Made by a program: the position numbers and the translations under genes | NCBI RefSeq assembly: GCF_021531375.1 | Contig: NZ_JADYTU010000002.1 | Location: forward strand, 1-64,000 | Source: Pseudoflavonifractor phocaeensis | GTDB lineage: Bacteria; Bacillota; Clostridia; Oscillospirales; Oscillospiraceae | Direction: 5' to 3' | Length of the DNA stretch: 64,000 bases | In this document: one piece after another, positions 1 to 64,000 of the stretch | How the letters are laid out: every line of letters starts with the position of its first letter | Numbering within the stretch: the first letter of the stretch is position 1 | Notes under the pieces: generated by a model | Databases searched by the model: none | Told to the model about the DNA's origin: nothing | What the model saw: only the letters and a program-made list of their open reading frames with translations

Positions 1-195
1 ATGACTGGAAGGATGCCGACTGCGATACCCCCAAGACCTGTGAACGCTGCGGTGCAACTGATGGTAATCCTCTTGGCCATGACTGGAAGGATGCCGACTG
101 CGATACCCCCAAGACCTGCTCTGTTTGCGGCGCAACCGAGGGCGAAGCTCTGGGTCACACATGGGTAGCCGCCGATTGCGATACTCCCAAGACCT
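1..195 (+). repeat. Tandem 78-bp coding repeat (CxxC motif)
   Basis: Bases 1-40 recur exactly at 79-118, giving a 78-bp (26-codon) period; a more diverged third unit starts near 157. Each unit encodes a TPKTCxxCGAT-type motif. The array probably extends left of the window. Confidence 0.85.
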
Positions 196-905
196 GTGAA
201 CACTGTGGCGCAACTGATGGCAATCCTCTTGGCCATGATTTTAGCAATAACCGCGAATATTGCGCAAATGATTGTGGCACAAGGAATCCGAACTATTCGT
301 CCTCTGGATCTTCGAGACCCGGCCCCTCTAGACCGTCCAGACCCTCCAGACCTGCAAAACCGGAGCAGCCCCAAAATCCGTTCGTTGATGTAACGGAAGA
401 TGATTATTTCTTTGACTCCGTGATTTGGGCTGATGGTGAGGGAATTACTTCCGGCACAAGTGCGAAGACCTTTAGCCCCTACGTTACCTGCACCCGTGCC
501 CAGGCAGTGACCTTCCTGTGGCGTACTGCTGGTTCTCCCGAGCCTAAGAGCACTGAGATGCCCTTCGAGGATGTGGCCGATGGCGCTTACTACTATGATG
601 CGGTTCTGTGGGCCGTCGAGAACGGTATTACTGCCGGTACTACCGCAACTACCTTTGGCCCTAACAACAACTGCACCCGCGCTCAGATTGTTACCTTCCT
701 GTGGCGTTCTCAGAAGTCTCCCGCCGGTGAAGCTGTGAATCCCTTCGCCGATGTTGCTGTCGGGGCTTACTACTATGATGCGGTTCTGTGGGCCGTCGAG
801 AACGGTATTACTGCCGGTACTACCGCAACTACCTTTGGCCCTAACAACAACTGCACCCGCGCTCAGATTGTGACATTTCTGTATCGTGCTCTGAGTAGTG
901 AGTAA
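1..905 (+). CDS. SLH-domain surface protein, C-terminal part (5' end outside window)
   Basis: The reading frame is open from base 3 to TAA at 903-905, so the start lies left of the window. The visible part begins with about 26-residue repeats carrying CxxCG motifs (KTCERCG, KTCSVCG, KTCEHCG) separated by GNPLGHDW-like segments. A Ser/Pro/Arg-rich linker follows, then three S-layer homology modules (FxDV...YYYDAVLWAVENGITAGT...CTRAQ). SLH modules normally bind pyruvylated secondary cell-wall polymer, so this is very likely a secreted, wall-attached protein. The repeats resemble Zn-ribbon-like knuckles of gut Firmicute surface proteins, but metal binding is only inferred. The last two SLH modules are nearly identical in DNA, which points to recent duplication. 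A good terminator follows. Confidence 0.85.
   Translation, partial: DWKDADCDTPKTCERCGATDGNPLGHDWKDADCDTPKTCSVCGATEGEALGHTWVAADCDTPKTCEHCGATDGNPLGHDFSNNREYCANDCGTRNPNYSSSGSSRPGPSRPSRPSRPAKPEQPQNPFVDVTEDDYFFDSVIWADGEGITSGTSAKTFSPYVTCTRAQAVTFLWRTAGSPEPKSTEMPFEDVADGAYYYDAVLWAVENGITAGTTATTFGPNNNCTRAQIVTFLWRSQKSPAGEAVNPFADVAVGAYYYDAVLWAVENGITAGTTATTFGPNNNCTRAQIVTFLYRALSSE
585..871 (+). repeat. Exact 107-bp direct repeat within SLH coding sequence
   Basis: Bases 585-691 and 765-871 are identical over 107 bp with an offset of 180 bp, the length of one SLH module. Synonymous sites are identical too, so the copies are homogenised or recently duplicated. Confidence 0.9.
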
Positions 906-916
906 TACCACATACT

Positions 917-949
917 AAAAAACAGGGAGCCATTTGGTTCCCTGTTTTT
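917..949 (+). terminator. Bidirectional intrinsic terminator
   Basis: An A-rich run leads into the stem AACAGGGAGCC / GGTTCCCTGTT with loop ATTT, then TTTTTC. It ends the SLH gene and, read the other way, can also serve the leftward recombinase gene. Confidence 0.85.
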
Positions 950-967
950 CTATCTAAAAGAAAAAGA

Positions 968-1531
968 TTACAAAAGCTGTGCATGTCCCTCTATTGCCGC
1001 TTCAATCCTCTGCGGCTCAATGCCGATGTAGCGCTGAGTGACGGCGGCGGAGCTGTGTTGTAAAAGCCGCTGGACAAGGGCAATGTCGTAGCCACTGTTT
1101 TTGTAAATCTCCGTAGCGTACCATTTACGGAAGCTGTGAGTGCTGATGCCCTCAAAGCCCAGATAGTCGCAGACGATTTTCAACTGCTTCTGGATGGCTC
1201 TTTCGGTCAAAGGAAAAATCCGTTCGTCGCGGCGGATGCCGTTCCGCAGGCAATAGTTTTCGATGTACTGCTGGATCACCAGAGGCACCGTGAAAATGCG
1301 CCTCTTCCCGGTCTTCTGCTCCACGATCTCAAGGCGGTATCTGCCACCGTCCAAAACGATGTCACAGAGGCGGAGTTTTACAATGTCGCTAATCCGCAAG
1401 CCAAGATTCCCTTCCAACACAAGGGCCGTCGCAACACGCTCATTGGGGCGGCAACCGCAAAAGCCCTCTTTCATGGTTTGGATAATCTCTTTGTATTGCT
1501 CCGTGGTGAGAGCCTTTGTCTTCTTGTTCAT
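968..1531 (-). CDS. Short tyrosine recombinase (phage integrase family)
   Basis: This 187-residue protein contains essentially only the catalytic domain of tyrosine recombinases. Visible residues are the first Arg (LGLRISDIVKL), the beta-hairpin Lys region (KTGKRR), the HSFRK box, LLQHSS with the second His, and the nucleophile Tyr in TQRYIG. The N-terminal SAM-like core-binding domain of full integrases is missing. I chose ATG 1531 because GGAGG lies six bases upstream; the TTG four codons earlier has no comparable site. It is the last gene of a leftward unit driven by the operator-controlled promoter near 2430-2458. It may be an integrase/excisionase-like enzyme of the element or an invertase-type recombinase; the target is unknown. 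Confidence 0.85.
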   Translation of the reverse strand: MNKKTKALTTEQYKEIIQTMKEGFCGCRPNERVATALVLEGNLGLRISDIVKLRLCDIVLDGGRYRLEIVEQKTGKRRIFTVPLVIQQYIENYCLRNGIRRDERIFPLTERAIQKQLKIVCDYLGFEGISTHSFRKWYATEIYKNSGYDIALVQRLLQHSSAAVTQRYIGIEPQRIEAAIEGHAQLL

Positions 1532-1674
1532 AGCCGCCTCCAAAAGCAGAAAGTTCGTAAAATCAGGCGATCAAGTTCGTTTGTTTGCGGCGTCCGCCTG
1601 ATTTCCGCATAAATGCTGGGTTTTGGTGTTCGTATTATCTGGATTATACGAATTTGGGGGAGTGCGGCGGAGAA

Positions 1675-1983
1675 TTACTCCGCCGTATTCAATTCGTTGA
1701 TCTGAACCATAGGAGAATTGTAGTCCCCCACCACATCCAGAATCATCCTTGCCCCTAACCGAAAACCACGGATGAAGGTATCACAGTCTTTCACATCTTC
1801 AACGTGTGCCTGTTGATCGCAATAGACTTGATACGCCTGCTTCCCGGCATCGGACAGGTGGTTGTAAAACTCGTCCTCGCTCTCGTTTGCCTGATGGATA
1901 AGCCTCGCATACGGGCTTCCCTTTCGATACCCTCTATCGGCGGGAGTGATATTGCCCTCCCACAAATCTTTCAGCACATACAT
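1675..1983 (-). CDS. Small protein, probably DUF6809 family
   Basis: This 102-residue acidic protein begins MYVLKDLWEGNI and ends with FIRGFRLGARMILDVV. That pattern matches small Firmicute proteins I recall as DUF6809, common on phages and conjugative elements, with no known function. No catalytic motif or membrane segment is visible; the middle is helical and charged. The start has GGAGG 7 bases upstream. It lies between a small upstream gene and the recombinase in one leftward transcription unit, so it is probably co-controlled by the XRE switch. The family call is from memory and moderately sure. Confidence 0.65.
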   Translation of the reverse strand: MYVLKDLWEGNITPADRGYRKGSPYARLIHQANESEDEFYNHLSDAGKQAYQVYCDQQAHVEDVKDCDTFIRGFRLGARMILDVVGDYNSPMVQINELNTAE

Positions 1984-2003
1984 CCTGAATCCCTCCTATT
2001 TCT

Positions 2004-2042
2004 CGCTCCACGGGCTTTGTGTTGCCCGTGGAGCGTTTTTCT
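2004..2042. terminator. Strong 12-bp hairpin between two leftward genes
   Basis: CGCTCCACGGGC (2004-2015) is perfectly mirrored at 2024-2035. The T run follows on the + strand (2036-2040), so as a terminator it works rightward. For the leftward operon it would act as an intercistronic hairpin that could stabilise or attenuate mRNA. Confidence 0.7.
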
Positions 2043-2044
2043 TA

Positions 2045-2323
2045 TCAGCAGGATACGGAGAAGCGGCGGCTGCTGACGGGCTTTGTGAAGTCCTTGTAGA
2101 GGTCAGCATACAGACGCTTGAAGGTGGTGCTGTCGAAGCGGTTGGAGATCACATTGGTGAAGCGGACGATGTAAGCCCCGGCAACCAACTCTTCGGTGTT
2201 CTGCCGAACCATCTCTTCCTTGATAGCCTCCCGGATGGCGTCGGCCTTGGCCTTTGCCTTGGAAGCCAGATCGTCGTAGTTGTTCATGGTCTCGATCATG
2301 GAAATCATTTCGTTCTTGCTCAT
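2045..2323 (-). CDS. Small phage/plasmid-type protein of unknown function
   Basis: This 92-residue protein starts with a helical, Lys/Glu-rich stretch (about residues 1-45). It ends with NRFDSTTFKRLYADLYKDFTK followed by SRRFSV, a C-terminal signature shared by many short phage and plasmid proteins whose role is unknown to me. AAAGGAG lies about 8 bases before the ATG. It is the first gene of the leftward unit beginning at the promoter near 2430-2458, about 100 bases upstream. No enzymatic residues are recognisable. Confidence 0.7.
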   Translation of the reverse strand: MSKNEMISMIETMNNYDDLASKAKAKADAIREAIKEEMVRQNTEELVAGAYIVRFTNVISNRFDSTTFKRLYADLYKDFTKPVSSRRFSVSC

Positions 2324-2429
2324 TTTTCATTTCTCCTTTTCTTCGTTTGATCGGGGGGATTATAGAGGGAATATCCGATTCGTCCTCGGCCCGTCCGTCG
2401 CAGCCACCCGATCTCTCTTAACTGTCTAT

Positions 2430-2458
2430 ATAATACTACGAAATTCGTAATTTGTCAA
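2430..2458 (-). promoter_or_regulatory. Leftward promoter with operator in the spacer
   Basis: On the minus strand, TTGACA (2458-2453) and TATTAT (2435-2430) are separated by exactly 17 bp. The spacer contains the 13-bp palindrome TACGAAATTCGTA (2437-2449). It should drive the 2323, 1983 and 1531 genes and be blocked when the palindrome is occupied. Confidence 0.8.
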
Positions 2459-2550
2459 TACGTTTATCGTAATTTATTTTACGAAATTCAAAAGATTTTT
2501 TCGCTATCCGTATTGACCAAATACGATATTCGTAGTATGATGCATTCGTA
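2437..2550. promoter_or_regulatory. Cluster of five 13-bp operators between divergent promoters
   Basis: Full palindromic sites are TACGAAATTCGTA (2437-2449), TACGTTTATCGTA (2459-2471) and TACGATATTCGTA (2522-2534). Half-matching sites start at 2480 (TACGAAATTC) and end at 2550 (ATTCGTA). The first and last full sites sit exactly inside the 17-bp spacers of the two opposing promoters. The layout is a phage-style switch, and the adjacent XRE protein is the obvious ligand. Confidence 0.8.
2513..2541 (+). promoter_or_regulatory. Rightward promoter of the XRE repressor
   Basis: TTGACC (2513-2518) and TATGAT (2536-2541) have a 17-bp spacer that holds the operator 2522-2534. It implies autoregulation of the XRE gene starting at 2568. 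Confidence 0.8.
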
Positions 2551-2567
2551 GAAAAAGGAGGGTTTCT

Positions 2568-2780
2568 ATGATAAAGTTCAAGGTCAAGGTTATGCTTGCC
2601 ATGCGAGACATGACGCAGAAAGAGCTTGCGGAGCGGACGGGCATCAGACCGCCCACAGTCTCCGCAATCTGCACTGGAGCCATCAAACACCTGCCAGTAG
2701 AGGCACTGGATAAGATTTGTGAAGTTCTGGACTGCCAACCTGCCGATCTGATGGAGTATGTGAAAGAGCCTGTTCAATAA
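2568..2780 (+). CDS. XRE/Cro-type repressor
   Basis: This 70-residue protein is a single Cro/C1-type helix-turn-helix: MTQKELAERTGIRPPTVSAICTG forms helices 2 and 3, and DKICEVLDCQPADLMEY is the usual C-terminal part. The start has AAGGAGG 7 bases upstream. It stands between divergent operator-bearing promoters, so it most likely represses both the leftward recombinase unit and itself. There is no separate oligomerisation or cleavage domain, so induction by RecA-type cleavage is unlikely. Confidence 0.9.
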   Translation: MIKFKVKVMLAMRDMTQKELAERTGIRPPTVSAICTGAIKHLPVEALDKICEVLDCQPADLMEYVKEPVQ

Positions 2781-3032
2781 AACAGTTGGTTTCCTGCACG
2801 GCGGCGGAGGCTCCAAAAGAGAAAGAAATCGCCCTGTTTTGGCGCAAATTTTGTTCAGGGAATTACTGACACCCTTTTGCGGACATCCTTAGCTATTTCG
2901 GGAAAAATTATTTTTTTACTTGCCGTTTCAAATTTGGGGTGGGCTACGCTCCCGCTAAATGATGGTTTTAATCCAGAAGACGGTTTTGTTGGCTGTGAAC
3001 GATAGAGAGTTTCTTCAACTATGGAACATCTT

Positions 3033-3722
3033 TTAGGCAACTTTGGAATCGGATGTTAACTGGTCAGGTACAACTTCAAAGGAGAAATTCTCACTTGCGA
3101 TAAAACATCCATCAGTCATCACTCTGATTCTGCCATTCATATATTCCCTGTAATAAAGCTTGCCAAGAGTAACGCCGCTAAGTTTTTCAATATCCCGAAC
3201 TGCTTCAAAGACGCCGCTATCTTTAATGGGGAAGAGAGGATCGGAAAGAGCGTATTCGTCGGCCTGTTCATCGTTTTCCTCGCAGAGAGGATTATCTGCG
3301 TAATCTCCATCAAAAGAGAAAATTATTTTCCCGTTTTCGTAAATCCGCTTTCCGCAAAAGCACATTCCGCACTCATAAAAACTGTATGTAAAGCGCATGG
3401 AGGGAAACAGCCTTGCCAACGCAGCAATAACAGGATCACAAGGAGACCACGCGGTCAGGAAGTGAAATTCGTCATCATAGACTTCAACATCTACGCTATT
3501 CCACTTAGTTCCCCAATTTTTACAAGACCAATCGTACCAGTTGTTTTCACCATAGAGGGCTTTTTCTTCGGAGCCAACAGGGCCCTGATAGATATAATCA
3601 GGCATAGGTACGATTTTGTTGAAGTCAAACTTGTTTTCATTGGATTTTACAAAATCAATAAGGTTCTTTACAGCATCGGCAGGACCATCAATCCACAGGT
3701 AGTTGTCGCAATAGTTAGGCAT
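3033..3722 (-). CDS. Api92/YubB-like ferredoxin-fold protein
   Basis: This 229-residue protein has the signature of the DUF1281/Api92 family: an N-terminal MPNYCDN followed by FNKIVPMP, then NWGTKWN and FHFLTAWSPCDPV, and an aromatic YSFYECG stretch. Such proteins occur on phages and plasmids and have a ferredoxin-like fold domain; their role is not established to my knowledge. AGGAGAAAC lies just before the ATG. The base composition is much more A+T-rich than the core chromosome, and the gene runs leftward like its neighbours. Residues after about 200 look less conserved. Confidence 0.75.
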   Translation of the reverse strand: MPNYCDNYLWIDGPADAVKNLIDFVKSNENKFDFNKIVPMPDYIYQGPVGSEEKALYGENNWYDWSCKNWGTKWNSVDVEVYDDEFHFLTAWSPCDPVIAALARLFPSMRFTYSFYECGMCFCGKRIYENGKIIFSFDGDYADNPLCEENDEQADEYALSDPLFPIKDSGVFEAVRDIEKLSGVTLGKLYYREYMNGRIRVMTDGCFIASENFSFEVVPDQLTSDSKVA

Positions 3723-3915
3723 TTTGTTTCTCCTATCATTTTTTGATTTTTTTATTTCTTAACTTTATGTATTTATTATAATATATTTTTATTAAAAAAT
3801 CAAAAAAGATCGTTTTTTCAATCGATTCGGTAACTATTTTAGGATATTCGTCGTTAAACGGCAGAAAACGAAAAAAGGCGGAAGTCGCTCTTTCCAGAAC
3901 GGCTCCCGCCTTGCT
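3723..3915. other. A+T-rich intergenic stretch
   Basis: It contains A+T-rich promoter-like DNA upstream of the 3722 gene and a hairpin (GGCGGAAG...CTCCCGCC, about 3876-3912) after the leftward 46-codon gene. No gene is seen. Confidence 0.5.
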
Positions 3916-4056
3916 TTATTTCCAATCTCTGAATATATCGTCCAGAGCCTTGTCCATTGCGACTTTCAGGCTCTTTTCCATGATCCTGAACAGCTCCGCT
4001 TCCAATAGGGATTGACGTTTCTTTTTCTTCTTGTCCTTTTCCTTCTGGCTACTCAT
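3916..4056 (-). CDS. 46-residue basic/helical protein
   Basis: The product reads MSSQKEKDKKKKKRQSLLEA and ends ALDDIFRDWK before TAA. The ATG overlaps the stop of the upstream gene as ATGA, which implies translational coupling, and GGTGAAGGTGAA lies just ahead. It has a Lys-rich N-terminus and an amphipathic C-terminal half; the function is unknown. I support it by the coupling, the clean stop and the position in the run of leftward genes. Confidence 0.6.
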   Translation of the reverse strand: MSSQKEKDKKKKKRQSLLEAELFRIMEKSLKVAMDKALDDIFRDWK

Positions 4057-4247
4057 TTCACCTTCACCTCGCTTGTGATCTTGACTTCGCCGATCTCGGC
4101 TTCTTCCCCGGCTGCCATGCGGTCATCATAGCCTTTCAGCATCTTTTTGTGACAAGCGTATAGGATTTCCTACGGTGTATAGCCGTCCAAGTGCATCCAG
4201 TTGTAGTATTCGGGGATGTTTCTATTTTGAAATTTTGAATAATTCAT
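4053..4247 (-). pseudogene. Small plasmid-type protein interrupted by in-frame TAG
   Basis: Reading leftward from ATG 4247 gives MNYSKFQNRNIPEYYNWMHL, then DGYTP, an in-frame TAG (4172-4170), then EILYACHKKMLKGYDDRMA and a stop at 4055-4053. Both sides of the TAG are in one frame and look like one continuous protein of 64 codons. The downstream gene is coupled to its true end by ATGA. Either a single nonsense mutation has broken it, or TAG is read as an amino acid in this element. Family and function are unknown. Confidence 0.6.
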
Positions 4248-4335
4248 ATTATCTAACCTTTCCATACAAAAATTGAGGGGGACAAATCTCCCTCATTCTA
4301 TCTGAAATCTGCTCTATTTGGATTTACGGTATTTG

Positions 4336-4755
4336 CTACTGTAAAATCTCGGATAGAGTGATAGTGCTTGCCAATTCATTGATTTCATAGTTTCGCCAGT
4401 TGTCGGCTTTGGGTATCTGTGTGTTCAGAGCAGGACGATTTGCCCTGATATATTCGCCCTCTTTTTCTCCGATCTCTTCTTTGATGGCAGACGCATAGCG
4501 TGCCTTTGCGTCATAAAGCACATCAAAGTTGATGGAATGACCTTTGCGCTATGCTTCCGCCAAGATGCGGTATTTTCGTGTTTCTTGTCCTTTGATGGCT
4601 GCGTAATGCTCCGCCACGCGTCTGAGCATATTCGTACTCTTTCCGATGTAAACAATGATATTGTCGATCTTGATGCAGTAAATGCCCGCGTGATCGTATT
4701 TATCGGCATACCCATTTCGTTTCAGCCATTGATACATATTTTCTGCGTAGCCCAT
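4336..4755 (-). pseudogene. GIY-YIG nuclease family gene interrupted by in-frame TAG
   Basis: The first 68 codons encode a GIY-YIG domain: AGIYCIKIDNIIVYIGKSTN contains the GIY and YIG triads, followed by MLRRVAEHY with the conserved Arg and the His-Tyr. At 4551-4549 an in-frame TAG occurs after ILAEA. The same frame then continues RKGHSINFDVLYDAKARY and IGEKEGEYIRANRPALN, which includes the conserved Glu helix and Asn of the family. It then reaches a second TAG at 4338-4336, with TAA four codons later. The start ATG overlaps the upstream stop (TAATG). Without readthrough the product lacks the catalytic Glu. GIY-YIG proteins of this type are usually element-borne endonucleases. Confidence 0.75.
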
Positions 4756-5360
4756 TAGAATACAAACTCCTTCTTTTCCGGTTTTGGCAGGAGCGTCTTT
4801 TTCGGCTCTGCTGTTGGTAATTTAATGTGTATTTCTTTCACTTCTGGAATCTTTACCTCCTTTGTAATCTCCAGACCATACCTATTATTTATTCCGTTGT
4901 TATCTGTTGGAATAGTTGTATTATTTATTTCTATATCCTCTCCCGGTATAGAATGAACGGCTGGCTCTCCGTCTGTGACGGCGCTCGGACATTCCTCAGA
5001 ATTCAATCCGTCTGTCGACACCGCTTTTTTGAGGGGTGTTCCGGGGCGCGTCTGTGGTACTTCATAGAAATCATAGGTGTTTCCGCCTGTTTCTACCAGA
5101 TACCCTTTGTCAATCAGTCTTACAAATTGATCGTGGTAGGTTGATCGTGCCATTCCTACCGCCTGACGAATGGCGGCAGGGGAGAGCGCAAGATCATATC
5201 CATCTGCGTTTGATGCAAGGTACAGATACAACAGCAATGCATGAGCGCCGAGGTCACGCGCCGCGGACTGCCAGTTTTCATTTTTGATACCGAGAAAGTC
5301 GGATCGAGCCTTTTCTCGGTGAATGGTTACAACCCTCTGGTTGGGAACCGTATACGGCAT
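4755..5360 (-). CDS. Winged-helix replication/regulatory-type protein
   Basis: This 201-residue protein has an N-terminal winged-helix domain of about 95 residues: LLLYLYLASNADGYDLALSP, then AIRQAVGMARSTYHDQFVRL and IDKGYLVE. A low-complexity acidic/Pro-rich tail follows, ending KKEFVF. This organisation resembles replisome-organiser or plasmid replication-initiator accessory proteins, but regulators share it. AAAGGAG precedes the ATG. Its stop overlaps the next start (TAATG), coupling it to the GIY-YIG gene. Function is inferred from the fold only. Confidence 0.7.
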   Translation of the reverse strand: MPYTVPNQRVVTIHREKARSDFLGIKNENWQSAARDLGAHALLLYLYLASNADGYDLALSPAAIRQAVGMARSTYHDQFVRLIDKGYLVETGGNTYDFYEVPQTRPGTPLKKAVSTDGLNSEECPSAVTDGEPAVHSIPGEDIEINNTTIPTDNNGINNRYGLEITKEVKIPEVKEIHIKLPTAEPKKTLLPKPEKKEFVF

Positions 5361-5465
5361 AATCTATCTCCTTTTCTTTTGTTTTATATAAATATTATAA
5401 CATTTTTTAATTATTAAATCAAAAACAGGCGTTTTGGGGACAGCTCTCAGCTTTTTGCATCTGGA

Positions 5466-5930
5466 TTAGGAAGCCTCTTTAGTCTTCTTGAACTTGTAAA
5501 CCTTGGGGTTGGGCTCTTCGGGTTTCTTGGGAAGGACAAACAGTTTATTGTCTTTGAAGATAGGAACTGCCGCGTAATCAGGAAACTGCGCTCTGAACCA
5601 ATCGGCAACAAACTTATGGGGATTGGCAAGCGGCTTGGAAAGAGCCTTGACGGTTTCAAAAACGTCCAGAAGATCGGCGGAATTCTCGTAGGCTTCGATG
5701 TGCTTTTTCATGTTCTCATAGGTCATACGCTTATTCTTGTTGGCGGTAGTGACTTCTCGACCAGCCTGAACGCTGACAGTCAGATTAGGGAAGTCTTTCG
5801 TAATGCTCTTGACCAGATTGTATTCGGGAGAGCCATACTGCTGAGAGGCGGCGTAGAACTTGTAGTTCATAATCAGAGTGTCGGTAGTAAAGTCAATCCG
5901 ATAACCGGAAATCTTCTTAGTAGTAGCCAT
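5466..5930 (-). CDS. Element-borne protein of unknown family (paralogue A)
   Basis: This 154-residue soluble protein carries the block MTYENMKKHIEAY in its middle and ANPHKFVADWFRAQFPDY near residue 105, with a Lys-rich C-terminus. The next gene upstream (5976-6413) shares both blocks, so the two are tandem paralogues. AAGGAAT precedes the ATG. I know no named family. Residues 1-60 look beta-rich and residues 75-125 helical. Neighbouring plasmid-type genes suggest a role in element maintenance, but nothing specific can be said. Confidence 0.75.
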   Translation of the reverse strand: MATTKKISGYRIDFTTDTLIMNYKFYAASQQYGSPEYNLVKSITKDFPNLTVSVQAGREVTTANKNKRMTYENMKKHIEAYENSADLLDVFETVKALSKPLANPHKFVADWFRAQFPDYAAVPIFKDNKLFVLPKKPEEPNPKVYKFKKTKEAS

Positions 5931-5975
5931 AATTCATAATTCCTTTCTTAATTTAGATTCGTATTTGTTGGCGGA

Positions 5976-6413
5976 TTAGAGATTCGCAGCGGTAGGAACG
6001 GCAAACATGTCGTTCTCTGCGGCGTTCTTAGCAGCCAGTTCCTCGAAGAAATCCATGTAATCATTGACATCGGAATACTTCTTCTTGAACCATGCCAGCA
6101 CTGCGCGGTAGGGGTTAGCCTTGACCTTGGAGAGATTGATCTGCTTCTGGAACTCTGCCATGACAGCCTCGGCATCGTCCTGCTCGCGGATGAAAGCAGC
6201 CATGTTTTCGTAGGTCATGTTCTTGGTGATGTTCACCTTGTCGGGGTTGGTCTTGATCTTCTTGGTCACCATCTTGGCGTTGGGGTAGTAGGTCAGGTAC
6301 TCGCGCCACTGCTTGAACTCGTCAGTGCCGAAGATGGAAGCGTTCTTGGCAAAAGCCTTGGTAACCTGAGCCTCGTTGTCGTTGATGTAGCGGATAGCAT
6401 TCTTGGTAGTCAT
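5976..6413 (-). CDS. Element-borne protein of unknown family (paralogue B)
   Basis: This 145-residue protein shares with paralogue A the central MTYENMAAFI block and ANPYRAVLAWFKKKYSDV near residue 105, preceded in both by a beta-type segment (KMVTKKIKTN...VNITKN). The start has AAAGGAG 7 bases upstream. It is preceded by a leader (about 6456-6522) that also occurs before the 7066 gene, suggesting shared control. No catalytic motif is recognisable. Confidence 0.75.
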   Translation of the reverse strand: MTTKNAIRYINDNEAQVTKAFAKNASIFGTDEFKQWREYLTYYPNAKMVTKKIKTNPDKVNITKNMTYENMAAFIREQDDAEAVMAEFQKQINLSKVKANPYRAVLAWFKKKYSDVNDYMDFFEELAAKNAAENDMFAVPTAANL

Positions 6414-6573
6414 AGTAGTAATCTCCTTTTAATATTTTGATTTTGATTTTTTGTGGGGTTTTGTGTTCCCCTTGTTTCTGATATTAGTATAGCAAACCTG
6501 ATTTCTTAACCTGGCACAAAAACGAACCAGTGTTGTTTTTCCTTTTGGAATTGTTTACTTGGTGTTGATGAGG

Positions 6574-6756
6574 TTATTTAACATGATGGGGATAGATCAG
6601 AGCGAATGCTTCCACAAACATTTCGTCAGTCCACTGAGCCAGTTCCTCGGCGGTCAGCCAATGACCATCGTCACACAGCCAACCATGCTCGTCAATTGCC
6701 ATGCAGACCATCTCGGACATACCGTCAAACTCTTCTTCAGTAAAAAACTTCTTCAT
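6574..6756 (-). CDS. 60-residue acidic protein, unknown function
   Basis: The product starts MKKFFTEEEFDGMSEMVCMA and ends LIYPHHVK. AAAGGAG lies 6 bases before ATG 6756; a longer frame upstream has no ribosome-binding site. It is acidic and Trp-containing (GWLCDDGHWLTAEELAQW). It lies in the same leftward run as the other element genes. No family is recognised. Confidence 0.65.
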   Translation of the reverse strand: MKKFFTEEEFDGMSEMVCMAIDEHGWLCDDGHWLTAEELAQWTDEMFVEAFALIYPHHVK

Positions 6757-6805
6757 TGTTATTCTCCTTTTCTTTCTTAAAAATAGCCTGTAGGGATATA
6801 ATCTA

Positions 6806-7066
6806 TTAGTCGTTGTAGTTTTTGCACCAGAACTCTTCGTAATCAAACTCAATTTCCTTCTGCTCAAAAATGTGTTCAACTCTGCTCAGAGGAACATCGT
6901 TCAGCGTTTCCAGAATGGCGGCAATCCATTTGCACTTTTCAACATCTTCTTCACTGATTCGATCGAACAGTCCATAACCGTCTGCATCGATGGAGAGGGC
7001 GATAATCATATCATGGATTTTCTTGTAGTCAGAAACGGTCATTCCAGTCTTGGATTTCTTTTTCAT
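6806..7066 (-). CDS. 86-residue protein, unknown function
   Basis: The product starts with a Lys-rich segment (MKKKSKTGMTVSDYKKIHDM) and continues as an acidic helical protein ending YEEFWCKNYND. AAAGGAG precedes the ATG. It is the rightmost leftward gene of the element, behind one copy of the duplicated leader (7095-7160). Nothing identifies a function. Confidence 0.65.
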   Translation of the reverse strand: MKKKSKTGMTVSDYKKIHDMIIALSIDADGYGLFDRISEEDVEKCKWIAAILETLNDVPLSRVEHIFEQKEIEFDYEEFWCKNYND

Positions 7067-7551
7067 TTTCGTATTCTCCTTTGTTATTTTGTTTGGGTTT
7101 TGTGTTCCCCTGTTTTCTGATACCAGTATACCAAACTACATCTCTTGACATGGCACATAACTATACCATCAAAGAAATATAAAAAGAAAAAATCAGCCTC
7201 TCGTTTAAGGCTGATTGATGGCGGGGGAAACCGAACTTTGGAGCGGGACTCAAGGTGGCATGGGGGCAGGGCTTGCGGCAGACTCGTTTCTAACTCCTGG
7301 ACACTATAAAGTTCTCAATTTTTGTTGGAAAGTTGAAGAAAGTCTTCAAAAGTTGATGGTTGAGATCAATTTATACTTAAATACCCCAATAAACTTCAAA
7401 TTTTGAGAGTTTATAGGCTTAGAAGTTGACGAATTCAAAAACATCTGATAGCATTAGGACAACCCGATGAACAGTCGTGGTTCATACCAGCAAATTAAGC
7501 AACAAATCTGTTTTGAAGCGAAGCCGTTTTTTGTGGGCCGACAGGCACACC
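7067..7551. other. A+T-rich, gene-poor end of the accessory element
   Basis: It contains the leader copy 7095-7160 and then about 390 bases with no convincing gene. The A+T-rich composition stops sharply at about 7550, where high-G+C spo0A sequence begins. Confidence 0.55.
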
Positions 7552-7717
7552 CATCCGCCACGCCATCGAGGTGGCCTGGGACCGGGGCGACCTGGAGACC
7601 CTGCAGAAGTACTTCGGCTACACGGTCTCCAACGCCAAGGGCAAGCCCACCAACAGCGAGTTCATCGCCATGATCGCCGACCGACTCCAGCTGCAAAGAA
7701 AGAAAAACGGCTTCTGA
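7552..7717 (+). pseudogene. spo0A: Displaced 3' end of spo0A
   Basis: From 7553 the frame reads [20 protein letters not shown], then [28 protein letters not shown] and TGA at 7715-7717. This is the end of the Spo0A C-terminal DNA-binding domain, very conserved in spore-forming Firmicutes. The preceding codons (normally a SRVERA-like stretch) are absent and replaced by A+T-rich element DNA. No receiver domain of Spo0A occurs in the window. The fragment therefore marks an element junction or a rearrangement. Confidence 0.85.
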
Positions 7718-7750
7718 TTCCAAGGCCGCCCCGGTATGGCTAACCGCCCC

Positions 7751-7779
7751 TTGAGTTTTTTCTCCGCCTGTGTTAAAAT
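7751..7779 (+). promoter_or_regulatory. Promoter of the TSCPD gene
   Basis: TTGAGT (7751-7756) and TAAAAT (7774-7779) are separated by 17 bp, about 20 bases upstream of the 7802 start. Confidence 0.65.
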
Positions 7780-7801
7780 GCCGGAGAAAGGTGGCGAGAA
7801 T

Positions 7802-8044
7802 ATGACGTTTCAATATACGCCGCGAGGCGTTTGCTCCAGAAAATTTACCATTGAGGTAGAGGACGGGATCATCCGCTCCCTGGATGTGGAAGGAGGCTGC
7901 AGTGGAAACCTGCAGGGACTTTCCGCGTTGATGAAGGGAATGAAAGTAGAGGAGGCTATCCAACGCATGGAGGGGATCCGCTGCGGGATGAAAGCTACTT
8001 CCTGTCCGGACCAGATCGCCCAGGCATTGAAGACCTGCGTGTAA
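7802..8044 (+). CDS. TSCPD domain protein (TIGR03905 type)
   Basis: This 80-residue protein has the hallmark Cys pattern RGVCSRKF, GGCSGNL, GIRCGMKATSCPDQIAQAL. The TSCPD domain is also found at the C-terminus of some ribonucleotide reductases; the stand-alone form is of unknown function and may bind metal through its conserved cysteines. ATG 7802 is chosen because AAAGGTGG lies upstream and the conserved domain starts immediately; the longer frame from 7736 would include the promoter. It is monocistronic, followed by a terminator. Confidence 0.85.
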   Translation: MTFQYTPRGVCSRKFTIEVEDGIIRSLDVEGGCSGNLQGLSALMKGMKVEEAIQRMEGIRCGMKATSCPDQIAQALKTCV

Positions 8045-8077
8045 ACTGGATTGGAGACCAATGAATGACAAAAAATC

Positions 8078-8121
8078 AACAGGCGCGGCACGTTTCTAAA
8101 ACTGCCGGCGCCTGTTTTTTT
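8078..8121 (+). terminator. Intrinsic terminator
   Basis: AACAGGCGC-GGCA pairs with TGCC-GGCGCCTGTT and is followed by a T run. Confidence 0.8.
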
Positions 8122-8484
8122 GCGAAATTTTTTCCACCGGCGCATTAGAATAACGGAGCCGGCATATCAGATTGTTGGAGCCGTCCGCCGGTGGAGGACA
8201 CCTTGAAACGCCGGTCGGAAAAGGGGAAAAGTGGAGGCGGGACGTGCAAAACGAGGATATGAACAGGTAAAACGGAGAAAAATGACGAATATCCTGCAAA
8301 ATATAGAGCGCAAGGGGAGGATATCTGCATATTTTCCCTGAAAACGAAGGAAATTGTGCAAATGTGAAAAGGAAGTCAGAAAAGCCTATTGCTTTTTTGT
8401 CCAAGGTACAGTATAATAACTGTAGTTCCCTAAGAGAAAACATTGTGACGAAGCAACTCGAATCATGAATTGGAGGAATGAAAC
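8122..8484 (+). promoter_or_regulatory. Intergenic region with TRAP operon promoter (8389-8417)
   Basis: TTGCTT (8389-8394) and TATAAT (8412-8417) have a 17-bp spacer, giving a leader of about 60 bases before the 8485 start. The rest of the region holds nothing recognisable. Confidence 0.7.
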
Positions 8485-9540
8485 ATGAAGAAGAAACTTG
8501 CTCTCGCCCTGGCTGCCGCGATGATTATGAGCCTGGCCCTGGCCGGCTGCGGCGGCAATGACAAGCCCGCCGCGTCCAGCGGCAACGCTTCTGCCGGCGG
8601 CTCCGCCAGCGCTTCTGCCAGCCAGCCCGCTTCCGATGGCCTCGCGCCCAAGGATGGCGGCACCAGCCTGACCTTCACCACCGGCGGTGAGACCGGTACT
8701 TACTATGGATTTGGCAACGTCATCGCCAACAAGGTCGGCGACCTGACCAGCACCTCTGTCAAGGCCATCAGCTCCGGCGGTTCCGCCGCCAACATCCAGG
8801 CGCTGGAAGACGGCGACGCCCAGCTGGGCTTCGTGCAGTCCGACGTTATGGTGTACGCCTTCAACGGCGAGCGCACCTTCGCTGAGACCGGCGCCTGCAC
8901 CGGCTTCTCCACCGTGGCCAACCTGTACATGGAGCAGGTCCAGATCGTCACTGTCGACCCCAGCATCAAGACCGTTGCTGACCTGGCCGGCAAGAAGGTC
9001 TCCGTCGGCGCTGCCGGTTCCGGCGTGTACTTCAACGCCGTTGACGTTCTGGGCGTGTATGGCCTGGACGTGGAGAAGGACATCGTTCCCACCTACCAGT
9101 CCTTCGGTGATTCCGCCGAGGCTCTGAAGGACGGCCAGATCGACGCCGCCTTCATCGTGGCCGGCGCTCCCACCACCGCTGTCACCGACCTGGCTTCCGG
9201 CCGTGAGATCTCCCTGGTCAGCCTGGATCAGGAGCACATCGACAAGCTGATCGAGTCCTCCCCCTACTACAGCCCCAACACCATCGCCAAGGACGTGTAC
9301 GGCACCGCTGAGGACGCCACCACCGTGGCCGTGGGCGCTGTGGTCATCGCCCGTGACGACGTGTCCGAGGCTGACGTGTACAACTTCCTGTACGGCACCT
9401 TCGAGGATATCCCCAACCTGTCTCACGGCAAGGCCGCTGAGCTGGACCTGGACTTCGCCGCTTCCGTGACTGCCATTGGCTATCACCCCGGCGCTGTGGC
9501 TTACTTCGCTGACAAGGGCATCACCGTCCCCGCCAAGTAA
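8485..9540 (+). CDS. TAXI-family TRAP transporter solute-binding lipoprotein
   Basis: This 351-residue protein has a lipoprotein signal (basic MKKK, hydrophobic core, LAGC lipobox at about residue 22) and a Gly/Ser/Ala-rich linker. The TAXI-type binding domain has TFTTGGETGTYYGFGN near residue 75, DAQLGFVQSDVMVYAF near 125 and VGAAGSGVYFN near 175. It captures a substrate outside the membrane and hands it to the fused TRAP permease encoded 175 bases downstream. TAXI systems often take glutamate or other C4/C5 carboxylates, but the ligand cannot be read from sequence. GGAGG precedes the ATG. Confidence 0.92.
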   Translation: MKKKLALALAAAMIMSLALAGCGGNDKPAASSGNASAGGSASASASQPASDGLAPKDGGTSLTFTTGGETGTYYGFGNVIANKVGDLTSTSVKAISSGGSAANIQALEDGDAQLGFVQSDVMVYAFNGERTFAETGACTGFSTVANLYMEQVQIVTVDPSIKTVADLAGKKVSVGAAGSGVYFNAVDVLGVYGLDVEKDIVPTYQSFGDSAEALKDGQIDAAFIVAGAPTTAVTDLASGREISLVSLDQEHIDKLIESSPYYSPNTIAKDVYGTAEDATTVAVGAVVIARDDVSEADVYNFLYGTFEDIPNLSHGKAAELDLDFAASVTAIGYHPGAVAYFADKGITVPAK

Positions 9541-9715
9541 GCAGGAAAAACGATTTTATCACGCAATAAGCCTGGTGGCTGCGGCGGGTCACCCGCCGCA
9601 GCCACAATTTTCAATCCGGCAGGCCTCGAAGCAGATGCGTCCGCGCCTTGGCGGGACGCGGAGGCATGTGTTCCGTGGTTGTTTCGAAAAACCGCTTGGA
9701 GAAAGGAGAACGCAC

Positions 9716-11731
9716 ATGGATAAGGAAAAAGAAAAATTGGTACAACCGGAATTGGAAGAGGATTCTGGAGTAGGTACCGCTGCTGATGTTGAGGAGGTCA
9801 TGAAAAAGTATGACCGAGAATCCAATACCCGCATCTGGGAGGGCTGGCAGAGGACTGCTGTTCGCATTATCGGCATCGCTTTCTCCTGCTACTGTATCTT
9901 CTCTACGCTGAAGGGCTGGCCCACTCTGCCCGAGCAGAAACTGAACATCTTCCTGGGCCTGATCCTGATCATGGGCTATCTGCACTACCCCATTAAAAAG
10001 GGTATCACCAAGGTCAATTACATGCCCTGGTACGATATTCTCATTATGGTCGTGGGCGCATTTCCCTTCTTCTACTTCGCGGCCAACGCCAACTCGGTGA
10101 TTCAGCTTGCCACCCGCGTGACCAAGGACCCCAAGATGGTGGTCTTCGCCATCGTCGGTATTCTGGCGCTGATGGAGTTGTGCCGCCGCAGCGTGGGTAT
10201 CCCCATCCTGTGTGTGCTGGGCGCCCTGCTGATTTACACGTTCTCCAGCGTCCGCTTCGGCAAGGTGATTTATGACCTGTTCTACACCACCAGCGGCGTC
10301 ATGGGCACCCCCATCAACGTGTGTCAGAAGTACATCGTAGTGTTCATTATCTTTGGCGCATTCCTGGAACGCACCGGCATTTCCAACTTCTTCATCAACC
10401 TGGCTAACTGCGTGGCCGGCTCTTCTGCCGGCGGTCCCGCCAAGGTGGCTGTCATCTCCTCCGCCCTGTGCGGCATGGTGTCCGGCTCCTCCGTGGGCAA
10501 CACCGTGACCACCGGCTCCGTCACCATCCCCATGATGAAGAAGACCGGCTACAAGGGCGAGTTTGCCGGCGCCGTTGAGGCTGCCGCCTCCACCGGCGGT
10601 CAGATCATGCCCCCCATCATGGGCGCCGCCGCCTTCCTGATGGCGGAGTACATGGGCATCCCCTACGCTCAGGTGGCCCTGAAGGCCATCCTGCCCGCCG
10701 TGCTGTACTTCACCGGCATCTACATTGCCGTCCATCTGGAGGCCAAGAAGCTGGGGCTGAAAGGTATCCCCAGAAGCGAACTCCCCAAGATCAGCAAGCT
10801 GCTGCCCAAGATTTACCTGCTGCTGCCTCTGGTGGTGCTGGTGGCCCTGGTGGCTACCCAAGCCCGTACCATGCAGATGTCCGCCGCCATCGCCATCGTG
10901 GTCACCATCGTGGTGGGCATCATCAATAACTTTGTGAACAAGGCCGCCAATATCGACGAGCCCTCTGAGCAGTTTACCGTCACCAAGTTCCTGGACGCCC
11001 TGGAGGCCGGCGGCAAGAGCGTCATCACCGTGGCGGTGGCTTGTGCCATGGCCGGTCTGGTTGCCGGCTGCATTACCACCACCGGTCTGGCGTCCACGCT
11101 GATCACCACCATCGTCAAGGTCTCCGGCGGCAAGGCTATCATTGCCCTGTTCCTGACCATGATCTGCTGCATCATCCTGGGCATGGGCGTGCCCACCACC
11201 GCTAACTTCTGCATCATGGCCTCTACTTGCGCCCCCATCCTGATGGATAAGCGCATTGGTATTGTTCCTGTGTGTGCCTACTTCTTTGTGTTCTACTTCG
11301 GCATCGTGGCCGACATCACGCCTCCCGTGGCCCTGGCCGCCTACGCCGGCTCCGCCATCGCCAAGGCGCCTCCCATGAAGACGGCCCTCAACGCCACCCG
11401 CTTGGCCATCGCCGCGTTCATCGTGCCCTATATCTTTGCGTTCAGCCCCGCAATGCTGTTTGAGTTCGAGTCTGTGGGCATCAGCGGCGCTATGATCCCC
11501 GTCTCCGTGGTGCAGATCTGCATTACCTCGCTGCTGGGTATCTTCGGTGTGGCTGCGGCTCTGAACGGCTTCTTGTTCAAGCATATGAACCCCCTGTTCC
11601 GGGTGGCCATCGCGGCCGGCGGCCTGTGCATGATGATCCCCGGTACCCTCACCGATGTGGTGGGTCTTGTGGTTGTGGGCGGTGTCTACTTCTATCAGCG
11701 CATGAGCGCCAAGAAAGCTGTCCAGGCCTGA
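9716..11731 (+). CDS. TRAP transporter permease, fused small and large subunits (4TM/12TM)
   Basis: The 671-residue membrane protein matches the fused DctQM permeases that pair with TAXI binding proteins: a cytoplasmic N-terminus of about 45 residues, a four-helix part, then the DctM-type part. The latter has GMVSGSSVGNTVTTGSVTIP around residue 260 and GMGVPTTANF around 490. ATG 9716 follows AAAGGAG; the longer frame upstream is non-coding. It uses an ion gradient to import the substrate captured by the 8485 lipoprotein. The gap between the two genes contains a G+C-rich hairpin (about 9575-9603), which could set different expression levels. Confidence 0.92.
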   Translation: MDKEKEKLVQPELEEDSGVGTAADVEEVMKKYDRESNTRIWEGWQRTAVRIIGIAFSCYCIFSTLKGWPTLPEQKLNIFLGLILIMGYLHYPIKKGITKVNYMPWYDILIMVVGAFPFFYFAANANSVIQLATRVTKDPKMVVFAIVGILALMELCRRSVGIPILCVLGALLIYTFSSVRFGKVIYDLFYTTSGVMGTPINVCQKYIVVFIIFGAFLERTGISNFFINLANCVAGSSAGGPAKVAVISSALCGMVSGSSVGNTVTTGSVTIPMMKKTGYKGEFAGAVEAAASTGGQIMPPIMGAAAFLMAEYMGIPYAQVALKAILPAVLYFTGIYIAVHLEAKKLGLKGIPRSELPKISKLLPKIYLLLPLVVLVALVATQARTMQMSAAIAIVVTIVVGIINNFVNKAANIDEPSEQFTVTKFLDALEAGGKSVITVAVACAMAGLVAGCITTTGLASTLITTIVKVSGGKAIIALFLTMICCIILGMGVPTTANFCIMASTCAPILMDKRIGIVPVCAYFFVFYFGIVADITPPVALAAYAGSAIAKAPPMKTALNATRLAIAAFIVPYIFAFSPAMLFEFESVGISGAMIPVSVVQICITSLLGIFGVAAALNGFLFKHMNPLFRVAIAAGGLCMMIPGTLTDVVGLVVVGGVYFYQRMSAKKAVQA

Positions 11732-11766
11732 GCCAGGAAATATTTCATACGGAAACAAGTAAAAAC

Positions 11767-11794
11767 AAGGCGTCCGGCTGCGGCCGGACGCCTT
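11767..11794 (+). terminator. G+C-rich hairpin after the TRAP operon
   Basis: AAGGCGTCCGGC is mirrored exactly around TGCG. There is no T run, so it is a weak terminator or mRNA-end hairpin. Confidence 0.6.
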
Positions 11795-11841
11795 GCCGTT
11801 CCATGAGGGGACCAATGGTTCGCGGAAAGGAAAAGCATGAT

Positions 11842-11882
11842 AAAAAGCCCCTGCGGTTTTCGTAAAACCGCAGAGGCTTTTT
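11842..11882. terminator. Bidirectional terminator between convergent genes
   Basis: AAAAAGCCCCTGCGGTTTT pairs with AAAACCGCAGAGGCTTTTT, with A and T runs on both sides. It separates the TRAP operon from the leftward carboxypeptidase. Confidence 0.85.
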
Positions 11883-11899
11883 GACGCAAAGTATGGTAT

Positions 11900-13264
11900 T
11901 TATCTTCTGCGGGTACCCCGGTAGTTGCCGCGGGCCCGTGCACCCGCGCCGGAGTGGTAGCGCCGCCGCTTGCGGAAGACGGTCAGCTTCAAAACCAAAA
12001 GGACCACCACAAGCAAGACCAGAACCAGCACCAGCTTGACCCGGGTGCTCTGGAAAAAGGCGATGAACTGGGCCTTTTTGTACAGCAGCTCCGAGCGCTC
12101 CACCGAGGTGACGGCCACCAGATCCAAAGTTCCGTAGACCTCGCCCTCATAGGACAGCTTCATGGTGCCCAGCACCTGCCCCTCCTGAACGGGAGCTTCT
12201 ACCTCGGGGGAGAAAAGAGTGATCTCTGTCTCGATCTTGTCCAGATCCAGGTCCTTGGGCAGGGTGCGGGTAATGGAGCCCTGGGGCTTCACGTTGACCT
12301 CATCAGCCTGCCGGGAGAGGGTAACGGCTACCTTGTCCACCGGCTCGCTGCCCCGGGTGATGGTCACCCGCTCGAAGTTCTGAAAGCCCCACTTCAGCAG
12401 CTTGGTGCTCTCGGTGAATTGCCCCTGTCTGAGCTTGTCATAGCCCTGCTGCTCAATGGGGCCGGAACCCAGGACCACGGAGACCAGCAGAGTGTCTCCG
12501 TCCTCCGCCGCCGCCACCAGGCAGCGGCCCGCCTCGTCGGTGGAGCCTGTCTTGCCGCCGATGCACTTGTCATAGACATAGCCGAGATAGTGCAGGTTGG
12601 AGATCAGACCGTTGGTGTTGTAGTAAAGCCGCTCCCCGGAGAGATTGGTGGCCGGAACAGTGTGGCTGGCGGTCCCGATGATGGTGCGGAACAGGTCATA
12701 TTCCAGAGCTGCGGTCATGAACAGCGAAATGTCGTAGGCGGTGGTGTAGTGGTCATCGTTGTGGAGACCGTGGGGGTTGACGAAGTGGGTGCCCTGGCAG
12801 CCCAGCTCCCCAGCCTTCCGGTTCATGTGGGCCACAAATTCCTCAATGCTACCGTCCACCGCCTCGGCCAGGACCTTGGCCGCGTCGTTGGCGGAGGGGA
12901 GAAGCAGGCAGTAGAGCAGCTCCTCCACCGTCAGCTGTTCCCCGGCCTTCAGGTCGGCGCTGGATTCGTTGGCATAGGATTTCTGGGCGGCCAGCTCGCT
13001 GACTGTGACCACAGTGTCCGTGGTCAGCTGACCGGACTCCAAGGCCTCCATCACCAACAGGGCGGTCATCACCTTGGTGATGCTGGCGGGATAGGCCTTG
13101 TCATAGGCCCCCTTGCTGTACAGCACCTCGCCGTAATTGGCGTCCACCAGCACCGCGTTGCGGCACTGGAGTTCCGGCTCTTCCAGAGCAAAGGAGGGGA
13201 CGCACAGCATGGAAAGGACCATGGGGATCAGTAGCAGAAACGAGAATGTACGATATTTTTTCAT
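11900..13264 (-). CDS. D-alanyl-D-alanine carboxypeptidase (PBP5/DacF type)
   Basis: This 454-residue protein has an N-terminal signal peptide (about residues 1-26) and the three penicillin-binding motifs: SITK with nucleophile Ser61 and Lys64, PSAN near residue 120, and KTGS near 238. A PBP5-like C-terminal beta domain, a C-terminal transmembrane helix (LVLVLVLLVVVLLVLKL) and a basic cytoplasmic tail follow. It trims the terminal D-Ala from peptidoglycan stem peptides outside the membrane. In Firmicutes such enzymes act in vegetative growth or sporulation; which applies here is not visible. It is monocistronic and divergent from comEA. Confidence 0.93.
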   Translation of the reverse strand: MKKYRTFSFLLLIPMVLSMLCVPSFALEEPELQCRNAVLVDANYGEVLYSKGAYDKAYPASITKVMTALLVMEALESGQLTTDTVVTVSELAAQKSYANESSADLKAGEQLTVEELLYCLLLPSANDAAKVLAEAVDGSIEEFVAHMNRKAGELGCQGTHFVNPHGLHNDDHYTTAYDISLFMTAALEYDLFRTIIGTASHTVPATNLSGERLYYNTNGLISNLHYLGYVYDKCIGGKTGSTDEAGRCLVAAAEDGDTLLVSVVLGSGPIEQQGYDKLRQGQFTESTKLLKWGFQNFERVTITRGSEPVDKVAVTLSRQADEVNVKPQGSITRTLPKDLDLDKIETEITLFSPEVEAPVQEGQVLGTMKLSYEGEVYGTLDLVAVTSVERSELLYKKAQFIAFFQSTRVKLVLVLVLLVVVLLVLKLTVFRKRRRYHSGAGARARGNYRGTRRR

Positions 13265-13381
13265 AGGAAAATCTCCGCATGTATGTTATACTAATTATGT
13301 ATACGGCACGGCGCCGCAGGAAATGAAGGGATTACATTATATCAAAGGACGGCTCCGTCCGCAAGAGCTGGGGGGAGAAAG

Positions 13382-13783
13382 ATGACTGGAATATCCCGGT
13401 ATGAAAAGGCGGTCCTGAGCTTGACAGCGGCGTTTCTCCTGTTTACCGGAGGCTGGTTTCTGGCCCGGCAGAATATGGCTGCCCCCTACGAGGTGACCAC
13501 AGCCCGGCCGGGAACGGAGCAGACGGAGATGTTCCAGAGCGGTCAGCCGGCGAACAGCCGCCCCGACAGCCTGCTGGAGGGAGAGGTCATTGACCTGAAT
13601 ACTGCCGACTTGTACGACCTCGAGCGGCTGCCCGGCATTGGAGAGAAGCGGGCCCAGGCTATTGTGGCCTACCGGGAGGAGCATGGCCCCTTTCAGTCGG
13701 TGGAAGATCTGACCCAGGTGTCCGGCATCGGTCAGGGAATCTTGGACGGCCTGCGGGAGTATGTGACAGTGAACGGCCCTTGA
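13382..13783 (+). CDS. ComEA-like helix-hairpin-helix protein
   Basis: This 133-residue protein has one N-terminal membrane helix (about residues 11-30), a short linker and a C-terminal double helix-hairpin-helix domain. The domain reads VIDLNTADLYDLERLPGIGE, then RAQAIVAYREEHGPF and VSGIGQGILDGL. This is the ComEA architecture, which binds incoming double-stranded DNA at the cell surface during transformation. The SLBB/SOUL part of longer ComEA proteins is missing. The ATG follows GGGGGAG. It lies 19 bases upstream of the response regulator, so it may be transcribed with the two-component operon. No other competence genes are present. Confidence 0.85.
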   Translation: MTGISRYEKAVLSLTAAFLLFTGGWFLARQNMAAPYEVTTARPGTEQTEMFQSGQPANSRPDSLLEGEVIDLNTADLYDLERLPGIGEKRAQAIVAYREEHGPFQSVEDLTQVSGIGQGILDGLREYVTVNGP

Positions 13784-13802
13784 GGGGCGAGGAGTGAAAT
13801 AA

Positions 13803-14507
13803 ATGGCCAAAATTTTAGTGGTGGACGACGAGCAGGTGCTGGTCAAGGGCATCAAATTCAATCTGGAGCACGAGGGCTACCAAGTGGAAGCGGGCTACGA
13901 CGGGGAGCAGGCTGTGGAACTGGCCCGGGAGGGGGGCTTTGACCTGATCATCCTGGACCTGATGATGCCAAAGATCGACGGTCTCCAGGCCTGTATGCGG
14001 ATCCGGGAGTTCTCCAACGTGCCCGTCATTATGCTGACGGCCAAGGGAGAGGATGCGGATAAGATCATGGGCTTTGAGTGCGGAGCCGATGACTATATCA
14101 CCAAGCCCTTCAATATCCTGGAGCTGAAGGCCCGGGTGCGGGCGCTGTTGCGCCGCTCGGGCGCGGCGGTGCAGAAGCAGTCCGGCGGCACGCTGACGGT
14201 GGGCCATATCCGCCTGGACTCCGGGGAGCGGGCGGCCTGGAAGGACGGCCAGCGGGTGGAGCTGACCGCCAAAGAGTTCGACCTGATGGAGCTGCTGATG
14301 CGGAACCCGGGCCGGGTGTACAGCCGGGAGAACCTGCTGAATGTGGTGTGGGGCTATGAGTATATCGGGGACTACCGGACGGTGGACGTCCATGTCCGCC
14401 GTCTGCGGGAGAAGCTGGAGCTGGACCCCGCCAACCCCGAATACATCCGTACCAAGTGGGGCGTGGGATATTACCTGTCCAATCGGGCGGAGGACAAGAA
14501 CGGATGA
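13803..14507 (+). CDS. OmpR/PhoB-family response regulator
   Basis: This 234-residue protein has a receiver domain (ILVVDDEQ with the acidic pair, phospho-acceptor Asp52 in LDLMMPKIDG, switch Thr in MLTAKG and Lys in DDYITKPF). A C-terminal winged helix follows (LTAKEFDLMELLMRNPG and VDVHVRRLREKLE...GVGYYL). It is preceded by GGGGCGAGGAG. Its partner kinase begins 27 bases downstream, followed by an overlapping lipoprotein gene. The closest known families are PhoP/WalR/ResD-type regulators of envelope functions; the exact orthology is not decided from sequence alone. Confidence 0.93.
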   Translation: MAKILVVDDEQVLVKGIKFNLEHEGYQVEAGYDGEQAVELAREGGFDLIILDLMMPKIDGLQACMRIREFSNVPVIMLTAKGEDADKIMGFECGADDYITKPFNILELKARVRALLRRSGAAVQKQSGGTLTVGHIRLDSGERAAWKDGQRVELTAKEFDLMELLMRNPGRVYSRENLLNVVWGYEYIGDYRTVDVHVRRLREKLELDPANPEYIRTKWGVGYYLSNRAEDKNG

Positions 14508-14534
14508 GTCCATTTTTCCGGAGGAGTTGAGGCT

Positions 14535-16028
14535 ATGGACGGGACGGAGAAGCGTGGGCGCAAGAAAGTACCCTTGTTTGCCTCGCTCCAGATGAAATAT
14601 GCCATGAGCTATCTGGTGATCTTCGCGGTGGTGCTGGTGCTGATGAACACCTACCCGGTGATGGCCTCTCAGGAACTGCTGTTCACATCCAAGCGGGATT
14701 CGCTGAAAAGCCAGGCGGCAGTGATGGCTTCGGCCCTGATGGAGCTGGAGTCCCTGTCCGCCGATCAGGTGGTTCGGGTCATGAACATGCTGGACAATAT
14801 GGGGCTGACCCGGATCCTGGTCACCGATCCCGCCGGACTGATCCTGTATGACAGCACCCGGGACGACTGGGGCGGGACACCCCCTCCGGAGCAGGAGGAA
14901 CCCGAGGAGCCGGAGTACCGCTACGCATTGTATCAGGAGATCGTGACAGCCCTGCGGGGGAACGATGTGTTTTACTCCCGGTATTCCGATAAGGTATTTA
15001 CCTCCACGGCCGCCTGTCCCATCGTCTACCGGGGCATGGTCATTGGGGCCATCTATATTTTAGAGGTAGACGAGGCGCAGGGAGCCCTGCTGCTCAGCCT
15101 CCAGCAGAATCTTCGCAATATCTCCCTGGTGATCGCCGCAGTTACGGTGGTCATGAGTACGCTGTTTTCCAAGATACTCACCGCGCGGATCGCCGCGCTG
15201 CTCAGTGCGATCCGGATCGTGGGGGAGGGGGAATACGGTCACCGGCTCCAGCCCGCGGGCAAAGACGAGCTGGCCCAGTTGGCTGAAGAGTTCAACCAGC
15301 TGACCGACCGCCTCCAGACCACGGAGGAAGTGCGGCGGCGTTTTGTTTCCGACGCCAGCCACGAGCTGAAGACGCCCCTGGCATCGATCCAGCTTCTGTC
15401 CGACTCTATTCTTCAGAACCAGCAGATGGACCAGGAGACGGTGCGCGACTTTGTCAACGATATCGGGGAGGAGGCCAGGCGCCTCACCCGCATTACCGAA
15501 CACCTTCTGGCCTTGACCCGGCTGGACAGCCTGCCGGTGGAAAAGACCGGGCCGGTGGATGTGGCCGGCGTGGTGGAGCGGGCGGTGAACATGCTGCTCC
15601 CGGTGGCCGATACCGCGGGGGTCACCATCCAGTCCGCTCCGAGGCCGGGGTGCCTGATCCGCTGCACCACCGACGACTTGTACCAGATCTGCTTCAACCT
15701 CATTGAGAATGCCATCAAATATAACTTTGCCGGCGGATACGTCTATGTGTCTGCCTATAAGGACGGAGACCAGATCCTCATTGAAGTTGCGGACACTGGG
15801 ATTGGTATCCCGGAGGAGGACCTGCCCAAGGTGTTCAACCGGTTCTACCGGGTGGACAAGGCCCGCTCCCGGGCTGCCGGCGGTACCGGCCTGGGGCTGT
15901 CCATTGTCCGGGACACGGTACGCCGCCATGACGGCTGGGTCACCGCCCGCCGCCGCAACCCGGAGGGCAGTATCTTTACCGTGGGCTTCCCCCAGTACGT
16001 CCCGGACCCGGAGGAGGAGATCCCATGA
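14535..16028 (+). CDS. Membrane sensor histidine kinase
   Basis: This 497-residue protein has a transmembrane helix at about residues 20-40, an extracellular sensor of about 130 residues (Cache/PAS-like, including an acidic PPPEQEEPEEPE insert) and a second helix near 185-210. A HAMP domain, a HisKA domain with phospho-acceptor His276 (SHELKTPL) and an HATPase_c domain (N box NLIENAIKY, DTGIGIPEEDL, GGTGLGLS) follow. It should phosphorylate the adjacent response regulator. The final codons overlap the next gene as ATGA. The signal is unknown; operon partners suggest envelope monitoring. Confidence 0.93.
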   Translation: MDGTEKRGRKKVPLFASLQMKYAMSYLVIFAVVLVLMNTYPVMASQELLFTSKRDSLKSQAAVMASALMELESLSADQVVRVMNMLDNMGLTRILVTDPAGLILYDSTRDDWGGTPPPEQEEPEEPEYRYALYQEIVTALRGNDVFYSRYSDKVFTSTAACPIVYRGMVIGAIYILEVDEAQGALLLSLQQNLRNISLVIAAVTVVMSTLFSKILTARIAALLSAIRIVGEGEYGHRLQPAGKDELAQLAEEFNQLTDRLQTTEEVRRRFVSDASHELKTPLASIQLLSDSILQNQQMDQETVRDFVNDIGEEARRLTRITEHLLALTRLDSLPVEKTGPVDVAGVVERAVNMLLPVADTAGVTIQSAPRPGCLIRCTTDDLYQICFNLIENAIKYNFAGGYVYVSAYKDGDQILIEVADTGIGIPEEDLPKVFNRFYRVDKARSRAAGGTGLGLSIVRDTVRRHDGWVTARRRNPEGSIFTVGFPQYVPDPEEEIP

Positions 16029-16552
16029 AAAAGCGGTGGATGTTTCTGGCCCTGGCCCTGTTGGTGCTGGCGGGAATAGCCGGGTGCGGCAGGAGCGGGG
16101 ACGGCGAAAACGGGGAGTATGTCCTCTATTTTCTGGCCAGCAGTGTGGAAAAGCACGGGCCTGCCCTGAAAACAGAACCTTACGCCGGCGAGGAGCAGGC
16201 GGAACCCACACCGGCGGAACTGGTCCAGGCTCTCCTGGCAGGTCCTGCCGCCCAAGACCTGCGTTCTCCTTTTCCCAGAGGGGTCACCATGCAGGACTGC
16301 AGCTTTGATCCGGAGCAGCCTGGCAGAGTGGAGGTCACCCTGTCTGAGCGCTACGGAGAGCTGACCGATATTTCTCTGACCCTGGCCGACTACTGTATCG
16401 TTCTGACGTTGTCTCAGATCGAGGGAGTCGAGTCTGTGGAGATCATTTCCGGCGGACACGCCGCCCACTACCGCAGCCATCAGGTTTTGACGGCGGAGGA
16501 GGCGCTGTTGACCGACTACCTGGCGGACGGGACGCAGGAGGAGACCGGATGA
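16025..16552 (+). CDS. GerMN-domain lipoprotein
   Basis: This 175-residue protein has a lipoprotein signal (LAGIAGC) and one GerMN domain from about residue 55: ELVQALLAGP, PRGVTMQDC, GRVEVTLSE, and LADYCIVLTLSQIEGVESVE. GerMN domains occur in the GerM spore-germination protein and in LpqB, a lipoprotein cooperating with the MtrAB two-component system of actinobacteria. Here the start overlaps the histidine kinase stop (ATGA). That is the same kinase-lipoprotein arrangement, so it may modulate the kinase at the membrane surface. That role is inference. Confidence 0.85.
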   Translation: MKKRWMFLALALLVLAGIAGCGRSGDGENGEYVLYFLASSVEKHGPALKTEPYAGEEQAEPTPAELVQALLAGPAAQDLRSPFPRGVTMQDCSFDPEQPGRVEVTLSERYGELTDISLTLADYCIVLTLSQIEGVESVEIISGGHAAHYRSHQVLTAEEALLTDYLADGTQEETG

Positions 16553-16696
16553 TCCGGACAGTGGGGAAGGGGAGAACGGAGCGGCGGCCATGGCACAAAA
16601 ACTGGGCCGCGCCCCAGTTTGAACCAAGAATCATATTGACAAATGAGCTTTACACCAGTAAGCTAAATTACACGCTAATAGAAAGAAGGAGTCCTC

Positions 16697-17980
16697 ATGA
16701 GCGATTACAAGATCAATACCAAATGCGTCCAGGGCGGCTATACCCCCGGCAACGGAGAGCCCCGCCAGATTCCCATCATCCAGTCCACCACCTTCAAGTA
16801 CGCCACCAGCGAGGATATGGGCAAGCTGTTTGACCTGGAGGCCGATGGTTACTTCTATACCCGGCTCCAAAACCCCACCAACGACTATGTGGCGGCCAAG
16901 ATCTGCGACCTTGAGGGCGGTACCGCCGCCATGCTCACCTCCTCCGGTCAGGCGGCCAACTTCTACGCTGTCTTCAATATCGCCAACTGCGGAGACCATG
17001 TGGTGGCCTCCTCCACCATTTATGGCGGCACTTATAACCTGTTCCATGTGACCATGCGGAAGATGGGTATTGAGTTCACCTTCGTGGAGCCCGACTGTAC
17101 TGACGAGGAGCTGGAGGCTGCCTTCCGCCCCAATACCAAGGCTGTCTTTGGCGAGACCATCGCCAACCCCGCCCTCACCGTCTTTGATATCGAGCGCTTC
17201 GCCAAGGCCGCCCACGCCCACGGCGTGCCCCTGATCATCGACAACACCTTTGCCACGCCCGTCAATTGCCGTCCCTTCGAGTGGGGCTGCGACATCGTCA
17301 CCCACTCCACCACCAAGTATATGGACGGCCACGGTGCCGGGGTGGGCGGCTGCATCGTGGACAGCGGCAAGTTTGACTGGATGGCTCACGCTGATAAATT
17401 CCCCGGCCTGTGCACCCCCGACGACAGCTACCACGGCATCACTTATGCAGAAAAGTTTGGCCAGGCTGGCGCTTTTATTACCAAGTGTACCGCCCAGCTG
17501 ATGCGGGACTTTGGCTCCATCCAGTCCCCCCAGAACGCTTTCCTGCTGAATCTGGGTCTGGAGAGTCTTCACGTCCGGATGGCCCGCCACTGCGAGAACG
17601 GTCTGGCTGTGGCCAAGTTCCTGAAGGACCACCCCAAGGTCAGCTTTGTCACCTATCCCGGTCTGGAGGGGGACAAGTACTATGACCTGGCCCAAAAGTA
17701 CATGCCCAACGGCACCTGCGGCGTGGTGTCCTTCGGGGTCAAGGGCGGGCGCAAGGCCGCTGAGACCTTCATGAAGCACCTGAAACTGGCCGCCATCGAG
17801 ACCCATGTGGCCGATGCCCGGACCTGCTGCCTCCACCCCGCTTCCGCCACCCACCGGCAGATGAACGATGCGGAACTGGTGGCCGCCGGCATTACTCCCG
17901 ACCTGGTGCGTATGTCCTGCGGTATTGAGGACGCCGCTGATCTCATCGCGGATATCGAGCAGGCTCTGGCCCAGGTGTAA
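16697..17980 (+). CDS. O-acetylhomoserine sulfhydrylase (Cys/Met metabolism PLP enzyme)
   Basis: This 427-residue protein belongs to the cystathionine gamma-synthase-like PLP family. Visible features are YTRLQNPTNDYV, the phosphate-binding SSGQAANFY, DNTFATP, and the PLP lysine in HSTTKYMDGHG (Lys207). Its length and the long insertion after GGxI (FDWMAHADKFPGLCTPDDSY) favour the MetY type, which makes homocysteine from O-acetylhomoserine and sulfide, over the shorter cystathionine synthases. GAAGGAG precedes the ATG. A TTGACA lies at 16636-16641 but the -10 is unclear; no SAM riboswitch is seen. Confidence 0.9.
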   Translation: MSDYKINTKCVQGGYTPGNGEPRQIPIIQSTTFKYATSEDMGKLFDLEADGYFYTRLQNPTNDYVAAKICDLEGGTAAMLTSSGQAANFYAVFNIANCGDHVVASSTIYGGTYNLFHVTMRKMGIEFTFVEPDCTDEELEAAFRPNTKAVFGETIANPALTVFDIERFAKAAHAHGVPLIIDNTFATPVNCRPFEWGCDIVTHSTTKYMDGHGAGVGGCIVDSGKFDWMAHADKFPGLCTPDDSYHGITYAEKFGQAGAFITKCTAQLMRDFGSIQSPQNAFLLNLGLESLHVRMARHCENGLAVAKFLKDHPKVSFVTYPGLEGDKYYDLAQKYMPNGTCGVVSFGVKGGRKAAETFMKHLKLAAIETHVADARTCCLHPASATHRQMNDAELVAAGITPDLVRMSCGIEDAADLIADIEQALAQV

Positions 17981-17992
17981 CAAAAGAAAAGA

Positions 17993-18028
17993 AGGGAGCG
18001 GACGGCCTAGAAGGGCCGTCCGCTCCCT
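17993..18028 (+). terminator. G+C-rich intercistronic hairpin
   Basis: AGGGAGCGGACGGCC pairs with GGCCGTCCGCTCCCT around TAGAAGG. There is no T run; it sits between metY and the DUF3783 gene and may be a partial terminator or processing hairpin. Confidence 0.6.
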
Positions 18029-18046
18029 GAAGAAAGGACGAAAACC

Positions 18047-18424
18047 ATGAAATCAGGCACCATACTGATGTATAATTGTTCCGGCCCGGAGTTTTCCAAG
18101 CTGCGCCAGATCTTTGCCATGCTGCGCCTGAGAATGCGCCCCGTGGGACCCGATCGTTACCATGTCTCTCTGGCCGAACTGGCCGAGGGGAAGGGCGAGG
18201 CTTCCGCTGAGGCTGGCGAGGCCATTCCCGAGGCTATGCTGGTCTTCTGCGGCCTGGGCGATGCCCTTCTTCATCAGGTGCTGGAGGTCATCCGTGTGGC
18301 CAAGCTGCCTCCCATTCCCTTAAAGGCGGTCATGACCGAGACCAACCGGGAGTGGGATACCCATCAGCTCTATGAGGAGCTGCTGAAGGAACGAGAGGCC
18401 ATCGCAGCCCAACAAAAAGCTTAG
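18047..18424 (+). CDS. DUF3783-family protein
   Basis: This 125-residue soluble protein begins SGTILMYNCSGPEFSKL and contains MLVFCGLGDALLHQVLEVIR and LPPIPLKAVMTETNREWDTH. This is the pattern of DUF3783, a widespread small protein of anaerobic Firmicutes with no known function. It resembles CoA-transferase or nucleotide-binding fragments only loosely. GAAAGGACG lies before the ATG. It follows metY across a hairpin, so partial co-transcription is possible. Confidence 0.75.
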   Translation: MKSGTILMYNCSGPEFSKLRQIFAMLRLRMRPVGPDRYHVSLAELAEGKGEASAEAGEAIPEAMLVFCGLGDALLHQVLEVIRVAKLPPIPLKAVMTETNREWDTHQLYEELLKEREAIAAQQKA

Positions 18425-18451
18425 GAATAAGGGCGGATTGCAAAAATCCCG

Positions 18452-18480
18452 TTGACAAATCCCGGCAGGGACAGTATAAT
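18452..18480 (+). promoter_or_regulatory. Consensus promoter of tRNA-Leu
   Basis: TTGACA (18452-18457) and TATAAT (18475-18480) have a 17-bp spacer, a perfect sigma-A promoter 30 bases before the tRNA. Confidence 0.9.
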
Positions 18481-18509
18481 AATCTAGCGGTTTGAAAAAA
18501 CCGCGCTTT

Positions 18510-18596
18510 GCGGCTGTGCTGGAATTGGTAGACTGGCAAGCTTGAGGTGCTTGTGTCCGGATGGGCGTACGGGTTCGACTCCCGTCAGCCGCACCA
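18510..18596 (+). tRNA. tRNA-Leu(GAG)
   Basis: The acceptor GCGGCTG pairs with CAGCCGC. The anticodon stem CAAGC/GCTTG encloses loop TTGAGGT with anticodon GAG at 18544-18546. A long class-II variable arm and a GGTTCGACTCC T-arm follow, and CCA is encoded. Its 3' side borders the palindrome array and an integrase relic, so it probably served as an integration site. Confidence 0.95.
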
Positions 18597-18600
18597 CCGA

Positions 18601-18646
18601 AAAAATCCCGAAACCCCTGTATTTGCAAGGGTTCCGGGATTTTTCT
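18601..18646 (+). terminator. Terminator after tRNA-Leu
   Basis: AAAATCCCGAAACCCCTG pairs with CAAGGGTTCCGGGATTTT (imperfect), followed by TTCTTTTT. Confidence 0.8.
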
Positions 18647-18715
18647 TTTTGCACCAAAGGGCAGTTTGGCCGTTACTTGGCCGTTAGGGTCTGAAAAACG
18701 GGCATTTTAGCCGTC

Positions 18716-18987
18716 AAATCCGTCAGCGCTGACGGATTTTGGAGGGCGATTCGAGGGGATGAAAACGGCCAGCGCTGACCGTTTTGAAGGGCCTGTGTGT
18801 TCCTGATCCAAATCCGAAAGCGCTTTCGGATTTACTGGGGAGCTGGGGAGATCCGTCAACGTTGACGGATTTGAGCCACGGAGGATCTCTTTTCCCAAAT
18901 TACCATACGTGTGGTAATTTGAACCGCTCCAAATGCGCAGACGTCTGCGGATTTGCCGGATTTGGGCGGTGTCCGAATTGGACACAA
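18716..18987. repeat. Array of six 24-bp palindromes plus one shorter
   Basis: Each unit is a 24-bp inverted repeat. The left arms are AAATCCGTCAGC (18716), AAAACGGCCAGC (18762), AAATCCGAAAGC (18810), AGATCCGTCAAC (18849), AAATTACCATAC (18897) and AAATGCGCAGAC (18931). The right arms mirror them exactly or with one or two mismatches. The centre is always GC|GC or AC|GT. Starts are 34-48 bp apart. A seventh, GTGTCC-GAATT-GGACAC, lies at about 18969-18985. The outer AAATCCG/CGGATTT is largely constant while the inner six bases vary. No coding frame explains it, and there are no T runs, so these are not terminators. Confidence 0.85.
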
Positions 18988-18991
18988 AAGA

Positions 18992-19031
18992 GGAGCGGGA
19001 CAGCTGCCGTTCTGCACGGCGGTCCCGCTCC
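18992..19031. repeat. Nested hairpin GGAGCGGGAC...GTCCCGCTCC
   Basis: GGAGCGGGAC (18992-19001) pairs with GTCCCGCTCC (19022-19031) around an inner GCCGT/ACGGC stem. The same stem sequence recurs at 19402-19430. Confidence 0.75.
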
Positions 19032-19055
19032 AAGGTGTTTTATATGGGTGCTGGC

Positions 19056-19394
19056 TCATGCGCTGCCACTCGCCTTCTTAGTGCTGCCCAGGGCCAGAGC
19101 CTCGGCCACGGCCTCCCCGGCACGGGCCTGTGCCTCTGCGAAGGTGTGGGCGTAGATATTGAGGGTGGTGGTCACCTGGGAGTGTCCCAGGGAGGCGGAG
19201 ACGGTGCGCACGTCTGCGCCGCTGTTGATGAGCAGCGAGGCGTTCAGGTGTCGGAAGTGGTGGACGCCCAGAAAGCGCTGTCCGGTCTCCTGGCAGATGA
19301 TTGAGTGTATCGGTCCGGCTCCTCTGGAGGCTTGGGACCCCAATGATGTGGGAAATCCGGTCTCCAGGGTGAAATAACAGAGTCAGAGGCAGTT
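19056..19394 (-). pseudogene. Tyrosine integrase C-terminal relic
   Basis: The leftward frame encodes the end of a phage-type integrase: FLGVHHFRHLNASLLINSGA with the H-x-x-R box, then VRTVSASLGHSQVTTTLNIY with the second His and the nucleophile Tyr, and a helical tail. The N-terminal arm, core-binding domain and first catalytic Arg are missing. The frame is closed by a stop just upstream of about 19394, and no ribosome-binding site or proper start is visible. It is probably the remnant of the enzyme that integrated this element at tRNA-Leu. Confidence 0.8.
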
Positions 19395-19401
19395 ACATGA
19401 C

Positions 19402-19430
19402 GGAGCGGGACAGGCCTTCTGTCCCGCTCC
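19402..19430. repeat. Hairpin upstream of the first HUH-like gene
   Basis: GGAGCGGGACAG pairs with CTGTCCCGCTCC around GCCTT, a near-perfect 12-bp stem 20 bases before the 19450 start. The outer ten bases match the hairpin at 18992-19031, and a weaker GGGAGCAGCTGTTCCCGCTCC lies at about 20467-20487 before the second HUH gene. Confidence 0.75.
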
Positions 19431-19449
19431 AGACAGCAAGGAGGACCAC

Positions 19450-19953
19450 ATGGGGCAGCGAGGTACCAACACTCCGCCTGTGCAGCGGCGGGCTAATTTC
19501 AGAAACTCCAGGGAGAAGCTGGAGGGGCTGCTTGCGGCCAATTTCCGGGAAGGGGCCCAGCTGGTGACGCTTACCTACGGAGAAGGCACAAAGGCTCCCT
19601 CCCGGAAGCTGGCGGACCTCCAGGTCCGGGACTGGCTGCGGGCCGTACGGGATAAGCAAGGCCAGCGGCTGCGCTACATCCGGGCCACAGGCTGGGAGAA
19701 CGGCGGGGACGGCTGCCCGGTCCACAGGGTCGTTGTGGCCCTCCACGCGGCCTCTGTGGCCTCGCTGGCGGGCCTGTGGGAGCATGGTCCTGTAACGGTG
19801 GAGGCGGTACATGGCGAGGCTATGAAAGCCCTTGCGGCCCTCCTCATGCGCCCGGCGCTGGAGGCGGAGCGGGACCCGGTGCCATGCGGTCGTATGTGGT
19901 CCCCATCGGCCGGGCTGATCCGCCCGGAACAGAAAGGAGAAAAAGCAGTATGA
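19450..19953 (+). CDS. Degenerate HUH/replication-like protein (paralogue)
   Basis: The 167-residue product shares with the downstream Rep-like protein (20539) the segment LEGLLAANFREGAQLVTLTY (compare LEMLLAANFVGKDLFVTLTY). A helical VRDWLRAVRDKQGQ region follows. At the place of the HUH motif it has CPVHRVVVAL, with only one His, and the Tyr-x-x-Lys motif is not recognisable, so it is probably catalytically dead. The start ATG has CAAGGAGG upstream. Its stop overlaps the next start as ATGA. It may be a regulator or partner of the active copy; that is inference. Confidence 0.65.
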   Translation: MGQRGTNTPPVQRRANFRNSREKLEGLLAANFREGAQLVTLTYGEGTKAPSRKLADLQVRDWLRAVRDKQGQRLRYIRATGWENGGDGCPVHRVVVALHAASVASLAGLWEHGPVTVEAVHGEAMKALAALLMRPALEAERDPVPCGRMWSPSAGLIRPEQKGEKAV

Positions 19954-20330
19954 ACTATCTGACGAATACAGAGGATGAGTATCGGGCGGGCGTCAAGTAT
20001 TTTAAGCAGCTGAGCCAACTGGCCCTGAAGGAGCCGGAGCGGAGTATGTCGGCCCTTGCCCTGGAGGCTCTGCGGTACGCAGCAGTGCGGATGGAGAATC
20101 CGCCCCTGACTCTGAACCACCTGAAACAGATGCACGGCCAGCCGGTCTATTGCAGCAGCTGGACAGGCGGACCGACTGGGGGCGGCATCATCGACGCCAA
20201 CAAGGAGCAGGTGATCCTGTTGGACCACGATGGAGTGTGGCGGGATACCTGGTTCTGGAACAGCACCGGGAAATATTACAGGTTCCCCTTGAACGGGGTG
20301 GACCTGCTGGGGCCGGACGGCCCGGATTGA
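19950..20330 (+). CDS. 126-residue element protein, unknown function
   Basis: The product starts MNYLTNTEDEYRAGVKYFKQ and has a helical first half (SMSALALEALRYAAVRM). A beta-rich second half follows (GQPVYCSSWTGGPTGGGIID, WRDTWFWNSTGKYYRFP), reminiscent of small SH3-like phage proteins. AAAGGAG lies just upstream and the ATG overlaps the previous stop (ATGA), so the two are translationally coupled. It is conserved in position between the two HUH-like genes of the element. No family name is known to me. Confidence 0.7.
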   Translation: MNYLTNTEDEYRAGVKYFKQLSQLALKEPERSMSALALEALRYAAVRMENPPLTLNHLKQMHGQPVYCSSWTGGPTGGGIIDANKEQVILLDHDGVWRDTWFWNSTGKYYRFPLNGVDLLGPDGPD

Positions 20331-20538
20331 CAAAACATGCCAGAGCCTTGAGGGCCAGTGCAGGATACAAAAGCCGGGGAGGGCCCGGCCCTTCACTGAC
20401 GGCAAGTGCATACATGTGCCAGCGCCTGAGCCTTTGCGCCTGAGCCAGAGCCAACGGTGAACGAGTGGGAGCAGCTGTTCCCGCTCCATGGGGAGCCGTT
20501 GCCCTGGCTCTTATTTTATCCACAGGAGGCGCTGGCAC

Positions 20539-21300
20539 ATGGCAAAGCGAAAAAAGACCATCACGGCGGGGTGCATCGTCAAGACCATCCTATACACGGC
20601 CCCGGAGCCCCGGGACGGGGCGAGGGCCAGGGCGGAGAAGTCCCGCATGACCACAGCGGCCCAGAAGGCCATGAACGACAAAACCGCCCGTGGGCGGCTG
20701 GAAATGCTGCTGGCGGCCAACTTTGTGGGAAAGGACCTGTTTGTCACCCTGACCTACCGGGACGCCGATCTCCCGGCAAAGCGGGCCGGGGCGGTGAAGA
20801 ACGTGCGCAAGTTCCTGCGGCAGCTTCGGGAGCACAGGAAGGCCAGGGGGCAAGAGCTGAAATATGTCTACACCACGGAGGAGAAGCACGGGGAGGCCCG
20901 GTTACACCACCACCTGGTGATCAACGCCACGGAGCGGGATATTGAGACCATCCGCAGCCTGTGGCCCTACGGGGACATTATAGACCTGGAATACGTGCGG
21001 GACCGGGACTATGAGACCCTGGCCCTGTACCTGACGAAAGAGAGCGTGGAGGGCCGTCCGGTGGGCGCTCAGATGTGGACCAGGAGTAAGAACCTGGGGG
21101 AGCCGAAGGTGGAGACCTGTTTCGCACCGGATGATACGGCCCTTGCCGCCCCCATCGGCTGTCACATACTGGAGCGGGAGGAGAAGGTCACGGAGTACGG
21201 CAGTTACAGCTATATCAAATACCGGGTGCCTCATTATCTGCGGGGCTTGACTAAAAACGGTCAGGCCCTTTTTTCGTGCCATCAAATAAGAGGGAGGTGA
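20539..21300 (+). CDS. Rolling-circle replication-type (HUH) Rep protein
   Basis: This 253-residue protein has the three motifs of small phage/plasmid Rep proteins: LFVTLTYRD (motif I), LHHHLVIN (the HUH metal-binding pair) near residue 130, and LALYLTKES with the putative nucleophile Tyr and Lys near 170. ATG 20539 is preceded by CAGGAGG; the longer frame is excluded. Such proteins nick one DNA strand at an origin hairpin to start rolling-circle replication or transfer. The related degenerate paralogue lies 590 bases upstream, and G+C-rich hairpins precede both genes. No origin nick site can be named from sequence alone. Confidence 0.8.
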   Translation: MAKRKKTITAGCIVKTILYTAPEPRDGARARAEKSRMTTAAQKAMNDKTARGRLEMLLAANFVGKDLFVTLTYRDADLPAKRAGAVKNVRKFLRQLREHRKARGQELKYVYTTEEKHGEARLHHHLVINATERDIETIRSLWPYGDIIDLEYVRDRDYETLALYLTKESVEGRPVGAQMWTRSKNLGEPKVETCFAPDDTALAAPIGCHILEREEKVTEYGSYSYIKYRVPHYLRGLTKNGQALFSCHQIRGR

Positions 21301-21509
21301 TACGAAAGACCAAGGAAACATCGAAAAAGTGTGACTGGTGTATCCTTTTGTACCCTGAACATGGAGCGGACATGGAAATTCATGGGAGATGAATGTCGAG
21401 TATTTTTTGAGACTTGTCTGGACAGGATAAATCAGAAAACGGAGGCGTTGCACCTCTTCCGGCAGCTTGCAGCCATATATCCTTACAAGGAGTACAGGAG
21501 TGTTGCGTT
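21301..21509 (+). other. Short intergenic stretch
   Basis: Open frames cross it, but none has a ribosome-binding site or recognisable domain. It separates the Rep gene from the small 21510 gene. Confidence 0.4.
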
Positions 21510-21665
21510 ATGTCCGCTTCTTGTTCCAGAAAACAGGCCTACCAGCAGGGGATGCTGGTTTACTTCAATCAGACATTGTTGGCAAAAGGGATCATCACCG
21601 ACCGGGAATACACAGCCATGAAGCTGAAGATCCGGGCACGGGACGGGGCTGTAACCACCAGATAG
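21510..21665 (+). CDS. 51-residue element protein
   Basis: The product starts MSASCSRKQAYQQGMLVYFN and contains LLAKGIITDREYTAMKLKIR. This is like the short SHOCT-type C-terminal helices found in many integrative elements of Firmicutes. ACAGGAG lies 7 bases upstream of the ATG. It is the last gene before the terminator 21681-21717. Function unknown. Confidence 0.6.
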   Translation: MSASCSRKQAYQQGMLVYFNQTLLAKGIITDREYTAMKLKIRARDGAVTTR

Positions 21666-21680
21666 CATTCCAAACAAGTC

Positions 21681-21717
21681 AAAAAACCGCCTGAACATGG
21701 TGTTCAGGCGGTTTTTT
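21681..21717 (+). terminator. Strong intrinsic terminator
   Basis: AAAAAACCGCCTGAACA is mirrored exactly by TGTTCAGGCGGTTTTTT with loop TGG. It closes the tRNA-Leu element on the right. Confidence 0.9.
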
Positions 21718-21897
21718 CGGATCAAAACTGGGAAGCGGGGTCCAACTGTTTTTCTCCTGGATGCAGGGGAGGAAAAATTCAGCTGTTTTGGAATTGCGGG
21801 TCTGCCTGTTGCAGGCGGGCTTGGGGAAAAGAAGGCGTGTCTTCCCAAAAGCACGGCGGGGATCGTTTTGGCCGCGGCCCAGGATAAAAGCATTACC

Positions 21898-22053
21898 TTA
21901 TTTTAGAAAAAGGATGGACTCCTGGTTGGTGGCGAAATACTCGCCGTATCGGTTCATATCAGGCAGAATCTGCATATAGTCGTGCTGAAACATCTCGTAC
22001 AGTTCGCGCAGATAGGGCCAGCGTTCATCGTGAAAATAACCGTTGCAGATACC
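21898..22053 (-). pseudogene. C-terminal remnant of an unidentified gene
   Basis: A leftward frame encodes NGYFHDERWPYLRELYEMFQ, continues HDYMQILPDMNRYGEYFATN and ends QESILFLK before TAA (21900-21898). It looks like a well-conserved soluble C-terminus. It has no start: the XRE gene's stop codon and a new base composition abut it. The rest of the parent gene is not seen. It was probably part of the sulfatase/LacI locus to the right before insertion of the XRE pair. Confidence 0.45.
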
Positions 22054-22263
22054 TCATTTTTCTTCATCAACAAATTCAAACAAGTCCTCAACAGTCACAT
22101 GGAATACTTTTGCAATATCCATAGCTAATTTAAGGGACGGATTATATCTGCCATTTTCAAGGTGAACGATTGTTTCTCGTCTCGCACCAACAAGCTCTGC
22201 AAGTTCGCTTTGTTTATATCCTGCCTGCTCACGATATTCTTTAATTTTTGTAACAAGAGCCAT
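22054..22263 (-). CDS. XRE-family regulator of a membrane-protein pair
   Basis: This 69-residue protein is a single Cro/C1 helix-turn-helix (YKQSELAELVGARRETIVHLENGRYNPSLKL) with the usual DIAKVFHVTVEDLFEF end. One base separates it from the upstream membrane-protein gene, so the two are one operon. A+T-rich codon usage contrasts with both flanks. It most likely represses the pair through the TCGCA..TGCGA palindrome just downstream of the promoter's -10. Confidence 0.88.
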   Translation of the reverse strand: MALVTKIKEYREQAGYKQSELAELVGARRETIVHLENGRYNPSLKLAMDIAKVFHVTVEDLFEFVDEEK

Positions 22264-22264
22264 A

Positions 22265-22681
22265 TCATACCCCCTTGCTATCTATAATCACAAACATCAA
22301 TGTCCGAATGATAGATAAAATCAAAATAGACAAAACAATAATCCATCCAATCATTCCCATATTGATAGCATTAACATGACCAAGAATAGCACAGCCCCAA
22401 GCAACTACAACCATAACAGCAACAAAAATCTTCAAACAAAATGAGTCACACCGTTTCAAGTTTCGCTCTGCCATTTCATCAACACCTTCCTTTTTGTATT
22501 TCGTAATTCTCATTTGCTGAAATGCAAAAAAAGCAGCAAGGAAACAGCCAAGTACAAGCTGTAAAGTTGGATACCAGTCTTTCCAATCCGTTCTTGCCCA
22601 CATCCAGTAGTAAGATGCAAGAATGATTGCGTAGATTATTTTTGTTCCAACAATTTCTCTTAAAGATACTTTTTTATTCAT
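22265..22681 (-). CDS. Small four-helix membrane protein (DUF2178-like)
   Basis: This 138-residue protein has about four hydrophobic helices (near residues 13-28, 40-55, 83-103 and 108-132) and a charged cytoplasmic loop (RITKYKKEGVDEMAERNLKR). It resembles DUF2178-type membrane proteins usually encoded with a small XRE regulator; the family name is tentative. GAGGAAAG lies before the ATG. It is first in a two-gene leftward operon with the XRE gene. Function is unknown. Confidence 0.7.
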   Translation of the reverse strand: MNKKVSLREIVGTKIIYAIILASYYWMWARTDWKDWYPTLQLVLGCFLAAFFAFQQMRITKYKKEGVDEMAERNLKRCDSFCLKIFVAVMVVVAWGCAILGHVNAINMGMIGWIIVLSILILSIIRTLMFVIIDSKGV

Positions 22682-22706
22682 ATTTCTTTCCTCTGTGTTA
22701 TATATT

Positions 22707-22754
22707 TCGCACTTGCGATGTTATAAATATATCACTCCTATTTGCGTATGTCAA
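22707..22754 (-). promoter_or_regulatory. Promoter and operator of the membrane-protein/XRE pair
   Basis: On the minus strand TTGACA (22754-22749) and TATATT (22731-22726) have a 17-bp spacer. The palindrome TCGCACTTGCGA (22707-22718) lies just downstream of the -10, a natural repressor site. Confidence 0.75.
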
Positions 22755-22845
22755 TAGGGAAAGTGAAATATTTTTAACTTTCATTTTTCGGAATAGGGGC
22801 TGCCGTCAATCAAATTCTTGTGTGTGACTTTACCGCACATGAGCA

Positions 22846-23589
22846 TTGAAGCACGGTATGTACAAAGGAGACTGGGACAACGGCCGCTATGCGGACTACA
22901 TTGGCAGCTGCCATGCGCTGGATCAAAACGTTGGACGGCTGGTCGACACGCTGCGCCAAAAGGGCATCTATGATGACACTGTTATCATATACTGCAGCGA
23001 CCATGGCGATCACTTCCAGACTATGAACGGCGAGCATAAACGCCAGTGTTTTGATTCCTGTCTCCGCATCCCGCTCATCATTAAAGGAACTGACGATTTC
23101 AGAGGCGGTATCACGAAGACCGAGCCGGTCAGCCTGATCAACCTCCCGCCCACCATCCTGGAGATGGCCGGCGTCTCTGCTCCCGACACGTTCCAAGAAC
23201 CTCCGCTCCATCAGCTGATGCGCGGCGACGGCTGGGATAATTGTGTATTCTATCAGATCAGCGAAGCGGAACTGGCGCGCGGAATCCGTACCGAGCGCTG
23301 GAAGTACTGTGTGCACGCCCCCCATGTTCAGGAAGTGCTGGATATGGGAGCGAGGTTTGACACCAACCATTACCGCAACACGCTCAGAAAAGCGGTCCCT
23401 TACAGCGATGATTATGTGGACCAGTATCTGTTTGACACTTACAATGATCCCTACGAGCTGCATAATCTGATCGACGATCCGGACTACTATGAGATCCGCG
23501 AAACGCTCCGCGCCAAATTGACCGCGTATATTCAAAAAGCAGAGCACAGAAACGCCGTCATCCATCCGTATGGGCATGTATTTTCCTGA
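22846..23589 (+). pseudogene. Sulfatase, C-terminal half only
   Basis: The frame encodes the second half of an alkaline-phosphatase-superfamily sulfatase: CHALDQNVGRLVDTLRQKGI, DDTVIIYCSDHGDHF with metal ligands Asp-His, RIPLIIKG, and a C-terminal domain ending QYLFDTYNDPYELHNLIDDP. The N-terminal half with the Cys/Ser-x-Pro-x-Arg formylglycine site is absent. The frame is closed by a stop at 22840-22842, and only a TTG without a ribosome-binding site could start it. The break coincides with the right side of the membrane-protein/XRE pair. Confidence 0.85.
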
Positions 23590-23637
23590 CGGAGCTCTTT
23601 ACTTCTGGTTTCTGCAAATAGAGACGTTAAAAAATGA

Positions 23638-23663
23638 AGTGGCGCAGCGTAAGCTGCGCCACT
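23638..23663 (+). terminator. Hairpin after the sulfatase remnant
   Basis: AGTGGCGCAGC pairs exactly with GCTGCGCCACT; a short T-rich stretch follows. Confidence 0.65.
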
Positions 23664-23880
23664 CTGTTTAATACTCCATGCTTCTGCCGGAGGCTTTGCT
23701 TTCCTGATCCTTATCATCTGAAAAGAACACCGTTTTTGACAAAACTTGTGGACATTCTGGAACACAGGCCAATGGCCTCGTCATGGTCAAAGGGAGCACG
23801 GGGTAAGCTGCGTGTTTTCTGGACGGGCCTCAGACCCGCGCATGTACGCCGTTTTGCTGCAGCGGTGCGTATGTCCTTCA
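23664..23880. other. Decayed intergenic DNA
   Basis: No ribosome-binding site or recognisable protein on either strand. It is probably decayed sequence between the sulfatase remnant and the LacI gene. Confidence 0.4.
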
Positions 23881-24924
23881 TTATCTGGACGGCCCTGTGC
23901 CCTTGCCCACCAGCGTGCAGCTGTCTCGGAGGCAAAGAGAAAATGGGAATTCTATCTTGACGGGCAAAGTGTGTCCGTTTTCAATCCGGTCGATCAATGT
24001 CTTTGCCGCCTGTTTTCCCAATTCGTCGATGGGGACATGGACCGTGGTCAGCATTGGGATGGTATAGCGCGCAAGCTCGATATCGTCAATGCTGATGACG
24101 GATACATCCTCCGGGATGCGATAACCGCTCTCCTGCATGGCTTTCACCGTGCCGATGGCGGTGGCGTCGTTGGCGCAAAACATGGCCGTGAAAGCTACGT
24201 TTCGTTCCAGTTGTTCCTTGGCGCCGTAGTATCCTCCGTCCAAGCCCTGTTTGGCATTGACGATCAGATTCCTGTCACAGGGAATCCCTGCGGCTTTCAG
24301 CGCGTCGCAATAACCGCGATAGCGGCTCTCTTTGTTCAGTTCGCCGATATAAACGATCTTTCTGTGCCCGAGCTCCAACAGCGTTTCCATCGCCTTCAGG
24401 CTGGCTTTATACCCGTCGCAGAAAATGGCGTCATGCTTGCTGCCGGTAGGATTGAGCCCCACATAGACGACGTTCTTCTGCGCCTCCGCGATGGTCTTCA
24501 GCCATTCCTGATCGAAGCGTCCCAGCACCACCAGCCCTTTGATCTTGGATGCCTTCAGTATGGATGTAAAGTCTTTCCCGCCCAAATCCTCCGCGTAAAA
24601 GGAACACTTTAGGATATAGTCCTTCTTATAGGCTTCCCGTTCAATGGAACTTGCAAGTTCCGAAAAGAACATATCTTTGTTGTCTTGGCTTCTGGCGTAG
24701 ATCATCGCATAGTAGTGCTTACCATCGGTGTCGCGCTTTTGTGACAGGCCGGAACGGCGGAGATTTTGTGCATTCTCATTGGGGACAAAACCGGTTTCCC
24801 GGACGATCTCCCATATCCGGTTCTTCACTTCTTTACTTGCGGCCTTCGTGTCTTTGTCGTTTAGGACTCTGGAAACGGTGGAAGTGGAAACCCCCGCGGC
24901 TTTTGCAATATCCTTCAGTTTCAT
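23881..24924 (-). CDS. LacI-family transcriptional regulator
   Basis: This 347-residue protein has the LacI helix-turn-helix and hinge (MKLKDIAKAAGVSTSTVSRV, ending FVPNENAQNLR) and a periplasmic-binding-like sensor domain. That domain has LVVLGRFD, DGYKASLKAMETLLELGHRK, AMFCANDATAIGTVKAMQE and SVISIDDIELARYT. Such proteins control sugar catabolic operons and sense a sugar or sugar phosphate. The neighbouring sulfatase relic suggests the lost regulon dealt with sulfated glycans, which is inference. The last about 20 residues are unusual and may be altered by rearrangement downstream. Confidence 0.9.
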   Translation of the reverse strand: MKLKDIAKAAGVSTSTVSRVLNDKDTKAASKEVKNRIWEIVRETGFVPNENAQNLRRSGLSQKRDTDGKHYYAMIYARSQDNKDMFFSELASSIEREAYKKDYILKCSFYAEDLGGKDFTSILKASKIKGLVVLGRFDQEWLKTIAEAQKNVVYVGLNPTGSKHDAIFCDGYKASLKAMETLLELGHRKIVYIGELNKESRYRGYCDALKAAGIPCDRNLIVNAKQGLDGGYYGAKEQLERNVAFTAMFCANDATAIGTVKAMQESGYRIPEDVSVISIDDIELARYTIPMLTTVHVPIDELGKQAAKTLIDRIENGHTLPVKIEFPFSLCLRDSCTLVGKGTGPSR

Positions 24925-25130
24925 GTGGCCTCCAAAACGATCCGAAGAATTGTCGTACCATCCTATTAGATATATATTCCATTATACCATAATCGTGAGG
25001 AAGTTTGTAACATGTTTTTACAGATCTTGCCATGAAAAGCGAGAAAATCCGGGCGTTTCAAAGACTCGGCGTGCCAGGCGCAACCCCGCTGCCGCTGCAG
25101 TCAAAAAAGTTTATGCTGGAGTGAGTGAAC

Positions 25131-25583
25131 ATGAAGATCGTAGTGATTGATGGACAGGGCGGGCGGTTGGGAAGGATGCTCGTTGAGCTGATCCGGGACA
25201 GCTTTGCCGATGCGCGGATCTATGGAATTGGGACCAACAGTATTGCGACGGCGAATATGCTGAAGGGAGGATGTGACTTTGGGGCGTCCGGAGAAAACCC
25301 GGTTATCCGAAATGTAACGGACGCGGATGCGGTGCTGGGTCCTGTTGGGATCATAGCGGCCCATGCCATGCTTGGGGAGGTGACTCCGGCCATGGCGGAG
25401 GCGGTGGGAGGCTGCAGAGCACCCAAGTATTTGATCCCTGTGAACAGCTGTGGGATCACAGTCGCCGGAACGAGAGGGATGCAGCTGAATACGTTGGCTG
25501 CACAGCTGGTTCAGCAGATGGCGGCTGACTTGAATGGGGGAAACGGTAAAAGCCCGGTACGTTATTTGGACCATGATACATAA
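25131..25583 (+). CDS. DUF3842-family protein
   Basis: This 150-residue protein begins MKIVVIDGQGGRLGRMLVEL and continues with IYGIGTNSIATANMLKGG, GPVGIIAAHAMLGEVTP and YLIPVNSCGITVAGT. This is the DUF3842 pattern, a Rossmann-like small protein of anaerobic Firmicutes with no assigned role. The conserved GQGGxxG suggests nucleotide binding. ATG 25131 is preferred over GTG 25125 because GGAG is better spaced. It is monocistronic, with a strong terminator downstream. Confidence 0.85.
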   Translation: MKIVVIDGQGGRLGRMLVELIRDSFADARIYGIGTNSIATANMLKGGCDFGASGENPVIRNVTDADAVLGPVGIIAAHAMLGEVTPAMAEAVGGCRAPKYLIPVNSCGITVAGTRGMQLNTLAAQLVQQMAADLNGGNGKSPVRYLDHDT

Positions 25584-25606
25584 AATCAAAAGCGGGCACA
25601 TCTGCC

Positions 25607-25646
25607 AAACAGGGAAGCATCTGCACAAGCGGATGCTTCCCTGTTT
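25607..25646 (+). terminator. Intrinsic terminator
   Basis: AAACAGGGAAGCATCTGC pairs with GCGGATGCTTCCCTGTTT around ACAA. Confidence 0.85.
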
Positions 25647-25842
25647 CGTTTCAAGACGGTCAGCCGCTTGGGAGCGAAGTGACCGAGGGGGCTTTCATCC
25701 CAGACGAGCCGTTGCCGCCCGCACCGCGGCCCCGGAGGGCTACATGAAACGTATTTGCGCCTGTCATGCCGCCAGAAACGGATATCATTTGCGGCAACGT
25801 TGTTTGTAGTGTTCCCAAGCCTGACAGCCGGTGAGTGTCACA

Positions 25843-27396
25843 TCAGCGGCGGCGCGTGCCGAACAACCCGCGAACGATCTGCTTGCCCAGCTCCCGGCCC
25901 ACGGTGTTGGCGGTGGAATTGATGGCCTTTTCCAGCGGCGTCTGCCGGCTGCGGCTGGTGCTGCGGCTGGAGGCGGCTCGCCGGGGTGTGGTCTGGCGAT
26001 AGGCCTGCTCCATGGCCCGCTGTTCCTTTTCCCAGGCAGCCTGCCGCGCCTTCTGTTCTTTCTCCCAGGCGGCCTGACGGGCCTCGGCTTCCGCCCTGGC
26101 CTCCTGTTCCTCCCGGACCTCCTCCAGCACCTCATAGGCGGAGCGGCGGTCCTCTGTCTGGGCATACTTCTGATACAGGGGACTGCCGGTGATGGCGTGT
26201 TTTATCTCCTCGGCTGATGCGGCGCTCATAGAGCTGCGCGGGGGCAGAATACCTGCCTGCTGGACCACGGCGGGGACGCCCTTCTCATCTAGCAGAGAGA
26301 CCAGCGCCTCGCCCACGCCCAGGGCCTGGAGCGCCTGCTCGGTGTCGAACGCCGGATTGGCACGGAAGGAGCGGGCGGCGGCCCGCAGAGACTTTTGGTC
26401 GTTAGGAGTATAGGCCCGCAGGGCGTGCTGGACCCGATTGCCGATCTGGCCCAGAACACTGTCGGGCAGATCGGAGGGATTCTGGGTGATGAACCAGACG
26501 CTGACCCCCTTGGAACGGATCAGCCGGACCACCTGTTCTACCTTTTCCACCAGAGCCTTGGGAGCGTCCTTGAACAGAAGGTGGGCCTCATCAAAGAAGA
26601 AGACCAGCTTGGGCTTGTCCAGGTCGCCTGCCTCGGGGAGCATCTCGTACAGCTCAGACAGCATCCACAGCAGGAAGGTGGCGTACAGCAGGGGGTGCTG
26701 GAACAGCTCTTGGCACTCCAGGATGTTCAGTACGCCGCGGCCGTCCTCGGCCCAGTCCATCCAGTCGGCCAGATCGAGATCGGGCTCGCCGAAGAACAAG
26801 TCGCCGCCCTCGTCCTCCAGCTGGAGCAGGGCGCGCTGGATGGCACCCACCGACTGGCTGGAGATATTGCCGTAGGTCAGCTTGAATTCCTTGGCGTTGT
26901 CCCCCACATACTGGATCATGCTTCGCAGGTCCTTCAGGTCGATCAGCAGCAGCCCCCGGTCGTCGGCGATGCGGAAGACGATGCGGAGGATACCGCTCTG
27001 AGTCTCGTTCAGCCCCAGCAGGCGGCTGAGCAGCTCCGGGCCCATCTCTGAGATGGTGGTGCGGACGGGGTGTCCATGCTTGCCGTAGACGTCCCAAAAG
27101 CGGGTGGGATAGGCGGCATAGTCAAACCCGGAGATTCCCATGGTGTCGATGCTGCGGCGGATGTGCTTGGTCTCGTGACCGGGCTGACACATGCCGGACA
27201 GATCGCCCTTGATGTCGGAAAGGAATACGGGCACACCCATATCGCTGAAGGACTCGGCCAGCACCTTCAGCGTGACCGTCTTGCCGGTGCCGGTGGCGCC
27301 GGCGATCAGGCCGTGGCGGTTGGCCATGGAGGGCTCCAGATAGATGGGAACGTCCCCGGCGGCGAGCCAGATTTTATGCAGATCCTGTAAGTACAT
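25843..27396 (-). CDS. HerA-like ATPase (DUF853 / YjgR type)
   Basis: This 517-residue cytoplasmic ATPase has Walker A GATGTGKT at residues 33-40, a [11 protein letters not shown] segment and Walker [13 protein letters not shown] near residue 275. An Arg/sensor region follows ([19 protein letters not shown]). The C-terminal 110 residues are an Arg/Ala/Gln-rich coiled coil ([20 protein letters not shown]). The family is distantly related to HerA/FtsK and its cellular role is uncertain, possibly DNA end processing or transport. It is monocistronic. GAGGGAGG lies 12 bases before the ATG. Confidence 0.88.
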
Positions 27397-27551
27397 GTCA
27401 AAAAGCCTCCCTCTTACGCGGCGGGCATTAGGATGGCTCTATTGTAGCACGGGGAATGGATGAGCGTCCACCTGTTTTGATGTGTTTTCAGAAGAAAAAC
27501 GCCGGTGGGCGGCCCGGAGTGCTCCGAACCGCCCACTAGGGAAACACGGGG
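27397..27551. other. Intergenic with hairpin
   Basis: GTGGGCGG (about 27506) pairs with CCGCCCAC (to about 27537) around a loop containing GGAGTGCTCC. It could terminate the leftward small gene 27552-27728. Confidence 0.5.
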
Positions 27552-27728
27552 TCACATAATGTGTTCTTCGGCGCAGTTGTCCGCCACCCGCACACCCATT
27601 TTGTCCAGAGAGGCGACCGGGAAGCTGGCGATGCTTACCGCGTCGAATTTGGGACACAGCCGCAGCTCCGGACTGAGCCGAAGGTCTTCAACCGTGTTTC
27701 GATATTTCGGTTTGCCCAATGTGCTCAC
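27552..27728 (-). CDS. Possible 58-residue protein
   Basis: A leftward frame from GTG 27728 encodes a soluble protein reading STLGKPKYRNTVEDLRLSPE, then CPKFDAVSIASFPVASLDKM and a Cys-containing end VADNCAEEHIM. Codon third positions favour G/C as in neighbours. The only ribosome-binding candidate (GGGG) is too close to the start. No family is recognised. Confidence 0.35.
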   Translation of the reverse strand: MSTLGKPKYRNTVEDLRLSPELRLCPKFDAVSIASFPVASLDKMGVRVADNCAEEHIM

Positions 27729-27837
27729 CCCCGGAACAGTATGCCCCGGCGGTGCCGGGATATCAGCGGAATAGAGGGCCGGAGAAGGACGCACACTAGA
27801 GGGAAAGGTCCAGGTGCGGAGCAAAAGGGGGAGTACA

Positions 27838-28728
27838 ATGAAATATTACCACGGGGCAGACCGGCGGGGCGCTTATTTTGAGGGCTGGTATCTGAAACAC
27901 CAGGGGGCAGAAGGGGAATTTGCGGTGATCCCCGCCTTCCACCGGGACCGGCGGGGGACGGAGAGCGCGTCCATCCAGGTGGTCACCCGGGGAGCGGGAA
28001 AGCTCTTTACCTTTCCGGCCCGGTCCTTCCAGGCCTGGCCGGACCGGTTTCAGGTCCGGGTGGGAGCCAACTGGTTTTCCCAAGAGGGGCTCCATCTGGA
28101 ACTGGAGGAGCCGGGATTCTCTCTGCGGGGGGATCTGCGGTACGGTCCCTTTCACCCTCTGACGTCGGATATCATGGGCCCCTTCCGGTTTGCTCCCGGC
28201 CTGCCCTGCGTCCACGGAGTCCTCAGCATGGAGCACAGGGTGGATGGGATGGTGTCCCTTAACGGCGCGCCCTGCTTCTTTTCCCGGGGAAAGGGGTATG
28301 CAGAGACGGACCGGGGACGCTCTTTCCCCTCCCAATATCTGTGGACCCAGTGCTCCTGGCAGGAGCGGCAGCGGGGGAGCCTGATGCTGTCTCTGGCCCG
28401 CATCCCCCTGCCGGTGGGGAGCTTTACCGGCTGCATCGGGGAGATTTGCTTTGCCGGAAGCTCCTACCGGCTGGCCACCTACCGCGGGGTGCGGATTGAG
28501 GCCTGGTCCGAGGCGGGGGCCTCGATCCGCCAGGGGGAACTGCGGCTGACGGTGGAGGTGCTGGACCGGGCACCGGCGGAGCTGATGGCCCCGGAGCGGG
28601 GGAGCATGAGCCGTGTGATCCGGGAGAGCCTATGCGCCAGGGTCCGCTACCGCTTCTGGGAAGGGGAGCGTCTGGTATTCGACCACGAGGATGACCGGGC
28701 CAGCTTTGAGTACGCCGGTTCGGACTGA
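27838..28728 (+). CDS. Tocopherol-cyclase-like family protein
   Basis: This 296-residue protein begins with YYHGADRRGAYFEGWYLKHQ, the typical start of the bacterial tocopherol-cyclase-like family. Later it has FAVIPAFHRDR, a repeated DRFQVRVGANWFSQEG beta pattern, DIMGPFRFAPGLPCVHGVLS and QYLWTQCSW. The fold is a pair of lipocalin-like barrels. In Firmicutes the substrate is unknown; tocopherol itself is not expected. ATG 27838 is chosen for the adjoining AGGGGGAG. Confidence 0.85.
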   Translation: MKYYHGADRRGAYFEGWYLKHQGAEGEFAVIPAFHRDRRGTESASIQVVTRGAGKLFTFPARSFQAWPDRFQVRVGANWFSQEGLHLELEEPGFSLRGDLRYGPFHPLTSDIMGPFRFAPGLPCVHGVLSMEHRVDGMVSLNGAPCFFSRGKGYAETDRGRSFPSQYLWTQCSWQERQRGSLMLSLARIPLPVGSFTGCIGEICFAGSSYRLATYRGVRIEAWSEAGASIRQGELRLTVEVLDRAPAELMAPERGSMSRVIRESLCARVRYRFWEGERLVFDHEDDRASFEYAGSD

Positions 28729-28737
28729 CGGGACAGG

Positions 28738-29052
28738 TCACGGCTGATCGGCCAGAATGGCAATGAACTGGGCGGCCCGGGGCTTGTCCTCCATGGGATA
28801 GCCGGCAAGCTCCCGGACCAGATCAGGATTGCGTTCCCAGGCCATGGAGACAACGGAGCGGATGTTTCGTTCCAATGTTTTCCAACTGGTGCCGTAGGGC
28901 TTGGCAACCATGGGGTATAGGCTCTTCGTGACCAGGAAGAGGGAGTCCGGGTCCCGACGGGCCAGCTCCACTGCGCTGATGGTCTGGTGATAGCCGATGT
29001 AGTTGGGTGTGACGCCCAGGCGTTTTAATGTATCGTGACAGCTCATGTTCAT
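28738..29052 (-). CDS. Stand-alone Spo0A C-terminal-domain protein
   Basis: The 104-residue product is a Spo0A_C DNA-binding domain without a receiver: LKRLGVTPNYIGYHQTISAV, SLYPMVAKPYGTSWKTLERN, IRSVVSMAWERN, then KPRAAQFIAILAD. The pattern of helices and the KPxxxxFIAxxA end match Spo0A, but residues diverge from the true spo0A tail at 7552. Its ATG overlaps the stop of the XRE gene (ATGA), so the two are coupled. It may bind 0A-like boxes or act as an immunity/regulatory partner; neither is shown. Confidence 0.85.
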   Translation of the reverse strand: MNMSCHDTLKRLGVTPNYIGYHQTISAVELARRDPDSLFLVTKSLYPMVAKPYGTSWKTLERNIRSVVSMAWERNPDLVRELAGYPMEDKPRAAQFIAILADQP

Positions 29053-29408
29053 CCATCTCCATGTTCTTCCTTGATGACAGAGGGGGACTGGCTGATGTGA
29101 AGGGTGGAGTGCAGCAGTTCCTCCTGGGCCGCTTCGGAGCACCGGGCAAACCGGTCGAAGTCGCGGCTCAGTTGGGTGATGACCTCCGACTGTGAGGGCG
29201 GGACGGAGCCGGAAAGCAGAACGGGAAGGGGCACGCCCAGATGCTGAGAGATACATTGGACGGGATCCAGATTGGGACGTTTTCCGTACTCGATCTCCTG
29301 CAGGGTGGATTTGGAAATGCCCACTGCCTGTGCAAATTCAAGCTGCGTCATTTTCTGGAGAATTCTGTAGGATTTTAAATCATTTAATAGATTGTGACTG
29401 GATTCCAC
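29049..29408 (-). CDS. XRE regulator coupled to the Spo0A_C protein
   Basis: This 119-residue protein has an N-terminal Cro/C1 helix-turn-helix (MTQLEFAQAVGISKSTLQEI, then EYGKRPNLDPVQCISQHLGV) and a 55-residue C-terminal helical region ending ISQSPSVIKEEHGDG. I chose GTG 29408 because GAGGAGGGG lies 6 bases upstream; the longer frame upstream is unsupported. It overlaps the downstream Spo0A_C gene by ATGA. The pair stands alone between the tocopherol-cyclase-like gene and hppA. Confidence 0.8.
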   Translation of the reverse strand: MESSHNLLNDLKSYRILQKMTQLEFAQAVGISKSTLQEIEYGKRPNLDPVQCISQHLGVPLPVLLSGSVPPSQSEVITQLSRDFDRFARCSEAAQEELLHSTLHISQSPSVIKEEHGDG

Positions 29409-29687
29409 GAATTTCCCCTCCTCTATATGTAAAGATAGCGGAAAAACGGGGAAATGTGTGCCCGAATTCCCGGAATACAGGCCCGATATTCTGGCCATGG
29501 GGGAAAACGGGGGGCATGATCTGAGAATTCTACCGCGCGCACACTGTATTAAGAGAGAAAGTTTGAGTTCCGTGCCAGTCAGAGCGGCGGTCAAGGGTTG
29601 CGGTACATCGTTTTTTGACCGCAAATATTCCCGCCTCGGAACCGTCTGACGGTCCCGAGGCGGGATAGGAGAAAGAGATGGAGATTG

Positions 29688-31790
29688 TTACAGAAGGTGG
29701 ATATTGACGATCAGTCCGGAGAACACGATGGACACGGTGGACACCAGCTTGATCAGGATGTTCAGGGAGGGGCCGGAGGTGTCCTTGAAGGGGTCGCCCA
29801 CGGTGTCGCCGATGACAGCGGCCTTGTGGCAGTCGGAGCCCTTGCCGCCGTGGTGACCGGCCTCGATGTACTTCTTGGCGTTATCCCAGGCGCCGCCGGC
29901 GTTGGACATAAAGACGGCCATGGCGAAGCCGGTGACGGACACGCCGCCCAGCAGACCGACCACGCCTTCCACAGACAGGATCAGGCCGGTGAGGATGGGA
30001 ACGATGATAGCCAGCAGGGAGGGCTTCACCATCTCGTGGAGGGCGCCCTTGGTGCACAGACCCACGCAGGTGGCGTAGTCGGGATCGGTCTCGCCCTCCA
30101 TGATACCGGCGATCTCCCGGAACTGACGGCGGACCTCAACCACGATGGACTGGGCGGCACGCTGGACCGCGCTCATGGTGAAGGCGGCAAAGACGAAGGT
30201 GAGCATGGCGCCGATGAACAGACCCACCAGAACGGCAGGGTTGGTGAGGGACAGGTCGGGGGCATGGCTCATCTTGCCCTTGACGATGTCAACATAGCTG
30301 ACCAGCAGAGCCAGGGCGGTAAGGGCGGCGGAGCCGATGGCGAAGCCCTTGCCGGTGGCGGCGGTGGTGTTGCCCAGAGAGTCCAGAGCGTCGGTGCGCT
30401 CGCGGACCTCTTCGCCCAGACCGGACATCTCGGCGATGCCGCCGGCGTTGTCAGCCACGGGGCCGTAGGCGTCGGTGGCCAGGGTAATGCCCAGAGTGGA
30501 CAGCATGCCTACCGCGGCGATGCCGATGCCGTACAGGCCCTGGGAGAAGCGGGAGGCGTAGTCGGCGGCGGAAGTGGTCATGGAGCCGCCGGCGGCCAGG
30601 AAGGAGATGATGACGGCGCCGCCCACGATGAGGATGGGGGCGATGGTGGACAGCATGCCCAGGGAGAGACCGCCGATGATGGTGGTGGCGGCGCCGGTCT
30701 CGGTGGCGTCAGCCAGACCCTGGGTGGGCTTGTAGGTGTCAGAGGTGTAATACTCGGTAAAGTAGCCGATGGCGCAGCCGCCGGCCAGACCGCAGAGAAT
30801 GGCCACATATACGCCCCAGTTGCCCAGGATGAAATAGGTCAGCGGGGCGGCGATGATGGCGGCCAGAACGGCGGCGGTGTAAGTACCCTTACGCAGGGTG
30901 CCCAGCAGCTCGCGCTGGGTAGCGCCCTCCTTGGTCCGGATCAGGAAGGAGCCGAAGATGGAGCACAGGATACCCACCACGGCCAGAGCGATGGGCAGCA
31001 GCATGGCGCCCCAGGAGTGGTCGGGGTAAGCGGCCACGCCCAGAGCAAAAGTGGCCAGGATGGAGCCTACATAGGACTCGTACAGGTCAGCGCCCATGCC
31101 GGCCACGTCGCCCACGTTGTCGCCCACGTTGTCGGCGATGGTGGCGGGGTTGCGGGGATCGTCCTCGGGGATACCGGCTTCCACCTTGCCCACCAGGTCG
31201 GCGCCCACGTCGGCGGCCTTGGTGAAGATGCCGCCGCCCACTCGGGCGAACAGGGCCATGAAGGAGGCGCCCATGCCGAACATGACCATGGTCTGCGCGA
31301 TCTTGGGGGCGTCATAGCCGGCGATGTACTTCAAAATGTGGAACCAGACGGAGATGTCCAGCAGACCCAGGCCCACCACAGTGAAGCCCATGACCGCGCC
31401 GGAGGAGAAAGCCACGTTCAGTCCCTTGTTCAGGCTCTCGCTGGCGGCCTGGGCAGTCCGGGAGTTGGCAGCGGTGGCGATCTTCATGCCCACGAAGCCG
31501 GCCAGCGCGGAGTAGATACCGCCGGTCAGGAAGGCGAAGGGGATGAACCAGTTGTCTAGAAGATGGAATGCGGCCAGTGCCAGAAGAATCAAAAACACCA
31601 CAAAGAAGACCTTTGCCACCGTAACATACTGGTGCTTCAGGTAGGCGTTGGCGCCCTGCCGAATGGCGGAGGCAATCTTCTTCATGGTGTCGTTGCCCTC
31701 GGAAAAGGACAATACCTTTTTCCGCTGCAGCCCTGCGAACAGCAGTGCTGCCAGTGCACCGACTAATCCGATCCAAAACATGTTACTCAC
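29688..31790 (-). CDS. hppA: K+-dependent membrane-bound pyrophosphatase (ion pump)
   Basis: This 700-residue protein with about 16 membrane helices matches membrane pyrophosphatases: the catalytic loop [20 protein letters not shown] and [36 protein letters not shown], and the C-terminal [18 protein letters not shown]. It hydrolyses pyrophosphate to pump H+ or Na+ outward. The motif [10 protein letters not shown] has Ala, not Lys, at the determinant position, which marks the K+-requiring class. GTG 31790 is chosen for its better spacing from AAAGGAG; ATG 31781 is possible. The K+ transporter operon trkAH lies just upstream on the same strand. Confidence 0.93.
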
Positions 31791-31937
31791 AGTCTTGCAC
31801 GCTCCTTTTACACACGAAGGAAATGATTCGATGGGCTTGAACAAAGTCAAGCACAAAGTTATGGTAGTATTTTAGCATATAATCCCAAAAATGCAAGTAA
31901 ATAATTTCTGGTACTGCATGATAAATTCCTAAAAAAA

Positions 31938-31971
31938 TTCAGCAAGCCTCGACTTAACGGGGCTTGCTGAA
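31938..31971 (-). terminator. Terminator of trkAH
   Basis: TTCAGCAAGCC pairs with GGCTTGCTGAA; on the minus strand it is followed by seven T residues. Confidence 0.85.
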
Positions 31972-31984
31972 GGGGAAGACGGGA

Positions 31985-33421
31985 TCAAGCGCGGCGCCAG
32001 GTGGAGCGGCTGAACAGGACCAGCACGGGGAAGATCTCCAGACGGCCGATGATCATGCAAAGGGACATGACCAGCTTGGACAGGTGGGAGAAGGCGAAGA
32101 AGTTCCCGGCGGGACCCACCGCCTCAAGACCGGGACCCACATTGCTGACGCAGGTGAGGGCAGAGGTAAAGGAGACGGTAAAGGAAAAACCATCCAGAGA
32201 GATCACCAGGGCTGCGGACAGAATGACCAGGAGATAGCAGCCGATGAAGATCAGAACAGAGCGGACGGTGTCCTCGTCGGCCACCTTTCCGTCCAGCTTG
32301 ATGACCTCCACGGAGCGGGGATGAATGATGCGGTGGATCTCCCGCCGGATGGACCGGAACAGGATCAGGACCCGGGAGCACTTCATACCGCCGCCGGTGG
32401 ATCCGGCGCAGGCTCCGCAGAACATAAGGAGCACCAGCACCGCGTGGGAGAAGTTGGGCCAGAAGGACCAGTCCGTGGTGGAGAAACCGGTGGTGGAGAT
32501 GATGGAGCAGACCTGGAAGAAGGCATACCGGAAGGTCTCCAACAGGTTGGAATAAATGGGGTAGATATTGATGGAGATCAGTACCGTGGCACCGGCTACC
32601 GCGATGAGGAAAAAGCGCAGCTCGTCGCTCTGAAGGATCTCCTTGAACTTTTTGGTCAGCAGGAGAAAGTACACCGCAAAGTTCAGGGAAAACAGCAGGA
32701 TGAAGACGGAAATGATCATGTCGATGGCGAAGCTGCCGTAAGCTCCCACGCTGGCGTTCCGGTTGGAGAAGCCGCCGGTGCCGGCGGTGCCGAAGGCGTG
32801 GATAAAAGCGTCGTACAGGGGCATACCGGCCAGCTTCAGACAGGCTACCTCCGCCAAGGTGAGGGCGCAGTAGATGCTGTACAGGATCTTGGAGCTCTGG
32901 GACTGCTTGGGCACCAGCTTGGAGAAGACGGGGCCGGGACTTTCGGCCTGAGTCAGATAGTGGGAGCGGATGCCCATAGAGGGGAGAACGGCAGTGGCCA
33001 GCACCAGTACGCCCATACCCCCCATCCAGTGGGTGAGGGAGCGCCAGAAGAGGATGCCCTTGGGCAGAGCCTCAATATTGGTCAGAATGGAAGCCCCCGT
33101 GGTGGTAAAGCCGGAGCAGGACTCAAACACGCAGTCCACGAAGGAGGCAAAGTGACCGGAAAACCAAAAAGGCAGGGCGCCCACCAGGCCGGTAATGAGC
33201 CAGATCAGGCCCACGGCGGCAAATCCCTCCCGGATATAAAAGTGCTGCCGGGTGGGGGTGGCGGCCAGGAGAAAGCCTGCCGCCGCCACGATGGCGATGC
33301 TCCACAGGAAGGGAGAAGGGTCCTCCCGGTACAGAAGAGCCACCGCCAGGGGCAGCACCATGGCCGCCGCTTCGATCTGGAGGATGCGGCCCACGACTTT
33401 AAAGACCAGCTTCAGATTCAT
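31985..33421 (-). CDS. trkH: TrkH/KtrB-type potassium transporter
   Basis: This 478-residue membrane protein has the four pore-loop repeats of the Trk/Ktr/HKT family: SGFTTTGASIL, GTAGTGGFSNRNAS, SIISTTGFSTTD and CGACAGSTGGGMK. It forms the K+ channel-like subunit in the cytoplasmic membrane and is gated by the TrkA ring. Its ATG overlaps the trkA stop (ATGA), so the pair is coupled. It should supply the K+ needed by the neighbouring K+-dependent pyrophosphatase. Confidence 0.93.
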   Translation of the reverse strand: MNLKLVFKVVGRILQIEAAAMVLPLAVALLYREDPSPFLWSIAIVAAAGFLLAATPTRQHFYIREGFAAVGLIWLITGLVGALPFWFSGHFASFVDCVFESCSGFTTTGASILTNIEALPKGILFWRSLTHWMGGMGVLVLATAVLPSMGIRSHYLTQAESPGPVFSKLVPKQSQSSKILYSIYCALTLAEVACLKLAGMPLYDAFIHAFGTAGTGGFSNRNASVGAYGSFAIDMIISVFILLFSLNFAVYFLLLTKKFKEILQSDELRFFLIAVAGATVLISINIYPIYSNLLETFRYAFFQVCSIISTTGFSTTDWSFWPNFSHAVLVLLMFCGACAGSTGGGMKCSRVLILFRSIRREIHRIIHPRSVEVIKLDGKVADEDTVRSVLIFIGCYLLVILSAALVISLDGFSFTVSFTSALTCVSNVGPGLEAVGPAGNFFAFSHLSKLVMSLCMIIGRLEIFPVLVLFSRSTWRRA

Positions 33422-34815
33422 TGCTGCCCTCCCGATGTGCCGGAGGCGGACCGCTCCGGGGCATAGATGTCGTTCAGACCCGTGATCCCGCTGTTGCAGG
33501 AAATGATGATTACCTTGTCATCGGACTGAAGGGCGGTGGAGCCCTCCGGGATGATGATGTCCTGTCCCCGGACGATGACCGCGATCAGCACGCCGGGACG
33601 GAGGGAGAGGTCCTTCAGCGCCACGCCCAGGTGACGGGTGGAGGCGGTGACGGTAAACTCCATGGCCTCTGCGGCGCCGCCGGCAATGCGGTGGAAGGAG
33701 TTCATCACGCTGCCCTGGGAATTCTGCATGCCGCGGACCAGACGCAGAATGTGGGAGGCGGTGATGAACTTGGGGGAGATCACACTGTCCAGTCCCACGG
33801 AGCGGGCGATCCCGGCGTAGTTTTCCCGGTTGCACTTGGTAATGATCTTGGGCAGGCCCTGCTGCATGGCGTACAGGGAGATGATCAGATTGTCCTCGTC
33901 CCGGTCCGTGAGGGCCACAAAAGCGTCATAGGAAGAGAGATTTTCCGACTCCAGCAGTTCCTGGTCGGTGCCGTCGCCGCAGATGGTCATGGCCCGGGGG
34001 AATCGTTCACTGATCTGGCGGCAGCGTTTCTCGTCCAACTCCACGATCTTCAGCTTGATGCCCGCCCGGTCCAGGATACTGGCCAGATACATGGAAATCT
34101 TGCCGCCGCCCACCAGGAACACCTGCTTGACCTTGGGAGCATACCGGCCCAGGAGCCGGAAGAACTGGTCCAGGCTGTCCGGACGGCCGATCAGATACAA
34201 TTTATCGTCCACGCTTGGGACGAAGGAACCGTTGGGAATGATCATCTGACCGCCCCGCTCCACAGCGCAGAACAGCAGGGACAGCTTTTTGACCTGGGCG
34301 GACAGGGCGTGGAGCGGTTTGCCCACCAGAAAATCGTTTTCCTGGAGCCGGAAGCCCATCAGTTCCACCCGGCCCCGGCAGAAGGTCTCAATATTGGCTG
34401 CGGAGGGGAACCGGAGCAGCCGGGAGATCTCTACGGCGGTGGCGCTCTCAGGATTGATGATCGTGTCGATTTTCAGATTTCGCCGCAGCTCGGCCAGGCT
34501 GGCGGTATACTCCTGGTTCCGAATCCGGGCAATGGTGTATTTGGTACCCAAGTTTTTGGCAGTGAGGCAGCAGATCATGTTGACCTCGTCGGAGTTGGTG
34601 GCGGCGACCAGCAGGTCGGCGCCGACCACGCCGGCTTCCCGCAGTACGTCGGCGGACACGCCGTTGCCCCGGACCACCATAATGTCCAGACTGTCGGCGG
34701 CACGGCGGAGGGGGTCCTCCCGCACGTCCACCACAGTGATGTCGTGTTTCTCGCGGACCAGCTGTTCCGCCAGGGAATAGCCGACTTTTCCGTTGCCCAC
34801 GATGACGATTTTCAT
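33418..34815 (-). CDS. trkA: TrkA potassium-uptake regulatory protein
   Basis: This 465-residue cytoplasmic protein has two tandem RCK units, each an NAD-binding Rossmann part plus a TrkA-C part. The first nucleotide-binding motif is IVGNGKVGYSLAEQL at the N-terminus, and the second is FLVGGGKISMYLASIL near residue 235. Acidic strand ends (VVDVRED, IVELDE) bind the nucleotide ribose. The double-length form is typical of TrkA rather than KtrA. It gates TrkH in response to nucleotides. The gene is first in the operon. Confidence 0.93.
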   Translation of the reverse strand: MKIVIVGNGKVGYSLAEQLVREKHDITVVDVREDPLRRAADSLDIMVVRGNGVSADVLREAGVVGADLLVAATNSDEVNMICCLTAKNLGTKYTIARIRNQEYTASLAELRRNLKIDTIINPESATAVEISRLLRFPSAANIETFCRGRVELMGFRLQENDFLVGKPLHALSAQVKKLSLLFCAVERGGQMIIPNGSFVPSVDDKLYLIGRPDSLDQFFRLLGRYAPKVKQVFLVGGGKISMYLASILDRAGIKLKIVELDEKRCRQISERFPRAMTICGDGTDQELLESENLSSYDAFVALTDRDEDNLIISLYAMQQGLPKIITKCNRENYAGIARSVGLDSVISPKFITASHILRLVRGMQNSQGSVMNSFHRIAGGAAEAMEFTVTASTRHLGVALKDLSLRPGVLIAVIVRGQDIIIPEGSTALQSDDKVIIISCNSGITGLNDIYAPERSASGTSGGQQ

Positions 34816-34852
34816 GTCAGAGCATCCTTTCAGCGTTTGGTATCAAGGCAAA

Positions 34853-34889
34853 ATACGCCCCGCCCAAGGTGGGCCTTGAGCGGGACGCA
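34853..34889 (-). terminator. Terminator of the 34903 gene
   Basis: On the minus strand GCGTCCCGC pairs with GCGGGGCGT around an inner CAAGG/CCTTG stem, followed by ATTTT. Confidence 0.65.
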
Positions 34890-34902
34890 TATGAATCTGG
34901 GG

Positions 34903-35598
34903 TCAGACGGTCCACTGCCCATGAATGATGCCCACCAAGAGCCAGTTGGACTCTCCCGGGGCAAAGACCAGCCGCAGGGAGCACCAGTCGATTCCCTGAT
35001 AGGCGGGGTCGATGCCGGGGAAGGAGAAATCAACGAACCGGCATCCGGGATAGGCGTCCGTCACATTCTCCAGGGCATTCCCGCTCATGAGGATCTGGTC
35101 AACGCCGATCCGGGTGGCCTGGGTATAGTCCGCATTAAACACAAAGGCGGCGAAGTACTGTTCCATAGTCATGTTGATGAGACTGCCCCGGCCGTCGGTG
35201 ATGCCCCAGGTGTAGACAGTATCGTCCTCCGCCAGATTGCGGATCTGTTCCGGAGTGAACGTCAGGTCGGTGCTGAAATCCACGGTGGAATATGGGGTGA
35301 AGGTGACGCCGCGCTCCGGATGGACCAGAGAGGCCAGCGCCTCATAATCGCGGTCCTTGATGGTGTGGAGCAGATAAAAAGCGGTGTCCAGAAGGGGGAA
35401 GTTGTCCTGAGTATCCAGAGCCTGCACAGGGGCGGCAGAGGCCGAGGAGGAACCGGAGACCGCGCTTCCGGCGGGGGCGTGAAGCATGGAGCCGGGGGCG
35501 GCATGGGCGTCCGGGTCCCATGGCATGGACAGAATGCCGCCGACCAGAAGGCCTGCCAGCAGGCAGAAGATGCAGGCGAGAGTCCCGGGGCGTTTCAT
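34903..35598 (-). CDS. Exported protein of unknown function
   Basis: This 231-residue protein has an N-terminal hydrophobic segment (about residues 6-26; ACIFCLLAGLLVGGILSM) and an Ala/Ser-rich linker. A globular domain of about 170 residues follows: TAFYLLHTIKDRDYEALASL, HPERGVTFTPYS and WCSLRLVFAPGESNWLLVGI. The last block looks like the SnoaL/NTF2-like or DUF4829-like fold of small secreted domains. Start ATG 35598 follows GGGAGG. It is monocistronic and convergent to nothing; function unknown. Confidence 0.7.
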   Translation of the reverse strand: MKRPGTLACIFCLLAGLLVGGILSMPWDPDAHAAPGSMLHAPAGSAVSGSSSASAAPVQALDTQDNFPLLDTAFYLLHTIKDRDYEALASLVHPERGVTFTPYSTVDFSTDLTFTPEQIRNLAEDDTVYTWGITDGRGSLINMTMEQYFAAFVFNADYTQATRIGVDQILMSGNALENVTDAYPGCRFVDFSFPGIDPAYQGIDWCSLRLVFAPGESNWLLVGIIHGQWTV

Positions 35599-36016
35599 GG
35601 TGGTCACCTCCCGTTGGGATTGGGGATGGCGCGCGATCCCGCTGGAATGTCTTTGACAAATCCCACAACAGATATGTAAGAAAATTTAATTTATTATAAT
35701 ATAAAATGAATGAAAGGTCAAGGGAGGGACCATGAGTCCTGTTGCGCTTTCGCCCGGAAAGACCTGAAGTACGTCAAATCCGGCGGTCAGATTGAAATAT
35801 GAACCCATACGGCTGTGACCACATGACGCGGTAAGGTGGAATTTCTAAAGAGGTGCGGGCGTCCTGCCACAGGGAAAAGGGGGCGTTGCTGCCGTCGCGT
35901 GGGCCGACCGGTCAACGCATTGTCGATCGGACGGGGGATAACGTTTTTTGGAAACAGGAAAGGCTCCGCAGGCGGGCCTGCGGAGCCTTTGATATGTGGG
36001 CTGTGTAAGGCGGACC
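35599..36016. other. Intergenic region with a terminator (35959-35990)
   Basis: The perfect stem AAAGGCTCCGCAGG / CCTGCGGAGCCTTT probably ends the leftward aminotransferase gene. The remaining 350 bases have no gene I can support. Confidence 0.6.
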
Positions 36017-37198
36017 TTACCGATAGGAATCGGCCAGGGCCTGGAACTTGGGCAAAGCCCGCTGGATCATTTCGGTCTGGACGCAGTAGGCCAGACGGAA
36101 GTGGCCGGGAGCGCCGAAACCGGAGCCGGGGACCAGCAGCAGGTCGAACTGCTTGGCCCGCTCGCTGAAGGCCATGTCGTCAGGCTCCAGGGAACGGGGG
36201 AACAGGTAGAAGGCTCCGCCGGGCTCGGCAACGTGGTAGCCCATCTCCCGCAGGGAGGACACCAGCAGCTTGCAGTTGCGCTCGTATACCGACAGGTCGG
36301 AGGTCAGATCGCAGCACAGGGAGGTGACCTGCTGGAACAGGCTGGGGGCGTTCACATAGCCCAGAGAGCGGCCGGCTCCCGCCACGGCGGCATAGACCTG
36401 AGCGGAGTCAGTCACGTTGCCGGGGACCAGAATATAGCCCAGACGCTCACCGGGGAGGGACAGGGACTTGGAGAAGGAGTAGCACACAATGGTGTCCGGA
36501 TAGATATGGGGGACCCAAGGGGCTTCAAAGCCCTGGAACACGATCTCGCGGTAGGGTTCGTCGGAGACCAGGTAGATGGGGTGGCCATACTCCTTCTCCT
36601 TGGCGGTGAGGATAGCGGCCAGCCGCTCCAGGGTCTCCCGGGAGTAGACCACGCCGGAGGGATTGTTGGGGGTGTTGATGACCACACCCTTGGTGTTGGG
36701 GGTCAGGGCCTTCTCAAAGGCGTCGAAGTCGATCTGGAAATGCTCGATCTCCGGGGGGATCAGCACCATCTTGGCGCCGGCTCCCTCAATAAACACCTTG
36801 TACTCGGGGAAGTAAGGGGCAAAGACAATGAACTCGTCTCCCGGACAGGTGAGACCGTTGAAGACGCAGCACAGGGAAGCGGCGGCGCCCACGGTGATGT
36901 AAAACTGGTCGGCGGTGTAGTCCCCGCCGAAGCGGCGGTTCAGAGAGTCGGCGAAGCGCTGGCGGGCGGCGGCGTCGCCCTGGGCGCTGGTGTAACAGTG
37001 GATGACGTCGGGGTTCTCCTTCAGAATGCGGATGGCGGTCTCATTCACCGCGTCGGGTGCGGGAACGCTGGGATTGCCCAGAGAAAAATCGTAGACATTT
37101 TCAGGGCCTACAATGGCGGCGCGCTGCTTGCCGTACTCAAACAGCTCGCGGATCACGGAGCGGGCGGTGCCCAGCCCCAGCATACGTTCAGAAACCAT
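36017..37198 (-). CDS. PLP-dependent aminotransferase (class I/II)
   Basis: This 393-residue protein belongs to the aspartate/aromatic aminotransferase fold-type I family. It has DFSLGNPSVPAPDAV near the N-terminus, VGAAASLCCVFNGL for PLP phosphate, NTPNNPSGVVYS, the Asp-Tyr pair in VSDEPYREI, the PLP lysine in SFSKSLSLPGERLGY, and a C-terminal Arg in GHFRLAYC. AGGAGG lies 8 bases before ATG 37198. Amino donor and acceptor cannot be told from sequence. It is monocistronic. Confidence 0.9.
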   Translation of the reverse strand: MVSERMLGLGTARSVIRELFEYGKQRAAIVGPENVYDFSLGNPSVPAPDAVNETAIRILKENPDVIHCYTSAQGDAAARQRFADSLNRRFGGDYTADQFYITVGAAASLCCVFNGLTCPGDEFIVFAPYFPEYKVFIEGAGAKMVLIPPEIEHFQIDFDAFEKALTPNTKGVVINTPNNPSGVVYSRETLERLAAILTAKEKEYGHPIYLVSDEPYREIVFQGFEAPWVPHIYPDTIVCYSFSKSLSLPGERLGYILVPGNVTDSAQVYAAVAGAGRSLGYVNAPSLFQQVTSLCCDLTSDLSVYERNCKLLVSSLREMGYHVAEPGGAFYLFPRSLEPDDMAFSERAKQFDLLLVPGSGFGAPGHFRLAYCVQTEMIQRALPKFQALADSYR

Positions 37199-37401
37199 AG
37201 GAAGCGACCTCCTGTTATAGCAAAATAGTGGGACCGCCGCGGCGGCCATGCCGGTGGTTTCTATTATTATAGCACGACACTTTTTCGAAGTAAAGTAAAT
37301 TCCATGTCTAAAAAACAGAGGGAAAATACTTAATTGACGAAAATGGAAAAAGCAGGAACGAAAAAATGGAGAAAATGCACAATAAAAAGGAGGGATCGCT
37401 C

Positions 37402-37430
37402 TTTACAAAGGGGGGCGGGGCAGATATAAT
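37402..37430 (+). promoter_or_regulatory. Promoter of the Enzyme I-like gene
   Basis: TTTACA (37402-37407) and TATAAT (37425-37430) are separated by 17 bp. Confidence 0.75.
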
Positions 37431-37465
37431 GCAAGTATGAACCGGAGAAACGGGGGGATGTCGGA

Positions 37466-38239
37466 ATGGTGATCGCGGAAGGGAAATCCATATTGGATCA
37501 GGTCGCCTACGGACGGCTCCGGTTCCTCCGGCACCGACCGCAGGACATTGCGGAATTTTCACAACGGACGCGGGAGGAGGAGTCGGCCCGCTTTCATAAG
37601 GCCCAGCGCCGGGCGGTACTGGAACTGGCCGCCTTTTATGACCAGGCGGCCCATCAGGTGGGAATCGAGATCGCGTCGATTTTTGCCGTCCATGCCATGC
37701 TGCTGGAGGATCGGGACTTTGTAGACACCATCCAGACCATGATCCGGGAGAAGGGGACCACGGCGGAGTTTGCGGTCCGGGCTGCCGGGGAGGGGTTTGC
37801 CTCCACATTTGCGAAAATGGACAGCCCTTACATGCAGGCCCGGGCGGCGGACATCCGGGACATTGCCCGGCGGGTGGTGCGCCTGCTGCTGGGAGCACGG
37901 CCCCAGGAGCCTCTGCGAGAGGGGCCGGCCATTTTGGTGGCGGACGAGTTTTTGCCCAGCGAGGTGATGGGCCTGAACCACCGGAGACTGCTGGGCCTGA
38001 TCTCCAGGGAGGGGAGCGTGGACAGCCACACGGCGCTGCTGCTGCGGGCTTACCGGGTCCCGGCAATGGCTGAGGTGGACTTGGACCCGTGCTGGGACGG
38101 GCACCTTGCCCTTCTGGACGGGTTTGACCACCGGGTATACCTGGACCCGGAACAGGAACTGTTGGAGTCCCTGAGGATACGGTATCAGGCGGGAGGAAAG
38201 CCGGCGGAGCACCCCGCGGAAGAGCCTCTGCCCGTGTGA
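37466..38239 (+). CDS. Stand-alone N-terminal part of PTS Enzyme I
   Basis: The 257-residue product matches residues 1-250 of phosphoenolpyruvate-protein phosphotransferase (Enzyme I): the four-helix HPr-binding bundle (FHKAQRRAVLELAAFYDQAA, AVHAMLLEDRDFV) and the swivelling phosphohistidine domain. The active-site His188 in DSHTALLLRAYRVPAM corresponds to His189 of the E. coli enzyme. The whole C-terminal PEP-binding barrel is absent and the gene ends cleanly, with its own promoter. It could accept or hold phosphate from HPr but cannot use PEP itself. A divergent regulator or a pyruvate-phosphate-dikinase-like partner is conceivable. Confidence 0.85.
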   Translation: MVIAEGKSILDQVAYGRLRFLRHRPQDIAEFSQRTREEESARFHKAQRRAVLELAAFYDQAAHQVGIEIASIFAVHAMLLEDRDFVDTIQTMIREKGTTAEFAVRAAGEGFASTFAKMDSPYMQARAADIRDIARRVVRLLLGARPQEPLREGPAILVADEFLPSEVMGLNHRRLLGLISREGSVDSHTALLLRAYRVPAMAEVDLDPCWDGHLALLDGFDHRVYLDPEQELLESLRIRYQAGGKPAEHPAEEPLPV

Positions 38240-38351
38240 GCGGCCTGCCCTGCGGAAGCGAAATGGCCGCTCCGGGCAGAGTTTTTTTGCTTTTCCGGCC
38301 GGGTAAAAAGCTGGATGGACCGGGAAAATGAAGGATCGGGAAGATATGCTC

Positions 38352-38380
38352 TTGACGGGGAAGCCTTTCCCGGATATAAT
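38352..38380 (+). promoter_or_regulatory. Promoter of tRNA-Thr
   Basis: TTGACG (38352-38357) and TATAAT (38375-38380) with a 17-bp spacer. Confidence 0.85.
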
Positions 38381-38402
38381 AAGATTCGCCTTTCGCAGGT
38401 AT

Positions 38403-38477
38403 GCTAGTGTGGCTCAGGGGTAGAGCAGCTCACTCGTAATGAGCAGGCCGTGGGTTCGATTCCCACCACTAGCTCCA
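38403..38477 (+). tRNA. tRNA-Thr(CGT)
   Basis: The acceptor GCTAGTG pairs with CACTAGC. The anticodon stem GCTCA/TGAGC encloses CTCGTAA with anticodon CGT at 38435-38437. The T-arm GGGTTCGATTCCC is canonical and CCA is encoded. Confidence 0.95.
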
Positions 38478-38480
38478 CGT

Positions 38481-38513
38481 CGCCGCAGACATATCGTTTG
38501 CGGCGGCGTTTTC
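38481..38513 (+). terminator. Terminator after tRNA-Thr
   Basis: CGCCGCA pairs with TGCGGCG, followed by GCGTTTTCTTTTT. Confidence 0.75.
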
Positions 38514-38646
38514 TTTTTCAAAGCAAACATCTTGGTATACGTCGGAGCAAGCGTCATATCGCCTGCTCCGACTTTTTCCTGCATAAAGGGAGCAGCCGGA
38601 TCCAATGATAGCCTTGACATAGTGTGACTGCGGCTTTATAATAAAA

Positions 38647-38670
38647 ATACCCCACCCCGGGGGGGTGTAT
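38647..38670 (+). promoter_or_regulatory. CsoR-type operator before copA
   Basis: A 24-bp G/C-centred inverted repeat, with ends ATACCCC and GGGTGTAT around a C run and a G run, lies 40 bases before the copA start. This is the form of CsoR operators, and csoR is the last gene of the operon. Confidence 0.8.
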
Positions 38671-38709
38671 ACCGGGCGCGCTGAGAGTAAGGATTTGAGG
38701 AAATAAACT

Positions 38710-41295
38710 ATGAAGCAAAAATTCAACATTACAGGCATGACCTGTTCCGCCTGCTCGGCCCATGTGGAGAAGGCCGTCCGCAAGCTGGAGGGGCTCCAGT
38801 CCGCCGATGTGAGTTTGATGACCAACTCCATGGCGGTTCAGTACGACGAGAACATTCTGTCCGCAGACGACATTATCAAAGCGGTGGTGGATTCGGGCTA
38901 CGGGGCCTCTCTGGCCCAGAGCGGCGGGGGAAACAAAGCGCCGGTCCAATCCGGCCACGATACCGTGGCCCAGGAGCTGGCCGCCATGAAGCGCCGGCTG
39001 GTCTGGTCCTTTGTCTTTCTGATCCCCCTGTTTTATATCTCCATGGGCCACATGATGGGGGCGCCCCTGCCCGCCTTTTTGCTGGGGCACGAGAATGCCG
39101 TGGCCTTCGGACTGACCCAGCTGCTGCTGACGCTGCCCATTATGTACCTCAACGATAAATATTATAAGGTAGGAATCAAGACGCTGCTGCATGGCGCGCC
39201 CAATATGGATTCTCTCATTGCTGTGGGCTCCGCCGCCGCCGTCGTCTACGGTGTCTTTGCCATCTACCAGATGGGCTGGGGCCTGGGCCACGGCGATATG
39301 GCGCGGGTGGCTAAGTACCATATGGACCTGTACTTCGAGTCCGCCGGGATGATCCTGACCCTCATCACGCTGGGCAAATTCCTGGAGACCCGGTCCAAGG
39401 GCAAGACCTCCGAGGCCATTACCCGCCTGATGGATCTGGCCCCCAAGACGGCCTCTGTCCTGCGGGACGGAATGGAACTGGAGATCCCCGTGGAGGAAGT
39501 CCGGGTGGGGGAGCGGGTGGCGGTCCGACCCGGCCAGTCCATTCCCGTGGACGGCGTGATCCTGGAGGGAACCTCCGCCGTGGACGAGTCCGCCCTTACC
39601 GGCGAGTCCCTCCCCGTGGACAAGGGCCCGGGGGACAAGGTGGCCGCCGCCTCCATCAACAAGTCGGGCTTTTTCACCTTTGAGGCCAGCCGGGTGGGGG
39701 AGGACACCACCCTGGCCCAAATGATCCGCCTGGTGGAGGAGGCCTCCGCTTCCAAAGCGCCCATCGCCAAACTGGCCGACAAGGTGGCCGGAGTCTTCGT
39801 CCCCGTGGTTATGGCCATCGCCCTGGTCTCCGCCGCCGCCTGGTTATTGACTGGACACGGCGTCACTCAGGCCCTCACCGCCGGGGTGGCGGTGCTGGTC
39901 ATCTCCTGCCCCTGCGCCCTGGGCCTTGCCACCCCAGTGGCCATCATGGTGGGCACGGGCAAGGGGGCGGAAAACGGCATCCTCATCAAATCCGCCGAGG
40001 CGCTGGAGGCCCTCCACGCCGTGGACACGGTGGTACTGGACAAGACGGGCACCCTGACCCAAGGAAAACCGGTGGTCACCGACATCCTGCCCGCCGACGA
40101 TATGGACGAGGAGGGGTTGCTCATCCTGGCCGCCTGCCTGGAGGGGCCCTCGGAGCACCCCCTGGCCGCCGCCATCGTGGAGGAGAGCGGGAGGCGGAAG
40201 CTGCCCATCACCTCAGTGGGCGGTTTTACCGCCGTCCACGGCCGGGGCGTCCGGGCGACTCTGGGGGACCGGACCTGTATGGGCGGCAACCGGGCTATGA
40301 TGGAGGAGTCCGGGGTGGAACTGGGGGATTTCCCTGCCAAGGCCGAGGCACTGGCCGCCCAGGGCAAGACTCCTTTGTACTTTGCCGATGAGAAAAAGGT
40401 GCTGGGACTCATCGCTGTGGCCGATACCCCCAAGCCCACCAGCGCCGCCGCCGTGGCGGCCTTCCGCCAGCTGGGTCTGGAGGTGGTCATGCTCACCGGC
40501 GACAACCGGCGCACCGCCGAGGCCATCGGCAGGGAACTGGGGGTCACCCGGGTCATGGCCGAGGTGCTGCCTCAGGACAAGGAGCGGGTGGTCCGTCAGC
40601 TTCAGGAGGAGGGCGGCAAGGTGGCCATGGTGGGGGACGGCATCAACGACGCCCCCGCTCTGGCCCGGGCCGATGTGGGACTGGCCATTGGGGCGGGTAC
40701 CGACGTGGCTATCGAGTCCGCCGACATCGTCCTGATGAAGTCCGACCTGCTGGACGCCGCCGCCGCGGTGGAGCTCAGCCGGGCCACTATCCGGAACATC
40801 AAGCAGAACCTGTTCTGGGCTTTCTTCTATAACTCTCTGGGTATCCCCCTGGCCGCGGGGGTGTTCTATGCAGCCCTGAACTGGCAGCTCAACCCCATGT
40901 TCGCCGCCGCGGCCATGAGTCTCAGCTCCGTCACTGTGGTGTCCAACGCCCTGCGGCTGCGGCTGTTCAAGAGTAAATTCAAGTCAGAGGTCCCCGGCGA
41001 AAAGACCGGTGACGATACCGGAGCGGACGTATCCCGCGTCCCTCCAGCCAAGATGGAAGAAACGATACAAGGAGGAAATGAACCTATGAAAAAGACCATG
41101 ATCATCGAGGGCATGATGTGTACCCACTGCACTGGCCGGGTGGAGAAGGCCCTGGCCGCCGTTGACGGGGTGACCGCCGTGGAGATGAGCCTGGAGGGCA
41201 AGTCCGCCACCCTGACCCTGTCCAAGGCTGTGGAGGACCAGGTCCTCACCGACGCCGTCACTCAGGCGGGCTATGAGGTGGTGTCCGTCCAGTGA
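38710..41295 (+). CDS. copA: Copper-exporting P1B-type ATPase with fused C-terminal CopZ domain
   Basis: The 861-residue protein starts with an HMA domain (GMTCSAC, residues 9-15). It has eight membrane helices with the metal-binding CPC (SCPCALGLATP), the actuator TGES (ALTGESLPVD), the phosphorylated Asp in DKTGTLTQ, the HP motif (SEHPLAAA) and the hinge MVGDGINDAPAL. After the last helices (about residue 755) comes a 35-residue linker and a second complete HMA domain (GMMCTHC, about 800-806). It exports Cu(I) using ATP. The C-terminal HMA is preceded in the DNA by its own ribosome-binding site (see 41086). It heads an operon ending with csoR. Confidence 0.95.
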   Translation: MKQKFNITGMTCSACSAHVEKAVRKLEGLQSADVSLMTNSMAVQYDENILSADDIIKAVVDSGYGASLAQSGGGNKAPVQSGHDTVAQELAAMKRRLVWSFVFLIPLFYISMGHMMGAPLPAFLLGHENAVAFGLTQLLLTLPIMYLNDKYYKVGIKTLLHGAPNMDSLIAVGSAAAVVYGVFAIYQMGWGLGHGDMARVAKYHMDLYFESAGMILTLITLGKFLETRSKGKTSEAITRLMDLAPKTASVLRDGMELEIPVEEVRVGERVAVRPGQSIPVDGVILEGTSAVDESALTGESLPVDKGPGDKVAAASINKSGFFTFEASRVGEDTTLAQMIRLVEEASASKAPIAKLADKVAGVFVPVVMAIALVSAAAWLLTGHGVTQALTAGVAVLVISCPCALGLATPVAIMVGTGKGAENGILIKSAEALEALHAVDTVVLDKTGTLTQGKPVVTDILPADDMDEEGLLILAACLEGPSEHPLAAAIVEESGRRKLPITSVGGFTAVHGRGVRATLGDRTCMGGNRAMMEESGVELGDFPAKAEALAAQGKTPLYFADEKKVLGLIAVADTPKPTSAAAVAAFRQLGLEVVMLTGDNRRTAEAIGRELGVTRVMAEVLPQDKERVVRQLQEEGGKVAMVGDGINDAPALARADVGLAIGAGTDVAIESADIVLMKSDLLDAAAAVELSRATIRNIKQNLFWAFFYNSLGIPLAAGVFYAALNWQLNPMFAAAAMSLSSVTVVSNALRLRLFKSKFKSEVPGEKTGDDTGADVSRVPPAKMEETIQGGNEPMKKTMIIEGMMCTHCTGRVEKALAAVDGVTAVEMSLEGKSATLTLSKAVEDQVLTDAVTQAGYEVVSVQ
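41086..41295 (+). CDS. copZ: Internal in-frame start for a CopZ-like copper chaperone
   Basis: Within copA and in its frame, AAGGAGG (41069-41075) lies 10 bases before ATG 41086. Initiation there would yield a free 69-residue CopZ: MKKTMIIEGMMCTHCTGRVE, with the Cu-binding CxxC, ending GYEVVSVQ. Length and start match free CopZ proteins of Firmicutes. This suggests one gene gives both a fusion and a soluble chaperone. It could also mean that separate copA and copZ genes fused recently by loss of a stop. Confidence 0.6.
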   Translation: MKKTMIIEGMMCTHCTGRVEKALAAVDGVTAVEMSLEGKSATLTLSKAVEDQVLTDAVTQAGYEVVSVQ

Positions 41296-41555
41296 AGGCC
41301 GACCACGCCCAGGTCACCCGGCTGCTGAAGACCGCCCGGGGCCAGATCGACGGCATTCTGAAGATGGTGGAGGAGGACCGCTACTGTCTGGACGTGTCCA
41401 ACCAGCTCATGGCCACCCAGTCCATTCTGAAAAAAGCCAACCGCATGGTGCTCCGGGCCCACATGGACTGCTGCGTCCGGGAGGCGGTGGAGAGCGGACA
41501 ACCAGACCAAAAGCTGGACGAGCTGGCCGCCCTGCTGGACAAGCTGGCCGACTGA
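41292..41555 (+). CDS. csoR: CsoR copper-sensing repressor
   Basis: This 87-residue all-helical protein belongs to the DUF156/CsoR family. The Cu(I) ligands are visible as Cys in EDRYCLDVSNQ (about 36), His in VLRAHMDCCV (about 61) and Cys two helical turns on (about 65). The GTG start overlaps the copA stop (GTGA), a sign of coupling. Apo-CsoR should bind the operator at 38647-38670 and release it when Cu(I) binds. Confidence 0.92.
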   Translation: MKADHAQVTRLLKTARGQIDGILKMVEEDRYCLDVSNQLMATQSILKKANRMVLRAHMDCCVREAVESGQPDQKLDELAALLDKLAD

Positions 41556-41595
41556 CCCCGCCGCAGACAAAAAAGACTTTTTCACACCATGACAT

Positions 41596-41644
41596 AAACC
41601 GCCCCCAGACCGGAAAACTAAGCCGGACAAGGGGGCGGTTTTTT
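41596..41644 (+). terminator. Terminator of the copper operon
   Basis: AAACCGCCCCC pairs with GGGGGCGGTTT around an inner CCGG/CCGG region, then TTTT. The next gene's TTG start directly abuts the T run. Confidence 0.8.
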
Positions 41645-41999
41645 GCAAAAATCGAAGCTTCGTTATCTTTTGGCCGGGGCATTGGCGGGACTGACCAACG
41701 GCCTGTTTGGAGGGGGCGGCGGATCGGTGCTGGTGCCCCTCCTCACCCGGTACTGCGGCCTCAGCCAGAGAAAGGCCTTCGCCACCTCGGTGGCTGTGAT
41801 CCTGCCCCTGTGCGTCCTGTCGGTTGCCATCTACTTTTTCCGGGGCGGGCTGGATCTGATGACCGCCCTGCCCTACCTGATCGGGGGCGCGGCGGGAGGA
41901 TGGGCGGGAGGCCGGTGGTTCCGGGGAATGCGGATGGACTGGCTGCGGCGCGCCTTTGGCCTGCTGCTGATCTATGGGGGAGTGAGGTGCTTTCTGTGA
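41643..41999 (+). CDS. TauE/SafE-family half-transporter, first half
   Basis: This 118-residue membrane protein has about four helices and the signature ALAGLTNGLFGGGGGSVLVP of the sulfite exporter TauE/SafE family. It is half the usual 250 residues. The start is TTG 41643, directly after the terminator, with GGGGGCGG as the only upstream purine-rich site, so the start is uncertain. Its stop overlaps the GTG of the next half (GTGA). The two halves probably form the complete carrier together; the substrate is unknown. Confidence 0.7.
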   Translation: MQKSKLRYLLAGALAGLTNGLFGGGGGSVLVPLLTRYCGLSQRKAFATSVAVILPLCVLSVAIYFFRGGLDLMTALPYLIGGAAGGWAGGRWFRGMRMDWLRRAFGLLLIYGGVRCFL

Positions 42000-42364
42000 G
42001 GGATTGGATGTTGCCTCTGGCGGTAGGGGCGGCTACCGGAGTGCTGTCCGGCTTTGGCGTGGGGGGCGGAACCCTGCTGTTGGTCTATATGACCGCCTTC
42101 GCCGGGCTGGACCAGCGGCTGGCCCAGGGGATCAACCTGCTCTATTTTCTGCCCGCCGGCCTGATGGCCCTGCCAGCCCATATCAAAAACGGCTGCATCG
42201 AGAAGCCGGTGCTGCTGCCCGCCATCGGAGGGGGGCTGGTCTGCGCCGCCCTGGCCGCCTGGCTGGCCACCGGGATGGAGGTGGAGCTGCTGCGGAAATG
42301 CTTTGGCGGCTTTCTGGTCCTGGTGGGGGTAACGGAGCTGTTCGGGAAGGATCAGGAGAAGTAG
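41996..42364 (+). CDS. TauE/SafE-family half-transporter, second half
   Basis: This 122-residue membrane protein repeats the family signature as GAATGVLSGFGVGGGTLLLV, followed by INLLYFLPAGLMALPAHIKN. The GTG start overlaps the preceding stop by two bases, with GGGAGTGAGG upstream. The two genes correspond to the internal repeats of full-length TauE, which suggests either a primitive split form or fission. Confidence 0.8.
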   Translation: MRDWMLPLAVGAATGVLSGFGVGGGTLLLVYMTAFAGLDQRLAQGINLLYFLPAGLMALPAHIKNGCIEKPVLLPAIGGGLVCAALAAWLATGMEVELLRKCFGGFLVLVGVTELFGKDQEK

Positions 42365-42394
42365 GACCGGGGCTTGCCCCGACACCGCAAACGG

Positions 42395-43732
42395 TCATGC
42401 AGGCTTGGCGGACACGTTTGCCCGCCGGAACAGCAGGGACCAGAAGGTCACCACGCCCACCCAGCCCAGGCCGGTGGCCAGAGCGATGGCGGGCAGGCCC
42501 AGAACGGGGGCCAGCAGGAAGGACACAATGACCCGGAAGGTGATGTGTCCGGTGGCCCCGATCACGGGGATGTTCACCCGCCCCCGTCCCTGGAAATACC
42601 CGGCCAGGCCGCTGCCCAGGAAGTTGAACAGGTAGAAGCAGGCCACCAGCCGCAGATAGCCCACCGCCGGGCCCAGGCTGGCCCCGCTGTTGCAGGGGAG
42701 CACCAGTTTCAGACAGGGGACCGCGCCCACCAGCATCAACAACGACATGAACAGGCCCAGAGCAGCCAGCAGCCGCTGCCCGGTGAAAAAGCCCTCCCGG
42801 ACCCGTTTTTGGTCTCCGGCTCCGGTGTTCTGGCCGATAAAGACGGACACGGCGGTGTGTCCGCTGTCCCCGAAGGAGTTGGCGAAGCCCTCGATGCGGG
42901 TGGCGGCGGTATAGGCGGAGATGGCCCCGGTGCCCAGGCTGTTCACCGTCCCCTGGACCAGCAGCTTACCGATGTAGAGGTTGCACATGTGGAGGGCGGA
43001 CACCAGACTGAAGTGGGCGGTGCGCCGGAGCAGGGGGCCGTCATAGACCATGTCCGCCCGGCGGAACATGAGCTGCGGAAAGCACAGAGCCAGATAGGCC
43101 AGACACAGCCCGGCGGCCAAAGCCTGGGACAAGACGGTGGCCCAGGCAGCCCCGGTGATCCCCCAGCCCAGTCCGGCCAAAAAGGCCAGGTCCAGTGCCA
43201 GATTCACCCCCATGGAGATCATCAGAAAGACCAATGCCGCCCCTGTGTTGCCCACGGCACGGAGGACGGCGGACCCCTGGTGGAAGGCGAAGGCGGCCAG
43301 AAAGCCAAGAAAGATGATCCGCAGGTAGTCCCGGGCGTAGCCCAGGATAGACGCCGGAGTCTGGAGCAGGGCCAGCAGGGGAGAGAGAACGGCCAGGGCC
43401 GCCCCGGTCAATCCGACGGTGAGCAAGGCCCCGAACAGGGAGGACAGGAAGAAGTCCCGGCGGAAGGAGGAGTCGTCCCCCGCCCCGTGAAGCTGGGAGA
43501 GGAGGATGCCCACCCCGGAGCAGCCGCCGCTGATGAGAAAGAGGAACAGGTTCATCACCGAGCCGGCCACCCCTGCGGCGGCAAAGGCGCCGTCGCCTAC
43601 CACACGGCCCACGATCACGGCGTCCACCGTGTTGTAAAGCTGCTGCATGATGTTTCCGGCCAGAAGGGGCAGGGACAGGGCGATGAGCTGGCGCCGGATA
43701 GGACCCCGGGTCAGATTGGGGGCGGTCGTCAT
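42395..43732 (-). CDS. MATE-family efflux transporter
   Basis: This 445-residue protein with 12 predicted helices begins MTTAPNLTRGPIRRQLIALS, then PLLAGNIMQQLYNTVDAVIV, the characteristic MATE N-terminus. GLGWGITGAAWATVLSQ marks the second half. It exports cationic drugs or metabolites by Na+ or H+ antiport. ATG 43732 follows AAGGAGG. It is transcribed divergently from the LysR gene, with a 26-bp inverted repeat between them, so LysR probably controls it. Confidence 0.92.
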   Translation of the reverse strand: MTTAPNLTRGPIRRQLIALSLPLLAGNIMQQLYNTVDAVIVGRVVGDGAFAAAGVAGSVMNLFLFLISGGCSGVGILLSQLHGAGDDSSFRRDFFLSSLFGALLTVGLTGAALAVLSPLLALLQTPASILGYARDYLRIIFLGFLAAFAFHQGSAVLRAVGNTGAALVFLMISMGVNLALDLAFLAGLGWGITGAAWATVLSQALAAGLCLAYLALCFPQLMFRRADMVYDGPLLRRTAHFSLVSALHMCNLYIGKLLVQGTVNSLGTGAISAYTAATRIEGFANSFGDSGHTAVSVFIGQNTGAGDQKRVREGFFTGQRLLAALGLFMSLLMLVGAVPCLKLVLPCNSGASLGPAVGYLRLVACFYLFNFLGSGLAGYFQGRGRVNIPVIGATGHITFRVIVSFLLAPVLGLPAIALATGLGWVGVVTFWSLLFRRANVSAKPA

Positions 43733-43807
43733 GGCGGGACCTCCTTGGGTTTGGTGGTCCCAGTATAGCGGGGGAGAGGCTTCTTGTAAAATGCCGATTT
43801 TTCTGAT

Positions 43808-43833
43808 AAAATATAATGTATAGATTATATTTT
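43808..43833. promoter_or_regulatory. LysR-type operator, perfect inverted repeat
   Basis: AAAATATAAT and ATTATATTTT flank GTATAG: ten-base perfect arms including the T-N11-A pattern of LysR sites. It lies 12 bases before the LysR start and about 75 before the MATE start. Confidence 0.8.
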
Positions 43834-43844
43834 GGAGGGAGAAT

Positions 43845-44750
43845 ATGACGCAGCAGGAGATAGAGGTGTTCCTGGCCGTGGTCAAAACGGGCAGCGTGTC
43901 CGGGGCGGCCCAGGCTTTGTACATCACCCAGCCGGCGGTCAGCCGGCACATCCGGACCCTGGAGCGGGAACTGGGCTGTCCCCTCCTAATCCGGGGGCGG
44001 GGAGTGCGCCGGGTGGAACTGACCGACCAGGGACGGGATTTTATCCAGGTCGCGGAAAAATGGCGGCAGGTATGGCAGGAGGCCCGGGAGGTGGCGGGCC
44101 GGAACCGGGAGCGGACGCTGAACGTGGCCTCGGTGGGCAGCGTCAGCACCTACCTGCTGCCCCCGGTGTTCCGTGATTTTCTGGAGGAGGTCCCGGGGCG
44201 GGCCCTGACCTTCCACAACTACCACTCCCAGGAGGCCTACGATTATGTGGCCCAGGGACTGGTGGACCTGGCCCTGATCTCCGATGACATGTACCATCCC
44301 CAGGTGGAGACCGTCCCCGCCTTTCGGGAGCCTATGGTGCTGGTCACCGGGCCGGGCAGTCCCCTTCCCGCCAAGGTGCATCCCTCCCAGCTGGATCCCG
44401 CCCGGGAACTGCGGCTGCCCTGGAACCCCGAGTACGACCTGTGGCACTCCTTCTGGTTTTCCGGCGGGGCCCAGCCCCGGGCGGTTCTGGACCAGATGTC
44501 CCTGTTGGAGGACTTTTTCCGCTGGCGGGAGGGCTGGGCGGACAGCTGGGCCATTGCTCCGGCCCTGGTGGCCCAGGCCCTGGGAAAACGCACCGGGGCG
44601 GAGGTCAGGTCCCTGGAGGAGGGGCCGCCAGACGAGATCATTTACTACTTGCTGGGCCGCCGGCGGAAGCCGGAGCTGATCCGGGCCTTTCTAGCCTGCC
44701 TGGACCGGGAACTGGGGCGGCATCCCCGGTTGGAATCTTATTTGAAATAA
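43845..44750 (+). CDS. LysR-family transcriptional regulator
   Basis: This 301-residue protein has the LysR helix-turn-helix at residues 1-60 (IEVFLAVVKTGSVSGAAQAL, YITQPAVSRHIRTLERELGC) and a substrate-binding domain (NVASVGSVSTYLLPPVFRDF, GLVDLALISDDM). GGAGGGAG precedes the ATG. It is divergent from the MATE efflux gene across a perfect operator, so it is probably an activator of efflux and a repressor of itself. The inducer is unknown. Confidence 0.92.
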   Translation: MTQQEIEVFLAVVKTGSVSGAAQALYITQPAVSRHIRTLERELGCPLLIRGRGVRRVELTDQGRDFIQVAEKWRQVWQEAREVAGRNRERTLNVASVGSVSTYLLPPVFRDFLEEVPGRALTFHNYHSQEAYDYVAQGLVDLALISDDMYHPQVETVPAFREPMVLVTGPGSPLPAKVHPSQLDPARELRLPWNPEYDLWHSFWFSGGAQPRAVLDQMSLLEDFFRWREGWADSWAIAPALVAQALGKRTGAEVRSLEEGPPDEIIYYLLGRRRKPELIRAFLACLDRELGRHPRLESYLK

Positions 44751-44923
44751 TTTTTCATTTGCCACCCAGGGTCATATCAGGTATGATATAGTCAAATAAC
44801 TTACGAAATAGCAAAGTTATTTCTCGGGCGGGCTTTGCCTGCCCACATGTGAAATACATGGTATTTGATTATGTAAAGAGTAGTTCCGCGCCAGAGTCTG
44901 GGCGGGGCGGAAGGAGAAGTCAT

Positions 44924-46234
44924 ATGTGGTTTGACCAAGCGGTGATTTATCAAATCTATCCCCTGGGCCTGTGCGGCGCGCCCAGGGACAACGACGAAGT
45001 ACAGGACCACCGTATCCTGAAGCTGCTGGACTGGGTGGACCATATCAAAAAGACGGGAGCGGACACGGTGCTGCTGAACCCGGTGTTCGACAGTGACTGC
45101 CACGGCTATGATACCCGCGATTATTTCAAGGTGGACCCCAGGCTGGGGACCAACGAGGACTTGGCCCGGGTGTGTAAAGCCTTCCACGACGCGGGCCTGC
45201 GGGTGATGCTGGACGGGGTGTTCAACCATGTGGGCCGGGGCTTCTGGGCCTTCCGGGACGTTCGGGAGAAGAAGTGGGACAGCCCCTACAAGGACTGGTT
45301 CCACATCAGCTTCGACGGCAATACCGACCGGAACGACGGCTTCTGGTACGAGGCCTGGGAGGGTCACAACGAGCTGGTCAAGCTGAATCTGTGGAACCCG
45401 GCGGTGGTGGACCACCAGTTCCAGGCCATTCGAGCCTGGGTGGACCAGTTCGGCATCGACGGCCTGCGGCTGGACGTGGCCTATTGCCTGCCGCCGGAGT
45501 ATCTGAAGCAGCTGCGGGCCTTTGTCAACGGGCTGAAGCCCGACTTCGTTCTCATGGGGGAGACCCTCCACGGGGACTACAACCGTTGGATGGGGCCGGA
45601 GCTGTGCCATTCGGTGACCAACTACGAGTGCTACAAGGGGCTGTGGTCCAGCTTCAATTCCATGAACCTCTTTGAGATCTGCCACTCTCTGGCCCGGCAG
45701 TTCGGGCCGGAGCAGTGGACCCTGTATAAGGGAGCGCACCTGCTGTCCTTCCTGGACAACCACGACGTGACCCGCATCGCCACCCAGCTGACCGACCCCA
45801 ACCACCTGCCCCTGGCCTACGCCATGCTCTTCGGGATGCCCGGGGTGCCGGCGGTCTACTACGGCAGCGAGTGGGGCACCCATGGGGACAAGCGGGAGGG
45901 GGACGACGCCCTGCGGCCCGCCCTGGAGAGGCCGGAGTGGAATGCACTTACCGACTGGATCGCCAAGCTGGCCGCCGCCCGCAAAAACAGCCCCGCTCTG
46001 TGCTGGGGCTCCTACCGGAACGTGGTCCTCACCAACAAGCAGGCCATCTTCGAGCGGAAGACGGAGGAGGAGCGGGTGCTGGTGGCGGTCAATGCCGACA
46101 GCCAGCCCTACTGGGCCCATTTCGACGCAGGCTGCGGCACCGCCGTGGACCTGATCTCCGACCAGCCCCACGACTTCGGCGGGGGCAGCGAACTGCCGCC
46201 CTACAGCGCATTTTTCTGGAAGATGGAGCGGTAA
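44924..46234 (+). CDS. GH13 alpha-amylase-family glycosidase
   Basis: This 436-residue protein has the GH13 barrel: DTVLLNPVFDSDCHGYDTRD, LDGVFNHVG (region I), GLRLDVAY with the nucleophile Asp (region II), VLMGETLHGD with the acid Glu (region III) and FLDNHDVTRI with the third Asp (region IV). No signal peptide, so it acts in the cytoplasm on maltodextrins taken up by the cell. The short form without an N-terminal domain fits the cyclomaltodextrinase/neopullulanase-like group. ATG 44924 follows AAGGAG; the longer frame upstream is unsupported. Confidence 0.92.
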   Translation: MWFDQAVIYQIYPLGLCGAPRDNDEVQDHRILKLLDWVDHIKKTGADTVLLNPVFDSDCHGYDTRDYFKVDPRLGTNEDLARVCKAFHDAGLRVMLDGVFNHVGRGFWAFRDVREKKWDSPYKDWFHISFDGNTDRNDGFWYEAWEGHNELVKLNLWNPAVVDHQFQAIRAWVDQFGIDGLRLDVAYCLPPEYLKQLRAFVNGLKPDFVLMGETLHGDYNRWMGPELCHSVTNYECYKGLWSSFNSMNLFEICHSLARQFGPEQWTLYKGAHLLSFLDNHDVTRIATQLTDPNHLPLAYAMLFGMPGVPAVYYGSEWGTHGDKREGDDALRPALERPEWNALTDWIAKLAAARKNSPALCWGSYRNVVLTNKQAIFERKTEEERVLVAVNADSQPYWAHFDAGCGTAVDLISDQPHDFGGGSELPPYSAFFWKMER

Positions 46235-46256
46235 AAGCGGACACCCAGACAGCCGG

Positions 46257-46285
46257 TTGAAGGGAACAGGGGCATCTGCTATAAT
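46257..46285 (+). promoter_or_regulatory. Promoter of the nucleoside phosphorylase gene
   Basis: TTGAAG (46257-46262) and TATAAT (46280-46285), 17-bp spacer. Confidence 0.75.
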
Positions 46286-46370
46286 GTCCCATAATGCAGA
46301 ACATGAGAGCACGTCAGGAAACAGAGAACGGCGGAGGGCTTCTCCGCTGGATTAAAGGGAGGTTACCGCA

Positions 46371-47150
46371 GTGAACGAGCAGGAGAGACAGGTACAATTC
46401 CATATCCAGTGTGGGCCGGGAGATGTGGGGAATTACTGCATCCTCCCCGGGGACCCGGGGCGTTGCCGTGCCATCGCCCAAGCCTTTGACGATCCGGTCC
46501 ATGTCCGGACCAACCGGGAGTACGAAACCTGGACCGGGACCCTTCTTGGGGAACGGGTGAGCGTGGTCTCTACCGGGATCGGAGGCCCCTCGGCGGCCAT
46601 CGCCATGGAGGAACTGGCCAATCTGGGGGTCCACACCTTTATCCGGGTGGGTACCTGCGGGGGGATCGCCCTGGAGGTCCAGAGCGGCGACGTGGTAGTG
46701 GCCACCGGCGCGGTCCGTATGGAGGGGACCAGCCGGGAGTACGCCCCCATCGAGTGGCCCGCCGTCCCCCACTACCAGGCGGTGCAGGCCCTGGTCCAGG
46801 GCTGCAAGAATCTGGGGAAGCCCTGGCACGCGGGGGTGGTCCAGTGCAAGGATTCCTTCTATGGCCAGCACTCCCCCGGCCGGATGCCTGTGGCCTATGA
46901 GCTGGAGCAGAAGTGGGAGGCATGGAAGCGTCTTGGTGTGCTGGCCTCAGAGATGGAGTCCGCCGCACTGTTTGCCGTGGCGGCTTCCCGCCGGGTGCGC
47001 TGCGGCTCGGTGTTCCATGTGATCTGGAACCAGGAGCGGGAAGCCGCCGGACTGGACCAAAAGGAATCTCACGATACCTCCGCCGCCATCCAGGTGGGAG
47101 TGGAGGCCCTGAAGCTGCTGATCCTGGAGGACCGGAAGGGGGAGAACTGA
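46371..47150 (+). CDS. udp: Uridine phosphorylase
   Basis: This 259-residue protein belongs to the PNP/UDP family: [43 protein letters not shown] (phosphate and ribose site) and [13 protein letters not shown] with the ribose-binding Glu-Met-Glu. The [11 protein letters not shown] segment fits uridine-type enzymes. It releases uracil and ribose-1-phosphate in nucleoside salvage. The start is GTG 46371 with GGGAGG 8 bases upstream. Monocistronic, ended by the hairpin 47187-47209. Confidence 0.9.
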
Positions 47151-47186
47151 CCGCTCCGGCCCGCGGTAGGCATGTTATGGCTGGTT

Positions 47187-47209
47187 GCCCCCTGGCTATG
47201 CCAGGGGGC
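47187..47209 (+). terminator. Hairpin terminator
   Basis: GCCCCCTGG pairs with CCAGGGGGC around CTATG, followed by TCCTTTCT. Confidence 0.65.
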
Positions 47210-47241
47210 TCCTTTCTGCATCCCATGATGCAACCTTTCTC

Positions 47242-47270
47242 TTTACAGCGGACAAAGAACTTTATATAAT
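47242..47270 (+). promoter_or_regulatory. Promoter of coaBC
   Basis: TTTACA (47242-47247) and TATAAT (47265-47270), 17-bp spacer. Confidence 0.75.
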
Positions 47271-47311
47271 AAAAACAATAATGGGGCGGTATGCTCCAAG
47301 GAGGAATGACT

Positions 47312-48508
47312 GTGCTCAAGGGAAAAACGATCCTGCTGGGGGTGACGGGCGGGATCGCCGCCTATAAAGCGGCCTATTTGACGTCCGCGCTGGTCAAGCT
47401 TCACGCCACTGTGGAGGTGGTCATGACCGAGCATGCCACCCAGTTTATTGCCCCTCTGACCTTTGAACAGTTAACGGGCAACCGGTGCATGGTGGACACC
47501 TTTGACCGGAATTTTGTCCACCAGGTGGAGCATATCGCCCTGGCGGACCGGACCGATTTGGTGATCATCGCACCGGCCACCGCCAATGTGTGCGCCAAGC
47601 TGGCCCATGGCCTGGCCGACGATATGCTGACCACCACGGTGCTGGCCTGCCGCTGTCCCAAGCTGATCGCGCCTGCCATGAACACCCATATGTATGAGAA
47701 TCCGGTGACCCAGGACAACCTGGACACCCTGGCCCGCTACGGCTGGGAGGTCATTGCCCCCGCCTCCGGCCGCCTGGCCTGCGGAGCGGTGGGCCCCGGC
47801 AAGCTGCCGGAGCCCGACCTGCTGGTCCAGCATATCCTGCGTGCGGCAGCGCTGCCCCACGATCTGGCGGGAAAGAAGGTACTGGTCACGGCGGGGCCGA
47901 CCCAGGAGTCTCTGGACCCGGTGCGCTACCTGACCAACCATTCCACCGGCAAGATGGGCTATGCCATCGCGAAGATGGCCATGCTCCGCGGCGCGGAGGT
48001 GACCCTGATCTCCGGCCCCACCGCCCTGGAAAAGCCCCCCTTTGTAGAGGTGGTGGACATTCGCTCTGCCCAGGAGATGTTTGAGGCGGTGGCCAGCCGC
48101 TGTCAGCAGGCGGATTTCATCTTCAAGGCCGCCGCGGTGGCGGACTATACCCCCGCTGATTACAGCGACGATAAGATCAAAAAGAAGGACGCCGATCTTG
48201 CAATCCCCTTGAAGCGGACCCAGGACATTCTGAAGTATCTGGGAGAACACCGGCGGGAGGGACAGGTCATCTGCGGCTTCTCCATGGAGACCCGGGACAT
48301 GGTGGAGAACAGCCGGGCCAAGCTGGCCAAGAAGAAGGTGGACATGATCTGCGCCAATAACCTGAAGGTGGCCGGCGCGGGCTTTGGGGTGGACACCAAC
48401 GTGCTCACCCTGATCACCGCCGACAGTGTGGAGGAACTGCCTCTGATGTCCAAAGAGGAAGCTGCCGGGCGCATTTTGGACCGGGCCATTGAACAAAGTC
48501 ACAGGTAA
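47312..48508 (+). CDS. coaBC: Bifunctional phosphopantothenoylcysteine decarboxylase / phosphopantothenate-cysteine ligase
   Basis: This 398-residue CoaBC protein has the flavin-dependent decarboxylase half (GVTGGIAAYKAAYL, APATANVCAKLAHGLADDML, PAMNTHMYENP, GRLACG...GPG). The ligase half has VLVTAGPTQESLDPVRYLTN, FKAAAVADYTP and KKKVDMICANNL. It carries out two steps of coenzyme A synthesis in the cytoplasm. GTG 47312 is chosen: AAGGAGG is 7 bases upstream and MLKGKTILLG is the usual start; ATG 47306 would be too close. Followed by a strong terminator. Confidence 0.95.
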   Translation: MLKGKTILLGVTGGIAAYKAAYLTSALVKLHATVEVVMTEHATQFIAPLTFEQLTGNRCMVDTFDRNFVHQVEHIALADRTDLVIIAPATANVCAKLAHGLADDMLTTTVLACRCPKLIAPAMNTHMYENPVTQDNLDTLARYGWEVIAPASGRLACGAVGPGKLPEPDLLVQHILRAAALPHDLAGKKVLVTAGPTQESLDPVRYLTNHSTGKMGYAIAKMAMLRGAEVTLISGPTALEKPPFVEVVDIRSAQEMFEAVASRCQQADFIFKAAAVADYTPADYSDDKIKKKDADLAIPLKRTQDILKYLGEHRREGQVICGFSMETRDMVENSRAKLAKKKVDMICANNLKVAGAGFGVDTNVLTLITADSVEELPLMSKEEAAGRILDRAIEQSHR

Positions 48509-48509
48509 G

Positions 48510-48543
48510 AAACAGGCCGTGGAGTGTTCCACGGCCTGTTTTA
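48510..48543 (+). terminator. Terminator of coaBC
   Basis: AAACAGGCCGTGGA pairs exactly with TCCACGGCCTGTTTT. Confidence 0.88.
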
Positions 48544-48588
48544 CACTTTATCACGTTATCGTGCTGAAAATTTTTTCTCTGGAAGCCC

Positions 48589-48617
48589 TTGACAAAGGAA
48601 GATCAGGCGGCTATAAT
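48589..48617 (+). promoter_or_regulatory. Consensus promoter of the T-box leader
   Basis: TTGACA (48589-48594) and TATAAT (48612-48617) with a 17-bp spacer. Confidence 0.88.
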
Positions 48618-48623
48618 TAGCCC

Positions 48624-48910
48624 AACAACTGAAGAGCAGTTGAAACCTATGAGGAAGAGTAGTAGCCGACGCGGCAAACCTTCAGAGAGCCCTGGATGGT
48701 GGGATCAGGGTGGGGAGCGGTCAGGCGAATGGACTTCCGAGGGCGGCTTGAACGGCTTTGCCAAGTAGATGCCGACGGGGACCCACCCGTTATCCATCGG
48801 GCACGCGTGATGGCGCGTGAAGCGAGCGGACGTTTTTAACGTCAATTTGGGTGGTATCGCAGGAGTGCAGCTCTTGTCCCATGTGGGATAAGGGGCTGTT
48901 TTTTTATACT
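48624..48910 (+). promoter_or_regulatory. T-box riboswitch, tryptophan specifier
   Basis: The T-box sequence TGGGTGGTATCGC lies at 48849-48861. Stem I is bounded by GGAAG (about 48652) and CTTCC (48734-48738), with an AGTAGTAG loop-E strand and a distal AGAGAGCCCTGG...GGTGGG region. The specifier loop reads GAATGGA, placing TGG (Trp) at 48730-48732. The terminator CAGCTCTTGTCCCA / TGGGATAAGGGGCTG followed by seven Ts (about 48868-48907) competes with the antiterminator. Uncharged tRNA-Trp should switch on the ABC transporter below. Confidence 0.9.
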
Positions 48911-48997
48911 CCGAAAGCCAGGCCGCCGGCACCGGCCCCTCCATCACCCACCCAAACAAAACTGGGCCCAATGAGGCCGAATATGGAGGTAAACACC

Positions 48998-50107
48998 ATG
49001 AAAAACACCAACATCGTCAAGAAGATCCTGAGCGCCGCCCTGTCCCTGTCCCTGGTCCTGTCCCTGGCCGCCTGCGGCGGCAGCGGCTCCGGCACCTCTT
49101 CCGCCGGCGGCTCCGCCTCCTCCCAGCCCCAGGATGCTTCCAGCTCCAGCAGCGAAGCGGTCAAGGAGTACAAGGTGGGTATCGTCAAGTTTATGGACCA
49201 TGCCTCTCTGGATCAGATCGAAAAGAACATCCAGAAAGAGCTGGACGCCAAGAGCGCCGAGCTGGGTGTGAATTTCAACTATAAGGACTACACCGCCAAC
49301 GGCCAGGGCGACCGCACCACCCTGAACCAGATCGCCGCCCAGATGGTAGCCGACGGCGTGGACGTGGTGGTTCCCATTGCCACCCCGGCCGCCCAGGCCA
49401 TGCAGTCCGTGGTGGTTGAGGAAGGGATCCCCGTCATCTTCGCCGCTGTCTCCGACCCCGTCACCGCCAAGCTGGTAGACGATATGGACGCCCCCGGCGG
49501 CCTCATCACCGGCGTCAGCGACGCGCTGAACACCCCCATGATCATGGACATGATGGTGGCCGTGGACCCCGACATCCAGAAGGTTGGCCTGCTGTACTCC
49601 AAGTCCGAGGACTCCTCCAAGAAGCCCATTGAAGAGGCCAAGGCCTATCTGGACGAGCACAATATCGCCTATGTGGAAAAGACCGGCACCAACACCGATG
49701 AGATCAACTCCGCCGTGGACTCCCTGATTGCTGAAGGCGTGGAGGCCATCTTCACCCCCACTGACAACACCGTGATGAGCGCCGAGCTGTCCATTTTTGA
49801 GAAGCTCAACGACGCCAAGATCCCCCACTACACCGGCGCCAACTCCTTCGCTCTGAACGGCGCCTTCTTCGGCTACGGCGTGGATTACGACGATCTGGGC
49901 GCTGAGACCGCCGACATGGTGGTGAACCTGCTGGTCAACGGCGCCGATCCCGCCACCACTCCCGTGGTCATCCTGGCCCACCAGGCCGCCACCATCAACA
50001 CCGAGACCTGTGAGGCCATCGGACTGAGCCTGGACGACGTGAAGGCGGCCTTCGCTACCCTGGGTATCGGCGTGGTGGAGATCACCACCGCCAAGAGCTT
50101 CAGCTGA
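48998..50107 (+). CDS. trpX: ABC transporter substrate-binding lipoprotein, TrpX type
   Basis: This 369-residue protein has a lipoprotein signal with LAAC box at about residue 23 and a Ser/Gly-rich linker. The binding domain of the PF04392 (ABC_sub_bind) type has YKVGIVKFMDHASLDQIEKN, ADGVDVVVPIATPAAQAM, GLLYSKSEDSSKKPIEEAKA and GYGVDYDDLGAETADMVVNL. With the next two genes and the Trp T-box it corresponds to TrpXYZ, a tryptophan importer of Firmicutes. ATG 48998 follows GGAGG; upstream frame is leader RNA. Confidence 0.88.
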   Translation: MKNTNIVKKILSAALSLSLVLSLAACGGSGSGTSSAGGSASSQPQDASSSSSEAVKEYKVGIVKFMDHASLDQIEKNIQKELDAKSAELGVNFNYKDYTANGQGDRTTLNQIAAQMVADGVDVVVPIATPAAQAMQSVVVEEGIPVIFAAVSDPVTAKLVDDMDAPGGLITGVSDALNTPMIMDMMVAVDPDIQKVGLLYSKSEDSSKKPIEEAKAYLDEHNIAYVEKTGTNTDEINSAVDSLIAEGVEAIFTPTDNTVMSAELSIFEKLNDAKIPHYTGANSFALNGAFFGYGVDYDDLGAETADMVVNLLVNGADPATTPVVILAHQAATINTETCEAIGLSLDDVKAAFATLGIGVVEITTAKSFS

Positions 50108-50177
50108 ATCGGAACATGATGGGTCTGGGGCGCCGCGTACCGCGACACCCCGCCCTTGCGCGTAAGGAGGAACTCCC

Positions 50178-51110
50178 ATGCTGCTATCCATTACGACCAT
50201 ACAGACCGCTTTGGCGGTGGGTGCCATCTACTCTCTCGTGGCGCTGGCGCTGTTCATCAGCTTCTCCATCCTGAACATCGCCGACCTGTCCACAGACGGC
50301 TGTTACACCCTGGGCTTTGCGGTGGGCGCTACCGTCACCCTGGCCGGCCATCCTTTCCTGGCCCTCCCCGCCGCCATGGCCGCGGGGGCCTGTTCGGGGT
50401 TTGTCACCGCCTTTCTCCAGACCAAGCTGGGGGTGGAGAGCATTTTGGCCGGAATCATCGTCAATACCGGCCTGTACACCGTAAACTTGGCCGTGATGGG
50501 CTGGTCCTCCAACTTGTCCATCTATGGCAGCGACAGCCTCTTTTCCCTGGCCAAGGGGTTGAGTGACGCGGAGTGGTGGAGAAATTGGTATAAGGTCATC
50601 GTTCCCGCGGCCATCCTGCTGCTGATCTGCCTGTTCGTCGCCTTTTTCTTCCGCACCCGCCTGGGTCTGTCCATCCGGGCCACCGGCGACAATGCCGACA
50701 TGATCCGGGCCTCCTCGATCAATCCGGCGTTTACCATCACCGTGGGCCTGTGTCTGGCCAACTCTCTCACTGCTCTGGCCGGCTGCCTGTACGGCCTGCT
50801 GAATACGGGCTGTGACATCAATCTGGGTACCGGCATGGTGACGGTGGCCCTGGCCAGTCTGGTCATCGGGGAGAGCCTGATGGGCAGGGGCTCTATCCCC
50901 AAGCGGATCTTCGGCGTGGTGCTGGGGGCCTGCCTCTACCGCCTGATTATGGCGGTGGCTATTGGAGCCAATATCCCCACGGAATGCTTCAAACTGGTGT
51001 CCGCCCTGATCGTGGCGGTGGCCATTGCCACACCCCAGGGGCGGAAGCTGATCGCCCTCCAGCGCCAGAAGATGGCCGCCCGCAGAAAAGGAGGAACCCA
51101 GCAATGCTGA
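50178..51110 (+). CDS. trpY: ABC transporter permease, TrpY type
   Basis: This 310-residue permease of the branched-chain/LivH-like fold has about eight helices. It contains FSILNIADLSTDGCYTLGFA, the typical substrate-channel start of this family, and ANSLTALAGCLYGLLNTGCD near the middle. AAGGAGG precedes the ATG. Its last codons overlap the start of the ATPase gene by seven bases. It forms the membrane channel of the T-box-controlled importer. Confidence 0.88.
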   Translation: MLLSITTIQTALAVGAIYSLVALALFISFSILNIADLSTDGCYTLGFAVGATVTLAGHPFLALPAAMAAGACSGFVTAFLQTKLGVESILAGIIVNTGLYTVNLAVMGWSSNLSIYGSDSLFSLAKGLSDAEWWRNWYKVIVPAAILLLICLFVAFFFRTRLGLSIRATGDNADMIRASSINPAFTITVGLCLANSLTALAGCLYGLLNTGCDINLGTGMVTVALASLVIGESLMGRGSIPKRIFGVVLGACLYRLIMAVAIGANIPTECFKLVSALIVAVAIATPQGRKLIALQRQKMAARRKGGTQQC

Positions 51111-51907
51111 AGCTGAACGATATTTCCAAGACCTTTAATTCCGGCACCATCAACGAAAAGCGGGCCCTGGACCATGTATCCCTCCATTTGGCGCCGGGAG
51201 ATTTCGTCACCATCGTGGGCTCCAACGGGGCGGGCAAGTCCACTCTGTTCAATGCCATCGCCGGAGGCTTCTACGTGGACGAGGGCTCGGTGGTGCTGGC
51301 GGGGGAGGATATCACATTCAAGCCGGAGTACCGGCGCAGCCGGGAGATGGGCCGGCTGTTCCAGGACCCCATGCGGGGCACCGCGCCCCATATGACCATT
51401 GAGGAGAATCTGGCTCTGGCCTATCTGCGTACCGCCAAGAAGCAGAACGCCTTTTTCAGCCGCACCTCCAAGGCGGAGCGGCGGTTTTTTCAGGATCAGC
51501 TGGCTCTGCTGGACATGGGACTGGAGGACCGGATGAAGCAGCCGGTGGGTCTGCTCTCCGGCGGTCAGCGGCAGGCGCTGACGCTGCTGATGGCCACCAT
51601 GGTGCCGCCCAAGGTGCTGCTGCTGGATGAGCATACCGCCGCTCTGGACCCGGGCACGGCGGAAAAGGTGCTGAATATCACCAAGGACGTGGTGGCCCGA
51701 AACAAGATCACCACCCTGATGGTGACCCACAACATGAACCAGGCCCTGGAACTGGGCAACCGCACCCTGATGATGGACGGAGGCCGCATCGTGCTGGACG
51801 TCAGCGGGGAGGAGCGGGCCGGCATGACGGTAGGCGGCCTGTTGGAGCGGTTCCGTGCCGGAGCGGGCAAGGACCTGGACAACGACCGGATCCTGCTGTC
51901 GGAATGA
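51104..51907 (+). CDS. trpZ: ABC transporter ATP-binding protein, TrpZ type
   Basis: This 267-residue ATPase has Walker A GSNGAGKSTL, the Q loop in GRLFQDPMRG, signature LLSGGQRQALTL, Walker B VLLLDEHTAAL and the switch His in MVTHNM. ATG 51104 has AAAGGAGG upstream and overlaps trpY. It powers the TrpXYZ importer. A G+C-rich hairpin without a T run (51919-51947) follows. Confidence 0.92.
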   Translation: MLKLNDISKTFNSGTINEKRALDHVSLHLAPGDFVTIVGSNGAGKSTLFNAIAGGFYVDEGSVVLAGEDITFKPEYRRSREMGRLFQDPMRGTAPHMTIEENLALAYLRTAKKQNAFFSRTSKAERRFFQDQLALLDMGLEDRMKQPVGLLSGGQRQALTLLMATMVPPKVLLLDEHTAALDPGTAEKVLNITKDVVARNKITTLMVTHNMNQALELGNRTLMMDGGRIVLDVSGEERAGMTVGGLLERFRAGAGKDLDNDRILLSE

Positions 51908-51918
51908 TCTGAAAGCTG

Positions 51919-51947
51919 AGGGCCGCCGCGGGATGCCGCGGCGGCCC
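51919..51947 (+). terminator. Hairpin after trpXYZ
   Basis: AGGGCCGCCGCGG pairs with CCGCGGCGGCCCT; no T run, so termination strength is doubtful. Confidence 0.6.
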
Positions 51948-52149
51948 TGACCGTTTCCGTTCAAACGATCCATCCATTCAAGACCTTCAAATGGCAGGGT
52001 CTGTTTGCGGTTTCCCAGTACCTGCCTGTTTTATGGGCCGCGGGACGCCGGCAGGGGACGAAATGGGAATTTCTCCGCCGGGGACTATTGACAGGGGCCG
52101 GTCCAGGCTTTTTAATATAAGAGAAAACCACCCTTGAGGAGGGAAAATC

Positions 52150-53157
52150 ATGACAAAGATCGCACTGGGGAATACCGGGATCACCGTGGAGAAAAACGGC
52201 TTTGGCTGTCTGCCCATCCAGCGTATTTCCCGCACCGAGGCCGCCTATCTGCTGCGGAAAGCGGTGGACGGAGGCATCAACTACTTTGATACCGCCCGGG
52301 CCTACAGCGACAGTGAGGAGAAGGTGGGCTATGCCTTCGCAGGCATCCGGGACAAGGTGGTCATCGCCACCAAGAGCCACGCCCGGACCGGCGCAGAGAT
52401 GCGGGAGCACCTGGAGGCCAGCCTGCGGGCTTTGAACACCGATTACATCGACGTGTACCAGTTCCATAATCCCTCCTTCTGCCCCAGACCCGGCGGAGAG
52501 GACGGACTGTACGACGCGGCGCTGGAGGCCCGGGCCCAGGGAAAGATCCGCTGCATCGCCATTACCAACCACCGCCTGGCGGTGGCGCAGGAAGCCATTG
52601 ATTCCGGACTGTATGCATTACTCCAGTTCCCCTTCAGCTATCTGTCTGGAGTCCAGGAGGAGATGCTGCTGGACGACTGCGTCAAGGCCGGAATGGGCTT
52701 TGTGGCCATGAAGGGGCTGGCGGGAGGCCTGATCCGGAACGGTCTGGCCGCCGCGGCGTTTATGGCCGGGCAGCCCCATGTGGTGCCCATCTGGGGCGTT
52801 CAGCATGAGTGGGAGCTGGACCAGTTCCTGAGCGCTGTCCGGGAGCCGCCCGCCATGACGGAGGAGTACCGGGAGATCATCCGCCGGGACCGGAAGGAAC
52901 TGGCTGGGGAGTTCTGCCGTGGCTGCGGCTACTGTATGCCGTGCCCCGCCGGCATTGAGATCAACAACTGTGCCCGCATGTCGCTGATGCTGCGCCGGGC
53001 TCCCGCCCAGGCCTGGCTTACGCCGGAGTGGCAGACCAAGATGGAGAAGATCAAGGACTGCCGCCACTGCGGCAGCTGCAAGTCCAAATGCCCCTACGGG
53101 CTGGATACCCCCCGTCTGCTGGAGGAGAATTATCGGGACTACCAGACCTTCCTGTAA
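52150..53157 (+). CDS. Aldo/keto reductase with two C-terminal 4Fe-4S motifs
   Basis: This 335-residue protein has an aldo/keto reductase barrel with the catalytic tetrad visible: Asp in YFDTARAYSD, Tyr seven residues later, Lys in VIATKSH and His in VYQFHNP. A ferredoxin-like tail has CRGCGYCMPCPAGI (about residues 257-268) and CRHCGSCKSKCPYG (about 303-313). Such enzymes are common in anaerobes and probably reduce an unknown carbonyl with electrons passed through the clusters. A TTGACA lies at 52088-52093 with an A+T-rich -10 near 52113. GAGGAGGG precedes the ATG. Confidence 0.9.
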   Translation: MTKIALGNTGITVEKNGFGCLPIQRISRTEAAYLLRKAVDGGINYFDTARAYSDSEEKVGYAFAGIRDKVVIATKSHARTGAEMREHLEASLRALNTDYIDVYQFHNPSFCPRPGGEDGLYDAALEARAQGKIRCIAITNHRLAVAQEAIDSGLYALLQFPFSYLSGVQEEMLLDDCVKAGMGFVAMKGLAGGLIRNGLAAAAFMAGQPHVVPIWGVQHEWELDQFLSAVREPPAMTEEYREIIRRDRKELAGEFCRGCGYCMPCPAGIEINNCARMSLMLRRAPAQAWLTPEWQTKMEKIKDCRHCGSCKSKCPYGLDTPRLLEENYRDYQTFL

Positions 53158-53187
53158 TGCACCGGAACGAAAAATCCCGGGGAGAGG

Positions 53188-53216
53188 TTGACAAGGAGAA
53201 AAATTTTTTCTACAAT
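53188..53216 (+). promoter_or_regulatory. Promoter of the cobalamin-riboswitch leader
   Basis: TTGACA (53188-53193) and TACAAT (53211-53216), 17-bp spacer. Confidence 0.8.
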
Positions 53217-53235
53217 TTCCCTTGTACAATCTAAT

Positions 53236-53450
53236 ACCTCTTTTGAGTGCCTTTCCGGGCGTCCGGCCCGGGGAGGAGAATAGGAAACCGGGTGAGAAGC
53301 CCGGACGGTACCGCCGCTGTCAGCGCGTGATGCCGCGCTCGTGGCGAAAGCCGGCCATTGGGGAGACCTGAGAAGGCAGAGCGCGGCCGGGAGGGGAAGA
53401 GAATGCTCCCAGCGCGCCAAGTCAGAAGACCTGCTCAAAGGAGACTGTAC
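53236..53450 (+). promoter_or_regulatory. Cobalamin (B12) riboswitch
   Basis: Conserved elements appear in order: GAGTGCCTTTCCGGG, GAATAGGAAACCGGG, TGAGAAGCCCGGACGGTACC, CCGCCGCTGT, AAAGCCGGCCATTGGGGA and the B12 box GCCAAGTCAGAAGACCTGC (53416-53434). The aptamer is followed by an intrinsic terminator (53499-53540), so corrinoid binding should stop transcription of the 53612 gene. Confidence 0.93.
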
Positions 53451-53498
53451 CCGAGCCCCCGGGATAGGGGCGGAACGGTACGACCAAATGGAACGCGG

Positions 53499-53540
53499 AA
53501 AAAGGCCGCGGCAGTTGTCATGGACTGCCGCGGCCTTTTT
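53499..53540 (+). terminator. Riboswitch-controlled terminator
   Basis: AAAAAGGCCGCGGCAG pairs exactly with CTGCCGCGGCCTTTTT around TTGTCATGGA, about 65 bases after the B12 box. Confidence 0.88.
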
Positions 53541-53611
53541 GCTTTCGCCCTTCCTGGCGGTTGGCCGGAGTAGATTGGCGGCGGAGCCGCCGGGAAAGGA
53601 AGATGTGTTTT

Positions 53612-56600
53612 ATGAGGAAAAAAAGTACGCGGGCGCTCAGCCTGTTGCTGGCGCTGGTCATGGTGCTTGGCCTGCTGCCGGGGACGGTCTGGGCGTCGAA
53701 GACGGGGATCACCGTGTCCCTGTCCATTTTTGACCAGGGTATTCCGGGGACCTGTGAGGACGGAGCCTTGATGCTGCAGCGTCCGGTCACGGTGGAGGAC
53801 CGGAATGAAGATGGAAATTACAGCCTGGATGAGGCGCTGGCTGCGGCACATGCCGCCTATTACCCGGACGGCGAGGACGGCTATGGGCTGGACGGCGCCG
53901 ATGGCTTTGTCACCAAGCTTTGGGGCGAGGAGACCTCGGCCACCGGCTTCTACCGCAATGACGCCGTCACCGCCGCAGTGGGAGAGGAATATCTGGCGGA
54001 AGGAGACCGGATCACGGCCTTTGTGTACAGCGATCAGGAGCTGTATACCGACCGGTATTCCTATTTCACCCGGAACAGTCAGACGGTCTGCGTGGATGAG
54101 GAGTTTGAACTGAAGCTGATGGGAAGCGGATATGACGAGAATTGGCTGCTGACGGAGGAGCCGGTGGCCACCGCGCCCATCGGGGTGTATGCCAAGGATG
54201 GGACCTTTGCGGTCTCGGAAGAGATCCGCGGAGAGCGTTTGTTTGAGGAGACTTACGCCCAGGCGGCTACCGGGGCGGACGGAACGGCAAAGCTGTCCAT
54301 TGTGACTCCGGGCACCTACACGCTGACGGCCCAGTTTGACTCAAGCAACTATATTACCTATGACTCGTCTGGCCAGGCCCGTCCGAACCGTCTGGTGCCG
54401 CCGGTCTGTGTGGTCACTGTCCTGTCCGACGAGGACTACGCGGCCTATCAAGATCAGCTGGTGCTGGAACAGGCCAAAGAACTGCTGACCTGGGACAGCA
54501 TCAAGGGCGCCAACACAGACAGCCGGGCGGTGACAGAGAACCTCTCCATCCCCAGTGAACTGACGGTGGACGAAAAGCAGGTGGAGGTCTCCTGGTCCTG
54601 CGACGACACCACCGGCGCGCTGAGCGTGTCCAACTACTACGGCTCCTGGGCGGCCTATGTGGACCGGCCCGCCGCCGAGGACGTGTCCTGCACCCTGACC
54701 GCTGTCCTGGCCTATGGGGACGAGACGGCGGAAAAGGAATTCCACCTCACCATCAAGGCAGAGGGTGTGGACGAGAACAAGCAGTCCGTCGTGACCTACG
54801 GCGACCTTCTGACTGGTATCGCCGCCGGTTATGCCACCTCCGCGGACCCCTGGGTGGTGCTGGAGATGGCTGCGTACAACGGCAGCAATGTGAAGGACGA
54901 AGGGGGTTATGGGGACGCTTCCGCAGTGGCGGCAGCTCTGGCCGATGCCGCCATTGGCAGCGCTGTGGAGACAGCGGATCTGGACGCGGTGGATATCAGC
55001 GGGCCATACGCCATCTACACCATTCCCTACCTCTCCCTGGCTTATCAGGCCGCCGGATGTGCCCAGGAGGATCCGGAGCGGATGGCCGCCATGAAAGCCT
55101 CCATGGTGGAGTATCTGAACGGCCTGGAGAGCAATTATGCCGAGGTGGATGACATGGCCCCGATTCTGGCCGCCCTGGCCCCCTATTATCACGAGGGGGA
55201 CCGGGAGGTAACGGCCGCGGTGGACGGGGCTGTTGCGTGGCTGTCCGGCCAGCAGGGTCAGGACGGCACCTTCGCCAACTACGGCACCAGCAACGCCAAT
55301 TCTACGGCCCTGGCCGTGGTAGCCCTGTCTGCCCTGGGTATTGACGCCCACACCGACGGCAGGTTCATCAAGAACGATAGAAGCGCCATGGACGGTCTGT
55401 TTTCCTTCGCTCTGGCCGACCACACCGGATTTGGTTATAAGGGCAACGTACTCAAAAACGCTCTGGCCACCGAGCAGGGCTTCCGGGCCCTGGTGTCTTA
55501 CGCCCGGTTCAGGGAGAGCGGTGCGCCCTATAACATCTATCTCCAGGCCAAGGACAGCAGGTCCGCTGTGACCGCTCCCGATATCAGCGCCACCGCCAAG
55601 CCCCCGGAGGGCGGCTCCTCTCCCTCCAAGGTCCGGGTCACCGTTTCCGTGATGGTCCCCCCGGAGGGCGGTGAGGAAGGACAGTACACCTACCGCTATG
55701 ACTCCGGCGAATATACAAACCTGTTGGGTGAAGTCAAGAGCGTCAGTGTCTCCTCTGGCTCCACCGCGCTGGAAGTTCTGACCGGTGTGCTGGATGATGC
55801 CGGCCTCTCCTACACGGAGCATAACGGCTATATCAGCGGGATCGACTATTTGGCCGAGGGGGACCACGGCCCCAATTCCGGCTGGCAGTATATGGTGGAC
55901 GGGACCGCACCCACCGAGTCCGCTTCCACCTATACCTTTAACAGCAACGCAAAAATGGTCTGGTACTATACCGACGACTATACGAAGGAGAAAAGCGCCG
56001 CCTCCTGGAACGGAGGGAATACCTCCGACATTTCGGTCCAGGTGGAAAAGAACGGGGACGGCACCTACTCCGTCACCCTGCCCGGGGACAGCGAGGGCCC
56101 CGTCCTGGTGACCATTCCGGATGTGGGTGACGGCCAGCTGGTAGTCATCGTGGGAACGGACGGTACCGAGCAGGTGGTGAGGAAATCCCTGGTAGAGAAC
56201 GGCACGGCCCGGTTCTTCCTGGTAGAGAATGCCGTGGTCAAGGTGACGGACTATGCCAGCGGGTTTAGTGACGTGGCACAAGATGACTGGTATGCCTCCG
56301 CTGTGGACTTTGTGTCCGGCCGGGGGCTGTTCTCCGGCGTCGCCGGAGATAAGTTCGCACCCGGCCTGACTTTGGACCGGGGAATGGTGGCCACGGTGCT
56401 GTACGCCCTGGAGCAGCCGGGAGAGCAGAGCGGAGCGCTCCAGTTCTCTGACGTGGACGGGAACCACTGGTGCGCCTGGGGCGTGGCCTGGGCCAGCGGA
56501 ACTGGGATCGTCGCCGGATATGGAGACGGCCGATTCGGGCCTCAGGACCCCGTGACCCGGGAGCAGCTGGCGCTGATGCTGTATCAATACGCCCAGATGC

Positions 56601-56809
56601 TGGGGATGGATACCCAGGGGCGGGGCGCTCTGAGCCGCTTTACAGACGGCGGACAGGTGGCGCCCTGGGCCGGGGATGCTGTGGCTTGGGCGCTGGACGC
56701 CGGGCTCCTGAGCGGACGGCCCGACGGGAAGCTGGACCCGGCCGGCACCGCCACCCGGGCCGAGGCGGCCGTCATGCTCCGGCAGTTTGTGGCCCGGATG
56801 CTGGGATGA
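53612..56809 (+). CDS. SLH-anchored surface protein with terpenoid-cyclase-like and DUF4430 domains (predicted corrinoid binder)
   Basis: This 1065-residue exported protein has a signal peptide (1-28) and an N-terminal region with an EF-hand-like loop (DRNEDGNYSLDE, about 65-76). An atrophied bacterial Ig-like domain follows (about 284-388). An alpha/alpha-barrel-type repeat domain (about 390-645; AVAWLSGQQGQDGTFANYGT) resembles terpenoid cyclases. Next come a DUF4430 domain (about 673-795; GDHGPNSGWQYMVDG) and three SLH modules (about 886-1065). The barrel plus DUF4430 order is that of intrinsic factor/transcobalamin, whose beta domain is related to DUF4430. A B12 riboswitch upstream supports a role in capturing corrinoids at the cell wall. 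Start ATG 53612 is set by AAAGGAAG. Confidence 0.85.
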   Translation: MRKKSTRALSLLLALVMVLGLLPGTVWASKTGITVSLSIFDQGIPGTCEDGALMLQRPVTVEDRNEDGNYSLDEALAAAHAAYYPDGEDGYGLDGADGFVTKLWGEETSATGFYRNDAVTAAVGEEYLAEGDRITAFVYSDQELYTDRYSYFTRNSQTVCVDEEFELKLMGSGYDENWLLTEEPVATAPIGVYAKDGTFAVSEEIRGERLFEETYAQAATGADGTAKLSIVTPGTYTLTAQFDSSNYITYDSSGQARPNRLVPPVCVVTVLSDEDYAAYQDQLVLEQAKELLTWDSIKGANTDSRAVTENLSIPSELTVDEKQVEVSWSCDDTTGALSVSNYYGSWAAYVDRPAAEDVSCTLTAVLAYGDETAEKEFHLTIKAEGVDENKQSVVTYGDLLTGIAAGYATSADPWVVLEMAAYNGSNVKDEGGYGDASAVAAALADAAIGSAVETADLDAVDISGPYAIYTIPYLSLAYQAAGCAQEDPERMAAMKASMVEYLNGLESNYAEVDDMAPILAALAPYYHEGDREVTAAVDGAVAWLSGQQGQDGTFANYGTSNANSTALAVVALSALGIDAHTDGRFIKNDRSAMDGLFSFALADHTGFGYKGNVLKNALATEQGFRALVSYARFRESGAPYNIYLQAKDSRSAVTAPDISATAKPPEGGSSPSKVRVTVSVMVPPEGGEEGQYTYRYDSGEYTNLLGEVKSVSVSSGSTALEVLTGVLDDAGLSYTEHNGYISGIDYLAEGDHGPNSGWQYMVDGTAPTESASTYTFNSNAKMVWYYTDDYTKEKSAASWNGGNTSDISVQVEKNGDGTYSVTLPGDSEGPVLVTIPDVGDGQLVVIVGTDGTEQVVRKSLVENGTARFFLVENAVVKVTDYASGFSDVAQDDWYASAVDFVSGRGLFSGVAGDKFAPGLTLDRGMVATVLYALEQPGEQSGALQFSDVDGNHWCAWGVAWASGTGIVAGYGDGRFGPQDPVTREQLALMLYQYAQMLGMDTQGRGALSRFTDGGQVAPWAGDAVAWALDAGLLSGRPDGKLDPAGTATRAEAAVMLRQFVARMLG

Positions 56810-56847
56810 GTAAGGACTATACTTCCGTAATCCGGAAGAAAAACGAT

Positions 56848-56877
56848 GGGGCAGTTCCGCGTCAGCGGGACTGCCCC
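56848..56877 (+). terminator. Terminator hairpin
   Basis: GGGGCAGTTCCGC pairs with GCGGGACTGCCCC around GTCA. Confidence 0.7.
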
Positions 56878-57052
56878 TATCTGCCGGGATGGAAGGGAGA
56901 ACACAGGCGGAGCCGTCCTGCGGCGGGCCATATGTTGAAGATCCGCTTTCTTGCGTGTGAAAAAGACACACGCAAGAAGGGCAGGTGTTCGTAAAACAGT
57001 GTTAGCCAAATAACACGAAATGAGCATCTGTCAGACGGGATTGGTCAACGAA

Positions 57053-57097
57053 AAAACACGCCATATTCAGCTTCAAAGGCTGAGTATGGCGTGTTTT
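57053..57097. terminator. Terminator of the leftward XRE gene
   Basis: AAAACACGCCATATTCAGC pairs with GCTGAGTATGGCGTGTTTT around CTTCAAAG. Runs of A and T make it bidirectional. Confidence 0.85.
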
Positions 57098-57101
57098 CTG
57101 T

Positions 57102-57947
57102 TTATTTGCGTTTCCGTTTCCCTTTTCCATGCGGCTGGTATGGCAGTGCCTTGCCACGCTGGTTAGTTGGGCTTTTCATGTGTTTGGACAACTTTAACAC
57201 TTCGATGAGATTGATGAATTGCTCCTTGGTAATGGCGTCGTAGTCAATGCCGAATGTCGTAAGGAATATCCTTGCCTGTTTCTCAGCGTCACTGCAATCA
57301 AAGTTCATGGCATCCTGCAACTGGCTCTGAACTTCCTCTGCAATAGAGGGTGTGTCTGCCGTTGTGGTATCGTTGCTGTGTTCCTCCCGAATGTCACGGA
57401 GGATCGCCTTCAGATCGTCGGCAAGCACATGACCGAAATAGTCATCCTCCCGCACCTGGGCCAGCTCCAATGTCCGGGTGGCAAGATCGTCCTGTCCGTC
57501 CTGCTTCATCAGGGCCATCTTCCGTACTGCTTCCAGCATGGCGTTCATATCGTTGATCCGCATATCAGCGATCCTGTCCACATAGATTTCTGCGTCCAGC
57601 ATCATACGCTGAAAATCTTTGTGGCAAAGCATTTCAGACAGCAGCCGGTGATTGAACTGTCCCGCCTTTAATACTTCTATGGCATCATCACTCAGATGCA
57701 GAGCGTCCAGCTCTGTGTCTGGGTGATTTTTCGTTTCTGTCATACCCAGCAGATAGTCCGTGGACACGCCGTAGAACTTCGCCAGCGTGACAATGCTGAA
57801 TGGGCTGATGTCCTTGAAATCGTCTGCCTCATATTTGCCGAGGGCGGACTTGGAAAGCCCGGTCTGCTCCGCAAGCTGTTCCAGCGTCAGGCCCCGTTCC
57901 ACTCGCAAATCCTTCAATCGCTCCTGTATGGTGAGTTTCACCTGCAT
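57102..57947 (-). CDS. XRE-family regulator of a conjugative-type element
   Basis: This 281-residue protein has an N-terminal Cro/C1 helix-turn-helix (RLKDLRVERGLTLEQLAEQT, then GLSKSALGKYEADDFKDISP, TDYLLGMTE). A long helical domain follows (about residues 75-260) with a basic tail KGKRKRK. This size and plan are common in regulators at one end of gut Firmicute conjugative transposons. ATG 57947 follows AAGGAGG. It is divergent from the small gene at 58531 and is probably the element's control protein. Confidence 0.85.
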   Translation of the reverse strand: MQVKLTIQERLKDLRVERGLTLEQLAEQTGLSKSALGKYEADDFKDISPFSIVTLAKFYGVSTDYLLGMTETKNHPDTELDALHLSDDAIEVLKAGQFNHRLLSEMLCHKDFQRMMLDAEIYVDRIADMRINDMNAMLEAVRKMALMKQDGQDDLATRTLELAQVREDDYFGHVLADDLKAILRDIREEHSNDTTTADTPSIAEEVQSQLQDAMNFDCSDAEKQARIFLTTFGIDYDAITKEQFINLIEVLKLSKHMKSPTNQRGKALPYQPHGKGKRKRK

Positions 57948-58530
57948 GGCATGTCCCTCCTTCTTTCTGTCTCTAAGCGTGGAAATCCAGCCTGTTTTGC
58001 GCTCTTTTCCAACCTCTTGGATATACGGGAAAGAGCGTATTTTTTCGTTAAACTGTACCTGTAACAACACCTGAACCTTGAAAATCGAATGACTGTCCGA
58101 ATGGGATATGTCCCCCGGCGAAGTATTTGCCATGACCGCAAAAGCGCGAGCATACCAACGGGGACGGGAACGCCGGGAGCGATCCTCCGGGCAGGAACGA
58201 GTTCGGGAAAAGCGGCAAAAAACCACAGCTATTTTCAAACCATGTGAAAACAGCGAAGAACCCGCTGTTTTTGTGCCGTTGCCCATATCAATCAGCGATG
58301 CACCGGGCAGCGAACACAGCACGCCGTTCCGTGTGCGTTTTCACCGAACTACAAAAAGGCAAGCAGAACAGCAAAAACGATAGGTGTCCCTTGTGAACAG
58401 GGATACACGGGCGGCAATTCCAGCGGATGGCCGTCCACAACAAAACAACGCTCTGCGGCAAATGGCTGTTGCCATCCAGCACATCCATTCTACCACAGAG
58501 CGAATCCAAAAAGGAGAAGGGATTACAAAT
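57948..58530. other. Intergenic control region of the element
   Basis: It lies between divergent XRE and 58531 genes. A 91-codon frame (58108-58383, basic, KARAYQRGRERRERSSGQER) has no convincing ribosome-binding site, so I do not call it a gene. Promoters for both directions must lie here but are not clear. Confidence 0.4.
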
Positions 58531-58767
58531 ATGAGCAGAAACAAAGCAAAAAACTGCCGCAACGAAGTGAAATCCTACATTACCCGGGAGGGCATGACCA
58601 TGACGGAGGTGGTGGAGCTGCTGGCCGACGAACACGGCTGGAGCAGCAGCGTCCCCAACCTGTCCGGCAAGCTGCGGCGCGGCTCCCTGCGGTACACTGA
58701 GGCCGTGGAGCTGGCCGATGTGCTGGGCTATGATTTAGTCTGGCAGAAGCGCCGGGAGGTGAGGTAA
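58531..58767 (+). CDS. Small DNA-binding-type protein (DUF6471-like)
   Basis: This 78-residue protein reads SYITREGMTMTEVVELLADE, then HGWSSSVPNLSGKLRRGSLR and VELADVLGYDLVWQKR. It is a helix-turn-helix-like domain resembling DUF6471 proteins, often on conjugative elements. AAAAAGGAGAAGG precedes ATG 58531. It is followed immediately by a serine-recombinase stub. The family call is tentative. Confidence 0.65.
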   Translation: MSRNKAKNCRNEVKSYITREGMTMTEVVELLADEHGWSSSVPNLSGKLRRGSLRYTEAVELADVLGYDLVWQKRREVR

Positions 58768-58768
58768 T

Positions 58769-58864
58769 ATCGCAGGACCTGCTTACGGCTATATCCGTGT
58801 ATCAAGCAAAGATCAGAACGAGGACAGGCAGCTTGTGGCTATGCGGAATAAAGTATATCGATAG
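58769..58864 (+). pseudogene. Serine recombinase, N-terminal stub
   Basis: The frame encodes GPAYGYIRVSSKDQNEDRQL followed by VAMRNKVYR and TAG (58862-58864). This is the first 25 or so residues of a resolvase/invertase catalytic domain, including the nucleophile Ser in RVSS. No standard start codon precedes it, and the rest of the enzyme is missing; A+T-rich DNA of the DUF2975/XRE pair begins right after. It was probably cut by insertion of that pair. Confidence 0.8.
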
Positions 58865-58904
58865 CTAATATGACCCGCTTTTGTCTCAAGATAGCATAAA
58901 ATAA

Positions 58905-58981
58905 TTAACGATAAACATTAAAAATCTCTTGACAAAGCATATGTATCGGTATATACTGCAAACATAACGATAAACGTTAAA
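58905..58981 (+). promoter_or_regulatory. Promoter flanked by two direct-repeat operators
   Basis: TTGACA (58929-58934) and TATACT (58952-58957) have a 17-bp spacer. TAACGATAAACATTAA (58906-58921) and TAACGATAAACGTTAA (58965-58980) lie upstream of the -35 and downstream of the -10. The second is also partly palindromic. They are likely sites for the 59785 XRE protein. Confidence 0.8.
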
Positions 58982-59011
58982 TAATTTATGTTTTGCGTAG
59001 GAGGCGTTCTT

Positions 59012-59773
59012 ATGAATTCTAAAACTCTTTCAAACTTCCACAAGTTCGGCAAAGTGGGCAAGATTGCAATGACAGTCTTAATGGTCATAGCAATCTTAGC
59101 GGCTGCAGCGAGCTGTGTAGCTACAATTTTTGTGTCTACGCTTCCAAAGAATGCGCTAACAGTTCGCGTTACCAATCATGCCGAATTCAGGATCAACGAA
59201 AAGAATTTCGATTCCCTGTGGGACATTCTTGCAGATGGTTTTTCTTGTGCGGGGGACGTAAGCCCCGAGGCAATGCTGAGCGGTGGAAATAATAAGATTA
59301 TTCCTCCTGAAGATCAGGATTTCAATATGGAACTCTCATTTTTCAACCAGTCATTTTCTTCCGCCAAAATTCATTCCGAAGAAAACACAAAAGTGATCGA
59401 AGCCACGTCATCGCCTGCTGAGTACCGTTCGGCGAATTTGGTGTCAGTCCTTATCTTCGCGACTTTGTTTGCTGCTTCTGCTGCCGCAGCTCTGTTTATG
59501 CTGAAAAGACTGTTTGCGGTGCTTGCAAAGTGTGAATCTCCGTTCTGCGAAGAACTTGTGACAAAGATGAGAGCATTCGGTTTTTCTCTTCTTCCCGTTG
59601 CGCTGTTTGCCACCATTGGTGAAACGCTGTCTACCGCGTTCCTGTCTGCCGGAAGAGACACCGGGATCAGCATTCAGTGGGGCGTCTTAATTGCTTTCGC
59701 CGTAACAATGTGTTTGGTGACTGTATTCAAATACGGGGTTCAGCTCCAAAAAGAATCGGATGAAACGCTGTAA
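59012..59773 (+). CDS. DUF2975-family membrane protein
   Basis: This 253-residue protein has four predicted helices (about residues 18-42, 140-165, 195-215 and 222-242) and an extracellular domain of about 90 residues between the first and second. A DUF2975 protein directly followed by a YozG-like helix-turn-helix gene is a recurrent pair in Firmicutes with unknown role. AGGAGG lies 7 bases before ATG 59012. The G+C content is lower than the flanking chromosome. Confidence 0.8.
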   Translation: MNSKTLSNFHKFGKVGKIAMTVLMVIAILAAAASCVATIFVSTLPKNALTVRVTNHAEFRINEKNFDSLWDILADGFSCAGDVSPEAMLSGGNNKIIPPEDQDFNMELSFFNQSFSSAKIHSEENTKVIEATSSPAEYRSANLVSVLIFATLFAASAAAALFMLKRLFAVLAKCESPFCEELVTKMRAFGFSLLPVALFATIGETLSTAFLSAGRDTGISIQWGVLIAFAVTMCLVTVFKYGVQLQKESDETL

Positions 59774-59784
59774 GGGGGCGGACA

Positions 59785-59997
59785 ATGGGACATATTGTTT
59801 TAAGGCTGGACCGCGTAATGGCGGACCGGAAAATGAGCCTGAATGAGTTGTCGGAGAAAGTCGGCGTTGCAAATGTGAACCTTTCCAAGATGAAGAACGG
59901 GCATATCAGCGCCATCCGGTTTTCTACATTGGCTGCGATATGTGACGTGCTGCAATGTCAGCCGGGTGACATATTGGAATACAGCCCTGAAGAATAA
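59785..59997 (+). CDS. YozG-like XRE regulator
   Basis: This 70-residue protein is a compact Cro/C1 helix-turn-helix: LDRVMADRKMSLNELSEKVG, VANVNLSKMKNGHISAIRFS, then CDVLQCQPGDILEYSPEE. It begins 11 bases after the DUF2975 gene (AAGGGGG ribosome-binding site) and should control the pair through the repeats at 58906 and 58965. Confidence 0.88.
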   Translation: MGHIVLRLDRVMADRKMSLNELSEKVGVANVNLSKMKNGHISAIRFSTLAAICDVLQCQPGDILEYSPEE

Positions 59998-60119
59998 AAT
60001 GAACGTGGATGAAGCATATGCCGATAAAAAGGGCAAACGATGACCATGGTGCCGGAGCAAATCCTCAAGGATCTCTTTGTAAGAACTGAAACATAACAAG
60101 CGGAAAAACGATAAAGCGG

Positions 60120-60155
60120 AAATTTCCTGTAAGGTGCCCGCCTTACAGGAAATTT
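60120..60155 (+). terminator. Perfect hairpin terminator
   Basis: AAATTTCCTGTAAGG is mirrored exactly by CCTTACAGGAAATTT around TGCCCG. Confidence 0.8.
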
Positions 60156-60284
60156 ATTCTGATCATCTATAATCTTACATTAAACTTGGAATAGCCCAAA
60201 AATATTCCACTTGACTTCTGAAACGAAAACGGATATGGTGCCGTCTAATAGGATGAAGCCGCTTCAAGTACCGGGGGAAACACT

Positions 60285-60887
60285 ATGGAACAAATCGAAA
60301 CAAAGAAAGCTCAACTTTCAGCCACCATGGGAGACCAGCAGATCATTCAGTTGTTCTTTCAGCGGTGTGAGGAAGCCATTACCCAGACCCAGAAGAAATA
60401 TGGTGCGCTGTGCCGCAGTGTGGCCCAGCGGCTCCTGACTGACCCCAGGGACACGGAAGAGTGTGTCAGTGACACCTACCTTCGTGTCTGGAATGCCATC
60501 CCGCCGGAACGCCCCCGCTCTCTGCGGGCCTATCTGGCCCGCATCACCCGGAATCTGGCATTGGACCGTTATAACTACAATACTGCTGCCCAACGCAGTA
60601 CAGCCCTCACCGACGCTTTTGAGGAATTGGAACCTTGGATCGCTACCGGGCAGGGCGATCCGGACACAGAACTGGATGCATCAGAGCTGCGTCGGGTGCT
60701 GAACGGCTTCCTGCGCCGTCAGAGCGCTGAGGCCCGCGTGTTCTTTTTGCGCCGCTACTGGTATGGAGAGAGCATCCGGGAGATCGCGGAAGAATGCTGT
60801 GTCAGCGAAGCAAAGGTTAAGACCTCCTTGTTCCGCACACGGGAACGGCTGCGCACGGAACTGGAACAGGAAAGGATCAGACTATGA
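60285..60887 (+). CDS. ECF-like sigma-70 family sigma factor
   Basis: This 200-residue protein has sigma region 2 (YGALCRSVAQRLLTDPRDTE, ECVSDTYLRVWNAIP, RAYLARITRNLALDRY) and region 4 (RRYWYGESIREIAEECCVSE, AKVKTSLFRTRERLR), without regions 1 and 3. It should direct RNA polymerase to a small regulon. The next gene overlaps by ATGA and encodes a membrane protein with an anti-sigma-like N-terminus, a common gene pair. A purine-rich GGGGGAAA precedes the ATG. Confidence 0.9.
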   Translation: MEQIETKKAQLSATMGDQQIIQLFFQRCEEAITQTQKKYGALCRSVAQRLLTDPRDTEECVSDTYLRVWNAIPPERPRSLRAYLARITRNLALDRYNYNTAAQRSTALTDAFEELEPWIATGQGDPDTELDASELRRVLNGFLRRQSAEARVFFLRRYWYGESIREIAEECCVSEAKVKTSLFRTRERLRTELEQERIRL

Positions 60888-62014
60888 ATCAAACTCGTTT
60901 TCAAAAATGGATGAACGCCGTGGACGATGACCTGCTGGAGGAAGCTCAGCAGCCTATGAAAAAGAGACGGTCCTGGCTGTACAGAGCCGGGGCGATTGCC
61001 GCCTGTCTTGCCGTGGCTGTAACTGCCGTCACCATGACCCACCGAGGCACTGACCAGCCCACCATGATCACAAACCCCATGTACGAATCCAGCGCAGCTG
61101 AGTTTCAGCGGCTGGGGTACTCCATCCCCCTGCCGGACAGTGCCTCCGGCACCTCCTACTACCTGATCGACACAGGGGCAAGCGACAAGCAAATGGCCGA
61201 AGTCAATTTTGAACAAGGCGGGCAGACGTACTACTGCCGTGCCTTAAAGGCAGAGCAGCCCCAGGACATCTCCGGTATTTATGCTGACTGGACGGAGAGC
61301 CTGGACTGGAGCGGCGAAGATGTTTCCGTCCAGCTGCGCAAGTCCGAGGATGCGGCCTGGGTGGGCTGGTATGCTCCGAAGGCCGAGGTGCAGTGGTGTG
61401 TTGCCGGCGGCAGCGATGCCCAGGTGCTGCTGGACGCCGCCCAAACCATTGTGGAGAAGCTTGGGTACGTCATGCCGCTGTATCCGATGGAAAGTGTGGA
61501 GGACGCCTTTGCCGACGGCGGATACTCTGTGGACTTCACGGCAGCGGACCTTGTCAAAACCGGGGATGGGTATTCCCTGACCGCGGAGATCCATGACTAT
61601 GACTGCTATGAACTGGAAGATATTCAGGGTTTGAAAGAAGGCGACCAGATCCAAGTCTGTCGGAAGCCGGTGACCGTTGAGAGCATCCGGCGGGATAACG
61701 GCACTGTCATCATCAACGGCGGCATCGAAAGCGGTGGCGTAGAGCTGATTGAGGATGACGGTCTGTACCGCACCTACGCAATGGATGACCATCCGATCTA
61801 CTATGATCTGGGAACGATCACCCTGCCCCTATCTACCGACTGCACCTTTGAAGATCACGCCGACCTGGAACATGAACCTGATGGCCTGGTTTATGAGTAT
61901 GAGGACGTCCCATCGGCTATTCAGGCCAGCGAAACGCCCTTCAACTGCTACAACACGGTCATCACTGTCCGGCAGGAGCAGGTGGTGCAGATCATCCGCT
62001 ATTGGATTCCCTGA
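60884..62014 (+). CDS. Membrane-anchored anti-sigma-like protein
   Basis: This 376-residue protein has a short cytoplasmic N-terminus (FQKWMNAVDDDLLEEAQQPM), one membrane helix (about residues 32-50) and an extracellular domain of about 320 residues. Two-part repeats of YYLIDTG / DYDCYELEDIQ type are visible. The N-terminus lacks the His-Cys zinc site of ZAS anti-sigma factors but is the expected place for sigma binding. The start overlaps the sigma gene (ATGA). It is likely a sensor that holds the sigma factor at the membrane; the signal is unknown. Confidence 0.75.
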   Translation: MNQTRFQKWMNAVDDDLLEEAQQPMKKRRSWLYRAGAIAACLAVAVTAVTMTHRGTDQPTMITNPMYESSAAEFQRLGYSIPLPDSASGTSYYLIDTGASDKQMAEVNFEQGGQTYYCRALKAEQPQDISGIYADWTESLDWSGEDVSVQLRKSEDAAWVGWYAPKAEVQWCVAGGSDAQVLLDAAQTIVEKLGYVMPLYPMESVEDAFADGGYSVDFTAADLVKTGDGYSLTAEIHDYDCYELEDIQGLKEGDQIQVCRKPVTVESIRRDNGTVIINGGIESGGVELIEDDGLYRTYAMDDHPIYYDLGTITLPLSTDCTFEDHADLEHEPDGLVYEYEDVPSAIQASETPFNCYNTVITVRQEQVVQIIRYWIP

Positions 62015-62046
62015 TGGATCGACATATAGAATCGAGGTAACATGAT

Positions 62047-63312
62047 ATGATTCAGAATGAAAAATACAACGTAAAAAGGGTGCTTGCCCTGATCCTGTCT
62101 CTCGCCTGCGTGATAGGGATGCTGGCCGGGTGCGGCCGACAGAACACCGGTGAAGGAAAAGCTGACGGAAGCTCCTTGGAAGAACAAACATCCGACACCT
62201 GGTATGAAATTGATCAGGAAGCAGGCATTCTGACCGTCCGCCTTCCCGCCGAAAAGGAAGGATTCATTTGGAACTTTACCATCAACGACACCACCCTGTT
62301 GGAGCTGGTCACGCTGGAGGACAATGGCGGCACCTTTGTCGCCAGCTTCCGGGCGCTGGGAGACGGCGAGACAGTTGTGTCTTTCTCCTATGCCAGGGAT
62401 GATGTGCTGGAGGAAATCCGAGTGCTGAATGTTACCTGTAAGGATGGAAAAGTGGCCGGTGTCTCCAACGCTTCCGTTATGCCCATCAGTGGACAGGATG
62501 ATCCGGAAATCACAGACCTTCGAAACAGCAACAGTATCCCCATGATTATGAAGGAACACAGTGCGGTGACCTGCGTTTCCGAGACCTGGGACGGAGAAAA
62601 CAACTGGCAGAATAAGACTGTCCGTCAATTCGTCAGTTCCGATGGCCGTCTGTGGTATGACTACGAACAGTACGATGATGCTGACCAGGTCGTATACTGC
62701 GAGGCGGGATACATCAACGATGACGTTCCCGGTGCCCTGTATACCTGCGAAAAAGACGGCCTGAAAACGATGACGCTGTGCCCGGCGTCTGAGTATGAAG
62801 CCATGGTGTCTGACCGCTGGCTGGCGCGTCAGCCGTATGACTATGAGACCGTGGCGGACAAGACCGACAGCACAGAGTATGGAACCACCACCCTGACCGC
62901 CGCCAGGCAGAATGGTCTGACAGGGATCAACAGCGAGGTCATTTACTTTATCGACGATGCGACCGGCCTCATCACCGGCATGGAAGTGACGGAGTACAGC
63001 GCCGAGGACGACAGCGTAGTCTCCGTGACCCGCAGCAATATTCTCTACGATGAACCCCGGCTCATGGAGGAGCAGGCGGCTATGAATATTCTGTTCCCGG
63101 AGGATGCCTGCTATCTGAACGTGGTTATCAATCCCGGAAAAGAGAATTCCGAGGAACAGGCTTTCCAGGTGGATAAGTCCACGGAGGTGGAATTTGATGC
63201 CATGGAGGGCTATCAGCTGTATTTCGATTACGATTGCACCCAGCCCATGGATTGGATTGATGTGGGGCAAAACAAGCTGACTGTCTATATCACGGTTGAT
63301 CCTGCGAAATAA
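62047..63312 (+). CDS. Lipoprotein of unknown function
   Basis: This 421-residue protein has a signal with MLAGC lipobox (about residues 26-30; IGMLAGCGRQ). The N-terminal beta domain (about 55-140; WNFTINDTTLLELVTLEDNG) resembles chagasin/inhibitor-type immunoglobulin-like folds. The long C-terminal part has repeated Tyr/Asp-rich strands (WYDYEQYDDADQVVYCEAGY). It follows the anti-sigma-like gene by 32 bases, so it is probably in the same operon and may be the sigma factor's product or sensor partner. Confidence 0.7.
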   Translation: MIQNEKYNVKRVLALILSLACVIGMLAGCGRQNTGEGKADGSSLEEQTSDTWYEIDQEAGILTVRLPAEKEGFIWNFTINDTTLLELVTLEDNGGTFVASFRALGDGETVVSFSYARDDVLEEIRVLNVTCKDGKVAGVSNASVMPISGQDDPEITDLRNSNSIPMIMKEHSAVTCVSETWDGENNWQNKTVRQFVSSDGRLWYDYEQYDDADQVVYCEAGYINDDVPGALYTCEKDGLKTMTLCPASEYEAMVSDRWLARQPYDYETVADKTDSTEYGTTTLTAARQNGLTGINSEVIYFIDDATGLITGMEVTEYSAEDDSVVSVTRSNILYDEPRLMEEQAAMNILFPEDACYLNVVINPGKENSEEQAFQVDKSTEVEFDAMEGYQLYFDYDCTQPMDWIDVGQNKLTVYITVDPAK

Positions 63313-63806
63313 GCGGTCAAGTGATTCTTCTGTGATCGAACACAAACAGATTTTGCAAATCTAACGCCGTAAATGGCATAGGAAAATAACCATGAATCAA
63401 ATACAGACGAACAGTGGGACAGATGGACACTTCTTGTCACTTCGGATATTAAGCCCGCATCGGTGCAGACGACGATAAGTAGCGGTCGATTTTTCCATTG
63501 CTAATGGCGCACTTCTATACAGGGGCAAGCCATGTATCGTGCGTCCTGCGGAGCGAACAGCCCGGACATTCAAGTGTCCGGGCTGTTTTGCGTCACTCCG
63601 TTCCGAACAAGGGGCTGCACCCCCTGCGCTGCTTACGCAGCTATCCCAGCGCACTTTGCAGCGGGAGCAATATGCTTTCAGCAGACCGTCCCCGACGCAA
63701 AGTCAGAAAATCCCATACCGTCAGCCAGACCGTCTACTGAAAATGTAGGCGGTCTTTTTTCATCCCATCCATCCTATCCACCCCATCAAAAAGGAGGTCA
63801 TGTACC
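63313..63806 (+). other. Leader/intergenic region with two strong hairpins
   Basis: AACAGCCCGGACA / TGTCCGGGCTGTT (63556-63587) and AGACCG..CTAC / GTAG..CGGTCT followed by six Ts (63727-63760) are the main structures. The region precedes a mobilisation-type gene, so the first hairpin could belong to an origin of transfer, but no nick site is recognised. No gene is supported. Confidence 0.5.
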
Positions 63807-64000
63807 ATGTCCAAACAGAAAACCATCCCGGAACTGAAAGCCGAGATCGCTGACAATGAGCGTCAGCTTGCCCAGCTCCGGCACAAACAGCAGCAGCTTG
63901 AAAACCGCCGCAGCTACTATGAGAAAGGCGACCGCAGGAAACGGGCACACAGGCTGATCACCCGTGGGGCCGCTGTGGAGAGTGTAGCACCGTTGGCAAA
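63807..64000 (+). CDS. DUF3847-family protein, 3' end outside the window
   Basis: The visible 64 codons read MSKQKTIPELKAEIADNERQ, then QLRHKQQQLENRRSYYEKGD and RRKRAHRLITRGAAVESVAP. This is the coiled-coil and basic motif of DUF3847, a small protein next to relaxase (mobA/mobL) genes in Firmicute conjugative elements. AAGGAGG lies 11 bases before the ATG. Its presence predicts a relaxase gene to the right of the window. Confidence 0.85.
   Translation, partial: MSKQKTIPELKAEIADNERQLAQLRHKQQQLENRRSYYEKGDRRKRAHRLITRGAAVESVAPLA

Follow-up and report, generated by a model that had tools for sequence, protein, structure and literature searches.

A 1065-residue protein encoded in the 64,000-nucleotide stretch of Pseudoflavonifractor phocaeensis DNA analyzed here (the window) is quite probably, judging from its sequence and genomic context, a cell-wall-bound corrinoid receptor that would be made only when B12 is short and would feed a CbrT-type importer. 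Surface B12 capture by Gram-positive gut bacteria is little studied; the organism examined here is a Gram-positive bacterium with gut relatives. The analysis names candidate parts of such a system, namely, a wall receptor, a membrane pair, an importer, and a companion domain termed N1. These parts are relevant to possible competition for B12 between gut Firmicutes and host intrinsic factor, and to a 2007 proposal that animals acquired their B12 carriers from bacteria of this kind (PMC1796856).

A GENE WITH A COBALAMIN RIBOSWITCH AND A PREDICTED WALL-ANCHORED PRODUCT

The leader and the gene are composed of the following features.

53188–53216, + strand: sigma-70-type promoter TTGACA-17-TACAAT, 11 of 12 consensus bases
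53228–53452, + strand: complete cobalamin riboswitch aptamer, RF00174 (84.3 bits, E 2.5e-19)
53499–53540, + strand: terminator-like hairpin between aptamer and ORF, 18 bp including an A/T tract (from folding)
53612–56809, + strand: gene for the 1065-residue SLH-anchored toroid–DUF4430 protein (ORF, Pfam)
53612–53695, + strand: signal peptide, residues 1–28 (sequence reading)
53696–54181, + strand: N1 domain, residues 29–190, matching no Pfam family
53798–53833, + strand: EF-hand-like loop DRNEDGNYSLDE, residues 63–74, within N1
54509–54760, + strand: aBig_2 (atrophied bacterial Ig domain), residues 300–383 (Pfam E 3.5e-7)
54797–55681, + strand: alpha/alpha-toroid, residues 396–690, presumed counterpart of the alpha-domain of B12 carriers (family profiles)
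55757–55972, + strand: DUF4430, a transcobalamin-like beta-grasp, residues 716–787 (Pfam E 1.2e-12)
56261–56785, + strand: three SLH modules, wall anchor, residues 884–1058 (Pfam E 1.7e-34)

The aptamer spans the full RF00174 model (1–189), far above the cut-off of 31.5 bits, and is the only match to that model found in the 2.28 Mb genome scanned. The strong hairpin that follows (folding energy of −36.8 kcal/mol for 53490–53545) is presumed to be the OFF switch of the riboswitch; it is absent from the output of a consensus terminator scan, presumably because its T run belongs to the stem instead of forming a tail. Together with the promoter upstream, these elements bear out the initial annotation of a complete B12 riboswitch, with a presumed terminator, ahead of one gene. 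For the ORF itself, an ATG at 53603 is also possible as an alternative start.

Pfam, family profiles, and sequence likewise agree with the domain order first read from this single gene (signal peptide, EF-hand-like loop, Ig-like domain, toroid, DUF4430, and three SLH modules), and the signal peptide and Pfam domains predict a secreted, wall-linked toroid–beta-grasp protein. The gene stands alone. Its upstream neighbor, also on the + strand, encodes an aldo/keto reductase with Fer4 domains and stops at 53157, short of the promoter; the next long frame downstream lies on the opposite strand. The transcript carries no transporter gene, in agreement with the initial annotation. An operon with CbiO/CbiQ-like genes is absent from the window.

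THE DUF4430 DOMAIN AND TRANSCOBALAMIN

The DUF4430 match in the window protein (PF14478) scores 48.5 bits against a cut-off of 23.8. When a 32-member DUF4430 profile was compared with solved sequences, ten matches were obtained at E ≤ 10, among which six are to transcobalamin-2 (E 6.1e-8, 1e-6 three times, 0.0029, and 0.008), two to intrinsic factor (E 1.2), and two to solute-binding proteins (E 0.13 and 1.3). On this sequence evidence, the DUF4430 family is related to the transcobalamin beta-domain.

LINKAGE TO COBALAMIN RIBOSWITCHES AND ECF IMPORTERS

Among 28 riboswitch-bearing relatives, 38 of the 60 cobalamin riboswitches counted above the cut-off are followed within 8 kb, in the same orientation, by toroid/DUF4430 domains, where about 0.36 would be expected; the remaining 22 are without such a domain within 8 kb. 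This linkage recurs in genomes of several families, and the toroid/DUF4430 proteins involved occur among the relatives in both split and fused versions. In a second set of 43 scanned loci, 19 are preceded by a cobalamin riboswitch in the same orientation. Paenibacillus gorillae (L094) and P. glycanilyticus (L095) are among the relatives whose toroid/DUF4430 genes follow such a riboswitch. No cobalamin riboswitch was found in 12 of 40 fetched loci, and two of the 40 gave only a sub-threshold one. When 14 loci were rescanned at Rfam's own thresholds, a single cobalamin-type match was added (L057, AdoCbl-II) and that of L039 was recovered. Locus L077, in whose 13.2 kb there is no cobalamin riboswitch, encodes a protein with the same N1-aBig_2-toroid-DUF4430-SLH order as the window protein.

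A search of relatives for importer genes beside such a gene had been proposed in advance, and it found EcfT, EcfA, and an S-component encoded in 23 of the 40 fetched toroid/DUF4430 loci. The best match of a ten-member S-component profile is CbrT (E 1.8e-18), compared with 4.7e-4 for a riboflavin S-component. At a threshold of E ≤ 1e-20, 37 of the 42 genomes with a toroid/DUF4430 match encode a CbrT-like S-component (the other five have none at that threshold), compared with 7 of the 107 without such a match.

In the window's own genome, DUF4430-EcfT-EcfAA'S(CbrT-like)-FecCD-ABC genes lie on the same contig, about 70 kb from the window gene. They encode EcfT, two EcfA, and an S-component homologous to CbrT, whose sole match at E ≤ 1 is CbrT 6fnp (E 8.9e-8). 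The DUF4430 protein encoded with them is membrane-anchored and is the product of a second DUF4430 gene of the genome. These genes have neither a recognizable riboswitch upstream nor an adjoining toroid gene. The genome also encodes a methionine synthase with S-methyl_trans, Pterin_bind, and two B12-binding domains, and CbiD was not found in it.

A rival reading that we consider unlikely is that of a B12-repressed surface protein whose ligand is something else, such as a cobalt complex, a heme-like tetrapyrrole, or a glycan, or is cobinamide, the precursor, and which belongs to a wider set of scavenging functions switched on by B12 shortage. In its favor, a range of soluble ligands has been suggested for beta-grasp relatives (PMC1796856), and FecCD and ABC genes such as those adjoining the ECF genes of this genome can carry other substrates. 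Against it, the S-component found in linkage resembles CbrT, and hemin does not compete with the cobalamin and cobinamide that ECF-CbrT transports (PMC5997447); the nearest relatives of the beta-domain are the B12 carriers.

A role in storing or shielding wall-bound B12, or in keeping it from competing cells, instead of feeding an importer, also seems distinctly improbable. Consistent with such a role, the gene is not co-transcribed with the importer in the window's genome, and in L035/L036 and L037/L038 the SLH protein gene sits behind a separate riboswitch; yet in L039, L040, L050, and L053 it is clustered with the importer genes, and the presumed repression by B12 suits uptake better than storage.

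THE TOROID AND ITS SUPERFAMILY

Because the window protein alone gives only a sub-threshold toroid match in Pfam (SQHop_cyclase_C, residues 507–564, E 2e-4), family profiles were used for this domain. The toroid family profile finds squalene-hopene cyclase at E 3.6e-22, the squalene-hopene cyclases being the best database matches of the toroid. Prenyltrans matches 30 of the 35 toroid members at E ≤ 0.1, and Pfam Cobalamin_bind matches one (E 0.03). The family profile search returned no sequence match between the toroid and the alpha-domain of transcobalamin or intrinsic factor at E ≤ 10. These comparisons point to a member of the terpenoid-cyclase superfamily, an assignment that holds at the superfamily level and not specifically to the transcobalamin alpha-domain. 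Within the single chain, the alpha-toroid precedes the beta-domain, as in the animal B12 carriers. Of the intrinsic-factor-like build proposed in the initial annotation, the toroid-then-beta-grasp order and the sequence relationship of the beta part to transcobalamin thus stand, whereas the toroid is matched only at the superfamily level.

The cyclase motif DxDD is found at the aligned position in none of the 35 toroid members, the window protein having EVDD there; two members carry DxDD elsewhere in their sequence. A terpenoid-cyclase enzyme was considered and judged unlikely because of the motif missing at the aligned place and the presence of a signal peptide. Although squalene-hopene cyclases top the toroid matches and SLH modules are frequent on structural surface proteins, a cyclase-like enzyme, or a merely structural or adhesive S-layer protein that acquired its riboswitch by chance, is very improbable in view of the same two features and of a riboswitch linkage repeated in genomes of several families.

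THE COMPANION DOMAIN N1

Relatives of N1 in the toroid/DUF4430 clusters are stand-alone or anchored proteins, and the EF-hand-like loop is present in 11 of 16 aligned members. Profile comparison of N1 with DUF4430/beta-grasp, which asked whether N1 might be a second such domain, gave weak alignments with probabilities of 10.4% (68 columns) and 11.6% (34 columns) at p ~0.003, and four unrelated profiles gave 0–0.3%. Among 149 genomes, 13 contain one strong N1 match each (E < 1e-46), always on a contig that also carries toroid/DUF4430 genes, but 12 of the 13 had themselves supplied rows of the N1 query alignment. Another 20 matches are weaker, at E 2e-13 to 5e-6, and fall in G065, G070, G074, and G069; only that of G069 shares its contig with a listed DUF4430 match. 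G065 lay outside the DUF4430 search but gave no match in the toroid/DUF4430 search. N1 was rejected as an exclusive B12 marker.

PROPOSED FUNCTION

Given that relatives keep toroid/DUF4430 genes beside a B12-type importer, the window protein is most likely the surface B12 catcher of the cell. The wall-bound corrinoid scavenger envisaged at the outset finds good support in its context (riboswitch linkage, CbrT-like ECF linkage, methionine synthase, and no CbiD). At low intracellular cobalamin, transcription would continue through the leader into the gene, and the exported protein would be held on the wall by its three SLH modules. By homology and domain order, a single corrinoid would be gripped between the toroid and DUF4430 in the manner of transcobalamin and intrinsic factor, and the captured corrinoid would be handed over to the CbrT-type ECF importer encoded with the membrane-anchored DUF4430 protein. 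Once imported, it would supply methionine synthase in a cell without the de novo pathway gene CbiD, and plentiful cobalamin would cause the riboswitch to end transcription.

A more tentative reading, somewhat less likely than not, is a two-step relay in which an intrinsic-factor-like receptor on the wall would pass corrinoid to a toroid/DUF4430 pair anchored in the membrane and docked on the CbrT-type ECF importer. Because the wall protein carries the only toroid found in the window's genome, this toroid may act in trans as the missing partner of the membrane DUF4430 protein, and N1 with its EF-hand-like loop is a possible calcium-dependent part of the relay. Such a relay, if true, would mean that an ECF transporter is supplied by dedicated binding proteins outside the cell.

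COMPARISON WITH KNOWN SYSTEMS

The animal carriers transcobalamin, intrinsic factor, and haptocorrin share with the window protein an alpha/alpha-toroid followed by a beta-grasp, and the DUF4430 profile resembles the transcobalamin-2 beta-domain. In contrast to them, the window protein is bacterial, anchored to the wall by SLH modules, and extended by N1 and an Ig-like domain, and its toroid is unmatched by sequence to the carrier alpha-domain.

The Bacteroides binders BtuG and BtuH probably have a fold that differs from that of the toroid–DUF4430 unit. They offer functional likenesses: BtuG binds B12, is exposed at the surface, and comes from transport loci regulated by B12 riboswitches (PMC6143338), and BtuH binds B12 directly (PMC8941943). 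BtuG differs in being a lipoprotein and in interacting with BtuB, and its own report describes no homologues detected outside Bacteroidetes (PMC6143338).

ECF-CbrT of Lactobacillus delbrueckii (structure entry 6FNP; PMC5997447) has a homologous S-component. There, cbrT is located in nrdJ-cbrS-cbrT-pduO (PMC5997447), whereas in the relatives examined here the S-component is often fused with the two ATPases and linked with toroid/DUF4430 proteins that lie outside the cell.

A search lying mostly outside subscription journals and preprints recognized, by title or abstract start, no experimental work on a bacterial DUF4430/toroid protein; a Lacticaseibacillus proteomics paper mentions DUF4430 once (PMC9963975). 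The closest precedent is that of Burroughs et al. (2007), who predicted that Gram-positive surface proteins combining a toroid and a beta-grasp (SLBB) scavenge B12, their genes lying beside CbiO/CbiQ genes (PMC1796856). The toroid–SLBB fusion, signal peptide, predicted wall attachment, and predicted B12 scavenging are shared, and the idea of a B12 scavenger for this domain pair is already theirs (PMC1796856). As to their CbiO/CbiQ operons, EcfT, EcfA, and S-component genes lie in 23 of the 40 relative loci and beside the second DUF4430 gene of the window's genome. Their main text mentions neither S-layer nor riboswitch nor ABC transporter (PMC1796856). What is added here is the presumed riboswitch control, the predicted SLH anchoring, the linkage to a CbrT-type importer, the split and fused versions, and the N1 companion; the riboswitch and CbrT linkage in particular make the 2007 domain prediction a testable system.

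The leader, the gene and the protein

The locus opens with a complete leader and continues into a single gene for a large, modular protein, laid out as follows.

53188-53216, forward strand: near-consensus promoter
53228-53452, forward strand: complete cobalamin riboswitch aptamer (84.3 bits)
53499-53540, forward strand: strong terminator-like hairpin, not among the results of a consensus terminator scan
53612-56809, forward strand: single gene of 1065 codons
N-terminal end of the protein: signal peptide
53696-54181, residues 29-190: N1, the N-terminal domain, with an EF-hand-like loop
Between N1 and the toroid: aBig_2 Ig-like domain
About residues 396-690: alpha/alpha-toroid
Residues 716-787: DUF4430 domain
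After DUF4430: three SLH modules

The initial annotation had placed a complete cobalamin riboswitch ahead of this gene, described the same protein layout and seen no transporter gene in the transcript, and all three hold. The aptamer is the sole match to RF00174, the cobalamin riboswitch family, in the 2,281,241 bases of this genome. At 48640-51907 in the window, genes for an ABC_sub_bind protein, a BPD_transp_2 permease and an ABC ATPase stand behind a T-box leader, probably as a tRNA-regulated operon for the uptake of an amino acid.

Cobalamin riboswitches near such genes in relatives

The fused toroid-DUF4430 unit is matched in 42 of the 149 genomes searched, our own included, and 28 of the 41 others carry an above-cut-off cobalamin riboswitch. 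These genomes, which were picked for the domains and not for riboswitch position, hold 60 such riboswitches. Of these, 38, spread over 25 of the 28 genomes, have a toroid or DUF4430 domain less than 8 kb downstream on the same strand, where random placement would give about 0.36; because the genomes are kin, the 38 do not count as independent trials. No such domain lies within 8 kb of the other 22. In seven genomes (G007, G022, G033, G034, G056, G057, and G095), the riboswitch stands 209-362 bases ahead of a DUF4430 match in a short ORF of 141-276 codons, the match in G095 being under the Pfam cut-off.

Above-cut-off cobalamin riboswitches are found in 26 of 40 loci fetched around genes of this type, comprising 25 of RF00174 and the AdoCbl-II riboswitch of locus L057 (38.7 bits; cut-off 36.5); two further loci have a sub-threshold riboswitch and 12 have none. 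In a second collection (45 loci found and 43 scanned, leaving out L118 and L119), 19 of the 43 have a cobalamin riboswitch on the strand of the matched part and 36 to 5484 bases ahead of it, excluding L093, where it is downstream. Four of the 43 (L075, L078, L080, and L082) duplicate contigs of the first set, and three of these have the riboswitch; among the remaining loci the figure is 16 of 39. The four belong to same-genus Oscillospiraceae/Clostridium MAGs, with isolates from chicken, goat cecum and water-deer cecum among them. Locus L077, whose protein has the domain order of the window protein, shows no cobalamin riboswitch in its 13.2 kb. Very large DUF4430/SLH proteins also stand behind cobalamin riboswitches, in L043 (4102-12414, 2770 aa) and L051 (9834-17306, 2490 aa).

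A CbrT-type importer as probable partner

ECF importers stand beside such genes in relatives, an association that the initial annotation proposed to look for: EcfT, EcfA, and an S-component, often fused to both ATPases, are also encoded in 23 of the 40 fetched loci. The toroid and DUF4430 occur there either in one SLH protein, as in the window, or in two separate proteins directly 5′ of EcfT (e.g., L036, L038, and L044). The S-component of our own genome (C22:121046-121624) has one solved match at E<=1, 6fnp_A (E 8.9e-8), the deposited entry of the vitamin B12 transporter ECF-CbrT, which transports cobalamin and cobinamide (PMC5997447). With a ten-member S-component profile, 6fnp reaches 1.8e-18, followed by a riboflavin S-component (4.7e-4), the membrane protein chain 4hzu_S (0.0099) and an unrelated chain (2.1). 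Among the 42 genomes that match the toroid-DUF4430 unit, 37 have a CbrT-like S-component (E<=1e-20), compared with 7 of the 107 others; these genomes are not independent of one another.

The importer genes of our own genome lie on contig C22 behind a second DUF4430 gene (C22:124670-124903), whose 275-residue protein reads from the sequence as having an N-terminal membrane segment. EcfT (CbiQ), an EcfA-EcfA-S fusion, FecCD, and an ABC ATPase follow in that order, with a Peripla_BP_2 protein farther along on the opposite strand; no riboswitch was found ahead of these genes. The search with the toroid-DUF4430 unit showed no second toroid in this genome: its two matches were the window gene and, in this second protein, the DUF4430 part. 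In L004 (716-10450), a locus of our own genome, a TP_methylase-HemD fusion and a siroheme-type NAD_binding_7 gene adjoin the DUF4430-EcfT-EcfAAS, FecCD, and ABC genes, so that two importers lie beside tetrapyrrole genes.

The methionine synthase encoded on contig C11 combines S-methyl_trans and Pterin_bind with two B12-binding domains; a second PF02310 match in the genome is under the cut-off, in a frame that reads like IMP dehydrogenase. CbiD of the de novo pathway was not found in this genome, listed as 99.95% complete. A gene content of methionine synthase without CbiD is consistent with a cell that needs corrinoid import.

Likeness to animal B12 carriers

The initial annotation had likened the domain order to that of intrinsic factor, and the order, toroid then DUF4430, is indeed that of animal B12 carriers. 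A 32-member DUF4430 profile, built from the window and related loci and run against all solved chains, has transcobalamin-2 as its top match (E 6.1e-8, with more of its sequences at 1e-6, 0.0029, and 0.008), in the C-terminal beta-domain (327-405 of 409); intrinsic factor follows at E 1.2, and two solute-binding proteins make up the rest, at E 0.13 and 1.3. An earlier profile of the fused unit, A1, reaches the same region of transcobalamin-2 at E 0.012, and another earlier profile, A3, gives no transcobalamin-2 match. For the toroid, a 35-member profile hits squalene-hopene cyclase (E 3.6e-22) along with other toroids, and no B12 carrier at E<=10; Pfam Cobalamin_bind is seen in one of the 35 members (E 0.03). 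Because the DUF4430 profile matches transcobalamin-2 and the toroid profile matches toroids without carriers, the beta half of the unit is, on profile evidence, homologous to the beta half of a B12 carrier, and the alpha half belongs by the same measure to the superfamily of the carrier's alpha half. The likeness thus stands for the domain order and the beta-domain, and for the toroid at superfamily level. One beta-domain flanked by two toroids (toroid-DUF4430-toroid) occurs in proteins of L046, L067, and L068.

The N1 domain

No Pfam family was found for N1, whose EF-hand-like loop fits 11 of 16 aligned members. N1 relatives occur as stand-alone proteins directly 5′ of the toroid gene (L054, L055, L057, L058, and L066) and within SLH proteins that also bear DUF4430 (L045, L050, L053, L070, L077, and L079); they also come with SLH modules (L065 and L069), with a LysM domain (L066) or with an LPXTG-type anchor that scores below threshold (L054). 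Strong matches (E<1e-46) fall in 13 of 149 genomes, every one on a contig with toroid/DUF4430 genes, with G074 the sole independent case because the other twelve supplied rows to the query alignment. Weaker matches number 20 in four genomes, and 19 of them lie off contigs with a listed DUF4430 match, in a DUF4430 search that did not cover G065, which speaks against an exclusive companion. Some of these weaker relatives, in G065, G070, and G074, come two or three per frame. From this distribution, N1 is therefore a likely, non-exclusive companion of the toroid/DUF4430 system.

Proposed mechanism and known systems

A riboswitch and a hairpin precede the window gene, and cobalamin would repress it; the protein bears SLH anchor modules and would sit on the cell wall. 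Its toroid and its transcobalamin-related beta-domain may clamp a corrinoid between them. Among relatives, such genes recur beside cobalamin riboswitches and CbrT-type importers, and a captured corrinoid could be handed to such an importer.

The beta-grasp superfamily of DUF4430 was defined by Burroughs et al. (2007; PMC1796856), who noted bacterial surface proteins that fuse the beta-grasp to an alpha/alpha toroid, operons with CbiO- and CbiQ-like genes, and the usual lack of key B12 synthesis genes in the bacteria concerned, and who put forward a role in B12 scavenging and a transfer to animals. The window locus is therefore a version of a predicted kind and not a new kind. A literature search, mostly outside subscription journals, recognised no experimental study of a bacterial toroid/DUF4430 protein. 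The surface-capture role proposed for the window protein is comparable to that of BtuG in Bacteroides (PMC6143338), where BtuH is another B12 binder (PMC8941943).
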